This document shows, in pieces, positions 1 through 64,000 of a stretch of 64,000 bases of DNA. The first letter of the stretch is position 1. The number at the start of each line of letters is the position of its first letter. The notes beneath the pieces were generated by a model. The model saw nothing but the letters and a program-made list of their open reading frames with translations. It had not been told where the DNA came from and did no database searches. Source of the stretch: an uncultured bacterium. Lineage in GTDB: Bacteria; Desulfobacterota; BSN033; UBA1163. Position numbers and translations under genes: made by a program. The stretch is from NCBI GenBank assembly GCA_938002255.1, contig CALLAL010000007.1, positions 1-64,000 on the forward strand, read 5' to 3'.

Positions 1-524
1 CTCGTAGGACCTGAAAGGATGACCCGTAAATTTGCAGTCCCTGAATCAAGAAGAACATCAGTTAATGGAACGTTATCCGAAAGATAGTCCGTTAATCCCT
101 TGGCATGTTGAAGGCCATCGAAATGGATAGCGGGCTTACGCAGATCGCTATCGATAAGGATGGCTTTCTTATGGATCTCAAAGGAGATGGCTTTTGCCAG
201 GTGCAAGGAAACAGTTGTCTTTCCTTCTCCCGGAACAGCACTGGTGATCAGGATGGAATGAGGAGGATTAGGAAGACGGTGAAAGACCTGAGTCTTAAGC
301 TTTCTGAACTCTTCCATCGCAAAAGGATTCAATGAGACGAGGTCGAAAGAGGCTTCGTCCGTACGCGGTAATTTAAGATCATTGAATGTCTCTGTTTGCT
401 TTTTGAGAACAGGAACGGTTTCACGAGAGATCATTTTTTCCTCAAAAACCTTCAGAGGAGAACCTTTTGCGGTCTTTTTCTTTTCTTCTTCTGCCTTTTC
501 AAGGGCACGGTAAACCCGACTCAT
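1..524 (-). CDS. XrtA-associated tyrosine autokinase, 3' end cut by window
   Basis: This is the N-terminal 174 residues of a BY-kinase-type cytoplasmic ATPase that autophosphorylates on tyrosine and controls polysaccharide chain length or export together with a Wzz-like partner. A P-loop (PGEGKTT, about residues 98-104) is followed by a Walker A' strand (ILIDSDLRKP, about 122-131), the arrangement of CpsD/CapB kinases. The N-terminus (MSRVYRALEKAEEEKKK) is typical of the PEP-CTERM/exosortase-associated subfamily. The ATG at 524 overlaps the stop of the upstream ATPase gene by four bases, so the two are probably translationally coupled. The C-terminal tyrosine cluster lies outside the window. 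The family call is firm; autokinase activity is inferred. Confidence 0.88.
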   Translation of the reverse strand, partial: MSRVYRALEKAEEEKKKTAKGSPLKVFEEKMISRETVPVLKKQTETFNDLKLPRTDEASFDLVSLNPFAMEEFRKLKTQVFHRLPNPPHSILITSAVPGEGKTTVSLHLAKAISFEIHKKAILIDSDLRKPAIHFDGLQHAKGLTDYLSDNVPLTDVLLDSGTANLRVILSGPT

Positions 525-1570
525 ATCAGAACCTCGAAGAACACTATACGCAGAGCGCTGAGCCATTGAACCATCCCCAACCCGTTAGGCGTTAGAGGGG
601 AGGAGTAAGGGGGTAATAACTTTTTGATATAATGAAAGCCCCGGGAGGCCTCATCATATAAAAATTGAAGATACCCCATTTTATATGAATAGAGAGCGAC
701 AAGGAGAACTCCTAAAAAGACTAAAAAAAGTAAAATCCATTTCCCGATGGGTCTGGGTTTTTTCTCCAGTTTGAGATCGGTCGATACTTCTTGAACAGAC
801 TTCTCATTGACCTTTTTCTGGTCAAGGGCAAAACCATTCAGCAAGGCATTATCACAGAGGATATTGATCAACCGGGGAATTCCCCCCGACCTTCGATAAA
901 TCTCTTTAATCGCTTTTTCCGTGAAGATCGGTTCTGTGGCGCCTGCCACTCTTAATCTTTTTTCGATGTATTCCTTCGTCTCTTTGAAGTTTAAGGGGGC
1001 CAACTGATATCGCAGGTTGATTCGCTGCCTGAGCTGTCGAAACTCGTTCTGAGAAAGTGTTTTATCCAGTTCAGGTTGCCCCACCAGCACGATCTGTAAG
1101 AGTTTGGACCTCGATGTCTCCAAATTAGAGAGAAGCCTGATTTCCTCGAGGAGTTCAGGCTTTAATCCCTGCGCCTCATCCACGATGAGGACAACCCTTT
1201 CATCTCTCCGGTAGGCATTCAACAGATATCGATGGAGATGGTGGAGATAGTCTCCTTTGGTCTGCCCCTGGACCCTTACCCCTAAATCCTTCAATATGTA
1301 CTGGATGAAATCATTAACCGTGAGTTTTGGGTTGAACAGGAAAGCGGTCCTGGTATGGTTGTTTCCCTCCAGTTTTTCAAGAAGAAAGTGAATCAAGGTT
1401 GTTTTTCCTGTTCCCACTTCACCCGTAATGACAATAAACCCTTTTTTTGCCCTCACTCCGTAGAGGAGTTGAGCCAACGCTTCCCGGTGATTCTCCCCCA
1501 AATAGATGTAGTCCGGATTCGGGGTGACGTTAAATGGATTCTCTTTTAAGCCGTAGAAGGATTCATACAT
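521..1570 (-). CDS. XrtA/PEP-CTERM locus secretion-type AAA ATPase (ExeA-like)
   Basis: This 349-residue protein belongs to the ExeA/GspA-like ATPases found in exosortase EPS loci. It starts MYESFYGLKENPF, the usual start of the family; the in-frame TTG six bases upstream is less likely. Walker A is GEVGTGKT (about 50-57) and Walker B is VVLIVDEAQ (acidic pair near 131-132). A single membrane segment lies near residues 278-297, so the ATPase domain is cytoplasmic and anchored by its C-terminus. Unlike longer ExeA proteins, no peptidoglycan-binding domain follows the membrane segment, only about 50 residues. Its role in EPS export or assembly is inferred from the family and the operon. Confidence 0.88.
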   Translation of the reverse strand: MYESFYGLKENPFNVTPNPDYIYLGENHREALAQLLYGVRAKKGFIVITGEVGTGKTTLIHFLLEKLEGNNHTRTAFLFNPKLTVNDFIQYILKDLGVRVQGQTKGDYLHHLHRYLLNAYRRDERVVLIVDEAQGLKPELLEEIRLLSNLETSRSKLLQIVLVGQPELDKTLSQNEFRQLRQRINLRYQLAPLNFKETKEYIEKRLRVAGATEPIFTEKAIKEIYRRSGGIPRLINILCDNALLNGFALDQKKVNEKSVQEVSTDLKLEKKPRPIGKWILLFLVFLGVLLVALYSYKMGYLQFLYDEASRGFHYIKKLLPPYSSPLTPNGLGMVQWLSALRIVFFEVLI

Positions 1571-1589
1571 CTTCAAAATCTCGCAAAGA

Positions 1590-2019
1590 GCTTAGAGCAA
1601 AGCGCATAGCAAAAATTGATCTAAATTAAAGTATTTTGAACATTTTTTATTTGCCTGCAAAGATGATCAAGTTTGTCTAATAATTCTTCTAATTTTCTTT
1701 CTGATATGAATTCTCGTTTTTTAAGTAAGATCAGAATGTTTTGCATTTTCGAATGTTGATCGTCGAGCTATGTTCAAAAATTGTTTAAACTCTTTTTTGA
1801 TGAAGACCCTGATCCTTCGGCTATATTATTTGGCATTGACATCCCTGACCCTCTAAGTTGATCAGCAAAACGAAATAATCTTTTCTTTTCAAGCTCATTT
1901 GCAATATCAAAAAGGTTATCAGCGATTTCTATTGCTAATTGCCATATTCTTAAATCCTGAAATCGAAATTTGGCCATCAATATCTCTTTATACATCTCGC
2001 TATGCGCTCTGCGCTTAGC
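1590..2019. mobile_element. IVS-like cassette: four-helix-bundle pseudogene between inverted repeats
   Basis: A pseudogene of the 23S rRNA intervening-sequence protein family is bracketed by 21-bp imperfect inverted repeats at 1590-1610 and 1999-2019. About 18 of 21 positions match when one copy is reverse-complemented; the core is GCGCATAGC. The cassette lies between two EPS genes of the same operon. Intervening sequences in 23S rRNA carry the same protein family inside a terminal hairpin, so this may be a displaced or related cassette. The inverted-repeat boundaries are seen directly; mobility is inferred. Confidence 0.45.
1621..1977 (-). pseudogene. four-helix bundle protein (23S rRNA IVP family), two frameshifts
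   Basis: The ATG at 1977 opens MAKFRFQDLRIWQLAIEIAD, the conserved start of the S23/IVP four-helix bundle family. The frame holds through NNIAEGSGSSSKK and then stops at 1774 because an A run is one base short. In the next frame the expected EFKQFLNIARRSTFENA follows. A second, compensating one-base change in an A run near 1741 returns the original frame, which continues with NILILLKKREF to a stop at 1621. Both lesions are in homopolymer A tracts, so an assembly error is possible, but two in one short gene favours decay. The biochemical function of the family is unknown. Confidence 0.75.
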
Positions 2020-2030
2020 GTGTTGCTGGG

Positions 2031-3602
2031 TTAGGCGGCTTTGCGCTTGGGTTCTTCTTTAAGGTTCGGGAGTGTAGCAATCACTGCAATTCCCAGATAG
2101 TTCTCGACTTCTGAAACGGTATGGAAGGAGCGATCCAGAGATTCTCGAAACCATGTCAATCCCACTCCCATAGCAAGCCCAATAACCGCTCCGATGAGTA
2201 AAATTCTATTGCGATCAGGTTTGACAGGCTTTTCCGGAAGACGAGCAGGATCGAGAATCTTAAACTGCTCGCCCTGCTGTTTTCGTTCGAGATTCTCAGC
2301 CATCTGCGCCTGGATCTTTTTGTCGAGCAGCGATTGGTAGTTTGCCTTCATCAAATCGTAATCCCGGGTAAGAAGAATCAGTTCTTGCTCACGCTTCGGC
2401 GTCTCCTCGATTCGCCTCTGGTAATAAACGATCTGCTGCTTCAACTCCTTCTCTTCTTCCCTCAGTCTCTTCGCCTCGAGGACGATGGAGTTATATTGTT
2501 CAGTATATTGGGTGAATAACCTCTGAGTTTCTAAATCTGGTGCGGGTGGCGGAAGGTTCTCCACCACAACATGCTCCTGTCGAGCTCGATGCTCCCTCAT
2601 CCTCGTTTCCCTCTCCTCTTCCTGTTTCTGAAGGATCTCCTGAACTTTTGGCTCAAGGCTGGCAATCCTCTTCTTCAGATCGATCACATCAGGATGGGTC
2701 TCTTTATATTTGGATAAGGCACTGCTCAGATCCCTTTTCAAAAGATTCAGTTGAGTCACCAGGGGATCTTCGGGTACTCTCTCCAGAGCCATGTTCTCAC
2801 GCCCTGTTGTTGGGTCTCTTCGAGTCTCTCTTGCGGTCTGAATGGGCTCCCGTTTTTTTAACATTTCGATCTGATTCTGGATCACAATGCTTCTATCCTC
2901 TGCGGCACGGATGTTTTCATTGGTGGTTTTGAGCTGATCCTGTAACCGTTCAAGGATTCTTAAATTCGCATCGAGTTGCTGGGGAAGTTGTCCCATATTC
3001 CTTTCTTTATACATTCTCAGTTCTGCCTCTTTCTTCTTGAGCTGTTCTTCCATATTCATCAGCTCTCTGGTAATGAAGTCTGAAGTGCTTTCTGCTCTCA
3101 ACTCTCGGACCTTCAAATTCTCCTCAATGAAGAGGGAAGCCAGTTTGTTGGTCACATTCATCACGGTCCTGGGGTCACTCCCCTGATGAGAAATGGAAAA
3201 AGAATTTTGATCCCTGTCGCTTCGTGAAGATCCATGGACCTTGACATCGATGGATTTTCTCAGAGTCTCGACGAGGCTTTCCATCGGAACTTTGTTTCTC
3301 ATTTCAGGGTAAAGATTAAATTCATTGATGATCTGTTCCAGTCTGGTTCGGCTCAGAATTTCCTGGCTGATCGTGTTCAGACGGCTTGCAACCGTATCTG
3401 TAACGGTAGGACGGACATATGTTTCTGGAACCCTTTGAGGCTGAACCAGTATCAATGTGGTTGCCTCATAAATTTTCGGCAGATATTTGTAAACTCCAAA
3501 AGATCCAATGAGGCAAATCATCAGAGGGAGGATGAGATACCACTTCCGCCGAAGGCCAATTTCCAAATAATCATGAAATCCTAAAGGTCTGGGTTCAGTC
3601 AT
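2031..3602 (-). CDS. XrtA-system polysaccharide chain length determinant (Wzz family)
   Basis: This 523-residue inner-membrane protein has the Wzz/PCP layout: a membrane segment near residues 20-40, a long periplasmic region rich in coiled coil (about 150-430), and a second membrane segment near the C-terminus (ILLIGAVIGLAMGVGLTWF). The start at 3602 is preferred over the ATG at 3623 because GGAG sits five bases upstream of it. The proline-rich DPARLPEKPVKPDR stretch just before the second membrane segment is typical of the family. It would set EPS chain length and partner the tyrosine autokinase encoded downstream. The C-terminal cytoplasmic tail is short, and the kinase is a separate protein. 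Confidence 0.9.
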   Translation of the reverse strand: MTEPRPLGFHDYLEIGLRRKWYLILPLMICLIGSFGVYKYLPKIYEATTLILVQPQRVPETYVRPTVTDTVASRLNTISQEILSRTRLEQIINEFNLYPEMRNKVPMESLVETLRKSIDVKVHGSSRSDRDQNSFSISHQGSDPRTVMNVTNKLASLFIEENLKVRELRAESTSDFITRELMNMEEQLKKKEAELRMYKERNMGQLPQQLDANLRILERLQDQLKTTNENIRAAEDRSIVIQNQIEMLKKREPIQTARETRRDPTTGRENMALERVPEDPLVTQLNLLKRDLSSALSKYKETHPDVIDLKKRIASLEPKVQEILQKQEEERETRMREHRARQEHVVVENLPPPAPDLETQRLFTQYTEQYNSIVLEAKRLREEEKELKQQIVYYQRRIEETPKREQELILLTRDYDLMKANYQSLLDKKIQAQMAENLERKQQGEQFKILDPARLPEKPVKPDRNRILLIGAVIGLAMGVGLTWFRESLDRSFHTVSEVENYLGIAVIATLPNLKEEPKRKAA

Positions 3603-3619
3603 GTCTTCTCCAAATTCAC

Positions 3620-3647
3620 GCATAGCACAAAGCGCTCAGCGCATAGC
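3620..3647. repeat. GCGCATAGC-type intergenic repeat
   Basis: The junction between the chain-length gene and the outer-membrane gene carries a copy of the AAAGCGC...GCGCATAGC motif that also bounds the four-helix-bundle cassette (1590-1610, 1999-2019). Here it stands without an associated gene. A decayed relative lies at 5071-5100. Confidence 0.5.
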
Positions 3648-3656
3648 GTGTTTAAA

Positions 3657-5066
3657 TTAATAGGAGGCGGTGAGGCGAAAGATAGCCCGATATTCACTAT
3701 AATCCCTGTTGGAAAGGTTGGAATGATTCTCCCGATGGGAGAATTCGAGAGACATTCCCAACCACCTCAGGACCTGATACGATGCATTGATTCCTGCGCT
3801 CCAGATCCGATCAATGTTGTTATTCCCGTATCGGGCTCGCTCATAGCTCCCTCTCATTCCTACTGTCATCCTCTCAAGAAGACGATGAGACATTGTTCCA
3901 ATAAGACGGTGCGACTTTGTAAATCCGAGGTTCTCAGCCGTGAAAAATTCTTCGACGTACCCTCCCTGGAAGGCAAGTGTGTAAGTTGTCCTTTGTGCTC
4001 GCTGGGTGAGAAGGAGGTCATAGTAAAACCCTCCGTTGGTGGATCCTCGATTTGGATTCTGCCAGAAATACCCCGCCTGGGCTCTCCCGCTCAGGGTTGG
4101 ACTAAAGGCATGCTCCATTCCGACGCTTGGTCGATGGACAGAGTAATCGACAGAAGGAGAATCGAAATTTCGGGTCAAATAGGTATAGTCTCCAAAGATG
4201 GAGGTCCTTGGATTAAATCGATGGATGAAACGAACTGATCCCATATGCCCCACCCAATCAGATGAACGCTGAAACCGTCCAAAGGTTAAGCCATATTCTA
4301 AGGAGACCCCATTCCGGATATTAAACCAGTAGCTCAATCTTGGGCTGATCGTGTTCTCAACACTGTCCTCAGCGGTTCGGCTCTGGATCTCATAAATGGT
4401 ATTACGGAAGCTCATGGAAAAGAGATTTTCTCTCCCAAACCGGTAGTCCATTAAGGGTTCGAATACATTTCGATAATAGGTCTCCCTTCGGTTGGTTCTT
4501 GATAGGAATTGCTGACCTTCTACAGCTGTCAGAGAATAGTCTCTCTCCCTGATCTCATCTGACCGTATCAGGTAATCTCTGACCCGAAAAGTGAGGTTCC
4601 TTGTCGGCGCGTACCAGCCATGGAGTGTTCCATTAAGGCTGATGAAGTTGTTGTCTTCTTCCTTCGCATAAATGACAAATCCTGCCCGCGTATCGAGTTC
4701 CAAGCCAAACTTCTCTTCTGCTGTTGGAATCCGCCGAAATTCTCCAGTCACTGGGGATCTCGGCATGGTTGAAAAGCGTATCCCAGGTGAAATGATGGTG
4801 ATGAAGTCATCCATCCGGTTTCGAGCCGTCAAGTTGATATTATCGTTATATTCTCCTTCAAGGGTGATGTAGGGTTGGAGGTAAGTGAAGAAGCCTGCCT
4901 GTTCAGCATGGGTGATCATTGGACCCCACAAAAGGATCACGCCAAGAGCAGAGAAGAGAAGAATGAGATATGTTCTGGAGTTGCTTGGACTGATGAGTTT
5001 ATTGGGGTTCATAAATCTTTTAGGCCCTTTGACTTTGTTAAATGGAATGTTTCTTAAATGTTTCAT
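3657..5066 (-). CDS. outer-membrane beta-barrel protein of PEP-CTERM/EPS locus
   Basis: A 469-residue protein with an N-terminal membrane segment (LILLFSALGVILL) followed by HAEQAG, consistent with a signal peptide. It continues with many alternating, aromatic-ended beta strands and ends FRLTASY, with a terminal aromatic residue as in BAM-assembled barrels. This matches the PEP-CTERM system-associated outer-membrane proteins found beside XrtA EPS genes. An in-frame ATG at 5012 (MNPNKLISPSNS) would give a more normal signal peptide and may be the real start. It may form or assist the outer-membrane part of the EPS exporter; that role is inferred from position only. Confidence 0.82.
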   Translation of the reverse strand: MKHLRNIPFNKVKGPKRFMNPNKLISPSNSRTYLILLFSALGVILLWGPMITHAEQAGFFTYLQPYITLEGEYNDNINLTARNRMDDFITIISPGIRFSTMPRSPVTGEFRRIPTAEEKFGLELDTRAGFVIYAKEEDNNFISLNGTLHGWYAPTRNLTFRVRDYLIRSDEIRERDYSLTAVEGQQFLSRTNRRETYYRNVFEPLMDYRFGRENLFSMSFRNTIYEIQSRTAEDSVENTISPRLSYWFNIRNGVSLEYGLTFGRFQRSSDWVGHMGSVRFIHRFNPRTSIFGDYTYLTRNFDSPSVDYSVHRPSVGMEHAFSPTLSGRAQAGYFWQNPNRGSTNGGFYYDLLLTQRAQRTTYTLAFQGGYVEEFFTAENLGFTKSHRLIGTMSHRLLERMTVGMRGSYERARYGNNNIDRIWSAGINASYQVLRWLGMSLEFSHRENHSNLSNRDYSEYRAIFRLTASY

Positions 5067-5070
5067 TTCT

Positions 5071-5100
5071 CTCTATGCCCTCAGCTCTTTGCTCTATGTC
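5071..5100. repeat. decayed CTATGC...CTCTATG junction repeat
   Basis: The gene junction holds an imperfect relative of the repeats at 1590-1610, 1999-2019 and 3620-3647 (CTATGCCCTCAGCTCTTTGC core). It lies between the export-protein gene and the barrel gene. Similarity is moderate. Confidence 0.35.
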
Positions 5101-5102
5101 TG

Positions 5103-5717
5103 TTAGGGAACAACAATGGTGTCTCCTGCCTTGAGGACGAGATTGGTTTCCAGTGCCTCGCCTTTGACCAGTTTTTTATAGTTGACGATGTATCGTTTTT
5201 CTTTTCCATTTTCCTTACGGATGATGAGGATCTTTTTTTGATCAGCCCAATCAGTAAACCCACCCACCATAGGAATCAACTGAAGCAGTGTGGTTTCACT
5301 TCGAAGACGCACAACCCCGGGGGTTCGGACCTGTCCTGAAACATAGACTTTGAAGCTATTGGCTTCCATCACCATGACAGAGACATTCGGGGATTCAATA
5401 AACTCTTTCAACTTCTTCGTAATCTCTTCTTTCAACTGGAGGGGGGTCAATCCTGCTGCTTTGACCTCATGAATCAGGGGAAGAGAGATGTGGCCATCCA
5501 TCCTCACCGGCACTGTCCGTGACAGAGCCTCTTCTCTCCAGACATGGATGTAAAGAACATCCTCCGGTCCTATCACGTAACGGTCGCTATCGGCTCCCAT
5601 TTCGGATTGAACCTGCTTTTGAGAAAGAATTTCCCGATCGGTTTGAGCCCGGCCGATTTCGGCTATAACGCTCATCATTAATAAAACCCCAAAAAGGATG
5701 GGAACTACTCTATTCAT
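5103..5717 (-). CDS. polysaccharide export protein (Wza/SLBB family), XrtA type
   Basis: This 204-residue protein has a signal peptide (MNRVVPILFGVLLMMSVIAEIGRAQ). A Poly_export domain follows, beginning YVIGPEDVLYIHVWREEALS with the SLPLIHEV strand. A single SLBB domain starts FKVYVSGQVRTPGVV and ends AGDTIVVP. It is shorter than E. coli Wza, as usual for the exosortase-associated version, and has no lipobox, which many relatives also lack. The ATG at 5717 overlaps the stop of the upstream gene by eight bases, with GGGGGAGG just before it. It would form the periplasmic/outer-membrane EPS channel together with the barrel protein encoded next. Confidence 0.9.
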   Translation of the reverse strand: MNRVVPILFGVLLMMSVIAEIGRAQTDREILSQKQVQSEMGADSDRYVIGPEDVLYIHVWREEALSRTVPVRMDGHISLPLIHEVKAAGLTPLQLKEEITKKLKEFIESPNVSVMVMEANSFKVYVSGQVRTPGVVRLRSETTLLQLIPMVGGFTDWADQKKILIIRKENGKEKRYIVNYKKLVKGEALETNLVLKAGDTIVVP

Positions 5718-6180
5718 TACCTCCCCCTTCTCCTCTTTCTGCTCTCCGAGAAAGGAGTTGAAGAAAAAGATCCTGCGTATCGGTCCAGTGGGCTGGGAAA
5801 ACCCATTGATCGATGGCAATTTCGATGCCCCTTTTTTTAAAGTCAAAATATCGAAGGGTTTCCTCAACTCGATTTTTCGCCCTCTCTCCTGCCTGAAGAT
5901 CTGCATAAGGTAAAAGAACCAACCATCCATCTTCTCCCAGAGAGGCAAGAAGATCACTGTCCCGCATTTCAACGGACAGGAGATCCCCCAGAGTCTCGTA
6001 ACAGGTTTTAAGTTGGCTGGGCGATTCCCCTGCAGATACCTTTTGGAGCTTCAGATGAAGAAGGCAAATAAAGTTCTGATATCGACGCGCCTTCTTCACC
6101 TCATGATCAAGTAGAAAGAAAAAAAGATTTTGATCTAAGACCTTATCATCCATCATTGTTCTGCTTAGCCAAGTTTCCAT
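5710..6180 (-). CDS. degenerate GGDEF-domain protein
   Basis: A 156-residue protein whose fold pattern follows the GGDEF domain: DQNLFFFLLDHEVKKARRYQ, then the hairpin LASLGEDGWLVLLPYAD where active enzymes have GG(D/E)EF. The signature is GEDGW, so diguanylate cyclase activity is unlikely. It may be a nucleotide sensor or a structural remnant. The start at 6180 has a perfect AGGAGG five bases upstream; a GTG further out has no such site. It sits between the sigma-54 regulator and the export gene and overlaps the latter, so it is probably part of the EPS operon. Confidence 0.65.
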   Translation of the reverse strand: METWLSRTMMDDKVLDQNLFFFLLDHEVKKARRYQNFICLLHLKLQKVSAGESPSQLKTCYETLGDLLSVEMRDSDLLASLGEDGWLVLLPYADLQAGERAKNRVEETLRYFDFKKRGIEIAIDQWVFPAHWTDTQDLFLQLLSRRAERGEGGGNE

Positions 6181-6243
6181 GGGATCCTCCTGTCCAACCC
6201 CTGCCTTTAACCTCCCAAGCCTTCCCTTCTTAACCACACGCCA

Positions 6244-7266
6244 TCAACCTTCATTCTCATGATTAACGATCCCGTCATTGAGGTGATATTTCTGAATCTT
6301 ATAATGAAGGGCCTTGTAACTGGTCCGGAGTAATCTGGCTGCCTCCTTTCGATTCCAACGGGTCTGCTGAAGGGTGGATTCGATCAACTCCCTTTCCGCT
6401 TGCTCCGCGGCTTTTTTACCCACTTCTTTTAGATTAAAGACCCACCGGGGCGGATCGGTTTCCTTTAAAGAAACCCCTGTCTCTCCCTGAACTTGCTTTT
6501 GCACTTCTATCTTTTCATAAAGGGATTGGAGGAGAGATTTTTCGTCGCCCAACAGGACCACCCGTTTGACAAAGTTCTCTAACTCACGGATATTTCCTGG
6601 CCAGCAATAAACTTGGAAGGCTCCGAGAAGTTCTGCTGAAAGGGGCGAGACCACTTTTCCGTATCTTTTGCGATAGTGTTCAAAAAAGTATCGGGCAAAA
6701 GGAACAATCTGTTCTACCCGTTCCCGGAGAGGAGGGAGGGTGAGATTGATCACATTGATTCTGAAGAATAGATCTTCTCGAAATCGCCCTTCTGCCATCG
6801 ACTGGTCTATATGATTTTTAGAAGTCACAACAACCCTTACATCCACAGGAACTTCTGACTGGCCCCCCAATCGAGAGAAAGTACCATCCTGAAGCAAATG
6901 GAGGAGTTTGGGTTGAACAGCAAGATCCATCTCTTCTATATCGTTAAGCAGGACGGTTCCTCCATGAGCCATTTCAAATTTACCGGGTTTTTTTTGGTTG
7001 GCTCCGGTAAAGGCACCCTTCTCAAAACCAAAAAGTTCGCTCTCCAGGAGACTGGCTGGAATAGCAGCACAGTTTACCCGAATAAAAGGCTTCCCCCTCC
7101 GGTGTGAGCTAAGGTGAATGTCCTGTGCCACCAGCTCTTTTCCAGTACCACTTTCTCCCTTAATCAGAACAGTGAGGTTGGTTTTTGCCACCTCATCGAC
7201 AATCGATTTAATCCTGTTCATCTTAGGACTATTCGAATAAATAAGCTCTATCATCTCTTTCATCAT
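6244..7266 (-). CDS. sigma-54 activator (AAA+ plus Fis-type HTH) with altered Walker B
   Basis: This 340-residue regulator lacks an N-terminal sensor domain. Walker A is GESGTGKE and the sigma-54 contact loop GAFTGA is intact. A C-terminal HTH follows (LIESTLQQTRWNRKEAARLL). In the Walker B segment the usual LDE reads LND (GGTVLLNDIEEM), and the sensor I asparagine appears as serine (VVTSKN against VATNQN in its paralogue). ATP hydrolysis may therefore be weak, perhaps needing mixed hexamers with the other activators. The ATG pair at 7266/7263 is preferred; a TTG at 7296 is possible. A sigma-54 promoter lies 100 bases upstream. It probably controls the EPS genes that follow. Confidence 0.85.
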   Translation of the reverse strand: MMKEMIELIYSNSPKMNRIKSIVDEVAKTNLTVLIKGESGTGKELVAQDIHLSSHRRGKPFIRVNCAAIPASLLESELFGFEKGAFTGANQKKPGKFEMAHGGTVLLNDIEEMDLAVQPKLLHLLQDGTFSRLGGQSEVPVDVRVVVTSKNHIDQSMAEGRFREDLFFRINVINLTLPPLRERVEQIVPFARYFFEHYRKRYGKVVSPLSAELLGAFQVYCWPGNIRELENFVKRVVLLGDEKSLLQSLYEKIEVQKQVQGETGVSLKETDPPRWVFNLKEVGKKAAEQAERELIESTLQQTRWNRKEAARLLRTSYKALHYKIQKYHLNDGIVNHENEG

Positions 7267-7366
7267 AAGATCCAAGAACAGGTCCAAGAACGACAAAGGA
7301 ATCTTTATTTTTCCTTTCTCCTTTATCGATTCTTCTCCGGTTTAATGTGGATTTTTTCATACAAAT

Positions 7367-7383
7367 AGCAAATGCCATTCCAA
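7367..7383 (-). promoter_or_regulatory. sigma-54 (-24/-12) promoter
   Basis: Read on the minus strand the site is TTGGAATGGCATTTGCT. GG and GC are ten bases apart, as required, and TTGG...TTGCT matches the consensus with two differences in the -24 region. It faces the regulator gene starting at 7266 and the EPS genes beyond it, with a predicted leader of about 90 bases. Confidence 0.6.
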
Positions 7384-7403
7384 AAGATGAGTCTCCTGTT
7401 CTC

Positions 7404-7445
7404 AAGTACTTAAGACATTGGAATAGGTTGTCTTTTCCATGTCTT
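7404..7445. promoter_or_regulatory. candidate upstream activator site (AAGTACTT and AAGACA/TGTCTT repeats)
   Basis: An 8-bp palindrome AAGTACTT (7404-7411) is followed by AAGACA-N11-TGTCTT (7412-7434) and a further TGTCTT (7440-7445). The block lies some 20 to 65 bases upstream of the -24 element of the sigma-54 promoter at 7367-7383, where an activator hexamer could bind. Confidence 0.35.
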
Positions 7446-7578
7446 GGATAGAACTCTTATGGAAAAAACCAAAAAAAATGAGGGCAAAAAAAAGAAAATT
7501 TTAGGTAAGAAGTTGTAAATTATTTCCACTTTTTCCCCTTTCTTTAAAAAGACCTCTCTCATTTGATTCTTGTTATGA

Positions 7579-9267
7579 CTAATTGGATGGAATTTGGGGA
7601 TTTTTATTATCCAGTCCACACTCCCGAATCTTATAGAGAAGTGCCTTATAACTGATATTAAGCAAGCCTGCAGCCTTTTTCCGATTCCAGTTTGTCATCC
7701 CCAGGGCTTTCGCAATGACTTCCTTCTCTGCTTTGATCATCGCCGCACGATGGACTTCTTTCAGAGTAGGCCAGGCGATGCGACGGACGGTCTCTTTAGG
7801 TTTCAGGGTTGTTTCCTCTCGAAGCAATGGAGTGAACTCCTCAGCAACCAACTTCTCCCCTCCCAAGACAACGATGCGTTGAATAGCGTTTTCCAACTCT
7901 CGAACATTGCCAGGCCATCGGTATTGCTCAAAGATTTTCATCGTTTTTTCACTGATTGAAGTGAGTTTTCGGCCATACTTCTTGCTGAATTTATCAAGGA
8001 AATATTGGACAAAGATAGGAATTTCTTCTTTCCGTTCCCGAAGGGGGGGAACCATGATATTGACTACATTCAACCGATAGTAAAGATCCTCTCGAAACCT
8101 TCCCTGACGAACCGCTTCTTCGATGTTCTGGTTTGTCGCAACCAAAACCCTTGTGTTCACGCGCACGTCTTTCTTTCCACCTAATCTTGAAAATTCCCTA
8201 TCTTGAAGAACTTGAAGCAGTTTTCCCTGAAGAGAAAGGTTCATCTCAGAAATCTCATCAAGGAACATGGTGCCTCCGTTGGCGAGATCAAACTTACCCA
8301 ATTTCTGCCGATAAGCTCCTGTAAATGCTCCCTTTTCATATCCAAAAAGCTCGCTTTCAAGAAGTTCAGAAGGAAGGGCTGCACAATTAACTTTGATAAA
8401 GGGTTGATCCCTGCGAAAAGAATTGAGATGGATAGAGCGAGCCACCACTTCTTTGCCAGTACCACTTTCGCCCTGGATGAGAACGGTCACATCTGTATTG
8501 GCAACTCGATTGATGATCGCCTTGATGTGTTGCATTTTTTGACTGGCATAGATAAAAAGTCCATTGTCCGATGTAACCTCTCCTGCTTCAACAAAGGCGG
8601 CTGGATAAGAACTCTCTTCCCCTCGGGTTGAAAGCTCCTGGACAAAAATGTCTTTTGAATTCGGGATCAGACGATTCATTTCATGGATTTCCATGAAGAA
8701 ACGAGCAGATGTTAACGCGGCCCCTAACTGTTGAGAAATGTATGCGGAAACGGCTTTGGTTTCTTCATTAAAGGCCCCTCTCTTGGAATGACTGAGGTTG
8801 AAGACTCCAACCACCTGGTCCCTCTCTCTAACAGGATGGCAAATCAGGGATCGAACCCTTTTACCAAAGCCATTGGGTCTGATAAATCGGGGTTCCTGAT
8901 TGACATCCTCCAAAATCAAAGCCTTACCCTCTTTCAAGACCCAGCCTGCAACTCCTTCTCCTGATTTAAACCGCTTCCCATTTGGGAACCCTTCGGCATA
9001 ATAGATTGTCTCCGGCTCCTTTTTCCCACGAGCAGCATGGATGATTAAATGATCAGTGGAGGTATGTTTGAGCATAAGAGAGCAGTTCTCTGCATCCATT
9101 TCATCCATCACCGCATTTAAAATAGCCCGGCAGGTCTTCCCAAAATCAGGAACGAAACGGAGAGCTCCCTGGACTTTTTGAAACAATACCACTGGATTCT
9201 TCTCCCTCTGGATTGAATGGATTGACTCTGAAAACCCATCGTCAGTATTAATAAAATTGGTCTCCAT
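7579..9267 (-). CDS. GAF-domain sigma-54-dependent activator (NifA-like layout)
   Basis: A 562-residue enhancer-binding protein. A GAF domain spans about residues 25-180 (GEGVAGWVLKEGKALILEDV, then VRSLICHPV). The AAA+ module carries GESGTGKE, GAFTGA and an intact Walker B (GGTMFLDEISEM). The C-terminal Fis-type HTH reads NWNRKKAAGLLNISYKALLYKI. The start at 9267 has GAGGAGG seven to eight bases upstream; the longer frame to 9324 lacks one. The GAF domain suggests a small-molecule or redox input. Its AAA+ and HTH regions are close to those of the regulator at 6244-7266, pointing to a local duplication, with the catalytic residues kept here. Confidence 0.9.
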   Translation of the reverse strand: METNFINTDDGFSESIHSIQREKNPVVLFQKVQGALRFVPDFGKTCRAILNAVMDEMDAENCSLMLKHTSTDHLIIHAARGKKEPETIYYAEGFPNGKRFKSGEGVAGWVLKEGKALILEDVNQEPRFIRPNGFGKRVRSLICHPVRERDQVVGVFNLSHSKRGAFNEETKAVSAYISQQLGAALTSARFFMEIHEMNRLIPNSKDIFVQELSTRGEESSYPAAFVEAGEVTSDNGLFIYASQKMQHIKAIINRVANTDVTVLIQGESGTGKEVVARSIHLNSFRRDQPFIKVNCAALPSELLESELFGYEKGAFTGAYRQKLGKFDLANGGTMFLDEISEMNLSLQGKLLQVLQDREFSRLGGKKDVRVNTRVLVATNQNIEEAVRQGRFREDLYYRLNVVNIMVPPLRERKEEIPIFVQYFLDKFSKKYGRKLTSISEKTMKIFEQYRWPGNVRELENAIQRIVVLGGEKLVAEEFTPLLREETTLKPKETVRRIAWPTLKEVHRAAMIKAEKEVIAKALGMTNWNRKKAAGLLNISYKALLYKIRECGLDNKNPQIPSN

Positions 9268-9345
9268 TCTCTGTCCTCCTCTAATCACTTGCCCCCTCTG
9301 GGAGTTAGAGATCCGTTCAATCATTTTAAGTAAAATGTTACGGGA

Positions 9346-9825
9346 TTATTTGGAAACGGCTAAAGATCCCTCTCGGTCGCCCATTTCCATTGCCTTCGTT
9401 TTTAATTTCATCTTCATTAACTTTTTTTCAATCTGTCTTTTCTGAAGAACCAATTTCCTTTGTTTCAGACCTTTTTGAAGATGGAGAAGAATCTTTTCAC
9501 TTGAGAAGGGTTTTAAGAAAAAGTCATCGACTCCAGCATTTAAAATCTGTTTATAATCCCTGTCACTAACGTCAACCCGAGTAAGCATCATGATATAAAG
9601 TTCAGGGAAACCCTTCTTTAATTCATGAACAAAATCAACCAGATCATTCTGATCTGGGCGGTACTCAACAATGAGACCACAAATCTCAAACTCTTTAAAA
9701 TTTTGCTTCAGTCTTTCTATCTCTCCGTGAGCAATGACAATATAGCGCTCTCCTTCCAGCAGGGTTTTTAAAACCCACCTTGTATGAGGATCTTGATCGA
9801 AGATAAGAACAACTTCCTTTGTCAT
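9346..9825 (-). CDS. pseudo-receiver protein (Glu at phosphorylation site)
   Basis: A 159-residue stand-alone CheY-like domain with a basic, helical tail. The lysine of the switch (FFLKPF) and the threonine (MMLTRV) are present. The phospho-acceptor strand reads GLIVEY, placing Glu where Asp is expected, and the acidic pair is DQ. It is therefore unlikely to be phosphorylated normally and may act as a permanently active or docking receiver. The start at 9825 (MTKEVVLIFDQDP) fits a sigma-54 promoter at 9858-9872; the ATG at 9873 would lie upstream of the transcript. It resembles the first domain of the gene at 10066-10905. Confidence 0.8.
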   Translation of the reverse strand: MTKEVVLIFDQDPHTRWVLKTLLEGERYIVIAHGEIERLKQNFKEFEICGLIVEYRPDQNDLVDFVHELKKGFPELYIMMLTRVDVSDRDYKQILNAGVDDFFLKPFSSEKILLHLQKGLKQRKLVLQKRQIEKKLMKMKLKTKAMEMGDREGSLAVSK

Positions 9826-9857
9826 TAGTCTCTTCCCTTGAGCAAGAGAAAGAAATA

Positions 9858-9872
9858 GCAATATACATACCA
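9858..9872 (-). promoter_or_regulatory. sigma-54 (-24/-12) promoter
   Basis: On the minus strand the site reads TGGTATGTATATTGC, followed by T. GG and GC are ten bases apart, and the -12 element TTGCT is perfect. Transcription would start near 9846, giving a leader of about 20 bases to the start at 9825. Confidence 0.55.
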
Positions 9873-10065
9873 TAAGGAAGAATTTAGACGATGATGTGTT
9901 AACAGATTGATTATAATAAGTTTTTTAGAGTGCTCGGGAAAAACTTAAAAAAGCGTTCTTCCAAGAAATGACCTTTTGGGACAATAGTTGGCCCGGATGG
10001 GAAAATTCCAAAAAATATCCCTTTTATTTTAGGGTGTTAAAGATTGGTTCAAAAAGGGTGATTCA

Positions 10066-10905
10066 TCAGGAAGAAAGGGGGTCAAAAAATGTTGAAGGAT
10101 CAGAGAGGTTAATCTGTTGAAATAGAAGGTTCTTTTTAAAAAAACGCAAGGATTCATCAGTTTGGAATTTAGGATTGTTTTCAACTATATGGTAAAGCCT
10201 CTTTATGAGCGCCTGACAGCCGGTTTGATCTGTTTCAGGGAGGAGAAGAGAAATCTCTCCATTACTTCGACCGAGCACATCTTCTGAACGGGTCTGCTTT
10301 CTGATCAGGAAGAGCAATTCTTGAAGAAATTTATCAACCTCATCACTTACTCCCGATGTATTGGAAATATTAATAAGGATCAGAGAAATTGGATGCTTAT
10401 GGCGTTTCGCTCTCTTTAATTCTTGTTGACACGTTCTTTGAAAGAAAGATTGGTTGAATATATATTCGTTTATTTGATGGGTAACCGGATGAAACGGGTA
10501 AAATTGACTTAACTCTTTCAGATGAATCATCAATTCTCTCTGTTTCAAGCCCTTCTTAATCAAGACCAGAATCCGATCCGGGGAATAAGGTTTTAGAATG
10601 AAATCATCCACCCCTTTTTGAAAAAGCCGTTCGAAAGTCTCGCCATCGATCAGCGCATTGGCAACCATTAAAATATAGATCTCTGGAATATTCTTTCTGA
10701 CCTTTTCAATGAATTCCTCTGTGCTCTCATAGGGATAGATATATTCAATAATAATCACTGAGTGTCGGTTTCGATGGAGAAGCAAACTTGCTTCCTCCAA
10801 ATTTAAAGCCGACTCTACCGTGTAACCCTCTTCTTCCAAAATCATCCGATAGGCATTAAGCAGGTTCTTGAAAGGATCAATAAGAAGGATGGAATGAGAT
10901 GGCAT
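10066..10905 (-). CDS. pseudo-receiver plus degenerate GGDEF protein
   Basis: A 279-residue protein. Residues 1-120 form a receiver-like domain in which the phospho-acceptor strand reads SVIIIEY (Glu for Asp) and the acidic pair is lost (LLIDPFKN); the lysine in DDFILKPY is kept. Residues about 145-270 look like a GGDEF domain with SNGEI in place of GG(D/E)EF, followed by LLLPETD, so cyclase activity is not expected. The start at 10905 has AAGGA five bases upstream and lies just below a sigma-54 promoter. Both halves of the protein appear catalytically dead, which suggests a binding or scaffold role in the EPS switch. Confidence 0.8.
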   Translation of the reverse strand: MPSHSILLIDPFKNLLNAYRMILEEEGYTVESALNLEEASLLLHRNRHSVIIIEYIYPYESTEEFIEKVRKNIPEIYILMVANALIDGETFERLFQKGVDDFILKPYSPDRILVLIKKGLKQRELMIHLKELSQFYPFHPVTHQINEYIFNQSFFQRTCQQELKRAKRHKHPISLILINISNTSGVSDEVDKFLQELLFLIRKQTRSEDVLGRSNGEISLLLPETDQTGCQALIKRLYHIVENNPKFQTDESLRFFKKNLLFQQINLSDPSTFFDPLSS

Positions 10906-10929
10906 AAGAGTCCTTTTTGTCAAAATTAG

Positions 10930-10944
10930 GCAAATTGGGTGCCA
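10930..10944 (-). promoter_or_regulatory. sigma-54 (-24/-12) promoter
   Basis: On the minus strand the site is TGGCACCCAATTTGC, a perfect TGGCAC-N5-TTGC. Transcription is expected near 10919, which excludes the ATG at 10923 and supports the start at 10905. It lies in the 48-bp gap after the NtrC-type regulator gene. Confidence 0.75.
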
Positions 10945-10953
10945 AACAAACTT

Positions 10954-12354
10954 TTATCTTTCTTTTAACGATTTAAGATGATATTTATTCATCCTGTTGA
11001 TGAGCATCTTTCGAGTCATCCCAAGAAGTCTTGCAGCTTTTTCATGATTCCATTCTGTCTCTTCTAATTTACTTAGAATCCATTTCCTCTCAAGGTCGGA
11101 AACCATCTTCAACAAGTTTACCCTCCCCGTTTTTTTAGGCAACTTCTCTTCCTGGGTAAAGAGATGGAGAGGAAGGTCATTCATGGTAATGACATTGTTT
11201 CGACATAATACCACCATTTGTTGAACCACATTGGCCAGTTCTCGAACGTTTCCTGGCCATGGAAACGCCTTTAGATGGTCTATCACCTCTGGCTCAATGC
11301 GCAGAGGCGTTTTCCCTTTATGGTATTTCTTAATAAAATGGTTGACGAGGAGGGGAATATCTGAAACACGTTCCCTTAAAGGTGGGATCCGGATGGGAAC
11401 AACGCTTAAACGATAGAAAAGATCCTCTCGGAAATTCCCTTTTTTTACCTCTTCCTCCAGAACGCGGTTTGTGGTCGAAATGATCCTCACATCTACCTTG
11501 ATGGACCGACTGTCGCCCACCCTTTCAAACTCCTTATCTTCAATGACACGAAGCAGGGTTTTTTGGAGATGAATAGGAACCTCACCAATCTCATCCAGGA
11601 TGACGGTTCCACCATCAGCAGCCTGAATTCTTCCGATCGTATCTTTGACTGCTCCTGTAAAGGCCCCTTTGGTATGACCAAACAGTTCTGTGGTGATCAG
11701 GGAATCTGTCAAAGCTCCACAATTAATCGTCACCAGAGGTTTCTCTTTTCGATCGCTGTTATAATGAATCGTTTTAGCGATGAGATCTTTCCCTGTTCCA
11801 CTTTCGCCCTGGATGAGGACCGTAATTTCCGATTGAGCCACCCTTCCAATCATTTCAAAAATCTCAAGCATTTTGGGGTGATTCCCCAAAATATTGGGAT
11901 AGGAATACTTTTCGCGAACCTCCTTCCGAAGGGTATCAATTTCCCTTTCCATCTCCTGGGCTTTTAAGGCCTGGTGGATGATGGTGAGAAATCGTTCAAA
12001 ATTATTAAAAATCGGTTTTTCAAAAAAGTAAAAGGCTCCTTTCTTTAAAGCATCGACAGCCATGGAGACAGAACCAAATGCCGTCACCAGAATGACCGGA
12101 ATCTTTGGATCTCTTCTTCGAACCTCCACCAGAAGTTCTGTTCCAGTCATATCGGGCATTTTCTCATCCGTAAGAACCAGATTGACTGGGTATTGTGTAA
12201 GAAGTTCCAGAGCCTCCCTCCCATTTTGCGCAGAGAGAGTATGAAATCCCTCATCATTCAAAATCTGGCATATTCCAAAAAGGGAATTTGGATCATCATC
12301 GACCACCAGGATCGATGCAGCGAGTGAGGTTTGAAAAGAAGATTGAAAAACCAT
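10954..12354 (-). CDS. NtrC-family sigma-54 response regulator
   Basis: A 466-residue regulator with an intact receiver (ILVVDDDPN, phospho-acceptor in LVLTDEKMP, switch lysine FFEKP). The AAA+ module has GESGTGKD, GAFTGA and Walker B ILDEIGE. A Fis-type HTH closes it (EWNHEKAARLLGMTRKMLI). The start codon overlaps the stop of the upstream histidine kinase (TAATG), so the two form a cognate pair. It is the likely activator of the three sigma-54 promoters in this block and possibly of EPS or PEP-CTERM genes elsewhere. Confidence 0.93.
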   Translation of the reverse strand: MVFQSSFQTSLAASILVVDDDPNSLFGICQILNDEGFHTLSAQNGREALELLTQYPVNLVLTDEKMPDMTGTELLVEVRRRDPKIPVILVTAFGSVSMAVDALKKGAFYFFEKPIFNNFERFLTIIHQALKAQEMEREIDTLRKEVREKYSYPNILGNHPKMLEIFEMIGRVAQSEITVLIQGESGTGKDLIAKTIHYNSDRKEKPLVTINCGALTDSLITTELFGHTKGAFTGAVKDTIGRIQAADGGTVILDEIGEVPIHLQKTLLRVIEDKEFERVGDSRSIKVDVRIISTTNRVLEEEVKKGNFREDLFYRLSVVPIRIPPLRERVSDIPLLVNHFIKKYHKGKTPLRIEPEVIDHLKAFPWPGNVRELANVVQQMVVLCRNNVITMNDLPLHLFTQEEKLPKKTGRVNLLKMVSDLERKWILSKLEETEWNHEKAARLLGMTRKMLINRMNKYHLKSLKER

Positions 12355-13448
12355 TATATCCCCTCTGGCTTAGGATGGACAGGTAATTCAACCTTGAAGG
12401 TGGTTCCTTGATTTTCTCCGGTCGTAATCATAATCTTTCCACCATGTCTTTCCTCAATGATTCGCCGACAGATGGCCAATCCCAACCCACTCCCTCTCTG
12501 TTTGGTTGTAAAAAATGGGCGGAAGAGTTGATTGATGTGCTCCTGGCGGATTCCCATCCCGTTGTCCTTAAAGAGAATCTCGATCTTGGGGTCAGATTCT
12601 ATTTTGAAAGAGGTTGTAATGGTAAAGGTTCCTCCATTGGGCATCGCTTCGATGGCATTTTGCCCGATATTTAAAAACGCCTGTTTTAACTCTTCATAAT
12701 TGGCATGAATTCGGGGTAGCTGAGGATCTTTCTCTGCAATGATCGTGATACCCTTGGCCTGGGGATCAAACATTTGAGTCATCATATTGACGATGATAGA
12801 AATAACTTCGTTAACATCAATCTCTGTTATAAGGACGGGATTAGGAGGCCTCACAAAATTTAAACACTCCTGAACAAAGTGATTTAAATGTTGAACTTCT
12901 TCGTCAATAATCTTTATGGACTGAGCGAGGAGGCGATCGTTTAAATCGGATCGCCTTTTAATAATTGTCAGTGCCCCGGAAATAGCATGGAGAGGATTAC
13001 GAACTTCATGGGCAAGAAATGGAAAAAAGAACTCGAGGGACCCCCATTCACCCCATGCCTTATCCTGGAGCTGTGCCTCTTTAATGTCTATGGCATCTTG
13101 GATAGACTGAAGTAAAATTTCATGATCAATGGGCTTTGATAAATAATCGGTCGCCCCTTTCTTCATCATCTCCACAGCGATCTGTTCTCCTCCATATCCA
13201 GTGACCACAATGATCGGGATTTGCTTATGGTTTGCACGAATCGTCTCCAAAACCTCCTCCCCAGAGAGATCGGGGAGTTTAAGATCAAGGAGGATTAAAT
13301 CAGGAACATCTTTATGTACCTTTTGAATTCCTGTTTGTCCATCATAAGCTACTGATATTTCATAACCTTTTCCCTCAAGAACTCTTACTAAAAAATTGAC
13401 AAACAGGGCATTATCATCAATAATTAAAATTCTTTTTTGGGGAATCAT
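12354..13448 (-). CDS. receiver-histidine kinase hybrid (receiver first)
   Basis: A 364-residue soluble kinase. An N-terminal receiver (ILIIDDNA, phospho-acceptor in LILLDLKLPD) is followed by an H-box (AHEVRNPLHAISGAL) near residue 150 and an HATPase domain with N box (NIGQNAIEAMPNGG), G1 (DNGMGI) and G2 (GSGLGLAI). No membrane segment is present, so the signal must come through the receiver or by protein contact. The start at 13448 is an ATG; a GTG at 13469 is possible. It is co-transcribed with the NtrC-type regulator downstream, its likely phosphorylation target. Confidence 0.9.
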   Translation of the reverse strand: MIPQKRILIIDDNALFVNFLVRVLEGKGYEISVAYDGQTGIQKVHKDVPDLILLDLKLPDLSGEEVLETIRANHKQIPIIVVTGYGGEQIAVEMMKKGATDYLSKPIDHEILLQSIQDAIDIKEAQLQDKAWGEWGSLEFFFPFLAHEVRNPLHAISGALTIIKRRSDLNDRLLAQSIKIIDEEVQHLNHFVQECLNFVRPPNPVLITEIDVNEVISIIVNMMTQMFDPQAKGITIIAEKDPQLPRIHANYEELKQAFLNIGQNAIEAMPNGGTFTITTSFKIESDPKIEILFKDNGMGIRQEHINQLFRPFFTTKQRGSGLGLAICRRIIEERHGGKIMITTGENQGTTFKVELPVHPKPEGI

Positions 13449-13550
13449 TGGACTCTCTTTATGGAACACAATCTACACCGATGGGAAGGATTCCTTTTCC
13501 CTCGAGATCGGTCAAACCGCTCGATGAAGAGGACAAGCTTATTGAAGATC

Positions 13551-13579
13551 ATTTTATTCTTGAAATGGAACTCTGTCAA
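13551..13579 (-). promoter_or_regulatory. sigma-70 promoter for kinase/regulator pair
   Basis: The minus strand has TTGACA (13574-13579), a 17-bp spacer and TAAAAT (13551-13556). Transcription would start near 13544, giving a leader of about 95 bases to the kinase start. Confidence 0.55.
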
Positions 13580-13631
13580 TACGGGCGTTTTAATTTGGCA
13601 GGAAAGTTAATCTTAAAGTTAATCTTTATGT

Positions 13632-13874
13632 TCACCCTTCAGGTTTGAGCATACCGGATTCTCTAATCGTCCCTGTGTTTCTTTCAATCTCAACCCGGAC
13701 ACAATAAAAATTTTTTAATCCTGTTTTATCACCCAAATACATCTTTCCCCAGTTCATCACAGATTCATAGGTAATCCTTCTCTCATCCCTTCTTCGTTCT
13801 GGCAATATCCCGATTAAATGAGAGGAATTATTTTCCCCTTTGGCATAAAATTCATATGCGATTAAATAATCCAT
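13632..13874 (-). CDS. small conserved-looking hypothetical protein
   Basis: An 80-residue soluble protein that I do not recognise. The start at 13874 has GGAG five bases upstream. It contains a basic stretch LPERRRDERRI, then SVMNWGKMYLGDK and a strand-like FYCVRVEIERN. No signal peptide or membrane segment is visible. It lies at the edge of the regulatory block on the same strand; no function is suggested. Confidence 0.6.
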   Translation of the reverse strand: MDYLIAYEFYAKGENNSSHLIGILPERRRDERRITYESVMNWGKMYLGDKTGLKNFYCVRVEIERNTGTIRESGMLKPEG

Positions 13875-14189
13875 AAACGCTCCATTCAAGAAACATTATA
13901 GAATACGATTCAATACCCCATTATTCTATCCATCTTTTTCTACGATTGGATGTTACATTCAGCAAATTTGATACCACCTAAAAGTAAAAAATTAACCTTT
14001 TGGAATCATTCATTTTTATTATTCCATTATCTATTGAACCCTATTAAAGAAGCAATCTTTCTCCCAAAAGTTCTAAACTTTTTGAATGAATGGATAAAAT
14101 TTTTTCCCAAAATCGATGGGGTGATTGATAAAACCCAAAAAAATTTAGTTGTCTCCATAACATATTTTTGATATAAAAGAAACCATCCT
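13875..14189. other. intergenic region, divergent promoters expected
   Basis: This 315-bp A/T-rich gap separates divergent genes. A 73-codon frame at 13950-14171 is rich in F, L and K with no start signal, and I treat it as chance. A possible sigma-70 promoter near its right end is listed separately. Confidence 0.5.
14149..14177 (+). promoter_or_regulatory. possible sigma-70 promoter of yifB/comM
   Basis: TTGTCT (14149-14154), a 17-bp spacer and TATAAA (14172-14177). The start codon at 14190 is only about six bases past the expected transcription start, so either the mRNA is nearly leaderless or this match is fortuitous. Confidence 0.35.
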
Positions 14190-15722
14190 ATGTTAGCCCG
14201 TATATTGAGCAGTACGGTATTTGGAATCGATGCTTACGTGGTAGAAGTTGAGGTGGATATTGCCTCCGGTCTTCCTGCTTTTGCTACCGTAGGGTTACCC
14301 GAAGGGGCTGTTAAAGAGTCGAAGGATCGAGTCAAAGCGGCCATCAAAAATTGCGGTTATGAATTTCCTTCTCGAAGGATCACCGTCAACCTGGCGCCTG
14401 CCGACATTAAAAAAGAAGGAACAGCCTTTGACCTCCCTATGGCCATCGGGATCCTGGCAGCGATGGATGTCATTCAAAAGGAGAAATTAAAAGACTACTT
14501 TATTCTTGGCGAACTCTCGCTCGATGGTCAGGTCAAACCGGTTAAAGGGATTCTCCCGGTCGCAGTTACCGCAAGAAAAGAGGGCCTTAAAGGCATTCTG
14601 CTCCCAAAAGACAATTCAAAAGAGGCGGCTGTCGTTAAAGGAATCGATATCCTTCCCCTTGAAACTCTTTCCGATTGTGTTGAGTTCTTGAATAACAATT
14701 TCTATATCGAGCCTGTCGAGATCGATCTAAACGAAATCTTCAAAATGGATTCGAATTATCCGGTAGACTTTAATGAAGTGAAGGGTCAAGAGCATGTAAA
14801 ACGCTGCCTTGAAGTGGCAGCAGCAGGAGGCCACAATGTGATTATGATTGGTCCTCCAGGTTCCGGTAAGACCATGCTGGCTAAAAGACTCCCCACGATC
14901 CTTCCCGATATGAATTTTGAAGAGAGTATTGAAACGACCAAGATCCACAGTGTCCTCGGTCTGATCCCACCAGACAAGGCCCTCATTGTCACACGACCTT
15001 TTCGGAATCCCCATCACACGATCTCCGATGCTGGCTTAATCGGTGGAGGCCAAATCCCAAAACCGGGTGAGGTTTCTCTCTCCCATCATGGAGTGCTGTT
15101 CTTAGATGAATTGCCCGAATTCAAGAAAAATGTCTTAGAGGTCATGCGTCAGCCCCTCGAAGAAGAAAGAGTGACCATCTCTCGTGCTGCAACCTCCCTC
15201 ACCTACCCTGCCCGTTTCATGTTGATCGCCGCGATGAATCCCTGCCCCTGCGGATACTACAGCGATCCTAATAATGAATGTACCTGTACCATTCCCCAGA
15301 TCCAACGATATCGTTCTAAAATCTCCGGGCCCCTGATGGACCGCATCGACATTCATGTTGAAGTCCCTGCTGTAAGGTATCGGGATCTGGCAAACCGTGA
15401 GGCTGGAGAACCATCACGAGAGATCAAAAAACGGGTGGATCAGGCCCGGAAGATCCAACTGGATCGGTTTAAAGGGATGAAGATTTACTGCAATGCCCAG
15501 ATGGGCAACCGGCATATTAAAAAGTACTGTGCAATTGATGAGACCGGTCAGAGGTTATTGGAGGTTGCCATAGATAAATTTGGATTAAGTGCTCGCGCCT
15601 ACACTCGAATCTTAAAGGTCGCCCGCACGATTGCTGATCTTGAAGGCAAAGAGAATATTGAGCCTTCCCACCTCTCCGAAGCGATTCAATACCGCACACT
15701 CGATCGAAATCTGACGTCCTGA
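14190..15722 (+). CDS. comM: YifB/ComM-family Mg chelatase-like AAA+ ATPase
   Basis: A 510-residue protein with the full family layout. An N-terminal ChlI-like domain ([20 protein letters not shown]) is followed by an AAA+ domain with GPPGSGKT near residue 222 and Walker [10 protein letters not shown]. The cysteine-rich insert (NPCPCGYY...CTC) and a C-terminal Mg-chelatase domain ([19 protein letters not shown]) complete it. ComM homologues are hexameric helicases that drive branch migration during natural transformation; outside competent species the role is less clear. The length is normal for the family. Confidence 0.95.
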
Positions 15723-15735
15723 ACCGAGTCTTTCC

Positions 15736-15918
15736 ATGGATACTGTAGAATATTTTTATAATTTTTTAAATAAGATGGGAGCCCCCAATATCTTGGCTTT
15801 TGGAATTGCAGTTATCGTGGTCTGGCTTCTTATCTCAGGGATTCGGAAAGGACTGAAAAGCCACCCGCCAGACGAGGATGAAGAGTCCCATCCAAAAGGT
15901 GAGGATGAGAGTCCATGA
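15736..15918 (+). CDS. small single-pass membrane protein
   Basis: A 60-residue protein starting 14 bases after comM. It has one hydrophobic helix (NILAFGIAVIVVWLLISGI, about residues 19-37) and a charged tail of E, D, K and P. It is not recognised. The composition is plausible for a real small membrane protein, but support is only the position and the pattern. Confidence 0.45.
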   Translation: MDTVEYFYNFLNKMGAPNILAFGIAVIVVWLLISGIRKGLKSHPPDEDEESHPKGEDESP

Positions 15919-15922
15919 GGGA

Positions 15923-16993
15923 TTAGCCGATGGAATGCTTGTGTAATTTCAAGGAGAGATAGAAAGAGACTAACAGGGCCATGAGCATGCCGGACATTGA
16001 GAATAAGAAAAAGAGCAGAATGAGACGTTCTTTCATCAACGCATATTTATTTTCCATCATCCCGACATAGAGGATACCGACGATTTTACCTTGGATATCG
16101 AAAATGGGTTCATAAGCTGTAATATACCAATCGTCAACCACAAAAGCCCGCTGAATCCAGGGTTTCCCCTCCTCAAGAACTCTTTCCTTGACTTCCTTCA
16201 TGACCCGTGTTCCAATAGCTCTGTTGCCCTCTTTATCGAATACATTGGTCGATATTCTTAAATCGCCGAGGAAGATGGTCGCTGTACCTATCTCTTTTCC
16301 CATATATTTTGCATCCTTGAAAACGATGCTTTTTATTTGATCCACGATCTCGTAATTTCGATTGAGGAGCACCCCCCCGGTCAACACTCCTAATACATCT
16401 CCATTGTAATCAAGGATTGGATGGGCTGCCTTTAAGACCATCCCTGAAGTCTCCTCTTCTATTTTTCTTCCCTTCTCTTTCGGGGTTGGCACTGAGGGAA
16501 TGGTTGCTTTTTTAGCAAGCAACGGTCCCTCTTTAAGCAACTGAGTACCGGTAAGAATCTGAGTTCCTGAAACTCCTTTTTTAGATAAGGCTTTGTGGAT
16601 AAATGGATCATCTTGAAGGGAATCACCTGAACTGTCGCTGTTATGAATCCGGTGAAAAACAATTCCTTTTTTATCCACCAAAGTTAAAAAATCGAGCCCT
16701 TCCTCAGCCATAAGGTTTTTGAATTCTTCTTCAAAAAGTTTTTTATTTCTCTCTTTTAAACTTTTTTTAAGAACATGTCTGATGGAATTCCAGCGAAGAG
16801 TGCGGTCTATTTCCCTGATTTTTGAAGAATAAACATATCTCGCCGTATTGAGATCTTCCTTAACCCGCTCCTGGGCCTCGGCTATGATTTGATTGGTGAC
16901 GATAGAATTTACAAAGAGACTGGTCACCACTCCAATGAAGCAGGCAATAGCGAAAAAGAGAAGGGCTACCTTAGTTTTGTTTGAAATTCTCAT
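15923..16993 (-). CDS. cache-domain membrane sensor without output domain
   Basis: A 356-residue protein: a membrane segment at residues 8-30, a periplasmic double-cache-like region of about 290 residues (including VGILYVGMMENKYALMKERL near its end), and a second membrane segment (LILLFFLFSMSGMLMALLVSFYL). It ends only about ten residues after that. Chemoreceptors and kinases with this layout continue into HAMP and signalling domains; none is present here or in the adjoining sequence. It may be a truncated receptor or a partner protein. It lies convergent to comM and its small follower. Confidence 0.8.
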   Translation of the reverse strand: MRISNKTKVALLFFAIACFIGVVTSLFVNSIVTNQIIAEAQERVKEDLNTARYVYSSKIREIDRTLRWNSIRHVLKKSLKERNKKLFEEEFKNLMAEEGLDFLTLVDKKGIVFHRIHNSDSSGDSLQDDPFIHKALSKKGVSGTQILTGTQLLKEGPLLAKKATIPSVPTPKEKGRKIEEETSGMVLKAAHPILDYNGDVLGVLTGGVLLNRNYEIVDQIKSIVFKDAKYMGKEIGTATIFLGDLRISTNVFDKEGNRAIGTRVMKEVKERVLEEGKPWIQRAFVVDDWYITAYEPIFDIQGKIVGILYVGMMENKYALMKERLILLFFLFSMSGMLMALLVSFYLSLKLHKHSIG

Positions 16994-17126
16994 AGGTTAT
17001 AGATTAAAAGAAAAAAATTGAAAAGTAAAGAAAAAAATCACTTGCTATTGGGATATATTTCTGCTAAATATATGTGAAAAATTTCATAAGTAAAAGTCAA
17101 CTATAAATTTAATGAAAGGAGAGCTT

Positions 17127-18683
17127 ATGGGAAAATTCGATGCAATCTACGACGACTATATGAAGAGGCGAAAAGCCATCATGGAAATGGGGGGCGAAAA
17201 AGAGATTGCGAAACGGCGGGAAAAAGGACAGACTAACGCACGGGAAAGGATTGACCTCCTCATGGACCCCGGAACATTTGTAGAAATCGGTCCTTTTATT
17301 AAACACCGTCAGACAGAATTCGGGATGAAAGAGAAATTGATTCCTGCCGAAGGTGTGGTGACGGGCTATGGAAAGGTGAATGGAAGATATGTTGTCGTGG
17401 CGTCCGAAGACTTCACCGCTATGGCAGGAACGTTTGGAGAATATCATGGGAAGAAGTTCGTATGGGCCTGTGACTTTGCTAAGGAAAAGGGATGGCCATT
17501 CGTTGGAATAAACGATTCAGGTGGAGCCCGTCTGCAGGAAGGTTTCGATACACTGGAGGCTTACGGATGGACTTTCCGCGCCCAGATTCTTGCCTCGGGG
17601 ATCATTCCTCAAATCGCCTTACTCCTGGGTCCTTGCCTGGGGGGACAAGCTTATCATCCCATTATGAATGACTTCCTCATCCAGAGCAAAAAGACCGGTT
17701 TCATGGGAATTGCCGGCCCTGCATTTGTTAAGACTCAAACCGGCGAGGATATCTCCCTTGAAGAACTGGCTGGGTGGCAAGCCCATGCGATTAAATCGGG
17801 AGGGACCCATGTGGTCGGAGAGGACGATAAGGAGTGTATCGAACTGGCGAGAAAACTCTTATCTTACTTTCCTTCAAACAATAAGGAGAAACCACCGAGA
17901 ATCGAAACAGGGGATGATCCGAATCGAGTCATCCCCGAACTGGACGATTATATTCCTGATCCACAGCTACGAGTCCCCTATGATATGTATCCTCTGATCA
18001 ATAAAGTCGTGGACGCTGGAAGCTTCTTTGAGATTCATCGGTATTTTGCCCGCAATCTCATTGTGGGCTTTGCAAGGTTTAATGGGAGAGCAGCAGGCAT
18101 TGTAGCCAACCAGCCCAAAGTCCTTATGGGTGGGCTCGATTATGATGCTGCTGATAAACTGGCTCGCTTTGTCCGTTTCTGCGATCTCTTTAACATCCCG
18201 CTTGTCACTTTCGTCGATTGCCCTGGATTCTGGATCGGTTCTCCCCAGGAGTGGAAAGGCATTCTCCGGCATGGAGCAAAAACCCTTTTTGCATGGGCTG
18301 AAGCAACGGTGCCTCTGATCTCCGTGGTCATTGGAAAATCTTACGCCGGAGCCCATTATGCGATGCTTGATAAAAGTATTGGAGCGGATCTCTGCTTTGC
18401 CTGGCCTACTGCCCGGATTAATATCGTGGGTGCGGACACGGCAGCAAGCGTCATCTATGCCAAAGAAATCAAGGCAGCCCCCAATCCAAAAGAAACAGCT
18501 AAAAAACTGATTGACGAATACCGGACAAAATTGGAGCACCCCTATCAAGCAGCCGAACGAGGATGCGTGGATGACGTCATCATGCCTCATGATACCAGGA
18601 AGTACATCTGTACCTCTCTGGATATCCTCGAGAACAAACAGGTCGCAAGGCCCTGGAAAAAATACTCCAATATCAACCTGTAA
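17127..18683 (+). CDS. acyl-CoA carboxyltransferase (propionyl/methylmalonyl-CoA type) beta subunit
   Basis: A 518-residue carboxyltransferase with both crotonase-like halves. Landmarks are KGQTNARERIDLLMDPGTF, INDSGGARLQEG and LGPCLGGQAYHP in the first half, and VDCPGFWIG and SYAGAHYAM in the second. The enzyme moves a carboxyl group between biotin and an acyl-CoA. AAAGGAG precedes the ATG at 17127; the ATG at 17112 contains that site and is rejected. No biotin carboxylase or biotin carrier gene is nearby, so the partner subunits must be encoded elsewhere. The substrate cannot be read from sequence alone. Confidence 0.92.
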   Translation: MGKFDAIYDDYMKRRKAIMEMGGEKEIAKRREKGQTNARERIDLLMDPGTFVEIGPFIKHRQTEFGMKEKLIPAEGVVTGYGKVNGRYVVVASEDFTAMAGTFGEYHGKKFVWACDFAKEKGWPFVGINDSGGARLQEGFDTLEAYGWTFRAQILASGIIPQIALLLGPCLGGQAYHPIMNDFLIQSKKTGFMGIAGPAFVKTQTGEDISLEELAGWQAHAIKSGGTHVVGEDDKECIELARKLLSYFPSNNKEKPPRIETGDDPNRVIPELDDYIPDPQLRVPYDMYPLINKVVDAGSFFEIHRYFARNLIVGFARFNGRAAGIVANQPKVLMGGLDYDAADKLARFVRFCDLFNIPLVTFVDCPGFWIGSPQEWKGILRHGAKTLFAWAEATVPLISVVIGKSYAGAHYAMLDKSIGADLCFAWPTARINIVGADTAASVIYAKEIKAAPNPKETAKKLIDEYRTKLEHPYQAAERGCVDDVIMPHDTRKYICTSLDILENKQVARPWKKYSNINL

Positions 18684-18709
18684 TCCTTGATGACATGAAA
18701 GGACAGCCA

Positions 18710-18743
18710 AGAAGGGGCCCTTTTTATCGGGCCCTTTCCTTTT
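18710..18743 (+). terminator. intrinsic terminator after carboxyltransferase
   Basis: GGGGCCC and CGGGCCC arms separated by a TTTTTAT loop are followed by a T-rich stretch, directly after the stop at 18683. Confidence 0.6.
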
Positions 18744-18761
18744 CATCTCTGTTTGACCCGT

Positions 18762-18791
18762 TTGACAAAAGGGATGACGGTTGGCTATATT
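18762..18791 (+). promoter_or_regulatory. sigma-70 promoter of greA
   Basis: TTGACA (18762-18767), an 18-bp spacer and TATATT (18786-18791). Transcription would start near 18798, 20 bases upstream of the greA start, leaving room for the AGGAG site. Confidence 0.7.
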
Positions 18792-18817
18792 TATGGACGA
18801 TTCAGGAGTTTCATGTT

Positions 18818-19285
18818 ATGCCGAGAATCCCAATCACCCGTAATGGATACAACCAACTTCATAAAGAACTGGTCAACCTGAAAAAGGTCGTTCGCCCTCA
18901 AGTCATCAAAGCCATTGAAGAGGCTCGAGCTCACGGAGATTTAAGTGAAAATGCCGAGTATGTAGCAGCAAAAGAACGGCAATCTTTTATTGAATCGAAG
19001 ATTCGCGAGATCGAACAAAAGTTGGCTAATGCCGAGATCATGGATTCCCCGCAGTCCTCTGACGGAAAAGTGGGATTCGGCTCCACGGTAACTCTGGAAA
19101 ATTGTGACAATGGTGAAAAAGTGACCTACCAGATTGTAGGACCCGATGAATCCGATATTCCCTCTGGAAAAATCTCCATCGCCTCTCCTCTCGGAAAAGC
19201 CCTCATTGGTAAAGAGGTTGACGATGAAGTCATCGTTAAGACTCCAGGAGGTACCAAAAGGTACACCCTCCTAAAAATCGAATAA
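18818..19285 (+). CDS. greA: transcription elongation factor GreA
   Basis: A 155-residue GreA. It has an N-terminal coiled coil with the acidic tip motif ARAHGDLSENAEY (about residues 35-47), which reaches into RNA polymerase to stimulate transcript cleavage. The C-terminal FKBP-like domain includes SPLGKALIGKEVDDEV. AGGAG lies about nine bases upstream of the ATG at 18818. Its length matches the family. It is transcribed alone from the promoter at 18762-18791. Confidence 0.96.
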   Translation: MPRIPITRNGYNQLHKELVNLKKVVRPQVIKAIEEARAHGDLSENAEYVAAKERQSFIESKIREIEQKLANAEIMDSPQSSDGKVGFGSTVTLENCDNGEKVTYQIVGPDESDIPSGKISIASPLGKALIGKEVDDEVIVKTPGGTKRYTLLKIE

Positions 19286-19302
19286 CCCTCGTTGATCTCA
19301 CC

Positions 19303-19527
19303 GTAACCCGTCAGTTATGGGGTGTTTTCGGTTTAAAAGGGTTGGAACGTTCCTTCTCCAAAACCTTGAAGAGCGGTTATAAAAGGTTATTTTCATCGAA
19401 GCCCTCATGCCTTTTGAATCGGATTTTTTTAAATCAGATTGGGTTGTTTGATGAACAGAGGTTTCGCTTCAAGGTTTTTCCGAAGCAACCTCCCAACCCT
19501 TTTTTATTTCTTTAACTGAGGGATTAC
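19303..19527 (-). mobile_element. miniature transposable element (MITE), copy 1, inverted
   Basis: A 225-bp non-coding element in inverse orientation to the copies at 40636 and 62133. Its ends are GTAACCCGTCAGTTATG and, reverse-complemented, GTAATCCCTCAGTTAAA. It is flanked on both sides by the identical octamer ATCTCACC (19295-19302 and 19528-19535), a target duplication. It is the most diverged copy. The short reading frame present in the other two copies is broken here by a one-base deletion, arguing against coding. Subterminal inverted repeats (AAAAGGGTTGG) and AAAACCTTGAA arms would let the whole element fold into a long hairpin. Confidence 0.9.
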
Positions 19528-19546
19528 ATCTCACCTTTCTCTCTTA

Positions 19547-19575
19547 TTGTCAAGTACAATTGAATGGGTTAGTAT
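19547..19575 (+). promoter_or_regulatory. sigma-70 promoter of slp, 19 nt past MITE
   Basis: TTGTCA (19547-19552), a 17-bp spacer and TAGTAT (19570-19575). The MITE ends at 19527, exactly 19 bases upstream of the -35 element. The leader to the start at 19593 would be only about ten bases. Confidence 0.5.
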
Positions 19576-19592
19576 TTAAGGGGGAGAATAAA

Positions 19593-20138
19593 ATGAACAT
19601 TGGTCTTCGTTTCCTCTGCTTCTTATTTGTTTTGCTCTTGTCGGGTTGCGCCCATGTGATTTCGAAAGATTTGAGAACTAAAGCCGATCCATCTCTCACC
19701 CTGAGTCAGGTCCGTCAGGATCCCGAAGCCTTTAAAGGGAAGATGGTCCTTTGGGGAGGAGAGATTATTGAAACATTAAATCTGAAAGATGCGACCACTC
19801 AGATTGAGGTTTATCAAAAACCACTCGGGTGGAGAGGAGAGCCCCGGGGAGTTATAACCTCAGAGGGAAGGTTCTTGATCTTAACAGATCAATCTCTGGA
19901 TCCTTATCTCTACCGGAGCGGAAGAAGGATCACGGTGGCGGGAGAAATTCTCGGAACCAAGGTTAAACCTCTGGGTGAAATGGACTATCATTACCCCCTA
20001 ATTGCCAGCAAACAGATTCACCTCTGGCCAGAATACGTCTATGTTTATGACCCCTATCCCTACTATTTTGATCCCTGGTGGTATTATGGTCCGAGATGGT
20101 ATTGGGGAATCGGTTTCCACTACCATTATCGCCGGTAA
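19593..20138 (+). CDS. slp: Slp-family outer-membrane lipoprotein
   Basis: A 181-residue lipoprotein with signal peptide MNIGLRFLCFLFVLLLSGC, lipobox LLSGC and Cys-19. The mature part matches the Slp family (DPEAFKGKMVLWGGEI, then GRRITVAGEILG). The tail is unusually rich in Tyr, Trp and Pro (YVYVYDPYPYYFDPWWYYG), a feature of some Slp proteins. Slp of E. coli is a starvation-inducible outer-membrane lipoprotein of unclear function. GGGGGAG precedes the ATG at 19593. The promoter lies directly after a MITE, which may affect its expression. Confidence 0.88.
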   Translation: MNIGLRFLCFLFVLLLSGCAHVISKDLRTKADPSLTLSQVRQDPEAFKGKMVLWGGEIIETLNLKDATTQIEVYQKPLGWRGEPRGVITSEGRFLILTDQSLDPYLYRSGRRITVAGEILGTKVKPLGEMDYHYPLIASKQIHLWPEYVYVYDPYPYYFDPWWYYGPRWYWGIGFHYHYRR

Positions 20139-20187
20139 TCTCTTCTCTCTGGATCTCCGATCTTTTTAAATTCTGTCCTTTGGCGTT

Positions 20188-21282
20188 TTATCCTTTTTTG
20201 ATAACCCTTACGGCAGTCGCTTTAAATGAGGCTTTAACCTCAATCCCCTCTGTGAGAGACAGGGTCTTCTGAGAAGGATGGGTAATGTAAGCCACCAGGG
20301 GAAACCCACAATCGAGATGAACTTTCTGATAAGGGCCTAATGGAACGATCCTTAGTATTCTCCCTGTAAAGACATTCCTTGCGCTTGTCTTCTCTTTAAG
20401 TGGAGAGGAAGATAAGGTCACGTCTTCCGGACGGATGCACAATACGACCGCCTCACCACAATCCACCTCACCTATGGCTTCAATTTCCTTTCCTGAAATG
20501 GAGGCCACAAAAGTTCCACCTTCTTTTCTAACCACTTTTCCTTTAAGCATGGTTTCGATCCCTAAAAAAGAAGCAACAAATTCTGTGGCAGGGTCGTTCA
20601 TCACTTCTTCAGGCGGACCCATTTGCTCGATCCTGCCCCGATTCATCACCGCCACCCGATCCGAGAGCCTCACCGCTTCTAACCGTTCATGAGTCGCAAA
20701 GAGGGTAGTTGTTTTGGTGTGAGACAGAACACTCTCTAGGTCCACTAAAAGGGAGTCACGTGTTGGGGGGTCGAGAGAGGCAAAAGGCTCATCAAGAAAA
20801 AGAAACTCCGGTTGAATAGCAAAGGCTCGGGCAAGATTCGTTCTTTGTGCCTCCCCCCCTGAAAGGGTTCGGGCAGAACGGTTTCTGAGGTGGCTTATTC
20901 CAAATCGTTCCAACTGTTCCATCACTCTTTCATGAATCTCATTTTTTTTGATTCCTCTGATCTTTAATCCAGAAGCCACATTATTAAAAACGTCCGTTTG
21001 GAACAGGAGGGGTTCCTGAAAGACCATCGCCAGTTTTCTGCGGTATTCAAGGACGGATAGCTCCGTTCCAACTCGCTTCCCATTAAAAAATAGAGCTCCC
21101 TGAAAAGGAGTTATTAATAAAGAAAAGGTTTGCAATAAGGTGGTCTTACCTGCCCCGTTGGGACCAATCAGTGCCAGAGTTTCACCTTTTTCAATCTTCA
21201 GGGAGGGAATGTCTAAAAGCAGAGTCCCTTCCCTTTCTACCCTAAGATGGTTAGCCTCAAGAATGGGCAGGGTTGGGTTCAT
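20188..21282 (-). CDS. tupC: tungstate/molybdate ABC transporter ATP-binding protein
   Basis: A 364-residue ATPase with Walker A GPNGAGKT (residues 39-46), signature LSGGEAQRTNLARA, Walker B FLFLDEPFAS and an H-loop (ATHERLEA). A C-terminal TOBE-like oxyanion-binding domain (VVLCIRPEDVTL) suggests feedback by the metal oxyanion. It is the last gene of a regulator-SBP-permease-ATPase operon and follows the permease by 11 bases. The tungstate assignment rests on the neighbouring TupA-like binding protein; molybdate cannot be excluded. Confidence 0.9.
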   Translation of the reverse strand: MNPTLPILEANHLRVEREGTLLLDIPSLKIEKGETLALIGPNGAGKTTLLQTFSLLITPFQGALFFNGKRVGTELSVLEYRRKLAMVFQEPLLFQTDVFNNVASGLKIRGIKKNEIHERVMEQLERFGISHLRNRSARTLSGGEAQRTNLARAFAIQPEFLFLDEPFASLDPPTRDSLLVDLESVLSHTKTTTLFATHERLEAVRLSDRVAVMNRGRIEQMGPPEEVMNDPATEFVASFLGIETMLKGKVVRKEGGTFVASISGKEIEAIGEVDCGEAVVLCIRPEDVTLSSSPLKEKTSARNVFTGRILRIVPLGPYQKVHLDCGFPLVAYITHPSQKTLSLTEGIEVKASFKATAVRVIKKG

Positions 21283-21293
21283 GGCTCATCCTT

Positions 21294-21992
21294 TTATCTG
21301 TTCTTTTCCTTTTGCTGAATAGTGGTGAGAATAAGATTGACCGTATAGGCAAGCATGAGGAGAATGACCCCTAACGCAATCGCCACATCAAAATTTCCTC
21401 GGCTGGTCTCCATCACCGTGGCGGTGGTTAGAACTCTGGTGTATCCCTTAATATTTCCACCCACCATGATGGAAGCCCCGACTTCTGAAACAACCCCTCC
21501 AAACCCTGCCATGACTCCTGCCAGCAAAGGCAATCTGGCTTCTTTTATGAGAATCCAGACCATTTGAACTCGTGTTGCTCCAAGAGCAAGTATTTGAAGT
21601 CGGAGTTTATTCGGCAGTTGTTGTATGGCAGCCACGGTGATTCCCATGATGATGGGGGTAGCAATGACAGCCTGAGCCAGAATCATTGCCATGGGAGTAT
21701 AGAGAATACCAAGAAAGCCAAGGGGACCGTTCCTCCATAAAAAGATGGTTACCAACAGCCCAACCACAACGGGCGGAAGTCCCATTCCCGTGTTGACCAG
21801 ACTTACGACAAACCTCTTTCCAGGAAACTGGGTGAGAGCAATGAGGGTTCCTGTGGATATCCCCAGGAGAAGGCTGATCAACGTTGCTGTCCCTGAAACG
21901 CGCAGCGATAAAAGGGTGATTCCCATGACCTCCGGATCAAATGTTACGAGGAGATAGAAGGCCTTTTTGATTCCCTGAAAAATGAGATCCAT
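21294..21992 (-). CDS. tupB: tungstate ABC transporter permease
   Basis: A 232-residue inner-membrane protein with about six hydrophobic segments and the EAA-type loop (LQILALGATRVQMVWILIKEARLPLLAG) that contacts the ATPase. The pattern VNTGMGLPPVVVGLLVTIFLWRNGPLG near residues 65-93 is characteristic of TupB/WtpB permeases. It follows the binding-protein gene by about 135 bases. Confidence 0.9.
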   Translation of the reverse strand: MDLIFQGIKKAFYLLVTFDPEVMGITLLSLRVSGTATLISLLLGISTGTLIALTQFPGKRFVVSLVNTGMGLPPVVVGLLVTIFLWRNGPLGFLGILYTPMAMILAQAVIATPIIMGITVAAIQQLPNKLRLQILALGATRVQMVWILIKEARLPLLAGVMAGFGGVVSEVGASIMVGGNIKGYTRVLTTATVMETSRGNFDVAIALGVILLMLAYTVNLILTTIQQKEKNR

Positions 21993-22128
21993 TGATTAAC
22001 CCTCAATTTAAAACCGAAAATCAAACTCCGAAACAAATCTTAAATTTCAAGGATCAAAACCCAACCTATCCGTTTTGAACCTTGAGCCATTTCATCTTGT
22101 TTCGAGTTTCGAATGTGGTGCTTCAGGT

Positions 22129-23004
22129 TTATCTGCCCAGAATTTCTCTCTTCTTCCCGGTATCCGTAAAGAGCGGTGATCCGAACCGATTCGCTCCGAA
22201 GGTTTTGATGATTTCCTGGGCATCCTTTGACAACAAAAATTCAGAAAATGCCCTCGAACCGGCCGCATTTACCTTTCGCCATTTGATCGGGTTGATTTCA
22301 ATGACATGGTAGGGATTAAGAAGTAAGGGATCTCCTTGAGCCAGAACCTTGAGCCTGAGATTTTTCTTTAAAGCCAGGTAAGTTCCGAGATCGGTCAGGG
22401 TATATCCCCTTTTTTCAGAGGCTACATTTAAAGTCTCACCCATCCCAAGCCCTGTCTGCTGATACCACTTCTCCCCTTCAGGGTTGATCCTTAAAAGGCT
22501 CCAGACCATCTTTTCTTTGGCATGGGTTCCGGAATGGTCCCCTCGTGACAAAAAAAGCCAGGAAGACAAAGCAATTTTTCTAAAGGCGTCCCTCGCCGAT
22601 CTCATTCCCTGAATGTTTGCCGGATCTTCCATCGGACCCACGATCATAAAGTCATTTTCCATTACCCTTCTCCGATTGACCCCATTTCCCTCTCGCATTA
22701 ATTGATTTTCGTCCTCAGGCGAATGGACTAAAAGCACATCTGCCTCTCCTTTGCGTCCCATGGCAATCGCCTGCCCTGAACCCACGGCAATGGTCTTTAC
22801 AAAATAGCCTGTTCTCCTCTGAAAAATGGGGATCAAGAGATCCAGAAGTCCGCAGTCCTGAAGGCTGGTGGTGGTAGCAAGAATCACACTTCTCTGATCA
22901 GCTGAAACAAAAGTGGATGGAGATAGAAAAAACATAAGAAAACAGAACGCCCCGATCCATCGCCAGCAAACCCTCTTTTTCGTCTGTCTTAGACTATTAG
23001 GCAT
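22129..23004 (-). CDS. tupA: tungstate-binding periplasmic protein
   Basis: A 291-residue protein with an N-terminal signal segment (WIGAFCFLMFFLSPSTFVSA). The mature start SVILATTTSLQDCGLLDLLIPIF matches TupA, whose TTTSTxDSGLL motif binds the oxyanion; here the motif is TTTSLQDCGLL, with Cys for Ser/Thr. Further landmarks are AVGSGQAIAMGRKGEADVLLVHSP and SRGDHSGTHAKE. The start at 23004 overlaps the upstream regulator stop by eight bases. It captures tungstate (or possibly molybdate) for the permease. Tungstate rather than molybdate is favoured by the TTTSxxxxGL signature. Confidence 0.9.
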   Translation of the reverse strand: MPNSLRQTKKRVCWRWIGAFCFLMFFLSPSTFVSADQRSVILATTTSLQDCGLLDLLIPIFQRRTGYFVKTIAVGSGQAIAMGRKGEADVLLVHSPEDENQLMREGNGVNRRRVMENDFMIVGPMEDPANIQGMRSARDAFRKIALSSWLFLSRGDHSGTHAKEKMVWSLLRINPEGEKWYQQTGLGMGETLNVASEKRGYTLTDLGTYLALKKNLRLKVLAQGDPLLLNPYHVIEINPIKWRKVNAAGSRAFSEFLLSKDAQEIIKTFGANRFGSPLFTDTGKKREILGR

Positions 23005-23908
23005 AAAGGATTTTACCGGATTGTTTAAAATCATACCCCCCCAGCCGTTCCACTTTGCTCCGAAACTCTGAAGAACCGAGAATATCGATAAAGGCTTGAG
23101 TCCTCCTGTCAAAAAAGGTCGTTTGATCAAGGATCATATCAAACCGCTCCCGGGTGATCGGGATAAAAGAAAGTCCAAACAGTTTGGAGATCGCAAGGGT
23201 GGCCATTCCCACGTCTGCTTCCTTCGAAAGGATTGAGAGGCCCACTTCAAAATGGGTGTATACCTCTTTTTCATAACCGGATATCTTTGAAGGAGAAATC
23301 TTTTGTTCTTTAAGATGGTAATCCAGTAACACCCTGGTACCTGCCCCTTTCTGGCGGTTTATGAATTGGATGTCTCTTCGAAGGAGGTCTCCAAATCCTC
23401 TAATACCCAAAGGATTCCCGGGAGCCATGATAAATCCGAGATCCCGTTCAAAGAGATTGACCACCACCGGCTTTATATTTGAAAGATAGATGGGGAGAAA
23501 GGGAATGTTATAATCTCCGCTGTTTGGATCAAAAAGATGGGACCAGGCAATATCTGTATAACCCATATTTAGAGCCCTTAATCCATCTGTACTACCGGTA
23601 TTCGCAGAAAAAATATAGAATTCCGGGTGAGACTCTCTCATTGTCGTATGGAGCATGTCCAGGATGGGATCATTGCTACCGGAGGCGAGGAGGGCCCCTT
23701 CCATCTTTCTGCCTTTCTGCCTCGCCTCTTTTAGACCTGTTCTGGCATTTGATTCAATCCATTCATCGATTATTTTTTTTGGGAAGACCCATTTCCCGGT
23801 GATCCTGGTCGATGGGATTCGTTTGGATTTGATCAACGAGTAAACCTGTTTTTCATGAATCCCGAGATAAGCGGCAATCTCTTTGGTATTCATCATTTCA
23901 CTGGACAT
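22997..23908 (-). CDS. HTH regulator with periplasmic-binding-like domain (tungstate/molybdate regulator)
   Basis: A 303-residue protein. Residues 1-55 form an excisionase/MerR-like helix-turn-helix (MNTKEIAAYLGIHEKQVYSLIKSKRIP) with WVFPKKIIDEWI. The rest is a PBP-like ligand domain (ASGSNDPILDMLH, NRQKGAGTRVLLDYHL, EADVGMATLAISK). Such one-component regulators often sit upstream of molybdate/tungstate transporters and sense the anion. AGGAG precedes the ATG at 23908. A set of 10-bp phased repeats just upstream of its promoter is the likely binding site. Confidence 0.87.
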   Translation of the reverse strand: MSSEMMNTKEIAAYLGIHEKQVYSLIKSKRIPSTRITGKWVFPKKIIDEWIESNARTGLKEARQKGRKMEGALLASGSNDPILDMLHTTMRESHPEFYIFSANTGSTDGLRALNMGYTDIAWSHLFDPNSGDYNIPFLPIYLSNIKPVVVNLFERDLGFIMAPGNPLGIRGFGDLLRRDIQFINRQKGAGTRVLLDYHLKEQKISPSKISGYEKEVYTHFEVGLSILSKEADVGMATLAISKLFGLSFIPITRERFDMILDQTTFFDRRTQAFIDILGSSEFRSKVERLGGYDFKQSGKILYA

Positions 23909-23935
23909 CGGTTTACCTCTCCTAAGTAAAAAAAC

Positions 23936-23964
23936 AGGATAACCGATGAGCCAGCTAAAGTCAA
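23936..23964 (-). promoter_or_regulatory. sigma-70 promoter of tup operon
   Basis: The minus strand has TTGACT (23959-23964), a 17-bp spacer and TATCCT (23936-23941). The expected start is near 23929, about 20 bases upstream of the regulator gene. Confidence 0.5.
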
Positions 23965-23971
23965 GGAAAAC

Positions 23972-24017
23972 AATTACAAATAATTACCTAAAATTACTAA
24001 TTTAAACTTAATATTAC
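23972..24017. repeat. 10-bp phased AATTAC repeats, candidate operator
   Basis: AATTAC occurs at 23972, 23982 and 23992, with weaker matches TTAAAC at 24002 and TATTAC at 24012. The period is exactly 10 bp, so all copies face one side of the helix. The array ends seven bases upstream of the -35 element of the tup operon, the position for an activator or co-operative repressor. Confidence 0.55.
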
Positions 24018-24090
24018 TTTAATGAGTTTTTACTTGGGGAAGTGATATCCTTTTTGCAGAATAAGGAATTTAAAGGCAAGTATTCAAAGA

Positions 24091-24117
24091 AAAGGCGGCC
24101 CTTAAGGCCGCCCTTTA
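24091..24117 (-). terminator. intrinsic terminator of SOD gene
   Basis: On the minus strand GGCGGCC and GGCCGCC arms separated by a short TTAAG loop are followed by TTTTCTTT. It lies about 30 bases past the SOD stop. Confidence 0.75.
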
Positions 24118-24145
24118 TCTTTGATCTGGATTTTCGAAATAGGAT

Positions 24146-24724
24146 TTATTTCAACCGTCCTTCGACAGCCTCCCATTTGATGTTTTTGAAAAAGGCTGCA
24201 ATATAATCTGCCCTTTTTAATCCATAGTCAATCATAAAGGCATGTTCGAAGACGTCAAGGATTAATAGTGGATTGCAACCCGCCGGATGACCGACATCAT
24301 GCTCATTAATCCACTGGTTAAATAATGTTCCGCCCACTGGATCCTGATAAAGAATAGCCCAACCAATGCCTCGCATCGTGCCGACCCCTTTAAAATCAGC
24401 CTCCCAGTTTTCATAGGAGCCAAACGCCTCAACCAACTTCTTTCCGAGCTTCCCATCTTTGGTAAAAGCTCCCTTTCCGCCAAGGTTTTCAAAGTAGAGT
24501 TCATGGAGTCTCATCCCATTGAATTCCCAACCCAGTCGACGTTTCAATTCAGCATATTCTGGAGTCCCGATCTTTCCACCCTTTGCCATCTCGGCGAGGG
24601 TGTCAAGAAGTTTATTCGAATTGGTAACATAGCCCTGATAAAGAGTGAAATGATTTTTGAGAAGAGTTTCGCTAAAGCCTTCCATGCCGATGAGATGATT
24701 GTAATCCTTCGCAGTATAAGCCAT
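24146..24724 (-). CDS. superoxide dismutase, Fe/Mn family
   Basis: A 192-residue SOD that converts superoxide to peroxide and oxygen in the cytoplasm. The expected metal ligands are present: His in LLKNHFTLY, His in GMRLHELYF, and Asp plus His in LILDVFEHAF. The DVFEHAF motif replaces the usual DVWEHAY. The start at 24724 has GGAGG eight bases upstream. The gene stands alone between its own promoter and terminator. Iron against manganese cannot be decided safely from sequence. Confidence 0.94.
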   Translation of the reverse strand: MAYTAKDYNHLIGMEGFSETLLKNHFTLYQGYVTNSNKLLDTLAEMAKGGKIGTPEYAELKRRLGWEFNGMRLHELYFENLGGKGAFTKDGKLGKKLVEAFGSYENWEADFKGVGTMRGIGWAILYQDPVGGTLFNQWINEHDVGHPAGCNPLLILDVFEHAFMIDYGLKRADYIAAFFKNIKWEAVEGRLK

Positions 24725-24758
24725 ACCCGAATCCTCCTTTCTGAAGTTTATATACTTA

Positions 24759-24786
24759 ATCATAACAGGAAAAACCTTAGTTTCAA
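24759..24786 (-). promoter_or_regulatory. possible sigma-70 promoter of SOD gene
   Basis: The minus strand has TTGAAA (24781-24786), a 16-bp spacer and TATGAT (24759-24764), with a leader of about 27 bases. Confidence 0.4.
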
Positions 24787-24945
24787 GTCAGAATACGGAC
24801 TTTTTGACCCTGGCTTTTTTATCTCTTTCTTCCCGAAAGCTCATCGGAAGTTTCGTTTTGAGTTGGGAGTGGAGTTGGACGATTCGTAAGATATCAGCAA
24901 GATCTTCTTGTCGCTTGATTTTCGGTCAGGTCTGACCCAGCATCC

Positions 24946-24973
24946 TTGACAAATAATAAAGCATGATTATTTT
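24946..24973 (+). promoter_or_regulatory. possible promoter of hsp20
   Basis: TTGACA (24946-24951), a 16-bp spacer and TATTTT (24968-24973). I see no CIRCE element and no clear sigma-32 consensus in the region. Confidence 0.4.
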
Positions 24974-25019
24974 TTCGTTAGTCGGTATGGTTTGATATTT
25001 AAAAAAGGAGGGATGGGCT

Positions 25020-25490
25020 ATGGCAAAGGAGCTTGAGTTATGGAAGCCGCTTAAAGATTTTTCACCGTTAAGGGACTTTGAAAGGATGAGAAAAGAGATG
25101 GATCGTCTTTGGGACTCTTTTTTTGAAGGGAGTTTAAAGAAGAGGGGTGAAGAAAGAGGGGATTGGTTTCCTGCTCTCGATGTTTCTGAGACCAAGAATG
25201 ATCTTATCGTGAAAACAGAAGTACCTGGTCTTGATCCCAAAGACATAGATATTTCTCTTTCCGATGGAATCCTTACCATTAAGGGTGAGAAAAAGCAGGA
25301 AAAAGAGGAAAAGGAAGAAAACTACCATCTGATTGAAAGGAGTTTTGGGTCATTTTCCCGTTCCATTCGGCTCCCGAAGGATGTGCAGGCTGATAAAATA
25401 GGTGCAACCTATAAAAACGGAGTGCTGAAAGTTACTTTACCAAAATCTGAAGAAGCCAAAAAGAAAGAGATCAAGATCAAAGTTGAATGA
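25020..25490 (+). CDS. Hsp20/alpha-crystallin small heat-shock protein
   Basis: A 156-residue chaperone that holds unfolded proteins in large oligomers. The alpha-crystallin domain spans about residues 45-140 (DWFPALDVSETKNDLIVKTE through GVLKVTLPK). The A-x-x-x-n-G-V-L-x-V motif is present as ATYKNGVLKVTLP. AGGAGG precedes the ATG at 25020. A terminator follows, so the gene is transcribed alone. It has a long, charged N-terminal helix. Confidence 0.95.
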   Translation: MAKELELWKPLKDFSPLRDFERMRKEMDRLWDSFFEGSLKKRGEERGDWFPALDVSETKNDLIVKTEVPGLDPKDIDISLSDGILTIKGEKKQEKEEKEENYHLIERSFGSFSRSIRLPKDVQADKIGATYKNGVLKVTLPKSEEAKKKEIKIKVE

Positions 25491-25520
25491 ATAGAGTCCT
25501 TTTATGAGAGAACCCAAGTG

Positions 25521-25547
25521 AAAGGCACCTTTGTGGTGCCTTTTTGT
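25521..25547 (+). terminator. intrinsic terminator after hsp20
   Basis: AAAGGCACC and GGTGCCTTT arms with a TTTGT loop, followed by a T run. Confidence 0.85.
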
Positions 25548-25590
25548 TTCCTTGAAAATCATCATAGGGAGATGTTACTTTTATCGATAT

Positions 25591-26856
25591 ATGAAATTAC
25601 GCGTAGGAACCAACTGGGATTTTGGTCTTCTGGATGCCCTTCAGGGAACCCCGGTCGATGCGGTCTTTGGCAAACTTCCTTTTGATATCATTGGAGGGGC
25701 AAGACCTGGGTTCGTACTTCCACAGGTTAATCGAGACTACGTCAAGCGCTATATTCATGCCTGCCATCAAAAGGGAATGGAGTTCAGTTATCTCCTCAAC
25801 GCGCCCTGCCTGGGAAATCTTCAATATTCAAGAAAAGGATACGGCCAGATCATCGATCTGCTGGAATGGATTGATCAAGCCGGTGCAGATTCAGTGGTGG
25901 TAGGCGTTCCCTATCTCATTGATCTCATCCGAAAACGGTTCCCTCGACTGAAGGTGAAGGTCTCCACAACCGCAAGGGTGAACACGGTGAGAAAAGCCCT
26001 CCAGTATGAGGGTATGGGCGTTGAAGAGATCATCATTGACGAACATATAAACCGGGAATTTAAGACGCTCGAGGCCATTCGCAAGGCCGTTCAATGTAAT
26101 CTTGAAATTCTTGTCAATAATATCTGTCTCTGGCAGTGCCCTTATAACTATGAGCATGTAAACCATGACGGCCACGCTTCGAGAGAAGGAGAGGAGGAAG
26201 CTAACTGCTATCTTCAGTACCCGGGCTATCTTTGCCTTTATCGTAAACTGACGGAGCCGGTGGAACTTCTCAAATCGCCCTGGATTCGACCGGAAGATAT
26301 CGGCCATTATGAAGCCCTGGGTTACGACCGCTTTAAAATCACCGAAAGGTTTAAACAGACACCTCTTCTGGTTCAACATGTGAAGGCCTATGAAAACCGG
26401 CGTTATGATGGAAATCTTCTCGACCTTTTCACCCTCCCGAGAAAAGGAGCATTCACGCCCATCCATCTCGAATATTTTATCAAACCAGAGCATGTCAACA
26501 TCCTGAAGATCTCAGAATTGGAAAAAGTCTTTGATCTCGAGGTGCGTGAGCTCATTCAGATGGATAATCGAAAACTGGACGGATTCATTGACCACTTTAG
26601 AGAGAGAGACTGCAATCAGACCACCTGTGCCCAATGTCTTTACTGTAATCAGGTTTTCGAAAAGGTGGCCAGTGTGGATCGGGTTGGAGTAGAGAAAGCT
26701 TCTAAGAAAGTCAGAGATTTTTCAGAAAAACTTCTCACAGGAGAGATTTTCGAATCTCCTCCTTCCCACATCCTCTTCCGGATTCCCCTCGTGAAACCCC
26801 TTTTAAAGCGCCTTATTCGATGGCGCTTAAAAAAGGGGCAGCCAATCCATCCATAA
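25591..26856 (+). CDS. U32-peptidase-like protein paired with a B12-radical SAM enzyme
   Basis: A 421-residue protein related to the U32/UbiU-UbiV fold. It begins MKLRVGTNWDFGLLDALQG, has TIM-barrel-like strands, then the cysteine motif NNICLWQCPYNYEHVNHDG (about residues 188-206) and NCYLQYPGYLCLYRK. Another Cys cluster, CNQTTCAQCLYC, lies near residues 346-357. Members of this superfamily can hold a 4Fe-4S cluster and act in tRNA, rRNA or quinone modification rather than proteolysis. It ends 13 bases before a B12-binding radical SAM gene, so the pair probably acts in one pathway. The substrate is unknown. Confidence 0.72.
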   Translation: MKLRVGTNWDFGLLDALQGTPVDAVFGKLPFDIIGGARPGFVLPQVNRDYVKRYIHACHQKGMEFSYLLNAPCLGNLQYSRKGYGQIIDLLEWIDQAGADSVVVGVPYLIDLIRKRFPRLKVKVSTTARVNTVRKALQYEGMGVEEIIIDEHINREFKTLEAIRKAVQCNLEILVNNICLWQCPYNYEHVNHDGHASREGEEEANCYLQYPGYLCLYRKLTEPVELLKSPWIRPEDIGHYEALGYDRFKITERFKQTPLLVQHVKAYENRRYDGNLLDLFTLPRKGAFTPIHLEYFIKPEHVNILKISELEKVFDLEVRELIQMDNRKLDGFIDHFRERDCNQTTCAQCLYCNQVFEKVASVDRVGVEKASKKVRDFSEKLLTGEIFESPPSHILFRIPLVKPLLKRLIRWRLKKGQPIHP

Positions 26857-26869
26857 GGAAATAGAGGCG

Positions 26870-28375
26870 ATGCGATTTCTTCTGATTGATCCTCCTCACA
26901 AAATCTGGACCATTCTCCGAGCCTGGGTGCCCTCGCCTGGATGCCTTCAGTTACTGGCTTATCTCGAAAGAGAAGGACTCGATATCGAATTTATGGACTG
27001 CACTGTCAATGATCATCCTTGGGGAGATCTTGAAGAGAAAATTCGAAAAGAGAAGCCAGACGTGGTTGGTATCTCTGTGAGCTGCACGGCCTTCATTTAC
27101 GATGGGATGAACTCGGCCAACCTTATTAAAGCGCTGAGCCCGAAAACGACGATCATCATGGGGGGAGAGCATCCTTCCTTTATGGCTGAGGAAACGCTGA
27201 GAGATTGTCCAGCCATTGACTACATCTGTGTCGGAGAAGGGGAGGTCACCCTTACGGAGTTCCTCAAAGCCCTTGAAAAGAAGGAGGATCTCTCAAAGGT
27301 TCTGGGCCTTGCCTATCTTGACGAGAGAGGAAACTTCGTTTACACGGGCGATCGGCCTTTTATCGAAAATCTTGATACTCTGCCTCTCCCCGCCTACCAT
27401 CTGGCGAAGATGGAACATCCTTACATCGGCATCCCCTCGGAAGGCGCCAGAGGGCTGGTCGTCAACTTCTCAAGGGGATGTACGTTTGACTGTTCCTTTT
27501 GTTCTGAGTCAGCCTTCTATAAGAGAAGGTGGAGAAAAAAGAGCCCAAAAGTGATCGCCGATGAACTCCAGCTTTTAAAGGAACAATACAACCGTAATAT
27601 TTTCTATGTAGGAGACAACACCTTCAATGTCACCCGTGACCAGGGGGTCGGATTCATCGAGGAAATGCTTAAGAGAAAGACCCACCAGCGTTTCTGGCTC
27701 CAGTCGAGAGCGGATCTCATCCTTCGGGATGAAGACCTGCTGGATGGTTTCCGGGAGGCAGGGGTCTATCAATTCATGTTGGGACTCGAATACCACACGG
27801 ATAAGGTCTTAAAAGACATCAACAAGAGGCATTCGATTGAACAGGCCGTTCAGGCGATGCAACTTCTAAAAAAACACAAGTTGATGGTCATGGCCACTTT
27901 GCTGATCGGACACTGGGAGGAGACAGAGGAAGATCGGGATGCCTTCCTCAAATTTTTTGGGAAGTATGTGGACCATTTTGGCCTCAATATCATCACTCCT
28001 ATTCCCGGAACTCCCCTCTTTAATAAAATGAAACAGATGGGGCGGATTAAGGACTGGGAGTATCGGAATTACGATTACCTTCACGCGGTCATGCCCACCA
28101 GAGAAGTGGATGACCTGGAACAGCTCAACTTTATCTACAAGAACCTTATGAGACGCTACTACTGGCGTCCGCGGGAACTCGTCAAACTCTTCTCTCCGAA
28201 TCCAATCCTGAGACATCATCATCGTTACTATATTACAAAAGTGGCGTTCAATATCATGATGCATGAAATCTTTGGCCACCCGATGTGGGTGCAACCTAAT
28301 TATCAGGAATACCGTGACTATCTGGTAGAAAGAGGAGAAGCGCTGCCGCCGGAATTGATAAGGTTGGCTAAATAG
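26870..28375 (+). CDS. B12-binding-domain radical SAM protein
   Basis: A 501-residue enzyme. Residues 1-140 form a cobalamin-binding-like domain (MRFLLIDPPHKIW ... DVVGISVS, GGEHPSF, CVGEGEVTLTEFL). The radical SAM domain follows with CTFDCSFC (CxxxCxxC) at about residues 205-212 and later strands LGLEYHTDKVL and ITPIPGTPLF. The canonical DxHxxG motif of B12 binding is not evident, so cobalamin use is uncertain. Such proteins do methylation, oxidation or ring chemistry. Operon partner: the U32-like protein upstream. The C-terminal 100 residues are rich in His, Tyr and Arg. Confidence 0.85.
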   Translation: MRFLLIDPPHKIWTILRAWVPSPGCLQLLAYLEREGLDIEFMDCTVNDHPWGDLEEKIRKEKPDVVGISVSCTAFIYDGMNSANLIKALSPKTTIIMGGEHPSFMAEETLRDCPAIDYICVGEGEVTLTEFLKALEKKEDLSKVLGLAYLDERGNFVYTGDRPFIENLDTLPLPAYHLAKMEHPYIGIPSEGARGLVVNFSRGCTFDCSFCSESAFYKRRWRKKSPKVIADELQLLKEQYNRNIFYVGDNTFNVTRDQGVGFIEEMLKRKTHQRFWLQSRADLILRDEDLLDGFREAGVYQFMLGLEYHTDKVLKDINKRHSIEQAVQAMQLLKKHKLMVMATLLIGHWEETEEDRDAFLKFFGKYVDHFGLNIITPIPGTPLFNKMKQMGRIKDWEYRNYDYLHAVMPTREVDDLEQLNFIYKNLMRRYYWRPRELVKLFSPNPILRHHHRYYITKVAFNIMMHEIFGHPMWVQPNYQEYRDYLVERGEALPPELIRLAK

Positions 28376-28695
28376 TCATACCATTCTTTCTGTAAAGCGA
28401 TTCTCCGCCGGGGGATGATCGCCACAGGCGCAAATCGGAGGGTGAAGGACTTCCCGTTTGGATCTTGAAACGTCAGATTGAAAAGTGTTGTATCCGTTCC
28501 ATAATAATTGTCCCGCGTGAGAAAAATCTTCTCCATTTTTGATAAGGGTATTTTCAAATCGATTCTATCTCCTCCTTTTCCTTCAGGCACCTGGAAACAG
28601 ACCCTTTCTCCCTCTAACCAAAGTTGACCTTTTCTCCTGGTCCCTTTGATAGGGAGCCCCCCATAATAATAGGCTTTGCAGCGTCTTGGAGTCAT
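28318..28695 (-). CDS. hypothetical protein, PH/GRAM-like beta fold
   Basis: A 125-residue protein with many predicted strands (KGQLWLEGERVCFQVPEG, LFNLTFQDPNGKSFTLRFAPVA) and a C-terminal helix (IALQKEWYDYLANLI). The pattern recalls a PH-like domain. Its last 58 bases overlap the 3' end of the radical SAM gene on the other strand. I do not recognise the family; coding looks likely from the amino-acid pattern but is not proven. Confidence 0.55.
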   Translation of the reverse strand: MTPRRCKAYYYGGLPIKGTRRKGQLWLEGERVCFQVPEGKGGDRIDLKIPLSKMEKIFLTRDNYYGTDTTLFNLTFQDPNGKSFTLRFAPVAIIPRRRIALQKEWYDYLANLINSGGSASPLSTR

Positions 28696-28778
28696 AAATG
28701 AATTAATAGCATTGAAACTCTGTTAAATCAATAGGATGAAGATATTGAACGCTGCCTTTGGCACTTCAGGATACCGGG

Positions 28779-29507
28779 TTAGGGATTAGCCAGTTGATTA
28801 AAGAAGGTGTTGATGATGCGAAACGTATCGGTCAAGAAAAGGATTCCGATTACAACCAAGAAGATACCACTGATCAAAGTAATCCATCTCATATATCTTT
28901 TGATCCGATCAAACGTCGAAAGAAAAGAGTTGAAAGCAAGAGAAGAAAGGAAGAAGGGAATCCCGAGCCCCATTGAATAGACGGCAAGCAACAGAATTCC
29001 GGTGGTGAGGTTCTGAGCCGTACTCGCATAAATGAGAATGGTGGAGAGAATGGGGCCGATACAGGGGGTCCAACCTGCAGCAAAGACTACCCCTACTAAA
29101 AACGAACCCAAGTAACCAAAGGGCTTTTTCCTCAATTCAATTCGCCTCTCCATCTGGAGAAAAGGGATGCGGATCAACCCGGTGAAGTGGATCCCCAAAA
29201 GAATGATGAGTCCCCCCCCCACCTTCATGATGATATCTTGATATTCCACCAAGATCTGTCCGAGGTAAGAGGCAGAAGCTCCCATCAGGATAAAGATCGT
29301 GGAAAAACCGATTATGAAACACAGGGAATGAAGCGTGGTGGCCCATCTCAATCTTCCCTGGCTTTTAGCGTCGGTCAGTTCTTTGAAAGAGACCCCCGTC
29401 ACATAGGTGATGTAAGAAGGAACAAGGGGAAGGACACACGGGGAGATAAAGGAAAGGATTCCCGCAGTAAAAGCAATCAATATCGAAACGTCCTGTTGTG
29501 GGTTCAT
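28779..29507 (-). CDS. ccdA: cytochrome c biogenesis / thiol reductant protein CcdA
   Basis: A 242-residue membrane protein with six hydrophobic helices. The two conserved cysteines sit in FISPCVLPLVPSY (about residue 24) and GWTPCIGPILS (about residue 148), which pass electrons from cytoplasmic thioredoxin across the membrane. The length is normal for stand-alone CcdA. No cytochrome assembly genes are nearby, so the periplasmic partner is encoded elsewhere. Confidence 0.95.
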   Translation of the reverse strand: MNPQQDVSILIAFTAGILSFISPCVLPLVPSYITYVTGVSFKELTDAKSQGRLRWATTLHSLCFIIGFSTIFILMGASASYLGQILVEYQDIIMKVGGGLIILLGIHFTGLIRIPFLQMERRIELRKKPFGYLGSFLVGVVFAAGWTPCIGPILSTILIYASTAQNLTTGILLLAVYSMGLGIPFFLSSLAFNSFLSTFDRIKRYMRWITLISGIFLVVIGILFLTDTFRIINTFFNQLANP

Positions 29508-29686
29508 CTCCGTTAAACTCTATGTTAATATATTTTGACAAAAAGGGGAAGACTTTTTTAAATGCGTTTGACAACTAACGGTCACAATGGTAATTATAAT
29601 GCAATAAGAATCATCTGATGCTCCTTTTTCGGGTTCACCGATCGGAGGTCACGATCGTAAGTAAAATATCAGAGGAGGTAAAGACG

Positions 29687-29995
29687 ATGGCGATTCTTGA
29701 TGTCAGTATCGTTCCTATTGGAACACCGGGGACAAGTCTGAGCCCCTATGTGGCCGATTGTGTTCGGGTGCTTCAGAAGGAAAAAAAGATCAAACATGAG
29801 CTCACCTCGATGGGATCCAATCTGGAAGGGGATCTCAAAGAACTCATCCGTGTCGTCATGAAAATGCACGAAACGCCTTTCAAAAAAGGCGTCAAAAGAG
29901 TGTTAACCACCATTCGGATCGACGATCGGCGGGACAAGAAAGGAACCATGGAGGGGAAGAAAAAGGCGGTAGAAATCAAATTAAGAAAAAAATAA
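29687..29995 (+). CDS. MTH1187/YkoF-family thiamine-binding protein
   Basis: A 102-residue protein of the DUF77 family. Landmarks are MAILDVSIVPIGTPGTSLSPYVADCV, HELTSMGSNLEGDL and HETPFKKGVKRVLTTIRIDDRRDK. Family members bind thiamine or related compounds as ferredoxin-fold oligomers. AGAGGAGG precedes the ATG at 29687. A longer frame from 29618 lacks family similarity at its start. It is followed 52 bases later by the metallo-hydrolase gene. Confidence 0.9.
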   Translation: MAILDVSIVPIGTPGTSLSPYVADCVRVLQKEKKIKHELTSMGSNLEGDLKELIRVVMKMHETPFKKGVKRVLTTIRIDDRRDKKGTMEGKKKAVEIKLRKK

Positions 29996-30047
29996 GCCCA
30001 GCGTCGTTCAGGGTTCATGGTCGATCATCTATTCAAAGGAGGGTCCT

Positions 30048-30704
30048 ATGAAGATTAAATGGTATGGGCATGCAGCATTTTTAATTACCTCCGATCAGGG
30101 GATCAAGATCATCCTCGACCCTTATGAACCGGGTGCCTTTGGAGGCCAGCTCTCCTATGGAAAGATCCCTGACCAGGCCGATGTGGTATTGGTCAGCCAT
30201 GATCATGCAGATCATAATGACACGAAGAGCCTCCCGGGATCACCCCAGGTGGTGAAAGGAAGTGGTTCAAAAACCGTTAAAGGAATTATCGTGAAAGGTG
30301 TCGCCACCTATCATGATCCATCCAAGGGAAGCGAACGGGGAGCCAATACCATCTATAATCTACAGGTCGATGGAATCCAGGTTTGCCACCTCGGTGATCT
30401 GGGACATGGTTTGAGCGAAAAAGAAGTTAAGGAAATTGGTCCGGTGGACATCCTCCTACTTCCAGTAGGAGGTTTTTTTACCATCGATGCCAAGGAAGCC
30501 TCCCGCATTGTGGATCAGATCAAACCGAAGGTGGTCATCCCTATGCATTTCAAAACAGAGAAATGTGGTTTTCCAATTGCATCGGTGGATGATTTCCTCA
30601 AAGGAAAATCGGGGATCAAAAGGACAAACACCAGCGAGGTTACGTTTCAAAAAGAGACCCTCCCCCAGAAGATGGAAATCATTGTCCTGGAGCATGCTCT
30701 GTAA
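30048..30704 (+). CDS. metallo-beta-lactamase-fold metal-dependent hydrolase (UPF0173/UlaG-like)
   Basis: A 218-residue hydrolase starting MKIKWYGHAAFLI. It has the metal motif SHDHADHND, then CHLGDLGH and the terminal VVIPMHFKTE. These are the ligands of the UlaG/UPF0173 branch. The substrate is unknown; relatives include lactonases. In the middle of the gene the conserved LLPVGGFFTID is encoded by a sequence that forms a perfect hairpin followed by seven T (30452-30479). The hpt gene follows within eight bases. Confidence 0.9.
   Translation: MKIKWYGHAAFLITSDQGIKIILDPYEPGAFGGQLSYGKIPDQADVVLVSHDHADHNDTKSLPGSPQVVKGSGSKTVKGIIVKGVATYHDPSKGSERGANTIYNLQVDGIQVCHLGDLGHGLSEKEVKEIGPVDILLLPVGGFFTIDAKEASRIVDQIKPKVVIPMHFKTEKCGFPIASVDDFLKGKSGIKRTNTSEVTFQKETLPQKMEIIVLEHAL
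30452..30479 (+). terminator. terminator-like hairpin inside a coding region
   Basis: CCTCCTACT and AGTAGGAGG form a nine-base-pair perfect stem with a three-base loop, followed directly by TTTTTTT. It meets the usual pattern of an intrinsic terminator but lies within the metallo-hydrolase gene. The protein motif encoded there is conserved in the family, so the structure may be a by-product. Confidence 0.4.
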
Positions 30705-30711
30705 TCAGTCT

Positions 30712-31254
30712 ATGGATCAGCCTGTCCTGCACCGTTTGATCACGGCAGACGAAATCGCCTTGATCATCAAGAAACTTGGAGACCAAATCTCCCGGGATTA
30801 CTCAGGTAAGGAACTCATCCTGGTTTGCATTCTCAAAGGGGCCTTCATGTTTCTTTCCGATCTGATCCGCCACCTTCCGATGCCGGTGAAGATCGATTTC
30901 GTGCGGTTGGCCAGTTATGGTGCAGGAACCAAAACCTCTGGATGGGTGGAGATTACAAAGGATATCGAAACGCCCATCGAGGGGAAAGATGTCCTTATCA
31001 TTGAAGATATTGTGGATAGCGGTCGAACCCTTCAATTCCTAAAAGAACGGCTGGAACTCTCTCACCCCCGCTCCGTAAAGATCTGCACGCTTTTAGATAA
31101 AAAGGCGCGGAGGGAGGTGAACATTGACGCAGACTATGTCGGGAAAGAGATCGGAAATGTCTTTGTGGTAGGCTATGGCATTGACTTCAACGAATCGTAT
31201 CGCAACCTTCCTGAAATCTATTATGTCGCACCTTCTCAGAATGACCAACCCTAA
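30712..31254 (+). CDS. hpt: hypoxanthine phosphoribosyltransferase
   Basis: A 180-residue purine-salvage enzyme. The PRPP-binding motif is VLIIEDIVDSGRTL (about residues 97-110). The phosphate-binding LKGAFMFLSDL, the flexible loop around RLASYGAGTKTSG and the C-terminal VGYGIDFNESYRNLPEIY are also present. An alternative ATG at 30694 overlaps the preceding gene and has a weak GGAG just upstream. The last 14 bases overlap the next gene, so the two are probably co-transcribed. Confidence 0.95.
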   Translation: MDQPVLHRLITADEIALIIKKLGDQISRDYSGKELILVCILKGAFMFLSDLIRHLPMPVKIDFVRLASYGAGTKTSGWVEITKDIETPIEGKDVLIIEDIVDSGRTLQFLKERLELSHPRSVKICTLLDKKARREVNIDADYVGKEIGNVFVVGYGIDFNESYRNLPEIYYVAPSQNDQP

Positions 31255-33058
31255 AATATTCTTTATTGTCCTTACCCTCCTGCTCTGTTCGATTGCCTTA
31301 AAGACCTCTGTTTTCCCCCAGCCAAAATCCTCTACTCCAGAGGATTCATTTCTGTTCAGAGAAGGTGAAATCCATTACTCAAAAGGAGAGATAGAAAAAG
31401 CCCTCTGGCGCTTTAAAAGCCTGACTACCGACTATCCCCGAAGTCCTCTCTTTCATGAAGCTAAATTTAGAATGGCTCTCTGCTATACTCAACTGAAAAG
31501 GCATCGGGAGGCCATTCGAGCGCTCAACGACCTTCTTCCTACGTTTCTTTCTCCAGCCCGTATGCTCCAGGTCTTTTCGCTTCTTGGTGATAATTACTTT
31601 GAATTGAAAGATCGGACTCAAGCCCTGCTTTGGTACGGGAAAGGCCTTCTCATTCAAGGGCAATCTCACGATGAATTGAAAAAAAAGGTGAGAACAATCA
31701 TTGATAGCTTTGATACCGAGGAGGAACTGAACCAGGTTGAGTTAACTTACCGGGGGGCCTATGCTGGAGGATATGCCAAACTTAAAATTGCACAGAAAGC
31801 AAAGGCGATGGGATACGATGCCATCGCTAGAAAGATCTTCAATGAGATCGAAAAAGAATATTCTCAAATGGATTATGTGGCTCAGGTGAAGAAGGAATCG
31901 GAAACCACCCCTCCTCCAAAAAAATCAAAATATGTCGTCGGGGTTGTCCTTCCTTTAAGTGGAATCCATAAACCTTTTGGGGAGAAGGTTCTCCAGGCCA
32001 TTCGTTTAGCCTTCAAGGAGAAGGACGGACCGGTGCAGAATCCTCTTGCCTTTCTGTCGATTCGTGATTCCAAAGGGACAGGTTCAGAGGTTGAAAAGGC
32101 AATTGAAGAATTGGTAAAGGGAGAGAAAGCCATTGCCATTATCGGGCCACTGCTCAGCATCACCGGGGATCAGGCAGCAAGGAAAGTTCAACACCTCAAC
32201 ATTCCTTTGCTCAGCCTTACTCAGAAAGAACCTTCCTCCTTAAAAGGAGACTACTTCTTCCAGAATTCTCTCACCCCCATCGATCAGATCCAAACCCTGT
32301 TATCCTTTGCGATGAAGGTGCTCCGTCTTCGAACATTTGCTGTCTTTTATCCCAACTCACCCTATGGGCTCCACTTTAAAAACCTCTTCAGTCAGGAAGT
32401 GGCCCGTCAGGGGGGTAAAATGATCGGTTCGGTCATTTATCAGGAAGGTCAGACCGATTTTCGCCAGGAAATCAAAGGATTCTTTAAGGTAGAACCCGTC
32501 CATCAGGAAGGGGGAGGAAAAAGAAAGGAAGAGGAGTTTAAACAGAGGCTTTTTGTTGATGGATTATTTATTCCGGATACCCATGATCGGGTGGGAACCC
32601 TTCTCACCCAATTTGCCTATTTTGATATTCAGGGGATAACCTTTCTTGGAACAAATGCCTGGAATGGGCCGGAGTTAATCAAGATCGCTGGCCGGGCTGC
32701 AGAAGGAGCCCTCTTTGTGGATGCCTTTTCAAAAGGTCCATGGGTAAGGGATTTTATCGATGAATTTCAGAGGGAGTATCGTCGTGAACCGGATACGCTC
32801 GAAGCCATTGCCTACGATGGAGCAAAATTTTTAAGAGACATCCTAAAAACGAAAGGTCCCTCTTCCCCTGCCGAATTAAAGGAAGAATTGAGCAGATATA
32901 CTTCCTTTCAGGGAGTCTCAGGACTCAAAGGTTTTAGAGAAGATGGAAAGGCTATTCGAAACCTCTCGATCCTGAGAGTGAAGAACGGGAAGATCGAACC
33001 CTATGATTCATCCCGAGCCGGAGTTGAACCGGAGGGTTCAAGGAGAGAAGGTTCATAG
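31241..33058 (+). CDS. periplasmic binding-fold protein with TPR-like N-terminus (LpoA-like)
   Basis: A 605-residue exported protein with N-terminal signal segment IFFIVLTLLLCSIALKTSV and no evident lipobox. Residues 30-200 contain TPR-like helices (DSFLFREGEIHYSKGEIEKA, SLLGDNYFELKDRTQALLWY). Residues about 230-590 are a Leu/Ile/Val-binding-type domain (YVVGVVLPLSGIHKPFGEKV, AIIGPLLSITGDQA, FAVFYPNSPYGLHF). This layout is that of penicillin-binding-protein activator LpoA, but distant relatives may only sense ligands. The start overlaps hpt by 14 bases. Confidence 0.8.
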   Translation: MTNPKIFFIVLTLLLCSIALKTSVFPQPKSSTPEDSFLFREGEIHYSKGEIEKALWRFKSLTTDYPRSPLFHEAKFRMALCYTQLKRHREAIRALNDLLPTFLSPARMLQVFSLLGDNYFELKDRTQALLWYGKGLLIQGQSHDELKKKVRTIIDSFDTEEELNQVELTYRGAYAGGYAKLKIAQKAKAMGYDAIARKIFNEIEKEYSQMDYVAQVKKESETTPPPKKSKYVVGVVLPLSGIHKPFGEKVLQAIRLAFKEKDGPVQNPLAFLSIRDSKGTGSEVEKAIEELVKGEKAIAIIGPLLSITGDQAARKVQHLNIPLLSLTQKEPSSLKGDYFFQNSLTPIDQIQTLLSFAMKVLRLRTFAVFYPNSPYGLHFKNLFSQEVARQGGKMIGSVIYQEGQTDFRQEIKGFFKVEPVHQEGGGKRKEEEFKQRLFVDGLFIPDTHDRVGTLLTQFAYFDIQGITFLGTNAWNGPELIKIAGRAAEGALFVDAFSKGPWVRDFIDEFQREYRREPDTLEAIAYDGAKFLRDILKTKGPSSPAELKEELSRYTSFQGVSGLKGFREDGKAIRNLSILRVKNGKIEPYDSSRAGVEPEGSRREGS

Positions 33059-33067
33059 GATAAAGAA

Positions 33068-33736
33068 ATGGAATTCCTACACTCCTGGGATGTCAGCATC
33101 GAAGAAGCCTTTCAGATTCAGAAAGATCTGAGTGGGCGTGTCGTTCTCAAGAATAGATTGTCAGAGGTGAAGACGGTCGCAGGATCAGATGTTGCCTATG
33201 CGAGAGGTGGGACCTTTCTCTTTGGGGCCATGGTTGTTCTCTCCTATCCAGGGCTCAAACCCCTCGATTGGGTCCTGGCGTCCGGGAAAGTCACATTCCC
33301 TTATCTCCCGGGCCTGTTTAGCTTTCGTGAGGGACCTGTTCTTGTCAAAGTATTTAACAGACTGAAGGTCAAACCCGATCTCATCCTCTTCGATGGCCAC
33401 GGAATCGCCCATCCAAGGAGGTTTGGATTAGCTTCCCATATGGGGCTCTGGTTTGATCTCCCCTCAGTAGGTTGTGCCAGAACGTCTCTGCTTAAGGACT
33501 TTACTTCTCCCGAGAGTTCCCAAGGAAGTTTTGCGTGGGTTTATCTAAAAGGTGAAAGAGTGGGCGCGGCTCTTAGGACAAGGCAGGGCGTTAAGCCAGT
33601 CTTCGTCTCGCCGGGTCACCGGATAGATCTTAGGACCAGTATTCATTTTATTCTATCGATGTGCAGGCAATATAGAATCCCTGAACCCCTGCGTCTTGCA
33701 CATCAGCTCTCACGGAGTCTGGAGATCCACGATTGA
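33068..33736 (+). CDS. nfi: endonuclease V (deoxyinosine 3' endonuclease)
   Basis: A 222-residue DNA-repair nuclease that cuts next to deoxyinosine. The catalytic residues are visible: Asp in VAGSDVAYARGG (about 41), Glu in FSFREGP, and Asp and His in LILFDGHGIAHPRR. The RRFGLASHMG segment is also typical. It begins nine bases after the LpoA-like gene and may be read from the same transcript. Confidence 0.95.
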   Translation: MEFLHSWDVSIEEAFQIQKDLSGRVVLKNRLSEVKTVAGSDVAYARGGTFLFGAMVVLSYPGLKPLDWVLASGKVTFPYLPGLFSFREGPVLVKVFNRLKVKPDLILFDGHGIAHPRRFGLASHMGLWFDLPSVGCARTSLLKDFTSPESSQGSFAWVYLKGERVGAALRTRQGVKPVFVSPGHRIDLRTSIHFILSMCRQYRIPEPLRLAHQLSRSLEIHD

Positions 33737-33746
33737 GACCTCACCC

Positions 33747-34889
33747 TTAATCATACTGTTTCAGATACCTCTCGAGCCGATTCATTCCTTCCATGAGGTT
33801 CTCCATGGAGTTGGCATAACAGAAACGCAGGTACCCTTCCGCATTTGTCCCGAAATCGATCCCCGGTGCCACCCCAACCTTTGCTCTCTGAAGGATATCA
33901 AAAGCCAGTCGATAAGAATCCTTTGAAAACCTCTTGGCATTGGCGAGCACATAAAAAGCACCTGTGGGTTCTACTGTGATTCCAAATCCCAATTCTTTCA
34001 ACCTGGGAACCAGGAAGCGCCTGCGCTGATCATAGGTCTCCCGCATCTTTCGAACATCCTTCTCCGCTTCTTTCAGCCCCGCAAGGGCTGCCCACTGGGA
34101 AAAAGAACTGGCAGAGATAAAGAGGTTCTGTTGGATCTTCTGCATGGGCCTCATGAATTCCCTGGGGGCAATCAGATAACCCAACCTCCACCCCGTCATG
34201 GCGTAAAGCTTTGAAAAGCCATTGATGACAAAGGCCCGATCGGTAAACTCCAGAATAGAATGTTCCTCACCTTCATAGACGAGGCCGTGGTAGATTTCAT
34301 CGGAGATGATATAGGGAAAAAACTCTGCGATCTTCTTCATCCTCTCCGCGGAAATGACATTTCCGGTTGGATTGGAAGGAGAATTGATCATAATGCCTTT
34401 GACCCTTGGACTCAGTTTCTCTTCAATCATGTTGGGAAGATATTGAAATCCTTCCTCCTCAAGCACCTCAACAAATACGGGCTCCCCATCTACAAACCGG
34501 ATGATATTGGGATAGCATGGGTAATAGGGGTTGGAGAGGATTACTTCGTCTCCTCTGTCAAGTAAGGCTGAAAAGAGAAGGACCATGGCCGGAGAAGTTC
34601 CCGAGGTGACCAAGATCTGATCTGGAGAAATTTGAACACCATATTTCTTCCAGTAATCCTCAGCAATGGCTTCTCTTAACTCCAAGAGGCCCATGCTATG
34701 GGTGTAATGGGTCTTTCCCTCACAGATCGCCCGATACCCTGCCTCATTGATACACTCTGGGGTATCGAAGTCGGGCTCTCCCACTTCAAGGTGGATGATA
34801 TGCTCTCCCTGTCTCTCAAGCTCCTGGGCTTTTTCAAGAACATCCATTACAATGAATGGCGGAATCTCTTTGGCTTTTTTAGAAATCAT
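33747..34889 (-). CDS. PLP-dependent aminotransferase, class I/II (AspC-like)
   Basis: A 380-residue fold-type I aminotransferase. The PLP lysine lies in INGFSKLYAMTGWRLGY (about residue 232). Other marks are NSPSNPTG, SDEIYHGLVYEG and the C-terminal YLRFCYANSMENL. The amino acid substrate is not clear. It lies downstream of a SAM hydrolase and mtnA on the same strand, so a role as the last enzyme of methionine salvage is possible. Confidence 0.9.
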   Translation of the reverse strand: MISKKAKEIPPFIVMDVLEKAQELERQGEHIIHLEVGEPDFDTPECINEAGYRAICEGKTHYTHSMGLLELREAIAEDYWKKYGVQISPDQILVTSGTSPAMVLLFSALLDRGDEVILSNPYYPCYPNIIRFVDGEPVFVEVLEEEGFQYLPNMIEEKLSPRVKGIMINSPSNPTGNVISAERMKKIAEFFPYIISDEIYHGLVYEGEEHSILEFTDRAFVINGFSKLYAMTGWRLGYLIAPREFMRPMQKIQQNLFISASSFSQWAALAGLKEAEKDVRKMRETYDQRRRFLVPRLKELGFGITVEPTGAFYVLANAKRFSKDSYRLAFDILQRAKVGVAPGIDFGTNAEGYLRFCYANSMENLMEGMNRLERYLKQYD

Positions 34890-34905
34890 GGGTCCCCCCG
34901 TAATG

Positions 34906-35772
34906 TCATCCTGAAGGTTGTGTCACCTTCTTGTTTTTGTCTCTTTCTTCTTGGGTTTTTCCTCTGTTGTCCCTCCTCTTCTCAATGAACACCTTATCAC
35001 CTTTCTTCATCTGTAATCTCTTTTGCGCATTGCCCTCCTGAACGGCGATTTCCAGAAATCCCCAACTCCCGAAGAGGGCAATCGGATCTCCTTTTATTCC
35101 TTCCCAGTATCCTTTAGATAGCGTTGAGATGATCCCTTTTTTTACTCTAATTTGAAAGGGTCTTCCCTGATGAAACTGTGACAATGTCATCCGGTCGATA
35201 TTGGTGATGAGGTTTCCAAAGGCATCCACATGAATCACCTCGCCGGTCAGATGTTCTCTTTTAATGATGGGATCTGGAAGTTTCAGAGTCTTATAGGAGT
35301 CCATTCTTCTCCCGAAGGCCTCTGGCGGTATCCCTAAGGTCAAATGGCCTGCCACTGGAGCAAAGATATCCCTTCCATGAAAAGTAGAACTGATTTCAGG
35401 AAGGAAGAAACGCCTTTCAGTTAAAACATAGGCAGACTTCATTCTCTCTTCACGAAGGGCCAGACTGAATATTCCATTATCTGGGCCAATAAAGAAAAAT
35501 TTTTCTGTCACAATGAGAATGGGATTTCTTGCCCCCCCCACTTCTGGATCCACCACCGCCAGATGGATCGTTCCTCTGGGAAAGTAGGAGAAAGAATGGG
35601 CAAGGATGATAGCTCCCTCTGTAATATCTTGAGGATGAATCTGGTGGGTGATGTCCACCACCTGGCAATCAGGATTGATGTTTAGGATGACCCCTTTCAT
35701 CGAAGCCACATAAGGATCTTTGATTCCAAAATCGGTGAGGAGTGTGATGATGGGGGATCTTAATGGCTTCAT
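34906..35772 (-). CDS. SAM hydroxide adenosyltransferase (DUF62)
   Basis: A 288-residue enzyme that splits S-adenosylmethionine with hydroxide into adenosine and methionine. The signature starts ITLLTDFGIKDPYVASMKGVI with the catalytic Asp, followed by DITHQIHPQDITEGA and VVDPEVGG. FIGPDNGIFS and the C-terminal domain strand LTGEVIHVDAFGNLITNI are also present. The last 25 residues are an unusual basic tail (KRRDNRGKTQEERDKNKK). Its start overlaps the mtnA stop by four bases (ATGA). Confidence 0.9.
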   Translation of the reverse strand: MKPLRSPIITLLTDFGIKDPYVASMKGVILNINPDCQVVDITHQIHPQDITEGAIILAHSFSYFPRGTIHLAVVDPEVGGARNPILIVTEKFFFIGPDNGIFSLALREERMKSAYVLTERRFFLPEISSTFHGRDIFAPVAGHLTLGIPPEAFGRRMDSYKTLKLPDPIIKREHLTGEVIHVDAFGNLITNIDRMTLSQFHQGRPFQIRVKKGIISTLSKGYWEGIKGDPIALFGSWGFLEIAVQEGNAQKRLQMKKGDKVFIEKRRDNRGKTQEERDKNKKVTQPSG

Positions 35773-36809
35773 GTCCTAAGGGTCTTTTTCAAGTTCTGGA
35801 TGAAGGGCTTCCTGATGATTCCCTTTTCGGTGATCATGGCTTCGATGAGAGATGAAGGAGTGACATCAAAAGCAGGATTGTAAGTTTGAATCCCTGAAGG
35901 CGTGATTCGTTTCCCCTGGAGATGGGTGACCTCTTGCGGCGCTCTCTCTTCGATGGGGATCTCTTTCCCGGAGGGGAGGCTAAAGTCTATGGTTGAGAGC
36001 GGAGCCGCCACATAGAAGGGGAGGTGATGATAGTTTGCAAGGATAGCGAGGCTGTAGGTTCCAATCTTATTGGCCGTGTCCCCATTTCGGGCAATTCTAT
36101 CGGCACCCACCAGAACGAGATTGATCTTTCCCTCCTTCATGAGCAATCCGGCCATACTGTCCGTAATAACCGTGCAGGGGATCTTTTCCTGAACCAGTTC
36201 CCAAGCAGTTAATCTTGCTCCTTGCAGCAAGGGACGGGTCTCATCGACATAGACATGGAATCGCTTTCCTTCCGCCCAGGCGGCACGGATGACTCCCAGA
36301 GCCGTTCCATACCCTGCCGTGGCCAGAGCCCCCGCATTGCAATGGGTTAGCACTCTGTTGCCATGCTGGATGAAGATCTTTCCGTGTTCTCCGATGTTTT
36401 GATTCACTTCCAGATCTTCCCTGAAGATAGCCAGAGCTTCTTTTTCTAATCTCGTCTTCAAAAGAGAGACATCTTGAAGGCTGGTTTCAGTAAGGATCTT
36501 CCTCATCCGTCCGATTGCCCAGAAGAGGTTGACGGCAGTGGGACGGGTCTGTTCCATTTGATGACAGACCTTTTCGATCTTCTGTTTAAAAATACTTGGA
36601 TGATCGGTTCGTAGCCTCTTAGCTGCCAGTGAAATGCCCATGGCCGCAGCCACACCAATGGCTGGAGCACCCCGTATCGCCATCTCTTTGATGGCAGTGG
36701 CTACGGAAGGGGCATCCCTGCAATCGAGATAACGGATGGTGCCTGGGAGCTTCCTCTGGTCAAGGATCCTGACGGAGTCGCCTTTCCATTCAATCGTTTT
36801 GAATTTCAT
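35769..36809 (-). CDS. mtnA: S-methyl-5-thioribose-1-phosphate isomerase
   Basis: A 346-residue enzyme of methionine salvage that isomerises methylthioribose-1-phosphate to methylthioribulose-1-phosphate. The catalytic region reads VLTHCNAGALATAGYGTALGVI, followed by VYVDETRPLLQGARLTAWEL. GADRIARNGDTANKIGTY (catalytic Asp) is also seen. It is the first gene of a small operon with the SAM hydrolase and aminotransferase. Confidence 0.95.
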   Translation of the reverse strand: MKFKTIEWKGDSVRILDQRKLPGTIRYLDCRDAPSVATAIKEMAIRGAPAIGVAAAMGISLAAKRLRTDHPSIFKQKIEKVCHQMEQTRPTAVNLFWAIGRMRKILTETSLQDVSLLKTRLEKEALAIFREDLEVNQNIGEHGKIFIQHGNRVLTHCNAGALATAGYGTALGVIRAAWAEGKRFHVYVDETRPLLQGARLTAWELVQEKIPCTVITDSMAGLLMKEGKINLVLVGADRIARNGDTANKIGTYSLAILANYHHLPFYVAAPLSTIDFSLPSGKEIPIEERAPQEVTHLQGKRITPSGIQTYNPAFDVTPSSLIEAMITEKGIIRKPFIQNLKKTLRT

Positions 36810-36823
36810 AAAATATAGGGGCC

Positions 36824-36927
36824 GAGGGGTCGAGGGACCAAGAGTTCGAGCCTCAGGGTGTTATCGCTTATGGAATCATTTTAAAACAGGTCACTTGAAC
36901 CCACGACTCTTGATTCCTCGTCCCCTC
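36824..36927. repeat. imperfect inverted repeat (GAGGGGxCGAGG family)
   Basis: Arms of 22 bases (36824-36845 and 36906-36927) match after reverse-complementing at about 19 positions, with a 60-base loop. It lies between gatB and mtnA. Related CAAGGATTC-type arms occur at 45645-45689 and 56651-56750. It may be a REP-like element or a transcript-end structure. Confidence 0.5.
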
Positions 36928-36931
36928 TTGT

Positions 36932-38371
36932 CTATCCTTTCAACTTCTTCCTTAGCAGTTCGTTGACCAGTTTCGGATTGGCTTTCCCTTTGGTCTGTTT
37001 CATCACTTCACCGACAAGGAATCCGAAGACTTTTTCTTTTCCCCTTTGATAATCTTCAACCAGTTTCGGATTGGCCTGAATCACCTTTTTAATCGCACCT
37101 TCGATCTCTCCGGTATCCAGGATCTGGATCCACCCCTTCTCCTGAACGATCTTCTCTGGCAGATCTCCGGTCCGGTACATCTCTTCAAAAACATCCTTTG
37201 CAAGCTTTCCACTGATGGTTCCATCCTTCATCATGGAAAGCATGCCTGCAAGATGTTGGGGTGTAACCGGACATTGATCCACCTCCCGTTCATCCTTCTT
37301 TAATTCCCTGAGAAGATCACCCATCATCCAGTTGCTCACAGTTTTGGGATCGGGAAAGAGACGGACGCATGATTCAAAATAGTTGGCCATCGCTTTCGTG
37401 GAGGTCAATATTTCAGCATCATATTCCGGAAGCCGATACTCCTGGATAAACCTCTCTTTTTTTCGGTCAGGGAGCTCCGGAAGGCTTTGGCGAATCTCCT
37501 CAATCCAATCCTCACCCACTTTCAGGGGAACGAGGTCCGGATCAGGAAAATAGCGGTAGTCATGAGCCTCTTCTTTTCCTCTCATGGAGAGAGTGATGTT
37601 CTGAGAAGCATCCCAGAGTCTTGTCTCCTGAATGATCGCTTCCCCTTCTTCTAACACCCGGATCTGGCGTTTGATCTCATACTCCAGTGCCTTTTCCACA
37701 TGGCGGAAGGAATTCATATTCTTCAGTTCGGTCCTCGTCCCAAATTGGGTTTCTCCTTTTGGCCTCACCGAAACGTTGGCATCGCATCGAAAAGTCCCTT
37801 TCTCCATGTCCCCTGTACAGACCTCCAGATATTGAAGGATGGCACGGAGTCTTCGCAGGTATTCCCCTGCTTCCTGAGGCGATCGAAGATCAGGCCCGCT
37901 CACAATCTCAACTAAAGGAACGCCTGTGCGGTTGAAATCGACATAACTGAATCGTGCAGTCTCCGGTGTTTCTCCATGCTTCAACTTCCCTGCATCTTCT
38001 TCCATATGAATCCGAATGATGCCAATTCGCTTCTTCATTCCCTGAATGGTAATCTCTATAAAACCATCTTCTGCTAAAGGATATTCATACATCGAGATCT
38101 GATATCCTTTAGGAAGATCTGGATAGAAATAATTCTTTCGAGCAAAGACGCTATAGGACGTAATTCGACAATGTGTCGCCAACCCTATCTTAATGGCAAA
38201 TTCAACGGCTTTTCGGTTCAGAACAGGAAGGGAACCGGGTTGACCTGTGCAGACCGGACAGGTCTGGGTATTGGGCTCTTCTCCAAAAGTTGTGGAACAT
38301 CCACAAAAGATTTTCGAGCATGTTAAAAGCTGGGCATGGACCTCCAGGCCGATAACCGGTTCGTATTCCAT
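36932..38371 (-). CDS. gatB: Asp/Glu-tRNA(Asn/Gln) amidotransferase subunit B
   Basis: A 479-residue subunit that carries the tRNA- and ammonia-activating kinase part of GatCAB. It begins [20 protein letters not shown]. Zinc-ligand cysteines occur in the segments CSKIFCGC and [30 protein letters not shown] and the C-terminal GatB/YqeY domain ([15 protein letters not shown]) are also seen. GAGGGGAG precedes the ATG at 38371. GatA and GatC are not in the window. Confidence 0.96.
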
Positions 38372-38401
38372 GGTACTCCCCTCGGATAAAATTTCTCTAA
38401 A

Positions 38402-38428
38402 ATTATAACAAAGGCCAGTCCTTGTCAA
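38402..38428 (-). promoter_or_regulatory. gatB promoter within a perfect inverted repeat
   Basis: The minus strand carries TTGACA (38423-38428), a 15-bp spacer and a perfect TATAAT (38402-38407). The -35 belongs to a nine-base inverted repeat, TTGTCAAAT-N5-ATTTGACAA (38422-38444). That repeat also gives a plus-strand TTGACA at 38438 towards the divergent kinase gene. The spacer is short, which may mean regulation or an offset -35. Confidence 0.45.
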
Positions 38429-38473
38429 ATTTCAGATTTGACAAACAGATGGGATTCCTTTACCCTAAACCCG

Positions 38474-39334
38474 ATGTTTAGAAAGATTTCGATCCCTTCT
38501 TCTTACACGCTGATCCAACAGCAGAAAACCTATCTTCTTCTTCACAACGATTTTAAGGATAGCCTCATCCGCCAGGGAATCGAAGATCTTCCTACGTTTT
38601 TCAAAACCCACCTTCAAACCGCCCAGTATTTACAGGGGAGAACCCCTCACCCCGTCGTTCCCCTTGAAGACGGAAGGCGAATGGTCATCCGAAAATATTC
38701 CCATGGCGGGCTGTTTCGATTTCTAAGCAGAGATCTCTTTCTTTCAGGGACAAGATCGATAAAGGAGCTTACCCTGACAGAAGAAATCAGATCATCTGGC
38801 ATCCCAACTGTTCAACCGATAGGAGCCATTCACCTGAGGGTGTATGGGCCTCTGTATCGGGCTTTCCTCTTCACACTGGAAATGTCCTCGGCAAAAAACC
38901 TGATCCAGTACTTTCATGAAATGGAATCTTCTGCATCTCCTGAAAAACTCTTCCACAAACGGAACATGATCCGGAATGCAGGTTTTCTTCTCCGGCAATT
39001 CCATCAAAAGGGCTTCTACCACGGGGATTTACAGTTGAAAAACCTTTTGGTTCTTGGGAATCAAGTTCTTATCATCGATTTTGATCGATCTTATCACAAG
39101 ACTTCTCTCTCCACTTCTGAAAGGACAAAAAACCTTCTTCGCCTCTACCGCTCTGCTGAGAAATGGAGACACTTCGGACTTCCCGTCACACGAACAGATT
39201 CCCTGCGTTTCCTCAAGGCTTATGCTGGAGAAGATCGAAAGATTTTAAAGGCGGTCCGTAAAGCCCTTTGGACCTATTCCATTCGCCTATTTATTCATCG
39301 CATTGGCTGGAGTTTTCAGAAGAAAGTTGACTAA
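38474..39334 (+). CDS. WaaP/KdkA-family lipopolysaccharide kinase
   Basis: A 286-residue protein kinase-like enzyme. The catalytic loop is YHGDLQLKNLLVL and the metal motif LIIDFDRSY replaces DFG. The N-terminal lobe has RRMVIRKYSHGG with the ATP lysine region. These belong to the Kdo/heptose kinase group that phosphorylates the inner core of LPS at the membrane. The ATG at 38474 is the first in frame; a TTG at 38438 is less likely. It is transcribed divergently from gatB. The exact sugar substrate is unknown. Confidence 0.82.
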   Translation: MFRKISIPSSYTLIQQQKTYLLLHNDFKDSLIRQGIEDLPTFFKTHLQTAQYLQGRTPHPVVPLEDGRRMVIRKYSHGGLFRFLSRDLFLSGTRSIKELTLTEEIRSSGIPTVQPIGAIHLRVYGPLYRAFLFTLEMSSAKNLIQYFHEMESSASPEKLFHKRNMIRNAGFLLRQFHQKGFYHGDLQLKNLLVLGNQVLIIDFDRSYHKTSLSTSERTKNLLRLYRSAEKWRHFGLPVTRTDSLRFLKAYAGEDRKILKAVRKALWTYSIRLFIHRIGWSFQKKVD

Positions 39335-39344
39335 AACGCCTTGA

Positions 39345-39980
39345 TCAAAAACTGGATCTGAAAAACTGCCGAAGAGGCTGCACAAGAAGATGGGTTTGAT
39401 AGGAGTAGAAGTGGTCAGCTCCTTGAATCAAAGATAAGGATTTGGGTTCTTTTAGCTTTTGGTACCAGTCTTTTAATCGCATAGCGGGGCACCATTCATC
39501 CCGATCTCCCACAATAATCCATTTTTCTCCCGAGTAATCCTTCATAAAATCGAAATCGTAGATTTCCAAGGGTGGGGAGATCGCTACAACCCCCTTGATT
39601 CGATGAGTTTTGATGGCCACAGGGATACCAGTCCACGCCCCAAAAGAGTAACCCATCAGAAGAAGAGGGATTTTTAAATCCTTTAGGTTCTCATGGAGAA
39701 ATTCAATGGCAGCTGAAACGTCCTCCTTCTCCCCTATGCCTTCACTGTAACTCCCTCCACTCTTTCCCACCCCTCTGAAATTAAAGCGTAACGTGGAGAA
39801 ACCCTCCTGCTGGGCTGTCTCCACAGCAATGTGGATAACACGGTTATACATATCCCCACCGAATTGGGGGTGGGGATGGCAGAAAACCACTCCTCCTTTA
39901 ACGGAAAGAGCCTCTTGATTGCTCAGGAGGCCCTCCAGTTGAATTCCTCCGGATGGAAAAAAGACTGACTTTTCGTTCAT
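39345..39980 (-). CDS. alpha/beta hydrolase (dienelactone-hydrolase-like)
   Basis: A 211-residue soluble hydrolase. The nucleophile elbow is GYSFGAW, the acid lies in IVGDRDEWC and the histidine in GADHFYS. The oxyanion region reads CHPHPQFGGDMYNRVI, typical of the small 'KANL3/Tex30-like' hydrolases. The substrate is unknown. The preceding gene lies nine bases upstream on the same strand. Confidence 0.88.
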   Translation of the reverse strand: MNEKSVFFPSGGIQLEGLLSNQEALSVKGGVVFCHPHPQFGGDMYNRVIHIAVETAQQEGFSTLRFNFRGVGKSGGSYSEGIGEKEDVSAAIEFLHENLKDLKIPLLLMGYSFGAWTGIPVAIKTHRIKGVVAISPPLEIYDFDFMKDYSGEKWIIVGDRDEWCPAMRLKDWYQKLKEPKSLSLIQGADHFYSYQTHLLVQPLRQFFRSSF

Positions 39981-39989
39981 AAAGGTCAA

Positions 39990-40370
39990 TTAAAGATCTT
40001 CTCTTCTTATTCTCTTTTTTGGTTGTTTCTCCCCAGACTCAATCTGAGCATCAATCTTTTCTCTCAACCATTCCAGAAAACTTCTTAAAATTTCCAAAAA
40101 CCGGACCTCAAACCGCGTCACATCTTCGCTCTCAATCCTCTGGTTAAGATCCTTCAACCAACCATCCACTTTCACCCTTAACTGCTTCATCAACTGAATG
40201 TAATGGGAATCCTGCGTCTCTGCTTCAGTTGACTGAGCCCATGCCCTTCCGATGGGGGTCCTTTCTGTTCTATCGAATCCGATTGGATCGCCTATATGAA
40301 GAGAACTTAAAACCAATCCGAGGAAAACGATGAAAAGAAGCGGCGAAAGACGAAGGGTCCTCTTTCCCAT
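39990..40370 (-). CDS. exported small coiled-coil protein, unknown function
   Basis: A 126-residue protein with a signal peptide (LSPLLFIVFLGLVLSSLHIG). A short linker containing GRAWAQ is followed by an amphipathic helical part (LKDLNQRIESEDVTRF, then FLEWLREKIDAQI) and a basic tail (KKRIRRE). The start at 40370 is chosen because the longer frame runs through the tRNA gene. No family is recognised. It follows tRNA-Arg by about 35 bases and may be read from the tRNA promoter. Confidence 0.6.
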   Translation of the reverse strand: MGKRTLRLSPLLFIVFLGLVLSSLHIGDPIGFDRTERTPIGRAWAQSTEAETQDSHYIQLMKQLRVKVDGWLKDLNQRIESEDVTRFEVRFLEILRSFLEWLREKIDAQIESGEKQPKKRIRREDL

Positions 40371-40407
40371 AACAAACCTCTCTTCATATGAGTTTACATG
40401 CAAGTGG

Positions 40408-40481
40408 TGGGCGATGCGGGAGTTGAACCCACGGCCTTTGGTTCCGGAGACCAACGCTCTATCCAACTGAGCTAATCGCCC
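40408..40481 (-). tRNA. tRNA-Arg (anticodon CCG)
   Basis: A full cloverleaf can be drawn on the minus strand. The acceptor stem is GGGCGAT, the D-arm has GCTCAGTTGGATAGAGC and the anticodon loop is CTCCGGA with anticodon CCG. The T-loop is GGTTCAACTCC, and CCA is encoded at 40405-40407. It reads CGG codons. Confidence 0.97.
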
Positions 40482-40490
40482 ACTGCCATT

Positions 40491-40519
40491 TTTTTAACAA
40501 GTCTCATCAATGATGTCAA
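40491..40519 (-). promoter_or_regulatory. sigma-70 promoter of tRNA-Arg
   Basis: The minus strand has TTGACA (40514-40519), a 17-bp spacer and TAAAAA (40491-40496). The start is expected a few bases before the mature tRNA end at 40481. Confidence 0.65.
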
Positions 40520-40635
40520 TCCTTATTTCCTTTCACTTTAATACACATCATATCGAGTTTTCTCTAAAGGATAAAAACGAACAAATCGGGAATCACCCTT
40601 TTAGCTATGTCTATCCCATCTTTCGAAAATCTGTC

Positions 40636-40861
40636 GTAACCCCTCAGTTAAAGAAATAAAAAAGGGTTGGGAGGTTGCTTCGGAAAAACCTTGAAGCGAA
40701 ACCTCTGTTCGTCAAAATGACCCAATCTGATTTAAAAAAGACCGATTCAAAGGGCAGGAGGGCCCGGATGAGGGTAACCTTTTATAACCGCTATTCAAGG
40801 TTTTGGAGGAGGAACGTTCCAACCCTTTTAAACCGAAAACACCCCATCACTGAGGGGTTAC
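40636..40861 (+). mobile_element. miniature transposable element (MITE), copy 2
   Basis: A 226-bp non-coding element with ends GTAACCCCTCAGTTAAAG and, reverse-complemented, GTAACCCCTCAGTGATG: 13 bp of perfect terminal inverted repeat. It is flanked by the identical octamer AATCTGTC (40628-40635 and 40862-40869). It is close to copy 3 over its full length. Subterminal AAAAGGGTTGG/CCAACCCTTTT and AAAACCTTGAA/TTCAAGGTTTT arms give a long hairpin. GTAA ends plus 8-bp duplications are features of the IS66 family, so that family is a possible source of transposase; none is in the window. Confidence 0.92.
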
Positions 40862-40880
40862 AATCTGTCAATTTTTTCTA

Positions 40881-40909
40881 TTGACATCCAATAATGGGAT
40901 TTTATAGGA
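40881..40909 (+). promoter_or_regulatory. sigma-70 promoter of liv cluster 1, 19 nt past MITE
   Basis: TTGACA (40881-40886), a 17-bp spacer and TATAGG (40904-40909). The MITE ends at 40861, exactly 19 bases before the -35. Transcription would start near 40916. Confidence 0.7.
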
Positions 40910-40949
40910 TGAAGGACGTGTAATTCCCACCTTTAAAAAGGATTGAACC

Positions 40950-41720
40950 ATTTCCGCTAAATTAAAAGTCAACAACATCTGGTTGAGTTTCGGGGGTCTC
41001 TCTGCTCTCTCTGGGGTAAGTTTTGAGGTTAAAGAGGCTGAGATGCTCGCCGTTATTGGCCCCAATGGGGCGGGAAAGACGAGTATTCTCAACTGCATTA
41101 ATGGATTCTATCGCCCCCAAAAAGGTGAATTAGTCTTTGAAGGACAGAATATTTATCACCTCCCCCCCCACCGTATTGCCCGTCTTGGCATCGGCCGGAC
41201 GTTCCAGAACATTGAGCTCTTTACCGGACTGACTGTGCTGGACAATTTGATGGCCGCCAGACACATTCACTTAAAACGGGGAACTCTGGCAGGAGCCCTT
41301 TATTTTGGGCCGGCCCGGCGCGAGGAAATCCGTCATCGAGAGGTGATTGAAGATATCATTGATCTTCTTGAAATGGAACCTTATCGAAAGAAGGTCGTGG
41401 GACTCCTTCCTTATGGAGTCAGAAAGCGAGTGGAACTCGGAAGAGCCCTTGCCCTGGAACCAAAACTTCTTCTCCTTGATGAACCTATGGCCGGAATGAA
41501 CCTCGAAGAGAAAGAAGATATGGCGCGGTTCATTATCGACATCCATGAACTGAAAGGAATTCCAATCGTTTTAGTGGAACATGATATGGAAGTGGTGATG
41601 GATATCGCTGAAAGATTGGTCGTTCTTGATTTCGGAAAGAAAATTGCTGAAGGCACTCCAGAGGAGATCAAGAATAATCTCCTGGTGATCCGAGCCTATT
41701 TGGGAGAAGAGAGTGACTGA
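40950..41720 (+). CDS. livG: Liv-type ABC transporter ATP-binding protein, probable ATT start
   Basis: A LivG-like ATPase of about 256 residues with Walker A GPNGAGKT, Walker B LLLLDEPMAG and the H-loop VEHDMEV. The signature region reads LPYGVRKRVELGRALA, a departure from LSGGQ but common in LivG. The conserved N-terminus AKLKVNNIWLSFGGLSAL lies upstream of the only usual start codon in frame (TTG at 40983). The frame opens after a stop at 40944. The ATT at 40950 has AAGGA seven bases upstream and gives the expected length, so ATT is the probable start. The next gene overlaps by eight bases. Confidence 0.85.
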   Translation: MSAKLKVNNIWLSFGGLSALSGVSFEVKEAEMLAVIGPNGAGKTSILNCINGFYRPQKGELVFEGQNIYHLPPHRIARLGIGRTFQNIELFTGLTVLDNLMAARHIHLKRGTLAGALYFGPARREEIRHREVIEDIIDLLEMEPYRKKVVGLLPYGVRKRVELGRALALEPKLLLLDEPMAGMNLEEKEDMARFIIDIHELKGIPIVLVEHDMEVVMDIAERLVVLDFGKKIAEGTPEEIKNNLLVIRAYLGEESD

Positions 41721-43617
41721 GGACACTCTACCGAAGCTTCTGAAAAAGAAGGCTGAAAAATATGGTGATCGAAAGATTGCCATGAGGGTAAAGGATCGTG
41801 GTATCTGGCAGTCCTTTACCTGGAGGGCCTATTACGAAAAAGTGAAATTTTTTTCATTGGGCCTCCTTTCTCTCGGCATGCAGAGGGGAGATAAGGTTTC
41901 CATCCTTGGAGAAAACAAACCCGAAATCTTCTGGGCAGAATTAGGCGTCCAGTCTATAGGTGGAACCATGGTCGGAATCTTTACCGATTGCACTCCTCCT
42001 GAGGTAAAATTCTATGTGACCGATTCAGATTCCACCTTTGTCATTGCCCACGACCAGGAACAGGTGGACAAGCTCCTCCAGATCAAAGAGGACCTCCCTC
42101 TGGTTAAGAGAGTGATTTATTGGGATCCAAAGGGATTATGGAGCTATGACGATCCGATTCTCATCAGTTTTAAGGAGATGCTCGACCTTGGCGTGCAGTA
42201 TGAAAAAGAGCATCCTGGTCTATTTGAGGAAACCCTTGAAAACGGAAAAGGGGAGGAAATCGCCTTGATCTGCTATACCTCAGGAACCACCGGCTTGCCC
42301 AAAGGGGCCATGATTAGCCACAAGGGGCTTGTTGCCATTGCAAAAGCCTGGCGGGATGTCGATCGCTGGTCCGATCAGGATCGCTATGTCTCGTTCATTC
42401 CACCCGGTTGGATTGCTGAACAGGCGGTTGGAGTTGCAGGTCAACTCGTCTCCGGTATGGAAGTCCACTTCCCTGAAGAACCAGAAACGGTTCATGAAAA
42501 TATCAGAGAAATTGGGCCGACCATTCTCTTTTTTGCCCCACGCCTCTGGGAGAATATCAACCGAATGATTCAGGCAAAGATCACCGATACAACCCCTTTG
42601 AGGCGATCTATCTATTACCTCCTTTTACCCCTGGGATATCGCACCGCCCAACATCGTTCTCTCCGGAAGCAGGGCGGATGGATATTGAAAACCCTCTATT
42701 GGATTGCTCATATGGTTCTATTCCGGCCTCTAAAGGACCGGGTAGGGCTTTCCCGAATTCGATGCGCCTATACAGCAGGCAGTGCGGTAAGCCCGGACAT
42801 CCTCAACTATTTTCAGGCGATCGGGGTCAACATCAAACAACTCTACGGTGGCTCAGAGCAGGGGTTGGTTACGATCCATCTCGATGGCCAGATTAAATAC
42901 GAAACCTGCGGGCCTCCCATGCCAGGAGTGGAAGTCCGTCTTTCCCCGGAAGGAGAGATATTAGTCAGGGGAGAAAACATCTTCTCAGGATATTATAAAA
43001 ATCCTGAAGCCACTCGGGAGAAGATCCGGGAGGGTTGGTATTACACAGGCGATTTTGGCTATATTGACGAAGATCGCCATCTCGTTGTCATCGATCGAAT
43101 GGAGGATCTTAAGGCATTAAAGGGGGGACGAAAATTTTCGCCTCAATTCGCTGAGATAAGACTTAGATTCTGTCCTTATATCAAGGATGCCCTGGTAATC
43201 GGCGGCGAGGATAAGGATTATGTTACAGCCATCATCAATATCGATCTTGACAATGTTGGTCGGTGGGCTGAAGCCCATCGTATTCCCTATACCACGTTCA
43301 CCGATCTCTCTCAGAAACCCGAAGTGATTGATTTGATCAAAAGAGATATTCAGCGCATTAACAAATTCCTTCCCGAATGGTCCAGGATCAGAAAATTTGT
43401 CAACCTTCACAAAGAATTCGATGCGGATGAGGCAGAATTGACGCGTACCAGAAAATTGAGAAGAGCTTTTGTTGAAACCCGCTATAGCGATTTAATCGCC
43501 GCCCTCTACGGACAACAACGGGAATATCATGTGGAAGCCTCGGTCACCTATCGGGATGGTCGAAAGGGGTTAATCCGAACTTCGATTCAGATTAACCCCG
43601 TGGAGGAAACTCCATGA
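41713..43617 (+). CDS. long-chain acyl-CoA synthetase (AMP-forming)
   Basis: A 634-residue ligase that activates a carboxylic acid to its CoA thioester through an acyl-AMP. It has ICYTSGTTGLPKGAM (P-loop-like motif near residues 185-199), LYGGSEQG and GWYYTGDFGYIDEDRHLVVIDR. The start is a GTG inside the end of livG, and the stop overlaps livH (ATGA). Being embedded in the transporter operon suggests that the imported solute is a fatty or aromatic acid rather than an amino acid. The C-terminal segment beyond the AMP-binding fold matches FAA1-type enzymes. Confidence 0.92.
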   Translation: MTEDTLPKLLKKKAEKYGDRKIAMRVKDRGIWQSFTWRAYYEKVKFFSLGLLSLGMQRGDKVSILGENKPEIFWAELGVQSIGGTMVGIFTDCTPPEVKFYVTDSDSTFVIAHDQEQVDKLLQIKEDLPLVKRVIYWDPKGLWSYDDPILISFKEMLDLGVQYEKEHPGLFEETLENGKGEEIALICYTSGTTGLPKGAMISHKGLVAIAKAWRDVDRWSDQDRYVSFIPPGWIAEQAVGVAGQLVSGMEVHFPEEPETVHENIREIGPTILFFAPRLWENINRMIQAKITDTTPLRRSIYYLLLPLGYRTAQHRSLRKQGGWILKTLYWIAHMVLFRPLKDRVGLSRIRCAYTAGSAVSPDILNYFQAIGVNIKQLYGGSEQGLVTIHLDGQIKYETCGPPMPGVEVRLSPEGEILVRGENIFSGYYKNPEATREKIREGWYYTGDFGYIDEDRHLVVIDRMEDLKALKGGRKFSPQFAEIRLRFCPYIKDALVIGGEDKDYVTAIINIDLDNVGRWAEAHRIPYTTFTDLSQKPEVIDLIKRDIQRINKFLPEWSRIRKFVNLHKEFDADEAELTRTRKLRRAFVETRYSDLIAALYGQQREYHVEASVTYRDGRKGLIRTSIQINPVEETP

Positions 43618-44498
43618 AAGAATTTTTCCAGCTTGCCATACCCGGTTTGATGGTCGGCAGTCTCTATGCCTTGGTGGCTGCTGCAATTGTTCTGGTCTAT
43701 AAATCAACCCGAGTGGTCAGTCTGGCACATGGCCAATTATTAGCCTTCGGCGGCCTCTTCTTCTGGATCGGTCTTGTCGCTTTGGATTTACCTCTTCCCT
43801 TAAGCGTTCTCATGACGTTGGCTTGCTCTATCTGGATGGGTTGGCTGGTGGAACGGATCACGCTTCGACCCCTGATCGGACAGCCGTTAATCTCTGCTTT
43901 TTTAATGACCTTTGCCATCTTTATGGCCCTGGATGGTATCTTTCAACTCATCCTGAAAGGAGAATCGAAAACCTATGCGACGCGACTGGCTCTGGGAGAA
44001 TTGGACATTCTGGGGGTTCCGGTCCGGGTGGTGCAGTTGATCAGTTTTGGTGTGGTCCTGCTTGTTTTTCTCTCGTTGGCCCTCTTTTTTCGCCACACCA
44101 AAACAGGCCTTGGAATGCGGGCCACCGCAGAAGATCACCAACTCTCTCAGAGCACGGGGATTAATGTCAGAACAATCTTCTCCCTCATCTGGATCATTTC
44201 TGCCACGGTCGCTTCCATAGCGGGTATGGGGACCGCTTATGTTATGGACATTCATTTTCCCCTTCCTTACATCGGCATCAAAGGATTAATCGTTGCCCTT
44301 TTTGGAGGATTAGATTCACTGACAGGAGCTCTTTTTGCGGGTCTGATTCTCGGTGTGCTCGAAAACCTGATTGCCGGTTACCTCGACCCTCTGGTGGGTG
44401 GGGGGTTGAAAGATGTAGCAGCTTATGCATTGCTTCTGATCATCTTGCTGGTGAAACCCTACGGTCTCTTCGGGTTGAAGAGAATCGAAAGAGTTTAA
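43614..44498 (+). CDS. livH: Liv-type ABC transporter permease LivH
   Basis: A 294-residue inner-membrane permease with about eight hydrophobic helices. The family motifs are GLMVGSLYALVAAAIVLVYKSTRVVSLAHG and LFGGLDSLTGALFAGLILGVLENL. It starts within the ligase stop codon. It would pair with LivM and the ATPases LivG and LivF. Confidence 0.93.
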   Translation: MKEFFQLAIPGLMVGSLYALVAAAIVLVYKSTRVVSLAHGQLLAFGGLFFWIGLVALDLPLPLSVLMTLACSIWMGWLVERITLRPLIGQPLISAFLMTFAIFMALDGIFQLILKGESKTYATRLALGELDILGVPVRVVQLISFGVVLLVFLSLALFFRHTKTGLGMRATAEDHQLSQSTGINVRTIFSLIWIISATVASIAGMGTAYVMDIHFPLPYIGIKGLIVALFGGLDSLTGALFAGLILGVLENLIAGYLDPLVGGGLKDVAAYALLLIILLVKPYGLFGLKRIERV

Positions 44499-44543
44499 AG
44501 GAGAAATTTCGATATTTGGACTTGGGATTGAAGGGGTTAAGGG

Positions 44544-45590
44544 ATGAGACCTTGTGGGACATTTGATGAGCGATACAGCCAGGATATGGCAATTCTGAGA
44601 ATCAAGAGACACTGGGCCGTCCTGATTGGCGCGCTCATTCTCCTCTATACCTTTCCCCTTTATGGATCTTACTATTTTATCAGCCTGATCAACAGTCTCA
44701 GCATCACGATCATCATTGTCCTGGGACTCCAACTGGTCAGCGGCTACTGTGGCCAGATTTCCTTTGGGCAGGCTGCTTTCATGGCAGTGGGTGCTTATAC
44801 GTCAGCCATCCTGACAGGGAAATTGGGAGTGTCGTTCTTTATAGCCCTCCCTCTTTCGGGAATGGTTTCGGGTTTAATCGGATTGGGCGGAGGAGCTCCT
44901 TCCCTTCGGATTAAGGGCTTTTACCTTGCCATGGCAACCATTGCCATCCATTTTGTAGTGATGTGGCTGATCCTTCACCTCCAGATCACCGGAACGACCC
45001 AGGGACTTCACCCTCCTGCACCTCGAATGGCAGGGTTTGAATTCGATAGCGATGAAAAAATCTACTATATCATTGTCACGGTCATGCTCTTAATGACTTA
45101 CGGAGCCCGGAATATAGTAAGGACCCGAGTGGGAAGGGCTTTTGTGGCCATTCGGGACAATGACCTTGCAGCTGAAGTGATGGGGATCGAGCTCTACCGA
45201 TACAAACTGCTCGCTTTTTTTATTTCCTGCTTCTATGCGGGCATTGCAGGGTCTCTGTGGGCTCACTGGATCCAGATGGTCCATCCTGAGCAATTTACCT
45301 TGCTTCATGCTTTGAACTATATCGGTATGCTCATTGTGGGAGGCGGAGGGAGTATTCCAGGCGTGTTCTTCGGCGTGCTTTTTCTTCGGTTACTCGATGA
45401 AGGGGTCATGTTCATCGCACCGATTTTATCATCCGTCTTTCCCTGGATTGGCATTCATCCCGCAGCTTCAATGAGCGTGTCTGTCTTTGGCATCGTTTTA
45501 ATTCTCTTTCTGATTTTTGAGCCAAGGGGATTAGCCCATCGTTGGGAAATCTTTAAAGCCTCTTATCGGCTTTACCCTTTTTCGCATTGA
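44544..45590 (+). CDS. livM: Liv-type ABC transporter permease LivM
   Basis: A 348-residue permease with about ten hydrophobic helices. Key motifs are LQLVSGYCGQISFGQAAFMAVGAYTSA, GRAFVAIRDNDLAAEVMGIELYRYKLLAFFISCFYAGIAG (split across helices) and the C-terminal LFLIFEPRGL. AAGGGG precedes the ATG at 44544; an internal ATG at 44586 also fits the family. It is the third integral part of the first Liv cluster. Confidence 0.93.
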   Translation: MRPCGTFDERYSQDMAILRIKRHWAVLIGALILLYTFPLYGSYYFISLINSLSITIIIVLGLQLVSGYCGQISFGQAAFMAVGAYTSAILTGKLGVSFFIALPLSGMVSGLIGLGGGAPSLRIKGFYLAMATIAIHFVVMWLILHLQITGTTQGLHPPAPRMAGFEFDSDEKIYYIIVTVMLLMTYGARNIVRTRVGRAFVAIRDNDLAAEVMGIELYRYKLLAFFISCFYAGIAGSLWAHWIQMVHPEQFTLLHALNYIGMLIVGGGGSIPGVFFGVLFLRLLDEGVMFIAPILSSVFPWIGIHPAASMSVSVFGIVLILFLIFEPRGLAHRWEIFKASYRLYPFSH

Positions 45591-45644
45591 TGTAATAAGG
45601 GGTTGGATAATGAAGATGATGAAAAGGTGGTTTGGTTCCAGGAA

Positions 45645-45689
45645 CCAAGGATTCAAGCCTACCCCAAATTGAAAGACTCGAATCCATGG
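45645..45689. repeat. imperfect inverted repeat before livK
   Basis: CCAAGGATTCAAGCC (45645-45659) pairs imperfectly with GACTCGAATCCATGG (45675-45689). It belongs to the same loose family as the repeats at 36824-36927 and 56651-56750. Confidence 0.4.
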
Positions 45690-45733
45690 CACTTTAGATC
45701 TCTATAACCCTATTATGATGAAAGGAGGTTGTG

Positions 45734-46945
45734 ATGAAGATGAGAAAGATATCATTTGGAATCGTTGGTCTTGCTTTTCTTTTTGTGCTCAGTGTCATCC
45801 CTGGATACGCCCAGAAAGAGGTGACCTATCTAAGTCTGGCGGATTACACAGCTGCCATTGCAGGGCTTAATGTTCCGGCCGATATGGGCTGTGAAGATTA
45901 TTTTAAGGAATTGAACGCAAAGGGAGGGGTGGATGGCGTCAAGATCAAATTCATTGGGGTAGACACCAGGTACGATGTCGCCAGAGGGGTTTCAGCTTAT
46001 AAGCGATACCGCACGGAACCAAAACTCTTAGTCGTCAATGCCATTGGCACACCGATCGGAAAAGCGGTTGCTCCCCTGGTAGCAAAAGATAAATTGATTA
46101 CCCTTGTGCCTGGCGACGGGGAGTTTCAGGCCCATCTGGGAAGGGTCTTCATCTGGGGGCCTGCCTATCAGGATTCCTTTGCAGCCACGATTGACTGGAT
46201 CCTCTCGGACTGGAAAAAGAAAGGTAAAACCGGGGCCCCGAAGGTGGGCTATATTTCCTGGGATAACCCCTATGGAAAGGAATTTCTCCGGGGAGGGAAA
46301 GAGTATGCGGAAAAGATGGGCGTATCGTTGGCTCCTCCTGAATTCTTTCCTCCGGGTTCGCTCGATCATTCCGTCTATCTCACCCGGCTGGCAAAAGCAG
46401 AGGTCAATTATATCTTTGTGGGTGGCGTTGACCCGACTCCCACCAATGTGATTCGGGACGCTCATAAATTGGGCTTGACCAAAACCATCCAGTTTTTCTG
46501 CGACTACTGGGGCCCGACCTCTCTCGGCACACGCCTCCATCCAGAGGCCCTCGAAGGAGTGGTCATCGTCTCCTACTATCTACGCGGGGATGACGCAAGA
46601 AACCATCCTCTTGCAAATCTCTGGACAAAATACGGCCGTGGAAAAATAGAAGATATGAATGAAGTTTATACCATTGGAATGTCCTGGGCAATGACTTTCG
46701 AAGCCGCACTGAAGATGGCCTTAAAAGAGGTAGGCTATAAAAAACTGGACGGCGAGGTCATCTATCAAACCTATCAAAAACTCACCGGCATCGAGCGAGC
46801 CGGACTTCAGGGGCCCTGTGCCTACAGTCCTACCTCGCGAAGAGGAAGCCTCGAGGTTAAGTTTTATCAGGTGAAAGCGGGAAAGGTCGTCTCTATATCC
46901 GATTGGATAAAGGCTCCTGATGCTGTGTCTCTGCATAAATTTTAA
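45734..46945 (+). CDS. livK: Liv-type ABC transporter substrate-binding protein
   Basis: A 403-residue periplasmic binding protein with signal peptide MKMRKISFGIVGLAFLFVLSVIPGYAQ. The two-lobed Peripla_BP_6 fold shows GVDTRYDVARGVSAYKRY, GYISWDNPYGKEF and NYIFVGGVDPTPTNVIRD. AAAGGAGG precedes the ATG at 45734; a GTG one codon earlier is too close to it. The ligand is unknown. Given the acyl-CoA ligase in the operon, a carboxylic acid is more likely than an amino acid. Confidence 0.9.
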   Translation: MKMRKISFGIVGLAFLFVLSVIPGYAQKEVTYLSLADYTAAIAGLNVPADMGCEDYFKELNAKGGVDGVKIKFIGVDTRYDVARGVSAYKRYRTEPKLLVVNAIGTPIGKAVAPLVAKDKLITLVPGDGEFQAHLGRVFIWGPAYQDSFAATIDWILSDWKKKGKTGAPKVGYISWDNPYGKEFLRGGKEYAEKMGVSLAPPEFFPPGSLDHSVYLTRLAKAEVNYIFVGGVDPTPTNVIRDAHKLGLTKTIQFFCDYWGPTSLGTRLHPEALEGVVIVSYYLRGDDARNHPLANLWTKYGRGKIEDMNEVYTIGMSWAMTFEAALKMALKEVGYKKLDGEVIYQTYQKLTGIERAGLQGPCAYSPTSRRGSLEVKFYQVKAGKVVSISDWIKAPDAVSLHKF

Positions 46946-46965
46946 ACAGAAAGGAGGGAGGATCA

Positions 46966-47460
46966 ATGAACTCATTTAGAACGACAACAGTTGGTCTCAG
47001 TCTTTTCCTTTTAATTCTATCTTTGATCGCCTGCAGTACATTATTCCCACCTCCCAAACCCAAAGTGACGGTGGCGGTCACTCCTGAAAAAGTGGAGTTA
47101 AAATTCCCCGATATCATGCGAGTGCCCATCGTCTTTACAGGAACAGGATGGACTCCAAAAGAGATGGTGGTGATCGATATGGTCCTGCCTCCGGGGGTAG
47201 AGATGAAAGGAGTTAAACCAGGAGAGGACGTAGGAATCGCTTTTGGACAGGCGGATGAGGCGGGCAATTTTAAGGCTGAAGTTCCTCCCACGGCAAAATT
47301 GAATACGATCTTTCGCGTGGGATGGACACCCATTCTGGCGCCGGACCCAAAGACACTCAACCCTATTCCTCCTGGAGTCTATACGATGAAAGCGAGTGGC
47401 GCTGACTCCGGTGCCGTGGCTACCACTACGTTGGAGTTTACAGCTCCTATTAAAAAATAA
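46966..47460 (+). CDS. lipoprotein of liv cluster 1, unknown function
   Basis: A 164-residue lipoprotein with signal MNSFRTTTVGLSLFLLILSLIAC, lipobox LSLIAC and Cys-23. The mature part looks like a single immunoglobulin-like beta sandwich (VTVAVTPEKVELKF, MVVIDMVLPPGVEM, ending TTTLEFTAPIKK). It lies between livK and livF, with GGAGGG upstream of its ATG. It may help substrate capture at the outer or inner membrane. No named family is recognised. Confidence 0.7.
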   Translation: MNSFRTTTVGLSLFLLILSLIACSTLFPPPKPKVTVAVTPEKVELKFPDIMRVPIVFTGTGWTPKEMVVIDMVLPPGVEMKGVKPGEDVGIAFGQADEAGNFKAEVPPTAKLNTIFRVGWTPILAPDPKTLNPIPPGVYTMKASGADSGAVATTTLEFTAPIKK

Positions 47461-47573
47461 CATTCAAAAGCTAAAGAATTGTCAGGTTGACTTAGTCTAA
47501 AAACATATTGAGTAATTTCTATCATTTGGGCTTTGTATTCCATCTAAGCTTTGTGATTTGAAATTAGCATCCA

Positions 47574-48368
47574 ATGCTCCGTCTCAACAATATCGAAGTC
47601 ATCTATAGCGATGTCATTTTGGTCTTGAAGGGCGTCTCACTCGAGGTCCCCGATGGGAAGATCATCTCTCTACTGGGCGCCAATGGAGCGGGTAAAACAA
47701 CCACCCTTAAAGCCGTTTCGGGTGTCCTTTATACAGAGCTGGGGGAAGTTACAGACGGGAGCATCGAGTTTGATGGTGTAAGAATTGATGGGAAAGCCCC
47801 AGAAGAGATCGTCCAGATGGGGATTGTCCAGGTGATGGAGGGCCGCCGACTGTTCGAACACCTGACGGTTGAGGAAAACCTCTGGGTAGGAGCTTATGCC
47901 CGGAAAGATAAGGAAGGCATCCCGAAAGACCTTGAGTTAGTTTACCATTATTTCCCAAGGCTGAAGGACCTACGGAAACAGGTGAGCGGCTATCTCTCCG
48001 GTGGGGAGAGGCAGATGCTGGTGATGGGACGGGCTTTAATGTCCCACCCAAAGTTGATGCTCCTTGATGAACCCTCTCTTGGACTCAGCCCTCTCCTCGT
48101 CAGAGACATCTTTGAAGTGATCAAAAAGATTAACCGGGAGGAGAAGACTTCAATCCTGTTGGTCGAACAGAATGCCAAGATCGCTCTTTCAACATCAGAG
48201 TTTGGTTACATTATGGAGAACGGAAGGGTCGTGTTAGATGGTCCTTCCCCGAAACTGAAGGAGAATGAGGATATCAAGGAATTCTATCTCGGACTGAGCC
48301 AAGTTGGAAAAAGAAAGAGTTTCCGCGAGGTAAAACACTACCGGAGACGAAAGAGATGGCTGTCTTAA
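47574..48368 (+). CDS. livF: Liv-type ABC transporter ATP-binding protein LivF
   Basis: A 264-residue ATPase with Walker A GANGAGKT, signature YLSGGERQMLVMGRAL and Walker B LMLLDEPSLG, followed by VEQNAKIAL. It completes cluster 1. About 110 bases separate it from the lipoprotein gene, with no clear ribosome site. Its end overlaps the convergent DUF35 gene by four bases. The basic tail (RREVKHY-like, KHYRRRKRW) is longer than in most LivF. Confidence 0.93.
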   Translation: MLRLNNIEVIYSDVILVLKGVSLEVPDGKIISLLGANGAGKTTTLKAVSGVLYTELGEVTDGSIEFDGVRIDGKAPEEIVQMGIVQVMEGRRLFEHLTVEENLWVGAYARKDKEGIPKDLELVYHYFPRLKDLRKQVSGYLSGGERQMLVMGRALMSHPKLMLLDEPSLGLSPLLVRDIFEVIKKINREEKTSILLVEQNAKIALSTSEFGYIMENGRVVLDGPSPKLKENEDIKEFYLGLSQVGKRKSFREVKHYRRRKRWLS

Positions 48369-48802
48369 ACCGGCTCGAGCACAATGGTGATTTTGCCGTC
48401 GGGGAGGACGAACGGGGAGGCCTTCATCCTCATCCCAACCTTGATCTTTTTAATATCCATTTTGGGGATCCATCCCATGATTGGCAACCCCTTTCCTACT
48501 TCGATAATGCCGATGGGACAGGGTTCAAATTGAACGCTCGAAAAAGGCATGAGAGGCTGACGGACCGCAAAATGTTCAGGAGGAACATGGATTCTCGTAA
48601 AGGTTAACAAATTCCCCTGGGTCGGAAGCTCTTTCCATTCCATCTCACTTTGCATGCAGGAAGAACAATCTGCCCTTGGAGGATAGTACTGCGTTCCGCA
48701 ATGCTTGCAGACGGTGGAGGTGATCTTCCCGTTGGCTAAATCCTCTGCAAACCGATTCACCTTGGTCTGGTTGATAAAAAGAGAAAAATTTTTAAACTCC
48801 AT
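48365..48802 (-). CDS. Zn-ribbon/OB-fold acyl-CoA-associated protein (DUF35)
   Basis: A 145-residue protein with a zinc ribbon (CKHCGTQYYPPRADCSSC, four cysteines, about residues 32-49) followed by an OB fold (GNLLTFTRIHVPPE ... PIGIIEVGKGLPIMG). Proteins of this kind form complexes with thiolases and deliver or hold CoA substrates. AGGAGGG precedes the ATG at 48802, just after the thiolase stop. The pairing with that thiolase is typical. Confidence 0.9.
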   Translation of the reverse strand: MEFKNFSLFINQTKVNRFAEDLANGKITSTVCKHCGTQYYPPRADCSSCMQSEMEWKELPTQGNLLTFTRIHVPPEHFAVRQPLMPFSSVQFEPCPIGIIEVGKGLPIMGWIPKMDIKKIKVGMRMKASPFVLPDGKITIVLEPV

Positions 48803-48803
48803 C

Positions 48804-49961
48804 CTATTCCCTCCTGAAGATATGAACGAGTGAAATTTGACCGGATCCACCTACATTATGGGTCAGGCCAATCTGCGCATTCTTTACCTGTCTTGGTCCT
48901 GCCTCTCCTCTTAACTGTTTCGATATTTCCACTGCCATAGAGACGCCTGTGGCTCCAAGGGGATGCCCTTTTGATTTCAATCCTCCATCCACATTGACCG
49001 GAATCCGGCCTCCGACATAGGTCTCCTTCGCCTCAATCAATCTCCCTCCCTCTCCTTTCTCACAGAACCCGAGGTCTTCATAGGCGACGATCTCTGCAAT
49101 GGTGAAACAGTCGTGAACCGTTGCCACATTGATATCTGAAGGACCAATCCCTGCCATCTTGTAGGCGGCCTTAGCCGCCTCCCGGCTCGCTTCGAGGGAG
49201 GTCATCGATTTGCGGTCCCCCAACCTCATGGCATCTGTCGCACACCCCAATCCGGCAAGCCAGACGGGTTTCTTCGACAGGGCTTTGGCTTTCTCTTCTG
49301 AGGCAAGCAGAACCGCTGCCGCTCCGTCCGTGATCAGACTGCAATCAAAGAGTTTAAGGGGATAGGCAACGGTGAATGAAGTCATCGCCTTTTCCAGGGT
49401 TACCTCTTTCTGCATCTGTGCATAAGGGTTAAGGCTTCCATAATAATGGTTTTTCACTGCCACCATAGCGAGTTGTTCCTCTGTGGTCCCATAAGCAGCC
49501 ATGTGGGCATTTGCAATCATCGCATAATAACCTGGAAAGGTCGTTCCAAAGGGATATTCCCAGATAGCATCCCCTGCACGGCCCATGATCTCAGTGGCCA
49601 CACTCGTGGGGACCTCTGTCATCTTTTCTACCCCTACCACCAGAACGATGTCTGCGAGACCCGAAACAATATTCATCCATCCTGTTCTCAAAGCAACGCT
49701 TCCTGTGGCACAAGCTCCTTCGACCCGGAAATTAGGTTTGGGATAAAAACCGATATAATCGTGAACCTGGGCAGAAGGTTGAATACCGAAAGAAAACTCG
49801 TCTCCAGCGACACCGGTCACCATACTATCTACTTCTTTTAGAGAAAGACCCGCATCATCGAGACAGGCCTTTACCGCCTCAAAGATCAATTCACGAAGTG
49901 AAGCGTCCGATCTGATACCAAACTTCCCATGTCCGATTCCAACAATGGCTACTTTTTTCAT
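48804..49961 (-). CDS. thiolase (acetyl-CoA acetyltransferase / SCP-x type)
   Basis: A 385-residue thiolase. The nucleophilic Cys lies in VEGACATGSVALRTGWMNI (about residue 86). The C-terminal active-site segments are NVDGGLKSKGHPLGATG (His) and IGLTHNVGGSGQISLVHI, where His replaces the usual Cys of CxG, as in the SCP-x/DUF35-partnered class. It probably cleaves 3-ketoacyl-CoA with help of the DUF35 protein. It lies at the downstream end of the Liv cluster 2 operon. Confidence 0.9.
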   Translation of the reverse strand: MKKVAIVGIGHGKFGIRSDASLRELIFEAVKACLDDAGLSLKEVDSMVTGVAGDEFSFGIQPSAQVHDYIGFYPKPNFRVEGACATGSVALRTGWMNIVSGLADIVLVVGVEKMTEVPTSVATEIMGRAGDAIWEYPFGTTFPGYYAMIANAHMAAYGTTEEQLAMVAVKNHYYGSLNPYAQMQKEVTLEKAMTSFTVAYPLKLFDCSLITDGAAAVLLASEEKAKALSKKPVWLAGLGCATDAMRLGDRKSMTSLEASREAAKAAYKMAGIGPSDINVATVHDCFTIAEIVAYEDLGFCEKGEGGRLIEAKETYVGGRIPVNVDGGLKSKGHPLGATGVSMAVEISKQLRGEAGPRQVKNAQIGLTHNVGGSGQISLVHIFRRE

Positions 49962-49996
49962 CTTTCATCTACCCTCTCTATTGCTTCTGCGTTAGG

Positions 49997-51505
49997 TTAT
50001 TTTCCGTACAACTCTTTCACCTTTGGCCGGTCAATCGAGCCATCTTCTTTTTTGGGCAGGGTTTCGACAAACTGAACATATCCGGGTTTCTTGTATCGAG
50101 CAATCTTTCCCCCAACAAAATCGATCAATTCTTTATCCGTCAATTTGGCATTCGGTTTTAAGACGCAAACCGCCTTAATCCCTTCACCGAACTTGGGATC
50201 CGGAACACCTATCACAGAGACTTCTTCAATGGCTGGATGTTCGAGAATGACTTTTTCCACCTCGACGGGATAGACATTCTCACCGCCGGGTTTGATCAAC
50301 TCCTTTTCTGCCTTTCTTCCTGCAAACCAGAGATAGCCCTCCTCATCCATACGGCCTGAATCGCCCGTGTGATGCCATCCTTCTCGAAAGGTGTGGCGGG
50401 TCAAATCTTCCTCGCCCCAGTATCCATGGAAAACCAGAGGTCCCCGAACCAGGATCTCCCCCACTTTTCCTGTCTCAACCTCCTTGTCAAATTCATCAAC
50501 GATCTTCATCTCCACAAGAGGACCCGGCTTGCCAGCACATCCCGCTTTCTCTTTATTCGAACAGACGCTGGTCAATCCCATAGTCTCTGTCTGACCATAG
50601 ACCAACCAGAACTGACCATAGCCAAGGCTTTCAAACCTCTTGATCGTCTCCTGCAAGTCAATGCCCAGAACATGCTTCAGGGGCGAGAGGGTGAACCCTC
50701 CTTTTGCCTGTTCGTCGAGTAACTGAAGCAGAATGGGAGGAAAATCGCCAATCAGAGTGATTCTTTCCTGATCAATCATCTTCCCTGCGGTCAAGGGATC
50801 AAACTTAGGAATCATCACATTCCTTCCACCCACATGCATGATTACCAGGGCGCCAAAAATCCCCGCAATATGAAAAAGAGGGAGAATGTTGAGATACGCA
50901 TCTTCTTGCGTGAGTCCCATGATGGCGATATTTTGAATGGTGCAGAAGATAAGATTATGATGACTGATGATGGCTCCACGAGGTTTCCCCTGGACTGCAG
51001 CGGTATGCATGATGATATAGGGGGCCTCTCCATCGACCTCCACCGGAGAGGCTGCAGGACTGTCTAAGAGGGAAGCAAAAGGGGTATAACGACCTCCTCC
51101 ATTTCCGAAGGTCACAAATTCTCTTAAAAAAGGACAGGTCGGCAAAAGATCATCAATCATCTTTTCAAAATCGGGATCGACCACCATCATAACAGGTTCA
51201 GTGTTTGTGAGATTGTATCTGATCTCATCAGCGGAGAGCCTGAAGTTGATGGGCACCATGATGGCCCCTGAAGCAGCGATCGCCCCTATGAGGGGGAAAA
51301 AATAGGCATGGTTTTTGGCTAATACCCCTATCCGATCGCCTTTCTTAATTCCTTGGCTCTGCAGCCATCCCGAAACCCGATTCACTTGATCAAAAAGAGT
51401 CCCATATGTAACTTTTTCGCCATCCGACTGAACGGCGATTCTGTTTTTATAAAGGGTTGAATTTCTTTTGTATAGGTCGTAAATCGTAAAACTTCGCACT
51501 CTCAT
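49997..51505 (-). CDS. acyl-CoA synthetase (AMP-forming), class I
   Basis: A 502-residue ligase. The phosphate loop is degenerate: YIIMHTAAVQGKPRGAIISH, where TSGTTGxPKG is expected, so the key Ser/Thr/Gly residues are partly replaced. The later motifs VYGQTETMGL, GWHHTGDSGRMDEEGYLWFAGR and KPGGENVYPVEVE are normal. Other MenE/FadD-like ligases with TAAVQGxPRGA are known among anaerobes, so activity is still likely. The acyl substrate is unknown. Confidence 0.88.
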   Translation of the reverse strand: MRVRSFTIYDLYKRNSTLYKNRIAVQSDGEKVTYGTLFDQVNRVSGWLQSQGIKKGDRIGVLAKNHAYFFPLIGAIAASGAIMVPINFRLSADEIRYNLTNTEPVMMVVDPDFEKMIDDLLPTCPFLREFVTFGNGGGRYTPFASLLDSPAASPVEVDGEAPYIIMHTAAVQGKPRGAIISHHNLIFCTIQNIAIMGLTQEDAYLNILPLFHIAGIFGALVIMHVGGRNVMIPKFDPLTAGKMIDQERITLIGDFPPILLQLLDEQAKGGFTLSPLKHVLGIDLQETIKRFESLGYGQFWLVYGQTETMGLTSVCSNKEKAGCAGKPGPLVEMKIVDEFDKEVETGKVGEILVRGPLVFHGYWGEEDLTRHTFREGWHHTGDSGRMDEEGYLWFAGRKAEKELIKPGGENVYPVEVEKVILEHPAIEEVSVIGVPDPKFGEGIKAVCVLKPNAKLTDKELIDFVGGKIARYKKPGYVQFVETLPKKEDGSIDRPKVKELYGK

Positions 51506-51514
51506 AATCTCCCC

Positions 51515-53158
51515 CTATTCTGTTATTTTTCTCCGTTCCTCTTCCCTCAATTCCCGCCTCAGGAATTTTCCCACCTTTGATTTAGGCAGCATGTCTCTAA
51601 ACTCAATATACTGCGGCACCTTATAAGGAGCCAATCTTTCCTTACACCATTTGGTCAGTTCAAACCCACTGATCCCTTTAATATCCTCTTTCAGCACAAC
51701 AAAAGCCTTGATCCGTTCTCCCACCTTTTCATCTGGAACACCCACCACGCTGGCAGCAATGACTGCAGGATGTTCCTGGAGAACTCGTTCCACCTCTGCC
51801 GCAGCAATTCGATATCCTTTATGTTTGATCAGATCTACCGAACGGTCCCTGAAATAGAGCCAGTGGTCCTGATCGACTTCAACGATATCTTTTGTTCGGT
51901 ACCAAACCTCCCCGTCAATTTCTAAGAAACACTTCTCTGTCTCTTCGGGCTTATTCCAGTAAGATTTTACAGCATAGGGAGAAGTCGCCAGCAACTCGCC
52001 AGGCTCACCCGGAGGGACAGGCTCAAGGGTATCCGGGTCAACGAGCCGGAACTTACTGCCAGGAGATATTTTCCCTGCAGCCCCTTCAGGAGGAATACCA
52101 TCCCTCGCATAACTGAGAGAGATGGCGGCACAGAGTTCAGTCGCGCCATACCCCTGGTATAGAGGGATACCAAATTTTTTATGCCAACGTTTTGCTACTT
52201 CTGTGGGCAAAACATCCCCACCTGTTCCACAATATTTGAGAGATCGGAGATCATACTGATCAACCCGATCATGTTCAAGAATCATCCGATACATTGCCGG
52301 AACAGCAAACATCCTTGTCGCCCGGTAGCGCTGGATATGGTCGAACATGGCATCAAGAACCACTCTTGGCATCACAATCAGGGTCTCCCCTGTCACGAGC
52401 ATGGGGGTCATACCATCCATCTGGCCAATGACATGATACAGAGGAGCTGCCAGCAGGGTAATCCCCTCCCCAAAGGGAACTAACGGCTCAACCGCCCGTG
52501 CCCATTCTATCAGTCGATAAATAAAAAGCCCTGCGGAGAGGGGAACCCCTTTGGGAAACCCTGTAGTCCCTCCGGTATAGAGCATCACTGCTGTATCCTC
52601 AGGTTCTCCTTCAAAGGGAGGTAAAGTGGAGGGATTTCCGGTTTTTAAAAGTTTTTGGAAGGATACGAATTCCTTACCTTTAGGGACCTTGCCCGTTGGA
52701 ATGCGGCCAAACCCTCTCCCTATGATTTTTTTCCAACCGGGTATGAGGTCAACCATGCTGGTAACGACCACTTTTCGGATGGGCGCTTCCTCCAATATGT
52801 CAATCACATAACTGAGGTTGGTATCCATGCAGAAGATGATCCCAGCTCCAACATCATTGGCCATATATCGGATGTCATAGGACGTATAAACAGGAGCAAC
52901 CATTACAGGCACCGCCTCGAGTCTCTGAAGGGCAAGCCAGGTGATCAGCGTTTGGGGAAGGTTGTAAAGATAGACAATCACCTTCTCATCTTTTCCCACT
53001 CCCATCTCAAAGAGAGAGGACGCCAACCTTAACACCATCTGGTGAATTTCAGAGAAGGTAAATTTCTCTCCAAGGTAAACCAAAGAAGTTTTATCTGGTG
53101 ACCGTTTGACCACTTCTTCAAAGGCCTGATAGGTGGTATTTGTTTCTACCAAAGGCAT
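51515..53158 (-). CDS. acyl-CoA synthetase (AMP-forming), class II
   Basis: A 547-residue ligase with a normal phosphate loop (MLYTGGTTGFPKGVPLS), GYGATELCAA, YRTKDIVEVDQDHWLYFRDRSVDLIKHKGYRIA (hinge and linker) and a C-terminal catalytic Lys (PKSKVGKFLRREL). It follows the LivF gene by about ten bases, so uptake and CoA activation are again encoded together. It would form medium- or long-chain or aromatic acyl-CoA. Confidence 0.9.
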   Translation of the reverse strand: MPLVETNTTYQAFEEVVKRSPDKTSLVYLGEKFTFSEIHQMVLRLASSLFEMGVGKDEKVIVYLYNLPQTLITWLALQRLEAVPVMVAPVYTSYDIRYMANDVGAGIIFCMDTNLSYVIDILEEAPIRKVVVTSMVDLIPGWKKIIGRGFGRIPTGKVPKGKEFVSFQKLLKTGNPSTLPPFEGEPEDTAVMLYTGGTTGFPKGVPLSAGLFIYRLIEWARAVEPLVPFGEGITLLAAPLYHVIGQMDGMTPMLVTGETLIVMPRVVLDAMFDHIQRYRATRMFAVPAMYRMILEHDRVDQYDLRSLKYCGTGGDVLPTEVAKRWHKKFGIPLYQGYGATELCAAISLSYARDGIPPEGAAGKISPGSKFRLVDPDTLEPVPPGEPGELLATSPYAVKSYWNKPEETEKCFLEIDGEVWYRTKDIVEVDQDHWLYFRDRSVDLIKHKGYRIAAAEVERVLQEHPAVIAASVVGVPDEKVGERIKAFVVLKEDIKGISGFELTKWCKERLAPYKVPQYIEFRDMLPKSKVGKFLRRELREEERRKITE

Positions 53159-53168
53159 CTTTCTTCTT

Positions 53169-53936
53169 TTACACTCCCATAAAGGTAGAACGGACTTCCG
53201 GATTTTCTTTCAGCTCCTCCCGTGTCCCTTGCAGGGTGAGCATTCCGTTCTCGATCACATATCCACGGTCAATGATGGGCAGGAGAGGCCTGGCAAATTG
53301 TTCTGCCACAAGTACGGTAATCCCCTGTTCGCGAATCTGCTTAATCGCTTTGATCAGACTCCCCTGCATGGCAGGGCTGAGTCCGAGGAGAGGCTCATCA
53401 AGAAGGAGGAGTTTGGGTTGGGTCATTAAAGCCATTCCAATGGAGACCATCTGTTGTTCTCCACCGCTGCAGAAACCGGCTTTCCTCTTCCTTAAGGCTT
53501 TCAGGGGCGGGAAGATGGAATACACAAAGTCATAGCTTTTCTGGAGATCAGCATCCCTTCGGAGATAGGTGCTGATCCGAAGGTTTTCTTCCACATCGCT
53601 ATCAGGAAAGACAGGGTGCCTCTCCCGGCTGAGAGCAATTCCCTTCTTAATCCGGTGACTGGGTTTGGCATTCAGGATCTCTTCTCCTTCGAACCAGATC
53701 TCTCCCAGGAGGGTGATCCGCTCTCCTCCCCTTCTCTCTTCTTTAACTTTCATGTCGATGATCAGGCCGGAGATGGTATTCATGAGAGTTGTTTTGCCTG
53801 CACTATTCGAACCTAAAGCGCTAACAATCTCTCCTCGAAAAACCTCTAAAGAAAGATCATTCAAAGCAAGGGCATTTTCAAAAAAGACCATCAAATTTTT
53901 AACGTCAAGCATCCGATCCATGTTGACCTTCAACAT
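53169..53936 (-). CDS. livF: Liv-type ABC transporter ATP-binding protein LivF, cluster 2
   Basis: A 255-residue ATPase with Walker A GSNSAGKT (Ser in place of the usual Gly of NGAGKT), signature FCSGGEQQMVSIGMAL and Walker B LLLLDEPLLG. Compared with LivF of cluster 1 it has an extra charged insert (KVKEERRGGERITL). A second in-frame ATG at 53921 is possible. It is the second ATPase of cluster 2. Confidence 0.9.
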   Translation of the reverse strand: MLKVNMDRMLDVKNLMVFFENALALNDLSLEVFRGEIVSALGSNSAGKTTLMNTISGLIIDMKVKEERRGGERITLLGEIWFEGEEILNAKPSHRIKKGIALSRERHPVFPDSDVEENLRISTYLRRDADLQKSYDFVYSIFPPLKALRKRKAGFCSGGEQQMVSIGMALMTQPKLLLLDEPLLGLSPAMQGSLIKAIKQIREQGITVLVAEQFARPLLPIIDRGYVIENGMLTLQGTREELKENPEVRSTFMGV

Positions 53937-53990
53937 CTGTTATTCAACCGAGAGGGTCCAAAGTTGGTAGTTTATCATTCATCGTCTTTG

Positions 53991-54749
53991 TTATCCTTCC
54001 ACTTCTGTTCCAAGGTAGGCTTTCTGGACCTCTTCCTTTGCCATGGCTTCCTTGGGAGGGCCTTCTGCGATCTTCCGTCCGAAGTTCATCACCAAAACCC
54101 GACTGGCCACACGGAAAAGCTCCTTCAGGCGGTGTTCCACCATCATGATGGTGATCCCCTCCCGGTTAAACTTTTCGATCATGGGGAGAGTGGCTGCCAC
54201 TTCGGACATGGCCATTCCTGAGAAAAGTTCATCCAAGATGAGCAGTTCAGGCCGAAGGGCCATGCAACGAGCAAGATCCAATCGTTTCAGATATCCATGA
54301 GGAAGGCTCCCAGCCACCTTGTAAGGGACAAAAGAATCCCGCTCAAAACCAAGGTCATCAAGGAGGTTGATCGCCACATCATCCCGCTCTCCGTATTTTC
54401 CCCCGCCCAATCTCTTCACCCTTGGCGAGTAGAGCGGAACGATCAGATTTTTGAATGCCGGAAGTTTATGAAAGGCTCTCACCATTTGAAAGCTCCGGGA
54501 GATCCCGTAGCCTGCAATTTGATAAGGAGGTTTGCCTGTGATATCCTTTCCCTGAAAAATGACCTTACCCGAAGTCGGTTTCACAAAGCCTGTAATCAGG
54601 TTAATCAGGGTGGTCTTGCCGGATCCATTGGGTCCAATCACCCCTAAGAATTCACCTCTCCTCAGTTCAAAACTGACATCCTCCACAGCCACAACGCCAC
54701 CAAACTGTTTGGTCAGGTTTTGAACTTTCAGGATCACTTCATCCTGCAT
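53991..54749 (-). CDS. livG: Liv-type ABC transporter ATP-binding protein LivG, cluster 2
   Basis: A 252-residue ATPase with Walker A GPNGSGKT, a degenerate signature region GSLPHGYLKRLDLARCMA and Walker B LLILDELFSG, in which Leu replaces the usual Pro after DE. VEHRLKELFR carries the H-loop. It lies between livM and livF of the same operon. Confidence 0.9.
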   Translation of the reverse strand: MQDEVILKVQNLTKQFGGVVAVEDVSFELRRGEFLGVIGPNGSGKTTLINLITGFVKPTSGKVIFQGKDITGKPPYQIAGYGISRSFQMVRAFHKLPAFKNLIVPLYSPRVKRLGGGKYGERDDVAINLLDDLGFERDSFVPYKVAGSLPHGYLKRLDLARCMALRPELLILDELFSGMAMSEVAATLPMIEKFNREGITIMMVEHRLKELFRVASRVLVMNFGRKIAEGPPKEAMAKEEVQKAYLGTEVEG

Positions 54750-54750
54750 T

Positions 54751-55764
54751 TCAGATCCTCACATCCCTTTCAAATTGGTGATACTTTCTCGTGATGTAAT
54801 GAAAAAGTCCCTCAGGAAGACTCACCAGAGCAGCAATCAGGATGATTCCATAAAGGGCCATTCTCAATCCGCCGAGGGCACGAAGAACTTCCGAAAGGGG
54901 GACTAATATGAAGGTTCCAATCGTAGCCCCTGCAAAACTTCCAGGACCGCCTAAAACCGCACCTGCAAGGGGAAGAATCGTATAATCGAGCGCAAAGGCA
55001 GAGCGTCCAACGAATTGGTAGTAGTGGGTCATCAGGGCTCCGGCAAAGCAACCCACGGCTCCAGCGATGAAGATGGCCTGAGCCTTATACCAATAAATGT
55101 TAATCCCGCCTGCCATTACCACTCGGTCATCATCCCTGATGCCCCTCAAAACTAATCCAAAATCCTCATTAATCAATTTCCGAAATCCGAAGAGGCAAAA
55201 GACCACCGCAAAAATCGCAAGATAGATTGCCACCCAACTGCTCGGGAAAGGCCTAAGAGAGAGGAGTCCATGGGTGCCACCAAGGATGTTGAGCGTTTCA
55301 ATCAGATGGGCAAAGAGGAGGGGAAGAATCAGGGTTACCATTGAGAAGTACACCCCTCTTAATCTCAGAACGGAAACAAGAAGAATGGTGCAGAGGAAGG
55401 CACCCCCAAGGGTGGCAATCGGGAGGGTCAAAGAGAGTGGCATCTTGAAATAGTGATTCAATCCTCCACTGATATAGGCCCCCACACCAAAAAAAAGAGC
55501 CTGACCCAGAGAGACCAGACCAACGGATGCCATAAAATCCCAGCTCAGGGCCAGCAGGGCAAAGATACAGGAATAGAAGAGGACTTTTTCCCAGTATCCC
55601 CCCTTGAGTAAAAAAGGAAGAAGGAGAAGGAGGGCCACAGGCAAGACCCTTGGAAGAAGGAGATAGAGTATATCCCGGAAGTTTGAAAGGAAATAGATCG
55701 TGTCAGTCCTCGCTTTGATGCCGCGATCAATCCTTTCTCTACGATATCGAATATCCTCTCCCAT
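54751..55764 (-). CDS. livM: Liv-type ABC transporter permease LivM, cluster 2
   Basis: A 337-residue permease with about nine or ten helices. The motifs are SVGLVSLGQALFFGVGAYISGG, LRGIRDDDRVVMAGGINIYWYKAQAIFIAG and GAVLGGPGSFAGATIG. The start at 55764 lies two bases past the livH stop; the longer frame overlaps livH and is rejected. The start of the protein (MGEDIRYRRERI) is very basic. Confidence 0.9.
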   Translation of the reverse strand: MGEDIRYRRERIDRGIKARTDTIYFLSNFRDILYLLLPRVLPVALLLLLPFLLKGGYWEKVLFYSCIFALLALSWDFMASVGLVSLGQALFFGVGAYISGGLNHYFKMPLSLTLPIATLGGAFLCTILLVSVLRLRGVYFSMVTLILPLLFAHLIETLNILGGTHGLLSLRPFPSSWVAIYLAIFAVVFCLFGFRKLINEDFGLVLRGIRDDDRVVMAGGINIYWYKAQAIFIAGAVGCFAGALMTHYYQFVGRSAFALDYTILPLAGAVLGGPGSFAGATIGTFILVPLSEVLRALGGLRMALYGIILIAALVSLPEGLFHYITRKYHQFERDVRI

Positions 55765-55766
55765 GG

Positions 55767-56633
55767 TCAGACTCTCTCTTCCAACTCTTTGTATTTCCCA
55801 AAAATCCCGGAAGGTTTGATGGCCAAGATAAAGATGATGGCTGCCAGCGTGATCACGGTTAACCATTGAGCCTTGAAAAAGGTAGCCACAAGAATTTGGG
55901 CGAATCCAAGGATGAAACTCGCTAAGACGATTCCTGGAACGCTTTCCAGACCGCCTACAATGCCTACAGCCAGGGCATAGATGAGAATATCGTAGCCCAT
56001 CTCTGTATCAATAGACCCCAGAGGCAGAATGGCAAGGCCCGCAATCACGGCCAGTGCAGAACCAAAGGCAAGGCTAAGCGCCGCAGTCCAGTCGGAGTCA
56101 ATCCCAAGCGAAATGGCTGTCCTCTCATTCTGGGCAATGGCTCTAAAGGCAAGGCCAATCCGTGTACGGTGAGTAAAAAGATATAAGAAGATGATCAGGG
56201 CGATTCCGATACCGACCAAAATGATTCTCTGATAGTCTAACCAAACATTTCCTATTGGGATGCTTCCTTTGACGAATTCTGGAAGGACATAGGTAAACCC
56301 AGAGAATCCGAGATACCTCAGGACCTCAATGATAACGATTGCCGCTGCCAGCGTCGCAATCACTTCATTGATTGCAAGCCCCCTTAGGCGAAGCATCAAT
56401 CCCCAATAAAGGATGAAACCGAGAACTCCCACCACGAGGATGGATAGAATGGCTGAGAAGAAAAAGGGAAGTCCCAGTTGATGGATGAAGATCCAGGTGA
56501 GGATTCCACCTAAAAGATAGAAGGCGCCATGAGCAAAGTTGGGGAGTCCACTGATGCCAAACGTGAGGCTGAACCCGATTGCCATCAGGGCTAACGTGAT
56601 GCTATTGGTGATTCCGTAGATCAGGATCTCCAT
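55767..56633 (-). CDS. livH: Liv-type ABC transporter permease LivH, cluster 2
   Basis: A 288-residue permease beginning EILIYGITNSITLALMAIGFSLTFGISGLPNFAHGAFYLLGG, split into two helices. IGLAFRAIAQNERTAISLGI and the C-terminal VGGLESVPGIVLASFILGFAQ are also typical. It is the second gene after livK in the cluster 2 operon. Confidence 0.92.
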   Translation of the reverse strand: MEILIYGITNSITLALMAIGFSLTFGISGLPNFAHGAFYLLGGILTWIFIHQLGLPFFFSAILSILVVGVLGFILYWGLMLRLRGLAINEVIATLAAAIVIIEVLRYLGFSGFTYVLPEFVKGSIPIGNVWLDYQRIILVGIGIALIIFLYLFTHRTRIGLAFRAIAQNERTAISLGIDSDWTAALSLAFGSALAVIAGLAILPLGSIDTEMGYDILIYALAVGIVGGLESVPGIVLASFILGFAQILVATFFKAQWLTVITLAAIIFILAIKPSGIFGKYKELEERV

Positions 56634-56650
56634 AGTTGTTAAGAGGGGGC

Positions 56651-56750
56651 AAGGATTCGAGGGTTCAAGGGCTCAAGGTATCTTGAACATGTTTTGTACT
56701 AATCTTTTGAACTCACTTGAATCCTTGACCGCTGGACCTCTCGAACCCTT
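56651..56750. repeat. long imperfect inverted repeat between livK and livH
   Basis: AAGGATTCGAGGGTTCAAGG (56651-56670) and its continuation pair imperfectly with the complement of 56717-56750, arms of about 30 bases with a loop of about 50. It may attenuate transcription after livK, lowering the level of permeases relative to binding protein. It is related to the repeats at 36824-36927 and 45645-45689. Confidence 0.5.
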
Positions 56751-56758
56751 CCGATTTT

Positions 56759-58051
56759 TTATTTCATCCAGGGTGCCAATTCAACTTTTGCTTCTGCAAC
56801 AAGATCCGGGAAGATGGGGATCATCTTTCCCGCTCTCCATTGATAAGAGACAATAATGGAAGCCTCTTTGGGGTCTCCATTGAAAATCTGCTGATGGGTA
56901 GCTTTGTCAAATCTGATTCTTCCTGAAACGCCCATCATGTCCGTTTTCTCAACGAATTCAGCAAATTTATCTGGATCCTTGGAGGGAATAAATCCTGCTC
57001 TCTCAATCGCGTCCTTTAAGATATAGACCGCATCATAGGCTGACGAAACGGTTCTGGGATCATCCATCCCGGGAAGTTTCTTAGCTGCCCAGTGGCTATG
57101 AAATTCAACAGACTTGGGCAGGGCTTTGACCGGTGCTCCGGTTCCTCCTGGGAAGGGCATCACCATCACATAGTCAAGGTCCTCTCCATACATGGACCAG
57201 GCTTTAGTCGATGTCACCACTGCAAAGTCGAGAAAGAGCATGGTCGGAATCTTCATCGACTTCCATTGTTTAAAGCAAACCGGAAGTGTGGGCATATCCC
57301 CAACGACATAGAGAAGTTGGGCCCCTGATCCCCTCACTTTGCTCAATACAGGGGAGAAATCATTGGTGCCCACAGGAACCAGTTCTAAACCCACCATCTT
57401 CCAGCCCAATCCTTCAAGTCTTCCTTTTAACGCATCGGCAGAGGCTTTCGCCCATAAGGTGTCCTGGGCAATTGCAAAAAACTTGTCATATTTGTACTCT
57501 TTTCTTAGAGCATCAACCGTTCTTGCAGCCGTCGTCCCAACATAGGTGGAATTGGTCGTTGCCCTGAACCAGTATTTATATTTTGAAGGGTCGTTCTGAA
57601 AGATTTCGATCAGTTTTGGCGTCTGGGCAATTGTCTGGATAGTGATCATTTTGTACTTGGCAATAAGGTCCATCGTTGCCACCATCGCCTCGGACCGAAA
57701 GGGGGCTACGATCAAAGCATCGGGTTTTTCTTCAGCGATCATCTTATCCACCGCCATCAGGGCCGCATGGACCGGTGTTCCGGGTTCTCCGCAGCGGGTA
57801 TCTGCCGTCACCAGTTTTAACGGCCGTTTAACACCTTCACTTTTGACCAGGATCCCTCCCCCTGCATTGATCTCATCAATGGCCATTTCTATAGCTATCT
57901 TTCCTGATTTAACGAGGGGTTGAAAAAAGGAAGAGGGCAAACCGAGAACAATAGGTTTTGCCTGGGCAAAGACAGAGCTGCTCAAAAACATGGCACCGAG
58001 AATTGCTAAAAATAGGACACCCCAAATCTTAAACCAAACTCTCTTTTTCAT
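56759..58051 (-). CDS. livK: Liv-type ABC transporter substrate-binding protein, cluster 2
   Basis: A 430-residue periplasmic binding protein with signal peptide MKKRVWFKIWGVLFLAILGA...SVFAQ. The fold shows VLGLPSSFFQPLVKSGKIAIEMAIDEINAGGG, TTAARTVDALRKEYKYDKFFAIAQDT and SSAYDAVYILKDAIERAG. GGGAGG precedes the ATG at 58051. It is the first gene of the cluster 2 operon, driven from the promoter at 58140-58168. The ligand is not known; neighbours point to a carboxylic acid. Confidence 0.9.
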   Translation of the reverse strand: MKKRVWFKIWGVLFLAILGAMFLSSSVFAQAKPIVLGLPSSFFQPLVKSGKIAIEMAIDEINAGGGILVKSEGVKRPLKLVTADTRCGEPGTPVHAALMAVDKMIAEEKPDALIVAPFRSEAMVATMDLIAKYKMITIQTIAQTPKLIEIFQNDPSKYKYWFRATTNSTYVGTTAARTVDALRKEYKYDKFFAIAQDTLWAKASADALKGRLEGLGWKMVGLELVPVGTNDFSPVLSKVRGSGAQLLYVVGDMPTLPVCFKQWKSMKIPTMLFLDFAVVTSTKAWSMYGEDLDYVMVMPFPGGTGAPVKALPKSVEFHSHWAAKKLPGMDDPRTVSSAYDAVYILKDAIERAGFIPSKDPDKFAEFVEKTDMMGVSGRIRFDKATHQQIFNGDPKEASIIVSYQWRAGKMIPIFPDLVAEAKVELAPWMK

Positions 58052-58139
58052 CCTCCCACCTCCCATAAATGAATTGCTGAATCTTATAAATAGAATGAAT
58101 TCCTCCCCCACCTCCTCTCATAGCTGATTGGTGAGACAT

Positions 58140-58168
58140 CTATTATCAGGTTGATAATCTATTGTCAA
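58140..58168 (-). promoter_or_regulatory. sigma-70 promoter of liv cluster 2 with internal palindrome
   Basis: The minus strand has TTGACA (58163-58168, overlapping the stop of the upstream gene), a 17-bp spacer and TAATAG (58140-58145). A perfect inverted repeat ATTATCA-N3-TGATAAT (58142-58158) covers most of the spacer and the -10. This is the usual place for a repressor operator, so the operon is probably inducible. Confidence 0.6.
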
Positions 58169-59028
58169 GATGATTTATGATATTCGTAAAACCCCTTGCC
58201 TGTTTTTCGGCCCAGATGCCCGGCACGAACCATCTTCCGAAGCAGCGGACAGGGACGATATTTGGAGTCGCCGAACTCTTTATAAAGGTTCTCCTGCACC
58301 ATGAGAAGCGTATCCAACCCTATCAGATCCGCCAGGGCAAGGGGGCCCATGGGATGATTCACGCCGAGGACCATCGCCTGATCGATGTCCTCGGCAGAGG
58401 CAATCCCCTCCTGAAGTACGAAGATGGCCTCATTGATCATCGGCACAAAGATCCGATTGACGACAAATCCAGGAGCCTCATTGACCAGGATGGGGGTTTT
58501 GCCCAACTTCTTAGAAAGTTCCTTGATGATCTGATACGTCTCCTCAGAAGTGGCCTGTCCTTTGATGATCTCTACCAGCTTCATGGCAGGAACAGGATTA
58601 AAAAAATGCATCCCGATGACCTTCTCTGGCCTTTTCGTCACCGAGGCAATCTCCGTAATAGAAAGGCCTGAAGTATTAGAAGCAAGGATTGTCCCTTCTT
58701 GGCAGAGTTGATCCAGTTCCTTATAAACCCCTTTCTTCAGGTCCATATTTTCAATGACGGCTTCGATGACCACTTCGGCTCCCTTGACAGCCTCCTTCAA
58801 ATCGATTGTCCCCTTAATTCTGGAAATGAGTGCTTCAGCCTGGTCCTTCGTTATCTTCCCTTTTTGGATCGCCCTTTCATAATTTTTTCTGATGATATTG
58901 AACCCTCCCTGGACAAAGGTCATCTCAATATCTCTCATAGAAACCTCAAACCCGGCTTCTGCACACACCTGAGCAATCCCGGACCCCATCAACCCGGCTC
59001 CTAACACACAAATCTTTTTAATCTCCAT
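58165..59028 (-). CDS. hbd: 3-hydroxyacyl-CoA (3-hydroxybutyryl-CoA) dehydrogenase
   Basis: A 287-residue NAD-dependent enzyme of beta-oxidation or butyrate metabolism. The Rossmann motif is [49 protein letters not shown] (catalytic His) and [19 protein letters not shown] are normal. The length equals that of clostridial Hbd. It lies upstream of the Liv cluster 2 operon and may be co-regulated with it. Confidence 0.95.
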
Positions 59029-59117
59029 TCATTCCACCCCCTTCCCTTAAAAGTTTTAAATGGTCCCTCCCTCTCTTACATTTTTATCTTACGTTTTTAG
59101 CAACCCATCTCCCCCAT

Positions 59118-59156
59118 AACCTGAACTCAAATGCGATCGCATTGATAATTCAGGTT
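59118..59156. promoter_or_regulatory. nested palindrome upstream of hbd, candidate operator
   Basis: A perfect 14-bp palindrome AATGCGATCGCATT (59130-59143) lies inside perfect outer arms AACCTGAA (59118-59125) and TTCAGGTT (59149-59156). No T run follows on either strand, so it is not a normal terminator. Its position about 90 bases upstream of hbd suits an operator. Confidence 0.45.
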
Positions 59157-59205
59157 TGTTTTTTAGTTGATTGCATTTAACGCAAGGGAACGGATTCGAT
59201 ACGTT

Positions 59206-60051
59206 TTATAAATACACAATTCCTGCGTAACCCACAAAGCTCTCATCAGGCATAATATCGTAACTGGTATAGTAATCAATCAGATGTCCCTTTTCCGCAC
59301 CGAGGGTCCTGCAGGTAGCAATGGCAGAAGCAGCAGCGCCAGCACTACAGGCGCTGTCATTTTTGTTGGCATGGTTAATCAGACCTTTGGCGTCCATTTT
59401 CAAAGCGTAATCAATAAATAATTTATCGTTTTCATCTCGTACCCACTTCAGAGCAGGTAGTCCGATTCCTTTACTGACCAATCCATAATTGGGGCCATAA
59501 TGGGTTAGATCAGTGGAACCGATCGCCAAGACAGTCAGGCCTCTTTCATTGGCAAGCCGGGCTACCTCCTCTCCAAGACTCTGTGCCTTAAAAGATGAAG
59601 GCGCCCGAATCGCAAGGAGTTTTGAATCTGGGAAAAAATATTTGACCATCGGGAGCTGGATCTCAATTGTATTATCACCGCTGGCTGGACTTTCAGGTCT
59701 AATCTCAACTCTTGTCGCGAGACTCCTGGCAAACTCCCACTCCACCTCTATATCTCCCAGAGGAGTCTCCCATCTCTGCTCCATCACCATCCGCGGGATG
59801 TCCTCTGGGCTGAGATGTCCTCCGTAGATCACAACAAGCTCTGCTTCTCCTCCTGATTTCAGTAGAGAAAAAATCCTTGCTGCAAGCTTCCCGGAAAAAT
59901 ACCACCCTGCATGGGGAACAATCCCTCCCTGAACAGGTTTGGGAAAAGAAGGAGGCAACCATCCTTCTAAAAATGATTCAATTTCCCTCTGGCATTCTTT
60001 TTTATCTACTGGATACCATCCGCGAGGCAGGGCTCTCTTTCGTGTGCTCAT
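59206..60051 (-). CDS. amrB: AmmeMemoRadiSam system protein B (Memo family)
   Basis: A 281-residue protein of the Memo family. It shows VPHAGWYFSGKLAARIF with a conserved His, VIYGGHL, TIEIQLPMVKYFFPD and STDLTHYG. The C-terminal GYAGIVYL is typical. GGAGG precedes the ATG at 60051. The partner AMMECR1-domain and radical SAM genes are not in the window. In humans MEMO1 is a redox-linked metalloprotein; the bacterial function is unknown. Confidence 0.92.
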   Translation of the reverse strand: MSTRKRALPRGWYPVDKKECQREIESFLEGWLPPSFPKPVQGGIVPHAGWYFSGKLAARIFSLLKSGGEAELVVIYGGHLSPEDIPRMVMEQRWETPLGDIEVEWEFARSLATRVEIRPESPASGDNTIEIQLPMVKYFFPDSKLLAIRAPSSFKAQSLGEEVARLANERGLTVLAIGSTDLTHYGPNYGLVSKGIGLPALKWVRDENDKLFIDYALKMDAKGLINHANKNDSACSAGAAASAIATCRTLGAEKGHLIDYYTSYDIMPDESFVGYAGIVYL

Positions 60052-60105
60052 CAATAACCCCTCCTTATGTCGCTATCCGCATTGCAATAAGCGGTTTGCG
60101 ACTCT

Positions 60106-62067
60106 TTATATTCTCTCCAGTGTAGCCATTCCCATTAGCTTGAGAGTATTCCCCATGACGATCTGAAAAGCTTTTACAAGCGAGAGTCGAAAGGACCTCA
60201 AACGTTCGTCCTGAAGATGGATGAACGGAGTCTGGAGTTCCGCCCCCGGGTCTGGATGCTCATAGAAATTCGTGAAGGCAGTGGCGAGATCAAAGGCATA
60301 TTCGGTCAACTGTGATATCCTTAAATTTTTACCGGTTTTCGCAATTACAGACCCAAATCTTGATAGGGTTTCCACAAGATCCCGTTCGGTCTCGGTCAAC
60401 TGGGAGGGAAGATTTGTTTTCTTCCAACCGAAGATAACCCCCCGCTCTTCTGCCTTTCTCAAAATGCTACAAGCCCGGGCATGGGCATATTCGAGATACA
60501 CTCCTGTGTCTCCGGTCGTCTTGAGGGCTTCATCGAAATCGAAAACAATCTGACTCTCAAGGGTAAATTTAAGTAGATAGTAGCGAATTGCTGCGCAAGC
60601 CAGTGCACTGACAACGCTTTCCTCAAGGGCATGATCGGCCTTTTCAACGACCTTCTTTTTTACGATCTCAATAAAATCTCTCGCTTTTACACCGGTGCCG
60701 GACCGCCCTGACATGGCAACGGCTTTCTTCTCCTCTTTCTCTTCGGCCCCTACAATACGGGCAGCTTGGGGTGAGAGATTGACCACCTCATAGGCTAAAT
60801 GGATTGATCGCTCTGCCTCCTTCTTGAAGCCCATCTGCTTAAGGCACTCTCGCACCACCTCCTGAGGATAACTCTGCCTCACATCAATCACGTTGATCAC
60901 CCAATCCGCTTTTCCAAACTGCTTTGAGATATGATCTCCAGGTTGACCATCCCGAGCGGTTGTCCAGAGATCTTCCCCATTAGCCTGGGTCCCCCATTTT
61001 TCATAAAGAAAATCTTTATCGAGAAGCCCGAATTTCCAGAGCTGATAGGCAATATCTTTACCTGTATAGGTAACGCTTCCATTGGATCGAACCAGAATCT
61101 TATCCAGACTTCTCACACCCTCTGAAGTCTCCACAATACCGCCGAAGGGAACAACCCAGCACCCCTGGTTTGGTCCTCCAGCTTCCAGCCTGAGCCCCCC
61201 CCTCGCTTTCAAAAGGTCAAACGTGGCTTCCCAGAAGCCCTGATGGATGATATCCGACTCCCAATTGAGAAGGTCATAATAGATGGAGAGTTGTGCCACA
61301 GTATCAAGATGGGATCGAACAATACGGGTCGCCAATTCCTTTGCGAAGAAAGCAACGGGGTGAGTCCCACTTTCAATCTGGTGAAGCACTTTCTCCCGCT
61401 TTTCCCTTAAGGACAGATCTATTTCCACCTCTCCCTGAAAGCGAGCATAGAGATCCCAGCAGAAGTAATCAAAGGGTTGGTCTGCCGGGACTTTTTCCCA
61501 TATGGTTTGGATGTCCATGTCCTCTTCACGGAAGAAAGGCGGGTCGAGGTAAAGAAGGGCGGTCACCACATCTACCACCTGAACACCGGTGTCATCGATG
61601 TAGTTGCAGACTTCGGTCCGATAGCCAAGCCATTTGAAGATCCGGGCAACGGTATCACCCAGAACCGAATTTCTAAGATGACCGATATGCATCGCCTTGT
61701 TGGGGTTGACGCTTGTATGCTCAATGAAGACTTTTTCGTTCTTGATTTCTCTGGGTTGCCCGAAGTGATCTGCCTTTTCAAAGATTTCCGGAATTAACTC
61801 CTCTGTTAGTTTAGGCCAGTTCACTTTGAAGTTGAGATATCCTGGAGGAGAAAGCGTCACTTCGAGAATATAAGGGAGAAGAGTGGATTTCAGGGTTTCA
61901 ACCACCTCTTTTGCAAACTCTAAAGGCGGTCGCCGTTTTTCTTTGGCAAGCGAGAGGCAGATGGCACTCGAAAAATCCCCCATTTCCCTTTTCGGGGGGA
62001 CATTGAAGGGAATCTCTTCCACTCCCAATATGGTCTTTAGAATCTCTGCTACTTCTTCACGAATCAT
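60106..62067 (-). CDS. argS: arginyl-tRNA synthetase
   Basis: A 653-residue class I synthetase. The HIGH motif is AMHIGHLRNSVLGDTVAR (about residues 135-152), and an MSGRSGTG segment stands in the KMSKS position. The N-terminal Add-1 domain and the C-terminal DALR anticodon domain (LEYAHARACSILRKAE, ending SFRLSLVKAFQIVM) are present. At 653 residues it is longer than the E. coli enzyme. The tRNA-Arg(CCG) gene of the same window is one of its substrates. Confidence 0.96.
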   Translation of the reverse strand: MIREEVAEILKTILGVEEIPFNVPPKREMGDFSSAICLSLAKEKRRPPLEFAKEVVETLKSTLLPYILEVTLSPPGYLNFKVNWPKLTEELIPEIFEKADHFGQPREIKNEKVFIEHTSVNPNKAMHIGHLRNSVLGDTVARIFKWLGYRTEVCNYIDDTGVQVVDVVTALLYLDPPFFREEDMDIQTIWEKVPADQPFDYFCWDLYARFQGEVEIDLSLREKREKVLHQIESGTHPVAFFAKELATRIVRSHLDTVAQLSIYYDLLNWESDIIHQGFWEATFDLLKARGGLRLEAGGPNQGCWVVPFGGIVETSEGVRSLDKILVRSNGSVTYTGKDIAYQLWKFGLLDKDFLYEKWGTQANGEDLWTTARDGQPGDHISKQFGKADWVINVIDVRQSYPQEVVRECLKQMGFKKEAERSIHLAYEVVNLSPQAARIVGAEEKEEKKAVAMSGRSGTGVKARDFIEIVKKKVVEKADHALEESVVSALACAAIRYYLLKFTLESQIVFDFDEALKTTGDTGVYLEYAHARACSILRKAEERGVIFGWKKTNLPSQLTETERDLVETLSRFGSVIAKTGKNLRISQLTEYAFDLATAFTNFYEHPDPGAELQTPFIHLQDERLRSFRLSLVKAFQIVMGNTLKLMGMATLERI

Positions 62068-62095
62068 CCTCGATCCTTCCCTTCAATTTTGTCCA

Positions 62096-62125
62096 ATTAT
62101 GATGAAGATTGAATGAAAAAGTCAA
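62096..62125 (-). promoter_or_regulatory. sigma-70 promoter of argS
   Basis: The minus strand has TTGACT (62120-62125), an 18-bp spacer and CATAAT (62096-62101). The -35 lies seven bases from the left end of the MITE. Confidence 0.5.
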
Positions 62126-62132
62126 GAAAGGC

Positions 62133-62356
62133 GTAACCCCTCAGTTAAAGAAATAAAAAAGGGGGGAAGTTGCTTTGGAAAAACCTTGAAGCGAAACCTC
62201 TGTTCGTCAAAACGACCCAATCTGATTCAAAAAAAACCGATTCAAAGGGCATGAGGGCCCCGATGAGGGTAACCTTTTATAACCGCTATTCAAGGTTTTG
62301 GAGGGGGAACGTTCCAACCCTTTTAAACCAAAAACACCCCATCACTGAGGGGTTAC
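62133..62356 (+). mobile_element. miniature transposable element (MITE), copy 3
   Basis: A 224-bp non-coding element with the same ends as copy 2 (GTAACCCCTCAGTTAAAG and, reversed, GTAACCCCTCAGTGATG). It is flanked by the identical octamer AGAAAGGC (62125-62132 and 62357-62364). It has a few substitutions and small indels against copy 2, including loss of GGG in the left subterminal arm, which weakens that pairing. It lies between the divergent argS and IolB-like genes. Confidence 0.92.
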
Positions 62357-62375
62357 AGAAAGGCTGTGAGTTAAA

Positions 62376-62405
62376 TTGACAGTCTGAATTCGAAAGAGAT
62401 ATAAT
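62376..62405 (+). promoter_or_regulatory. sigma-70 promoter of IolB-like gene, 19 nt past MITE
   Basis: TTGACA (62376-62381), an 18-bp spacer and a perfect TATAAT (62400-62405). The MITE ends at 62356, exactly 19 bases before the -35. The leader to the start at 62435 would be about 22 bases. Confidence 0.75.
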
Positions 62406-62434
62406 TCGGACAATTTTTCAGACAGGAAACGACC

Positions 62435-63448
62435 ATGGAAAGTACGATGAAGAAATATGCAAGTCGAATTGAGAAGGACAAAGTCAATCCCCATTTCCGT
62501 TATGATGGGAAGAGAAGTGGACTTCTCCTCGATCCTCGAAAAGAAAACGTTCCCCTTCAGATGCTGGGGTTTGGGATCTACCGATTGAAATCGGAATTCA
62601 TCACCCAAAAGACCCTGGACAAGGAGATGGTCCTCGTCCCACAGGATGGAAAGTTTGAAGCAGAGATCAATGGACAGAAGTTTTCTGGTGAAAGAATCAA
62701 CGGCCCTTTCGCTTTAGGGCTTGGGCGGTCTAATGCCTCTGCCCTCTATGTCCCTATGGATGCCAGGTTAAGGATTCGGGGAAAGGGCGAGGTCGCTTTC
62801 TTTGAGGCTCCTGCTTTCAAAGAAAACCCCCCTTTCTTTCTGCCAAGCGAGGAAGTCAAGGTCGTTTCGAGAGGAGAATGGGTCTGGCGAAGAGATATTA
62901 TCTCTCTAATCAGTCCGAAGGATGCAAGCTCTAACCTGATCGTGGGAGAAACCTACAGCCCTCCAGGATTCTGGTCCGGCACGCCACTGCATCGACACGA
63001 TCGGAATCAACCTCAAAAAGGGGAGTCAGACCATGAAGAAATCTATTACCATCGGTTTAATTGGAAAAAATACCCCAAGGACCAATTTGGACCCTATGCG
63101 GTTCAGCTCCTTATGGATGGAAAGAGGTTGATGAAAGCCTATCTCATCGGTGAAAAGAGTATCTTTGCCATTCCAGGAGGATGCCATCCGGTCGTTGCCT
63201 CCCCGGTTTCAGAACTGCTCTACCTCTGGGGGTTGGCAGGCCAGGGAGAAGAAATAACGATGTGGGATATCCCCGAATTCCTTCATCTCAAATCCTTTGA
63301 GGAAATTTTTAGAACAATCGACCGGGATCAACAGAAGAGACCTCTGTCTCAGAATCAAATTGAGAAAACCTGCAACGCTTATCCGTTCACAGAGGAACAG
63401 AAGACGCTCTTCATAGCCATGCTGAGAGAGAGATATGGCATCGAATGA
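62435..63448 (+). CDS. IolB-like (5-deoxy-glucuronate isomerase family) cupin
   Basis: A 337-residue double-cupin protein. The metal region reads GFWSGTPLHRHDRN and DHEEIYYHRF, the two His and Glu ligands of IolB. YAVQLLMDGKRLMKAYLIGEKSIFAIPGGCHPVVASP carries the last ligand (split by short loops). It is longer than Bacillus IolB by about 65 residues, with extra material at the C-terminus. Together with the UxaE-like gene that overlaps its end, a sugar-acid pathway is likely; the substrate is uncertain. Confidence 0.75.
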   Translation: MESTMKKYASRIEKDKVNPHFRYDGKRSGLLLDPRKENVPLQMLGFGIYRLKSEFITQKTLDKEMVLVPQDGKFEAEINGQKFSGERINGPFALGLGRSNASALYVPMDARLRIRGKGEVAFFEAPAFKENPPFFLPSEEVKVVSRGEWVWRRDIISLISPKDASSNLIVGETYSPPGFWSGTPLHRHDRNQPQKGESDHEEIYYHRFNWKKYPKDQFGPYAVQLLMDGKRLMKAYLIGEKSIFAIPGGCHPVVASPVSELLYLWGLAGQGEEITMWDIPEFLHLKSFEEIFRTIDRDQQKRPLSQNQIEKTCNAYPFTEEQKTLFIAMLRERYGIE

Positions 63449-64000
63449 ATCAAACCAGACCGTCTCTGAAGCAGAACTCTCAAAACAGTTACAAGGGGTC
63501 CCCCTGCACATCGTGAGAATCTATCCCAGGTCACTGAAACGGGTAAATGGCCTTCTTTACGGATTAGTAAGATCTGGCCAGGGCAAAAGGCTGGTCGTGG
63601 TAGGCAATAAGGATCTCCTCTTAAAAGATCCTTTCTCCGGAAAGATTTATGCCGATCCCCTTCCCATAAAAATCTGCGATTTATCCAGGGGAAATACGTT
63701 ATCCTTAATGAACTGCTTTCCTTTCACGAAACCGGTTTCTGTTCTTGGTTTTCCCACAACCCTGGGACTAGGAGACCGTCTCGGTCTGGCTACTCCAGGC
63801 CATCTCCGGGCAATCAGAAAGTTTAAAGTTCGTCCGGTTCTGGCTCAACAATCGATTCGTGAAAATCACCAGACCGGAAGAAACTTTGAAGAGGTGATTG
63901 CAGAGGCCGCCTGGTCTGTCTTCCAGGAAGATTATCAGGAAGGGTATGGCGCAGACGGTGATCATCTCAAATCCCTGCAAGAGGTGAAGAGGGCACTGGA
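63435..64000 (+). CDS. UxaE-like tagaturonate epimerase family protein, 3' end cut
   Basis: An open frame of 188 residues from the ATG at 63435 to the window end, overlapping the preceding stop by 14 bases. FPTTLGLGDRLGLATPGHLRAI, VLAQQSIRENHQTGRNFEEVI and VFQEDYQEGYGADGDHLKS match my memory of the tagaturonate/fructuronate epimerase family, where the final His/Asp are metal ligands. The N-terminal 90 residues are less typical. The family call should be checked on the full gene. Confidence 0.6.
   Translation, partial: MASNESNQTVSEAELSKQLQGVPLHIVRIYPRSLKRVNGLLYGLVRSGQGKRLVVVGNKDLLLKDPFSGKIYADPLPIKICDLSRGNTLSLMNCFPFTKPVSVLGFPTTLGLGDRLGLATPGHLRAIRKFKVRPVLAQQSIRENHQTGRNFEEVIAEAAWSVFQEDYQEGYGADGDHLKSLQEVKRAL

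Follow-up and report, generated by a model that had tools for sequence, protein, structure and literature searches.

A distinct clade of IS66 transposons and its non-coding derivatives repeatedly inserts at one fixed position, 19 nt upstream of the -35 box of gene promoters, which suggests that these elements find their target by recognizing the promoter or the RNA polymerase bound to it. We hold the targeting itself with high confidence. That polymerase acts as the guide is inferred without transcription, binding or transposition data, and is more likely than not.

Three MITEs share a fixed distance to promoter-like sites

The window analyzed here is a 64,000-nucleotide stretch of contig CALLAL010000007.1, part of a 3.27-Mb, 59-contig assembly (GCA_938002255.1). 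It contains three well-bounded elements of 224-226 bp, with ends GTAAyCCCTCAGT and a perfect 8-bp duplication at each (Table 1). In every case a TTGACA-like hexamer begins exactly 19 nt outside one end, reading away from the element, and the 19 nt differ in sequence between sites. These data confirm the element ends, duplications and hexamers of the original prediction, which had proposed promoter-directed insertion from these three copies. However, its claim of a good -10 at each site, with spacers of 17, 17 and 18 bp, requires softening: the better -10 at copy 2 has a shorter spacer and is weak, that at copy 1 matches the consensus at 4 of 6 positions, and only copy 3 features a perfect -35/-10 pair. 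The MITE folds into a long hairpin, but its action as a strong terminator found only weak support. A tRNA gene ends about 150 bp left of copy 2, with no sign that it is involved.

Table 1. Features of the three MITE loci in the window, and second genes in two longer IS66 elements from public genome records (L252 and L268).
Sequence	Position	Strand	Feature	Details
Window	19295..19302	.	8-bp target duplication, left copy	ATCTCACC
Window	19303..19527	-	MITE copy 1 (IS66-type ends, non-coding)	TIRs GTAACCCGTCAGT / ACTGAGGGATTAC; nhmmer match to the family
Window	19528..19535	.	8-bp target duplication, right copy	ATCTCACC
Window	19547..19575	+	Promoter-like site	TTGTCA, 17 nt, TAGTAT; upstream of a lipoprotein-like ORF with ATG at 19593
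Window	40408..40481	-	tRNA gene	
Window	40628..40635	.	8-bp target duplication, left copy	AATCTGTC
Window	40636..40861	+	MITE copy 2	Long hairpin, z = -5.4
Window	40862..40869	.	8-bp target duplication, right copy	AATCTGTC
Window	40881..40908	+	Promoter-like site	TTGACA, 16 nt, TATAGG; upstream of an ABC-transporter ATPase-like ORF
Window	62096..62125	-	Second, divergent promoter-like pair	TTGACT-18-CATAAT; just left of copy 3, reading away from it at 7 nt from its left end
Window	62125..62132	.	8-bp target duplication, left copy	AGAAAGGC
Window	62133..62356	+	MITE copy 3	
Window	62357..62364	.	8-bp target duplication, right copy	AGAAAGGC
Window	62365..62375	+	11-bp spacer between duplication and -35	
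Window	62376..62405	+	Target promoter	TTGACA, 18 nt, TATAAT (12 of 12); ORF ATG at 62435
L252	381-1277	+	Second gene matching the Druantia protein DruA (PF14236)	Between the left end and the transposase
L268	1914-2858	+	Second gene matching the Druantia protein DruA (PF14236)	Between the left end and the transposase

The 19-nt register is repeated genome-wide and in related genomes

To test this spacing beyond the window, we searched the whole genome with the element and its ends, retrieved about 68 copies with their flanks, and delimited them with a profile. Most carry an 8-bp duplication with no or one mismatch. Over 132 outward flanks, exact TTGACA occurs 15 times at offset 19 against 0.07 per offset elsewhere, and TTGACA with at most 1 mismatch occurs 34 times against 0.7 (Poisson p about 1e-44). 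Counted per insertion, 46 of 61 copies with both flanks have the hexamer at 18-20 nt (mostly exactly 19) on at least one side, whereas shifting the test position gives 5.7 on average and never more than 12; of the copies with a good duplication, 36 of 47 have it at 18-20 nt. About a quarter of copies show no -35-like hexamer at this distance. Two copies without matching duplications (in L033 and at L054:3072) have a promoter at 19 nt on both sides, as expected if two insertions recombined. The three window sites were the starting point of this analysis, so the other copies are an independent test.

Related genomes hold MITEs of different length and sequence with the same ends. Of 141 distinct ends, 36 have the hexamer at exactly 19 nt against 0.8 per other offset. 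As an orientation control, the reverse arrangement (TTGACA N19 facing the element) has no match in 23 genomes.

A clade of IS66 transposases is the inferred mobilizer

In one relative (G005, matching record JAGXSW010000085.1, titled Syntrophaceae bacterium), the C-terminus of an IS66 transposase runs straight into the MITE end. A scan of public genomes with that fragment returned complete elements with the same kind of ends in records titled Syntrophaceae, Proteobacteria, Riflebacteria and Acidobacteria, although several records are metagenome bins whose names may be wrong. Terminal inverted repeats beginning GTA(A), which appear typical of IS66 and are also found in ISAba24 and ISAva2, together with perfect 8-bp duplications, were present in the records L252, L260, L261, L268 and L269. 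In L252, L260, L261 and L269, complete elements have TTGACA, TTTACA or TTGACT at exactly 19 nt. The transposases, here termed clade A, pass the IS66 cut-offs (NF033517, 244.6 bits against a cut-off of 180; PF03050, 134.9 against 23.1) and are separated from the other IS66 proteins by a branch with 100/100 support. Elements of 1.5 kb in L261 and L269 hold only the transposase gene and lack the accessory genes tnpA and tnpB of the canonical three-gene form; as single-gene IS66 forms probably also exist, this excludes only the canonical form. Some longer clade A elements carry a second gene (Table 1).

Full-length elements of this clade follow the same rule: 12 of 53 ends have the hexamer at exactly 19 nt (background 0.4, p about 3e-14), against 1 of 44 in the distant IS66 clade. 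Promoter-adjacent copies are scattered throughout clade A and over several phyla, so the habit looks ancestral to it. In assembly G007, a multicopy IS66 element with other ends (GTATCACTTTAGC) breaks the assembly in at least 12 places (contig ends L135, L140, L142, L144-L149), and no 19-nt rule was seen at the ends read. A scan of viral contigs for clade A found nothing, and IS66 elements of plasmids are too distant to belong to it. The window's own genome has no detectable IS66 transposase in its 98% complete assembly, so the mobilizer is inferred from relatives; the copies may be relics, or the gene may be missing from the assembly.

The promoters predate insertion

Using sequence downstream of four insertions, we searched relatives for the corresponding sites. 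The asd promoter (five relatives), the copy-3 promoter (three) and the gap promoter (two) are conserved with their -35 and -10, but with no element end in the 400 nt upstream. Moreover, in another species (G004, locus L368), a different MITE of the same end type sits 17 nt upstream of the same copy-3 promoter, a parallel hit. The element is thus the newcomer, and promoters are hit repeatedly.

The register is set at the -35, but chosen sites also feature a -10

Among 82 flanks with a good -35/-10 pair near the element, 58 have the -35 at exactly 19 nt. The -10 position varies twice as much (sd 1.21 nt against 0.56 nt), and spacer length and offset are nearly uncorrelated; the register is therefore set at the -35, and an anchor on the -10 alone was rejected. 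The -10 nevertheless matters. With a motif for the 11 nt plus -35 trained on relatives only, 76% of element-adjacent sites in the window's genome scoring at least 8 have a correctly spaced -10, against 26% of equally scoring intergenic sites and 11% of genic sites. For imperfect -35s, the figures are 29 of 40 against 23 of 102 (p = 5e-8). Promoters were called here by consensus only, and exact TTGACA hexamers upstream of ORFs do not discriminate, since controls there have a -10 as often as targets (75% against 73%). A transposase that read only the nearby DNA should not depend on a box about 42 nt from the element end, whereas sigma-70 polymerase, which binds both boxes, is the natural reader. 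Of the two guides put forward in the original prediction, bound polymerase thus fits better than the -35 sequence alone.

We suggest that the three window elements are miniature, non-autonomous derivatives of clade A, whose transposase inserts its DNA with an 8-bp staggered cut at one fixed place relative to sigma-70 promoters. The duplicated octamer occupies about -54 to -47, one helical turn (11 bp) upstream of the -35 hexamer. We infer that the transpososome docks on a promoter-bound RNA polymerase, via sigma region 4 and/or an alpha C-terminal domain on the A/T-rich DNA just upstream of the -35, such that the active sites face the first accessible turn of DNA behind the polymerase. A possible benefit, also inferred, is that the element lands beside transcription units without breaking genes or core promoters.

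Alternative explanations

The principal alternative, which we consider less likely but possible, is that the transposase reads the DNA itself, as an A/T tract plus the TTGACA hexamer one turn from the cut, and lands at promoters only because that sequence is most common there. This is consistent with the register being fixed to the -35, with the equal -10 frequency at exact TTGACA hexamers upstream of ORFs, and with the tract from -9 to -2 before the hexamer, which is A/T-rich, with T most frequent from -6 to -2 (up to 75%, at -5), and more so than in control promoters. The tract fits a favored alpha-CTD site but also leaves room for direct DNA reading. Against this alternative stand the roughly threefold excess of a -10 over intergenic controls at equal motif score, and the -10s that accompany most imperfect -35s at targets.

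Survivorship, whereby insertion is random but only insertions just upstream of promoters persist because they are harmless or helpful there, is very unlikely. Insertions in genes would be removed by selection, and the copies lie in or near intergenic DNA, but selection could not plausibly hold the distance to a single nucleotide in MITEs of different sequence, in both orientations, and in full-length elements of several phyla. Other MITEs carry outward promoters (PMC10969869), but a promoter that is part of the element or created by its insertion is contradicted here by the intervening perfect duplications and the differing 19 nt, and refuted by the empty sites in relatives. Chance agreement of three sites is refuted by about 65 further copies in this genome and 141 ends in relatives that repeat the rule.

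Comparison with known systems

Family membership is IS66, and the target mode is the new part: we found no report of a bacterial element with a fixed position relative to promoters in the literature searched, which excluded most subscription journals. If real, this targeting gives a testable link between transposition and transcription initiation, explains how such elements can multiply in gene-dense genomes with little damage, and turns insertion maps into a promoter map for uncultured bacteria; a transposase of this kind could also be a tool for mapping promoters in strains.

Clade A shares with the IS66 family (NF033517, PF03050) its transposase family, its GTAA-starting inverted repeats and its 8-bp duplications, which are also made by ISPpa5a and ISPpa7 (PMC3281130). 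It is, however, at most about 30% identical to the full-length proteins of the other IS66 clade compared and at most about 28% identical to the best PLSDB plasmid matches, can consist of one gene only, and lands at a fixed place relative to promoters, which single copies of ISAba24 and ISAva2 do not. Correia elements and other bacterial MITEs with promoter effects are likewise small inverted-repeat elements often found upstream of genes, but carry promoters inside the element, whereas here the promoter is the pre-existing target; the review describing them has no mention of IS66 (PMC10969869). Site-directed bacterial transposons such as Tn7 at attTn7 also direct target choice to a defined position (PMC10969869), but Tn7 uses a single specific chromosomal site, whereas here the target is the general class of promoters. 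The nearest functional analogs are the yeast retrotransposons Ty1 and Ty3, which insert upstream of the transcription start sites of Pol III genes, with the Ty1 integrase binding polymerase subunits (PMC5911963). These belong to an unrelated enzyme class in a eukaryotic host, and contact with polymerase remains an inference for clade A, in which the distance is fixed to about one nucleotide.
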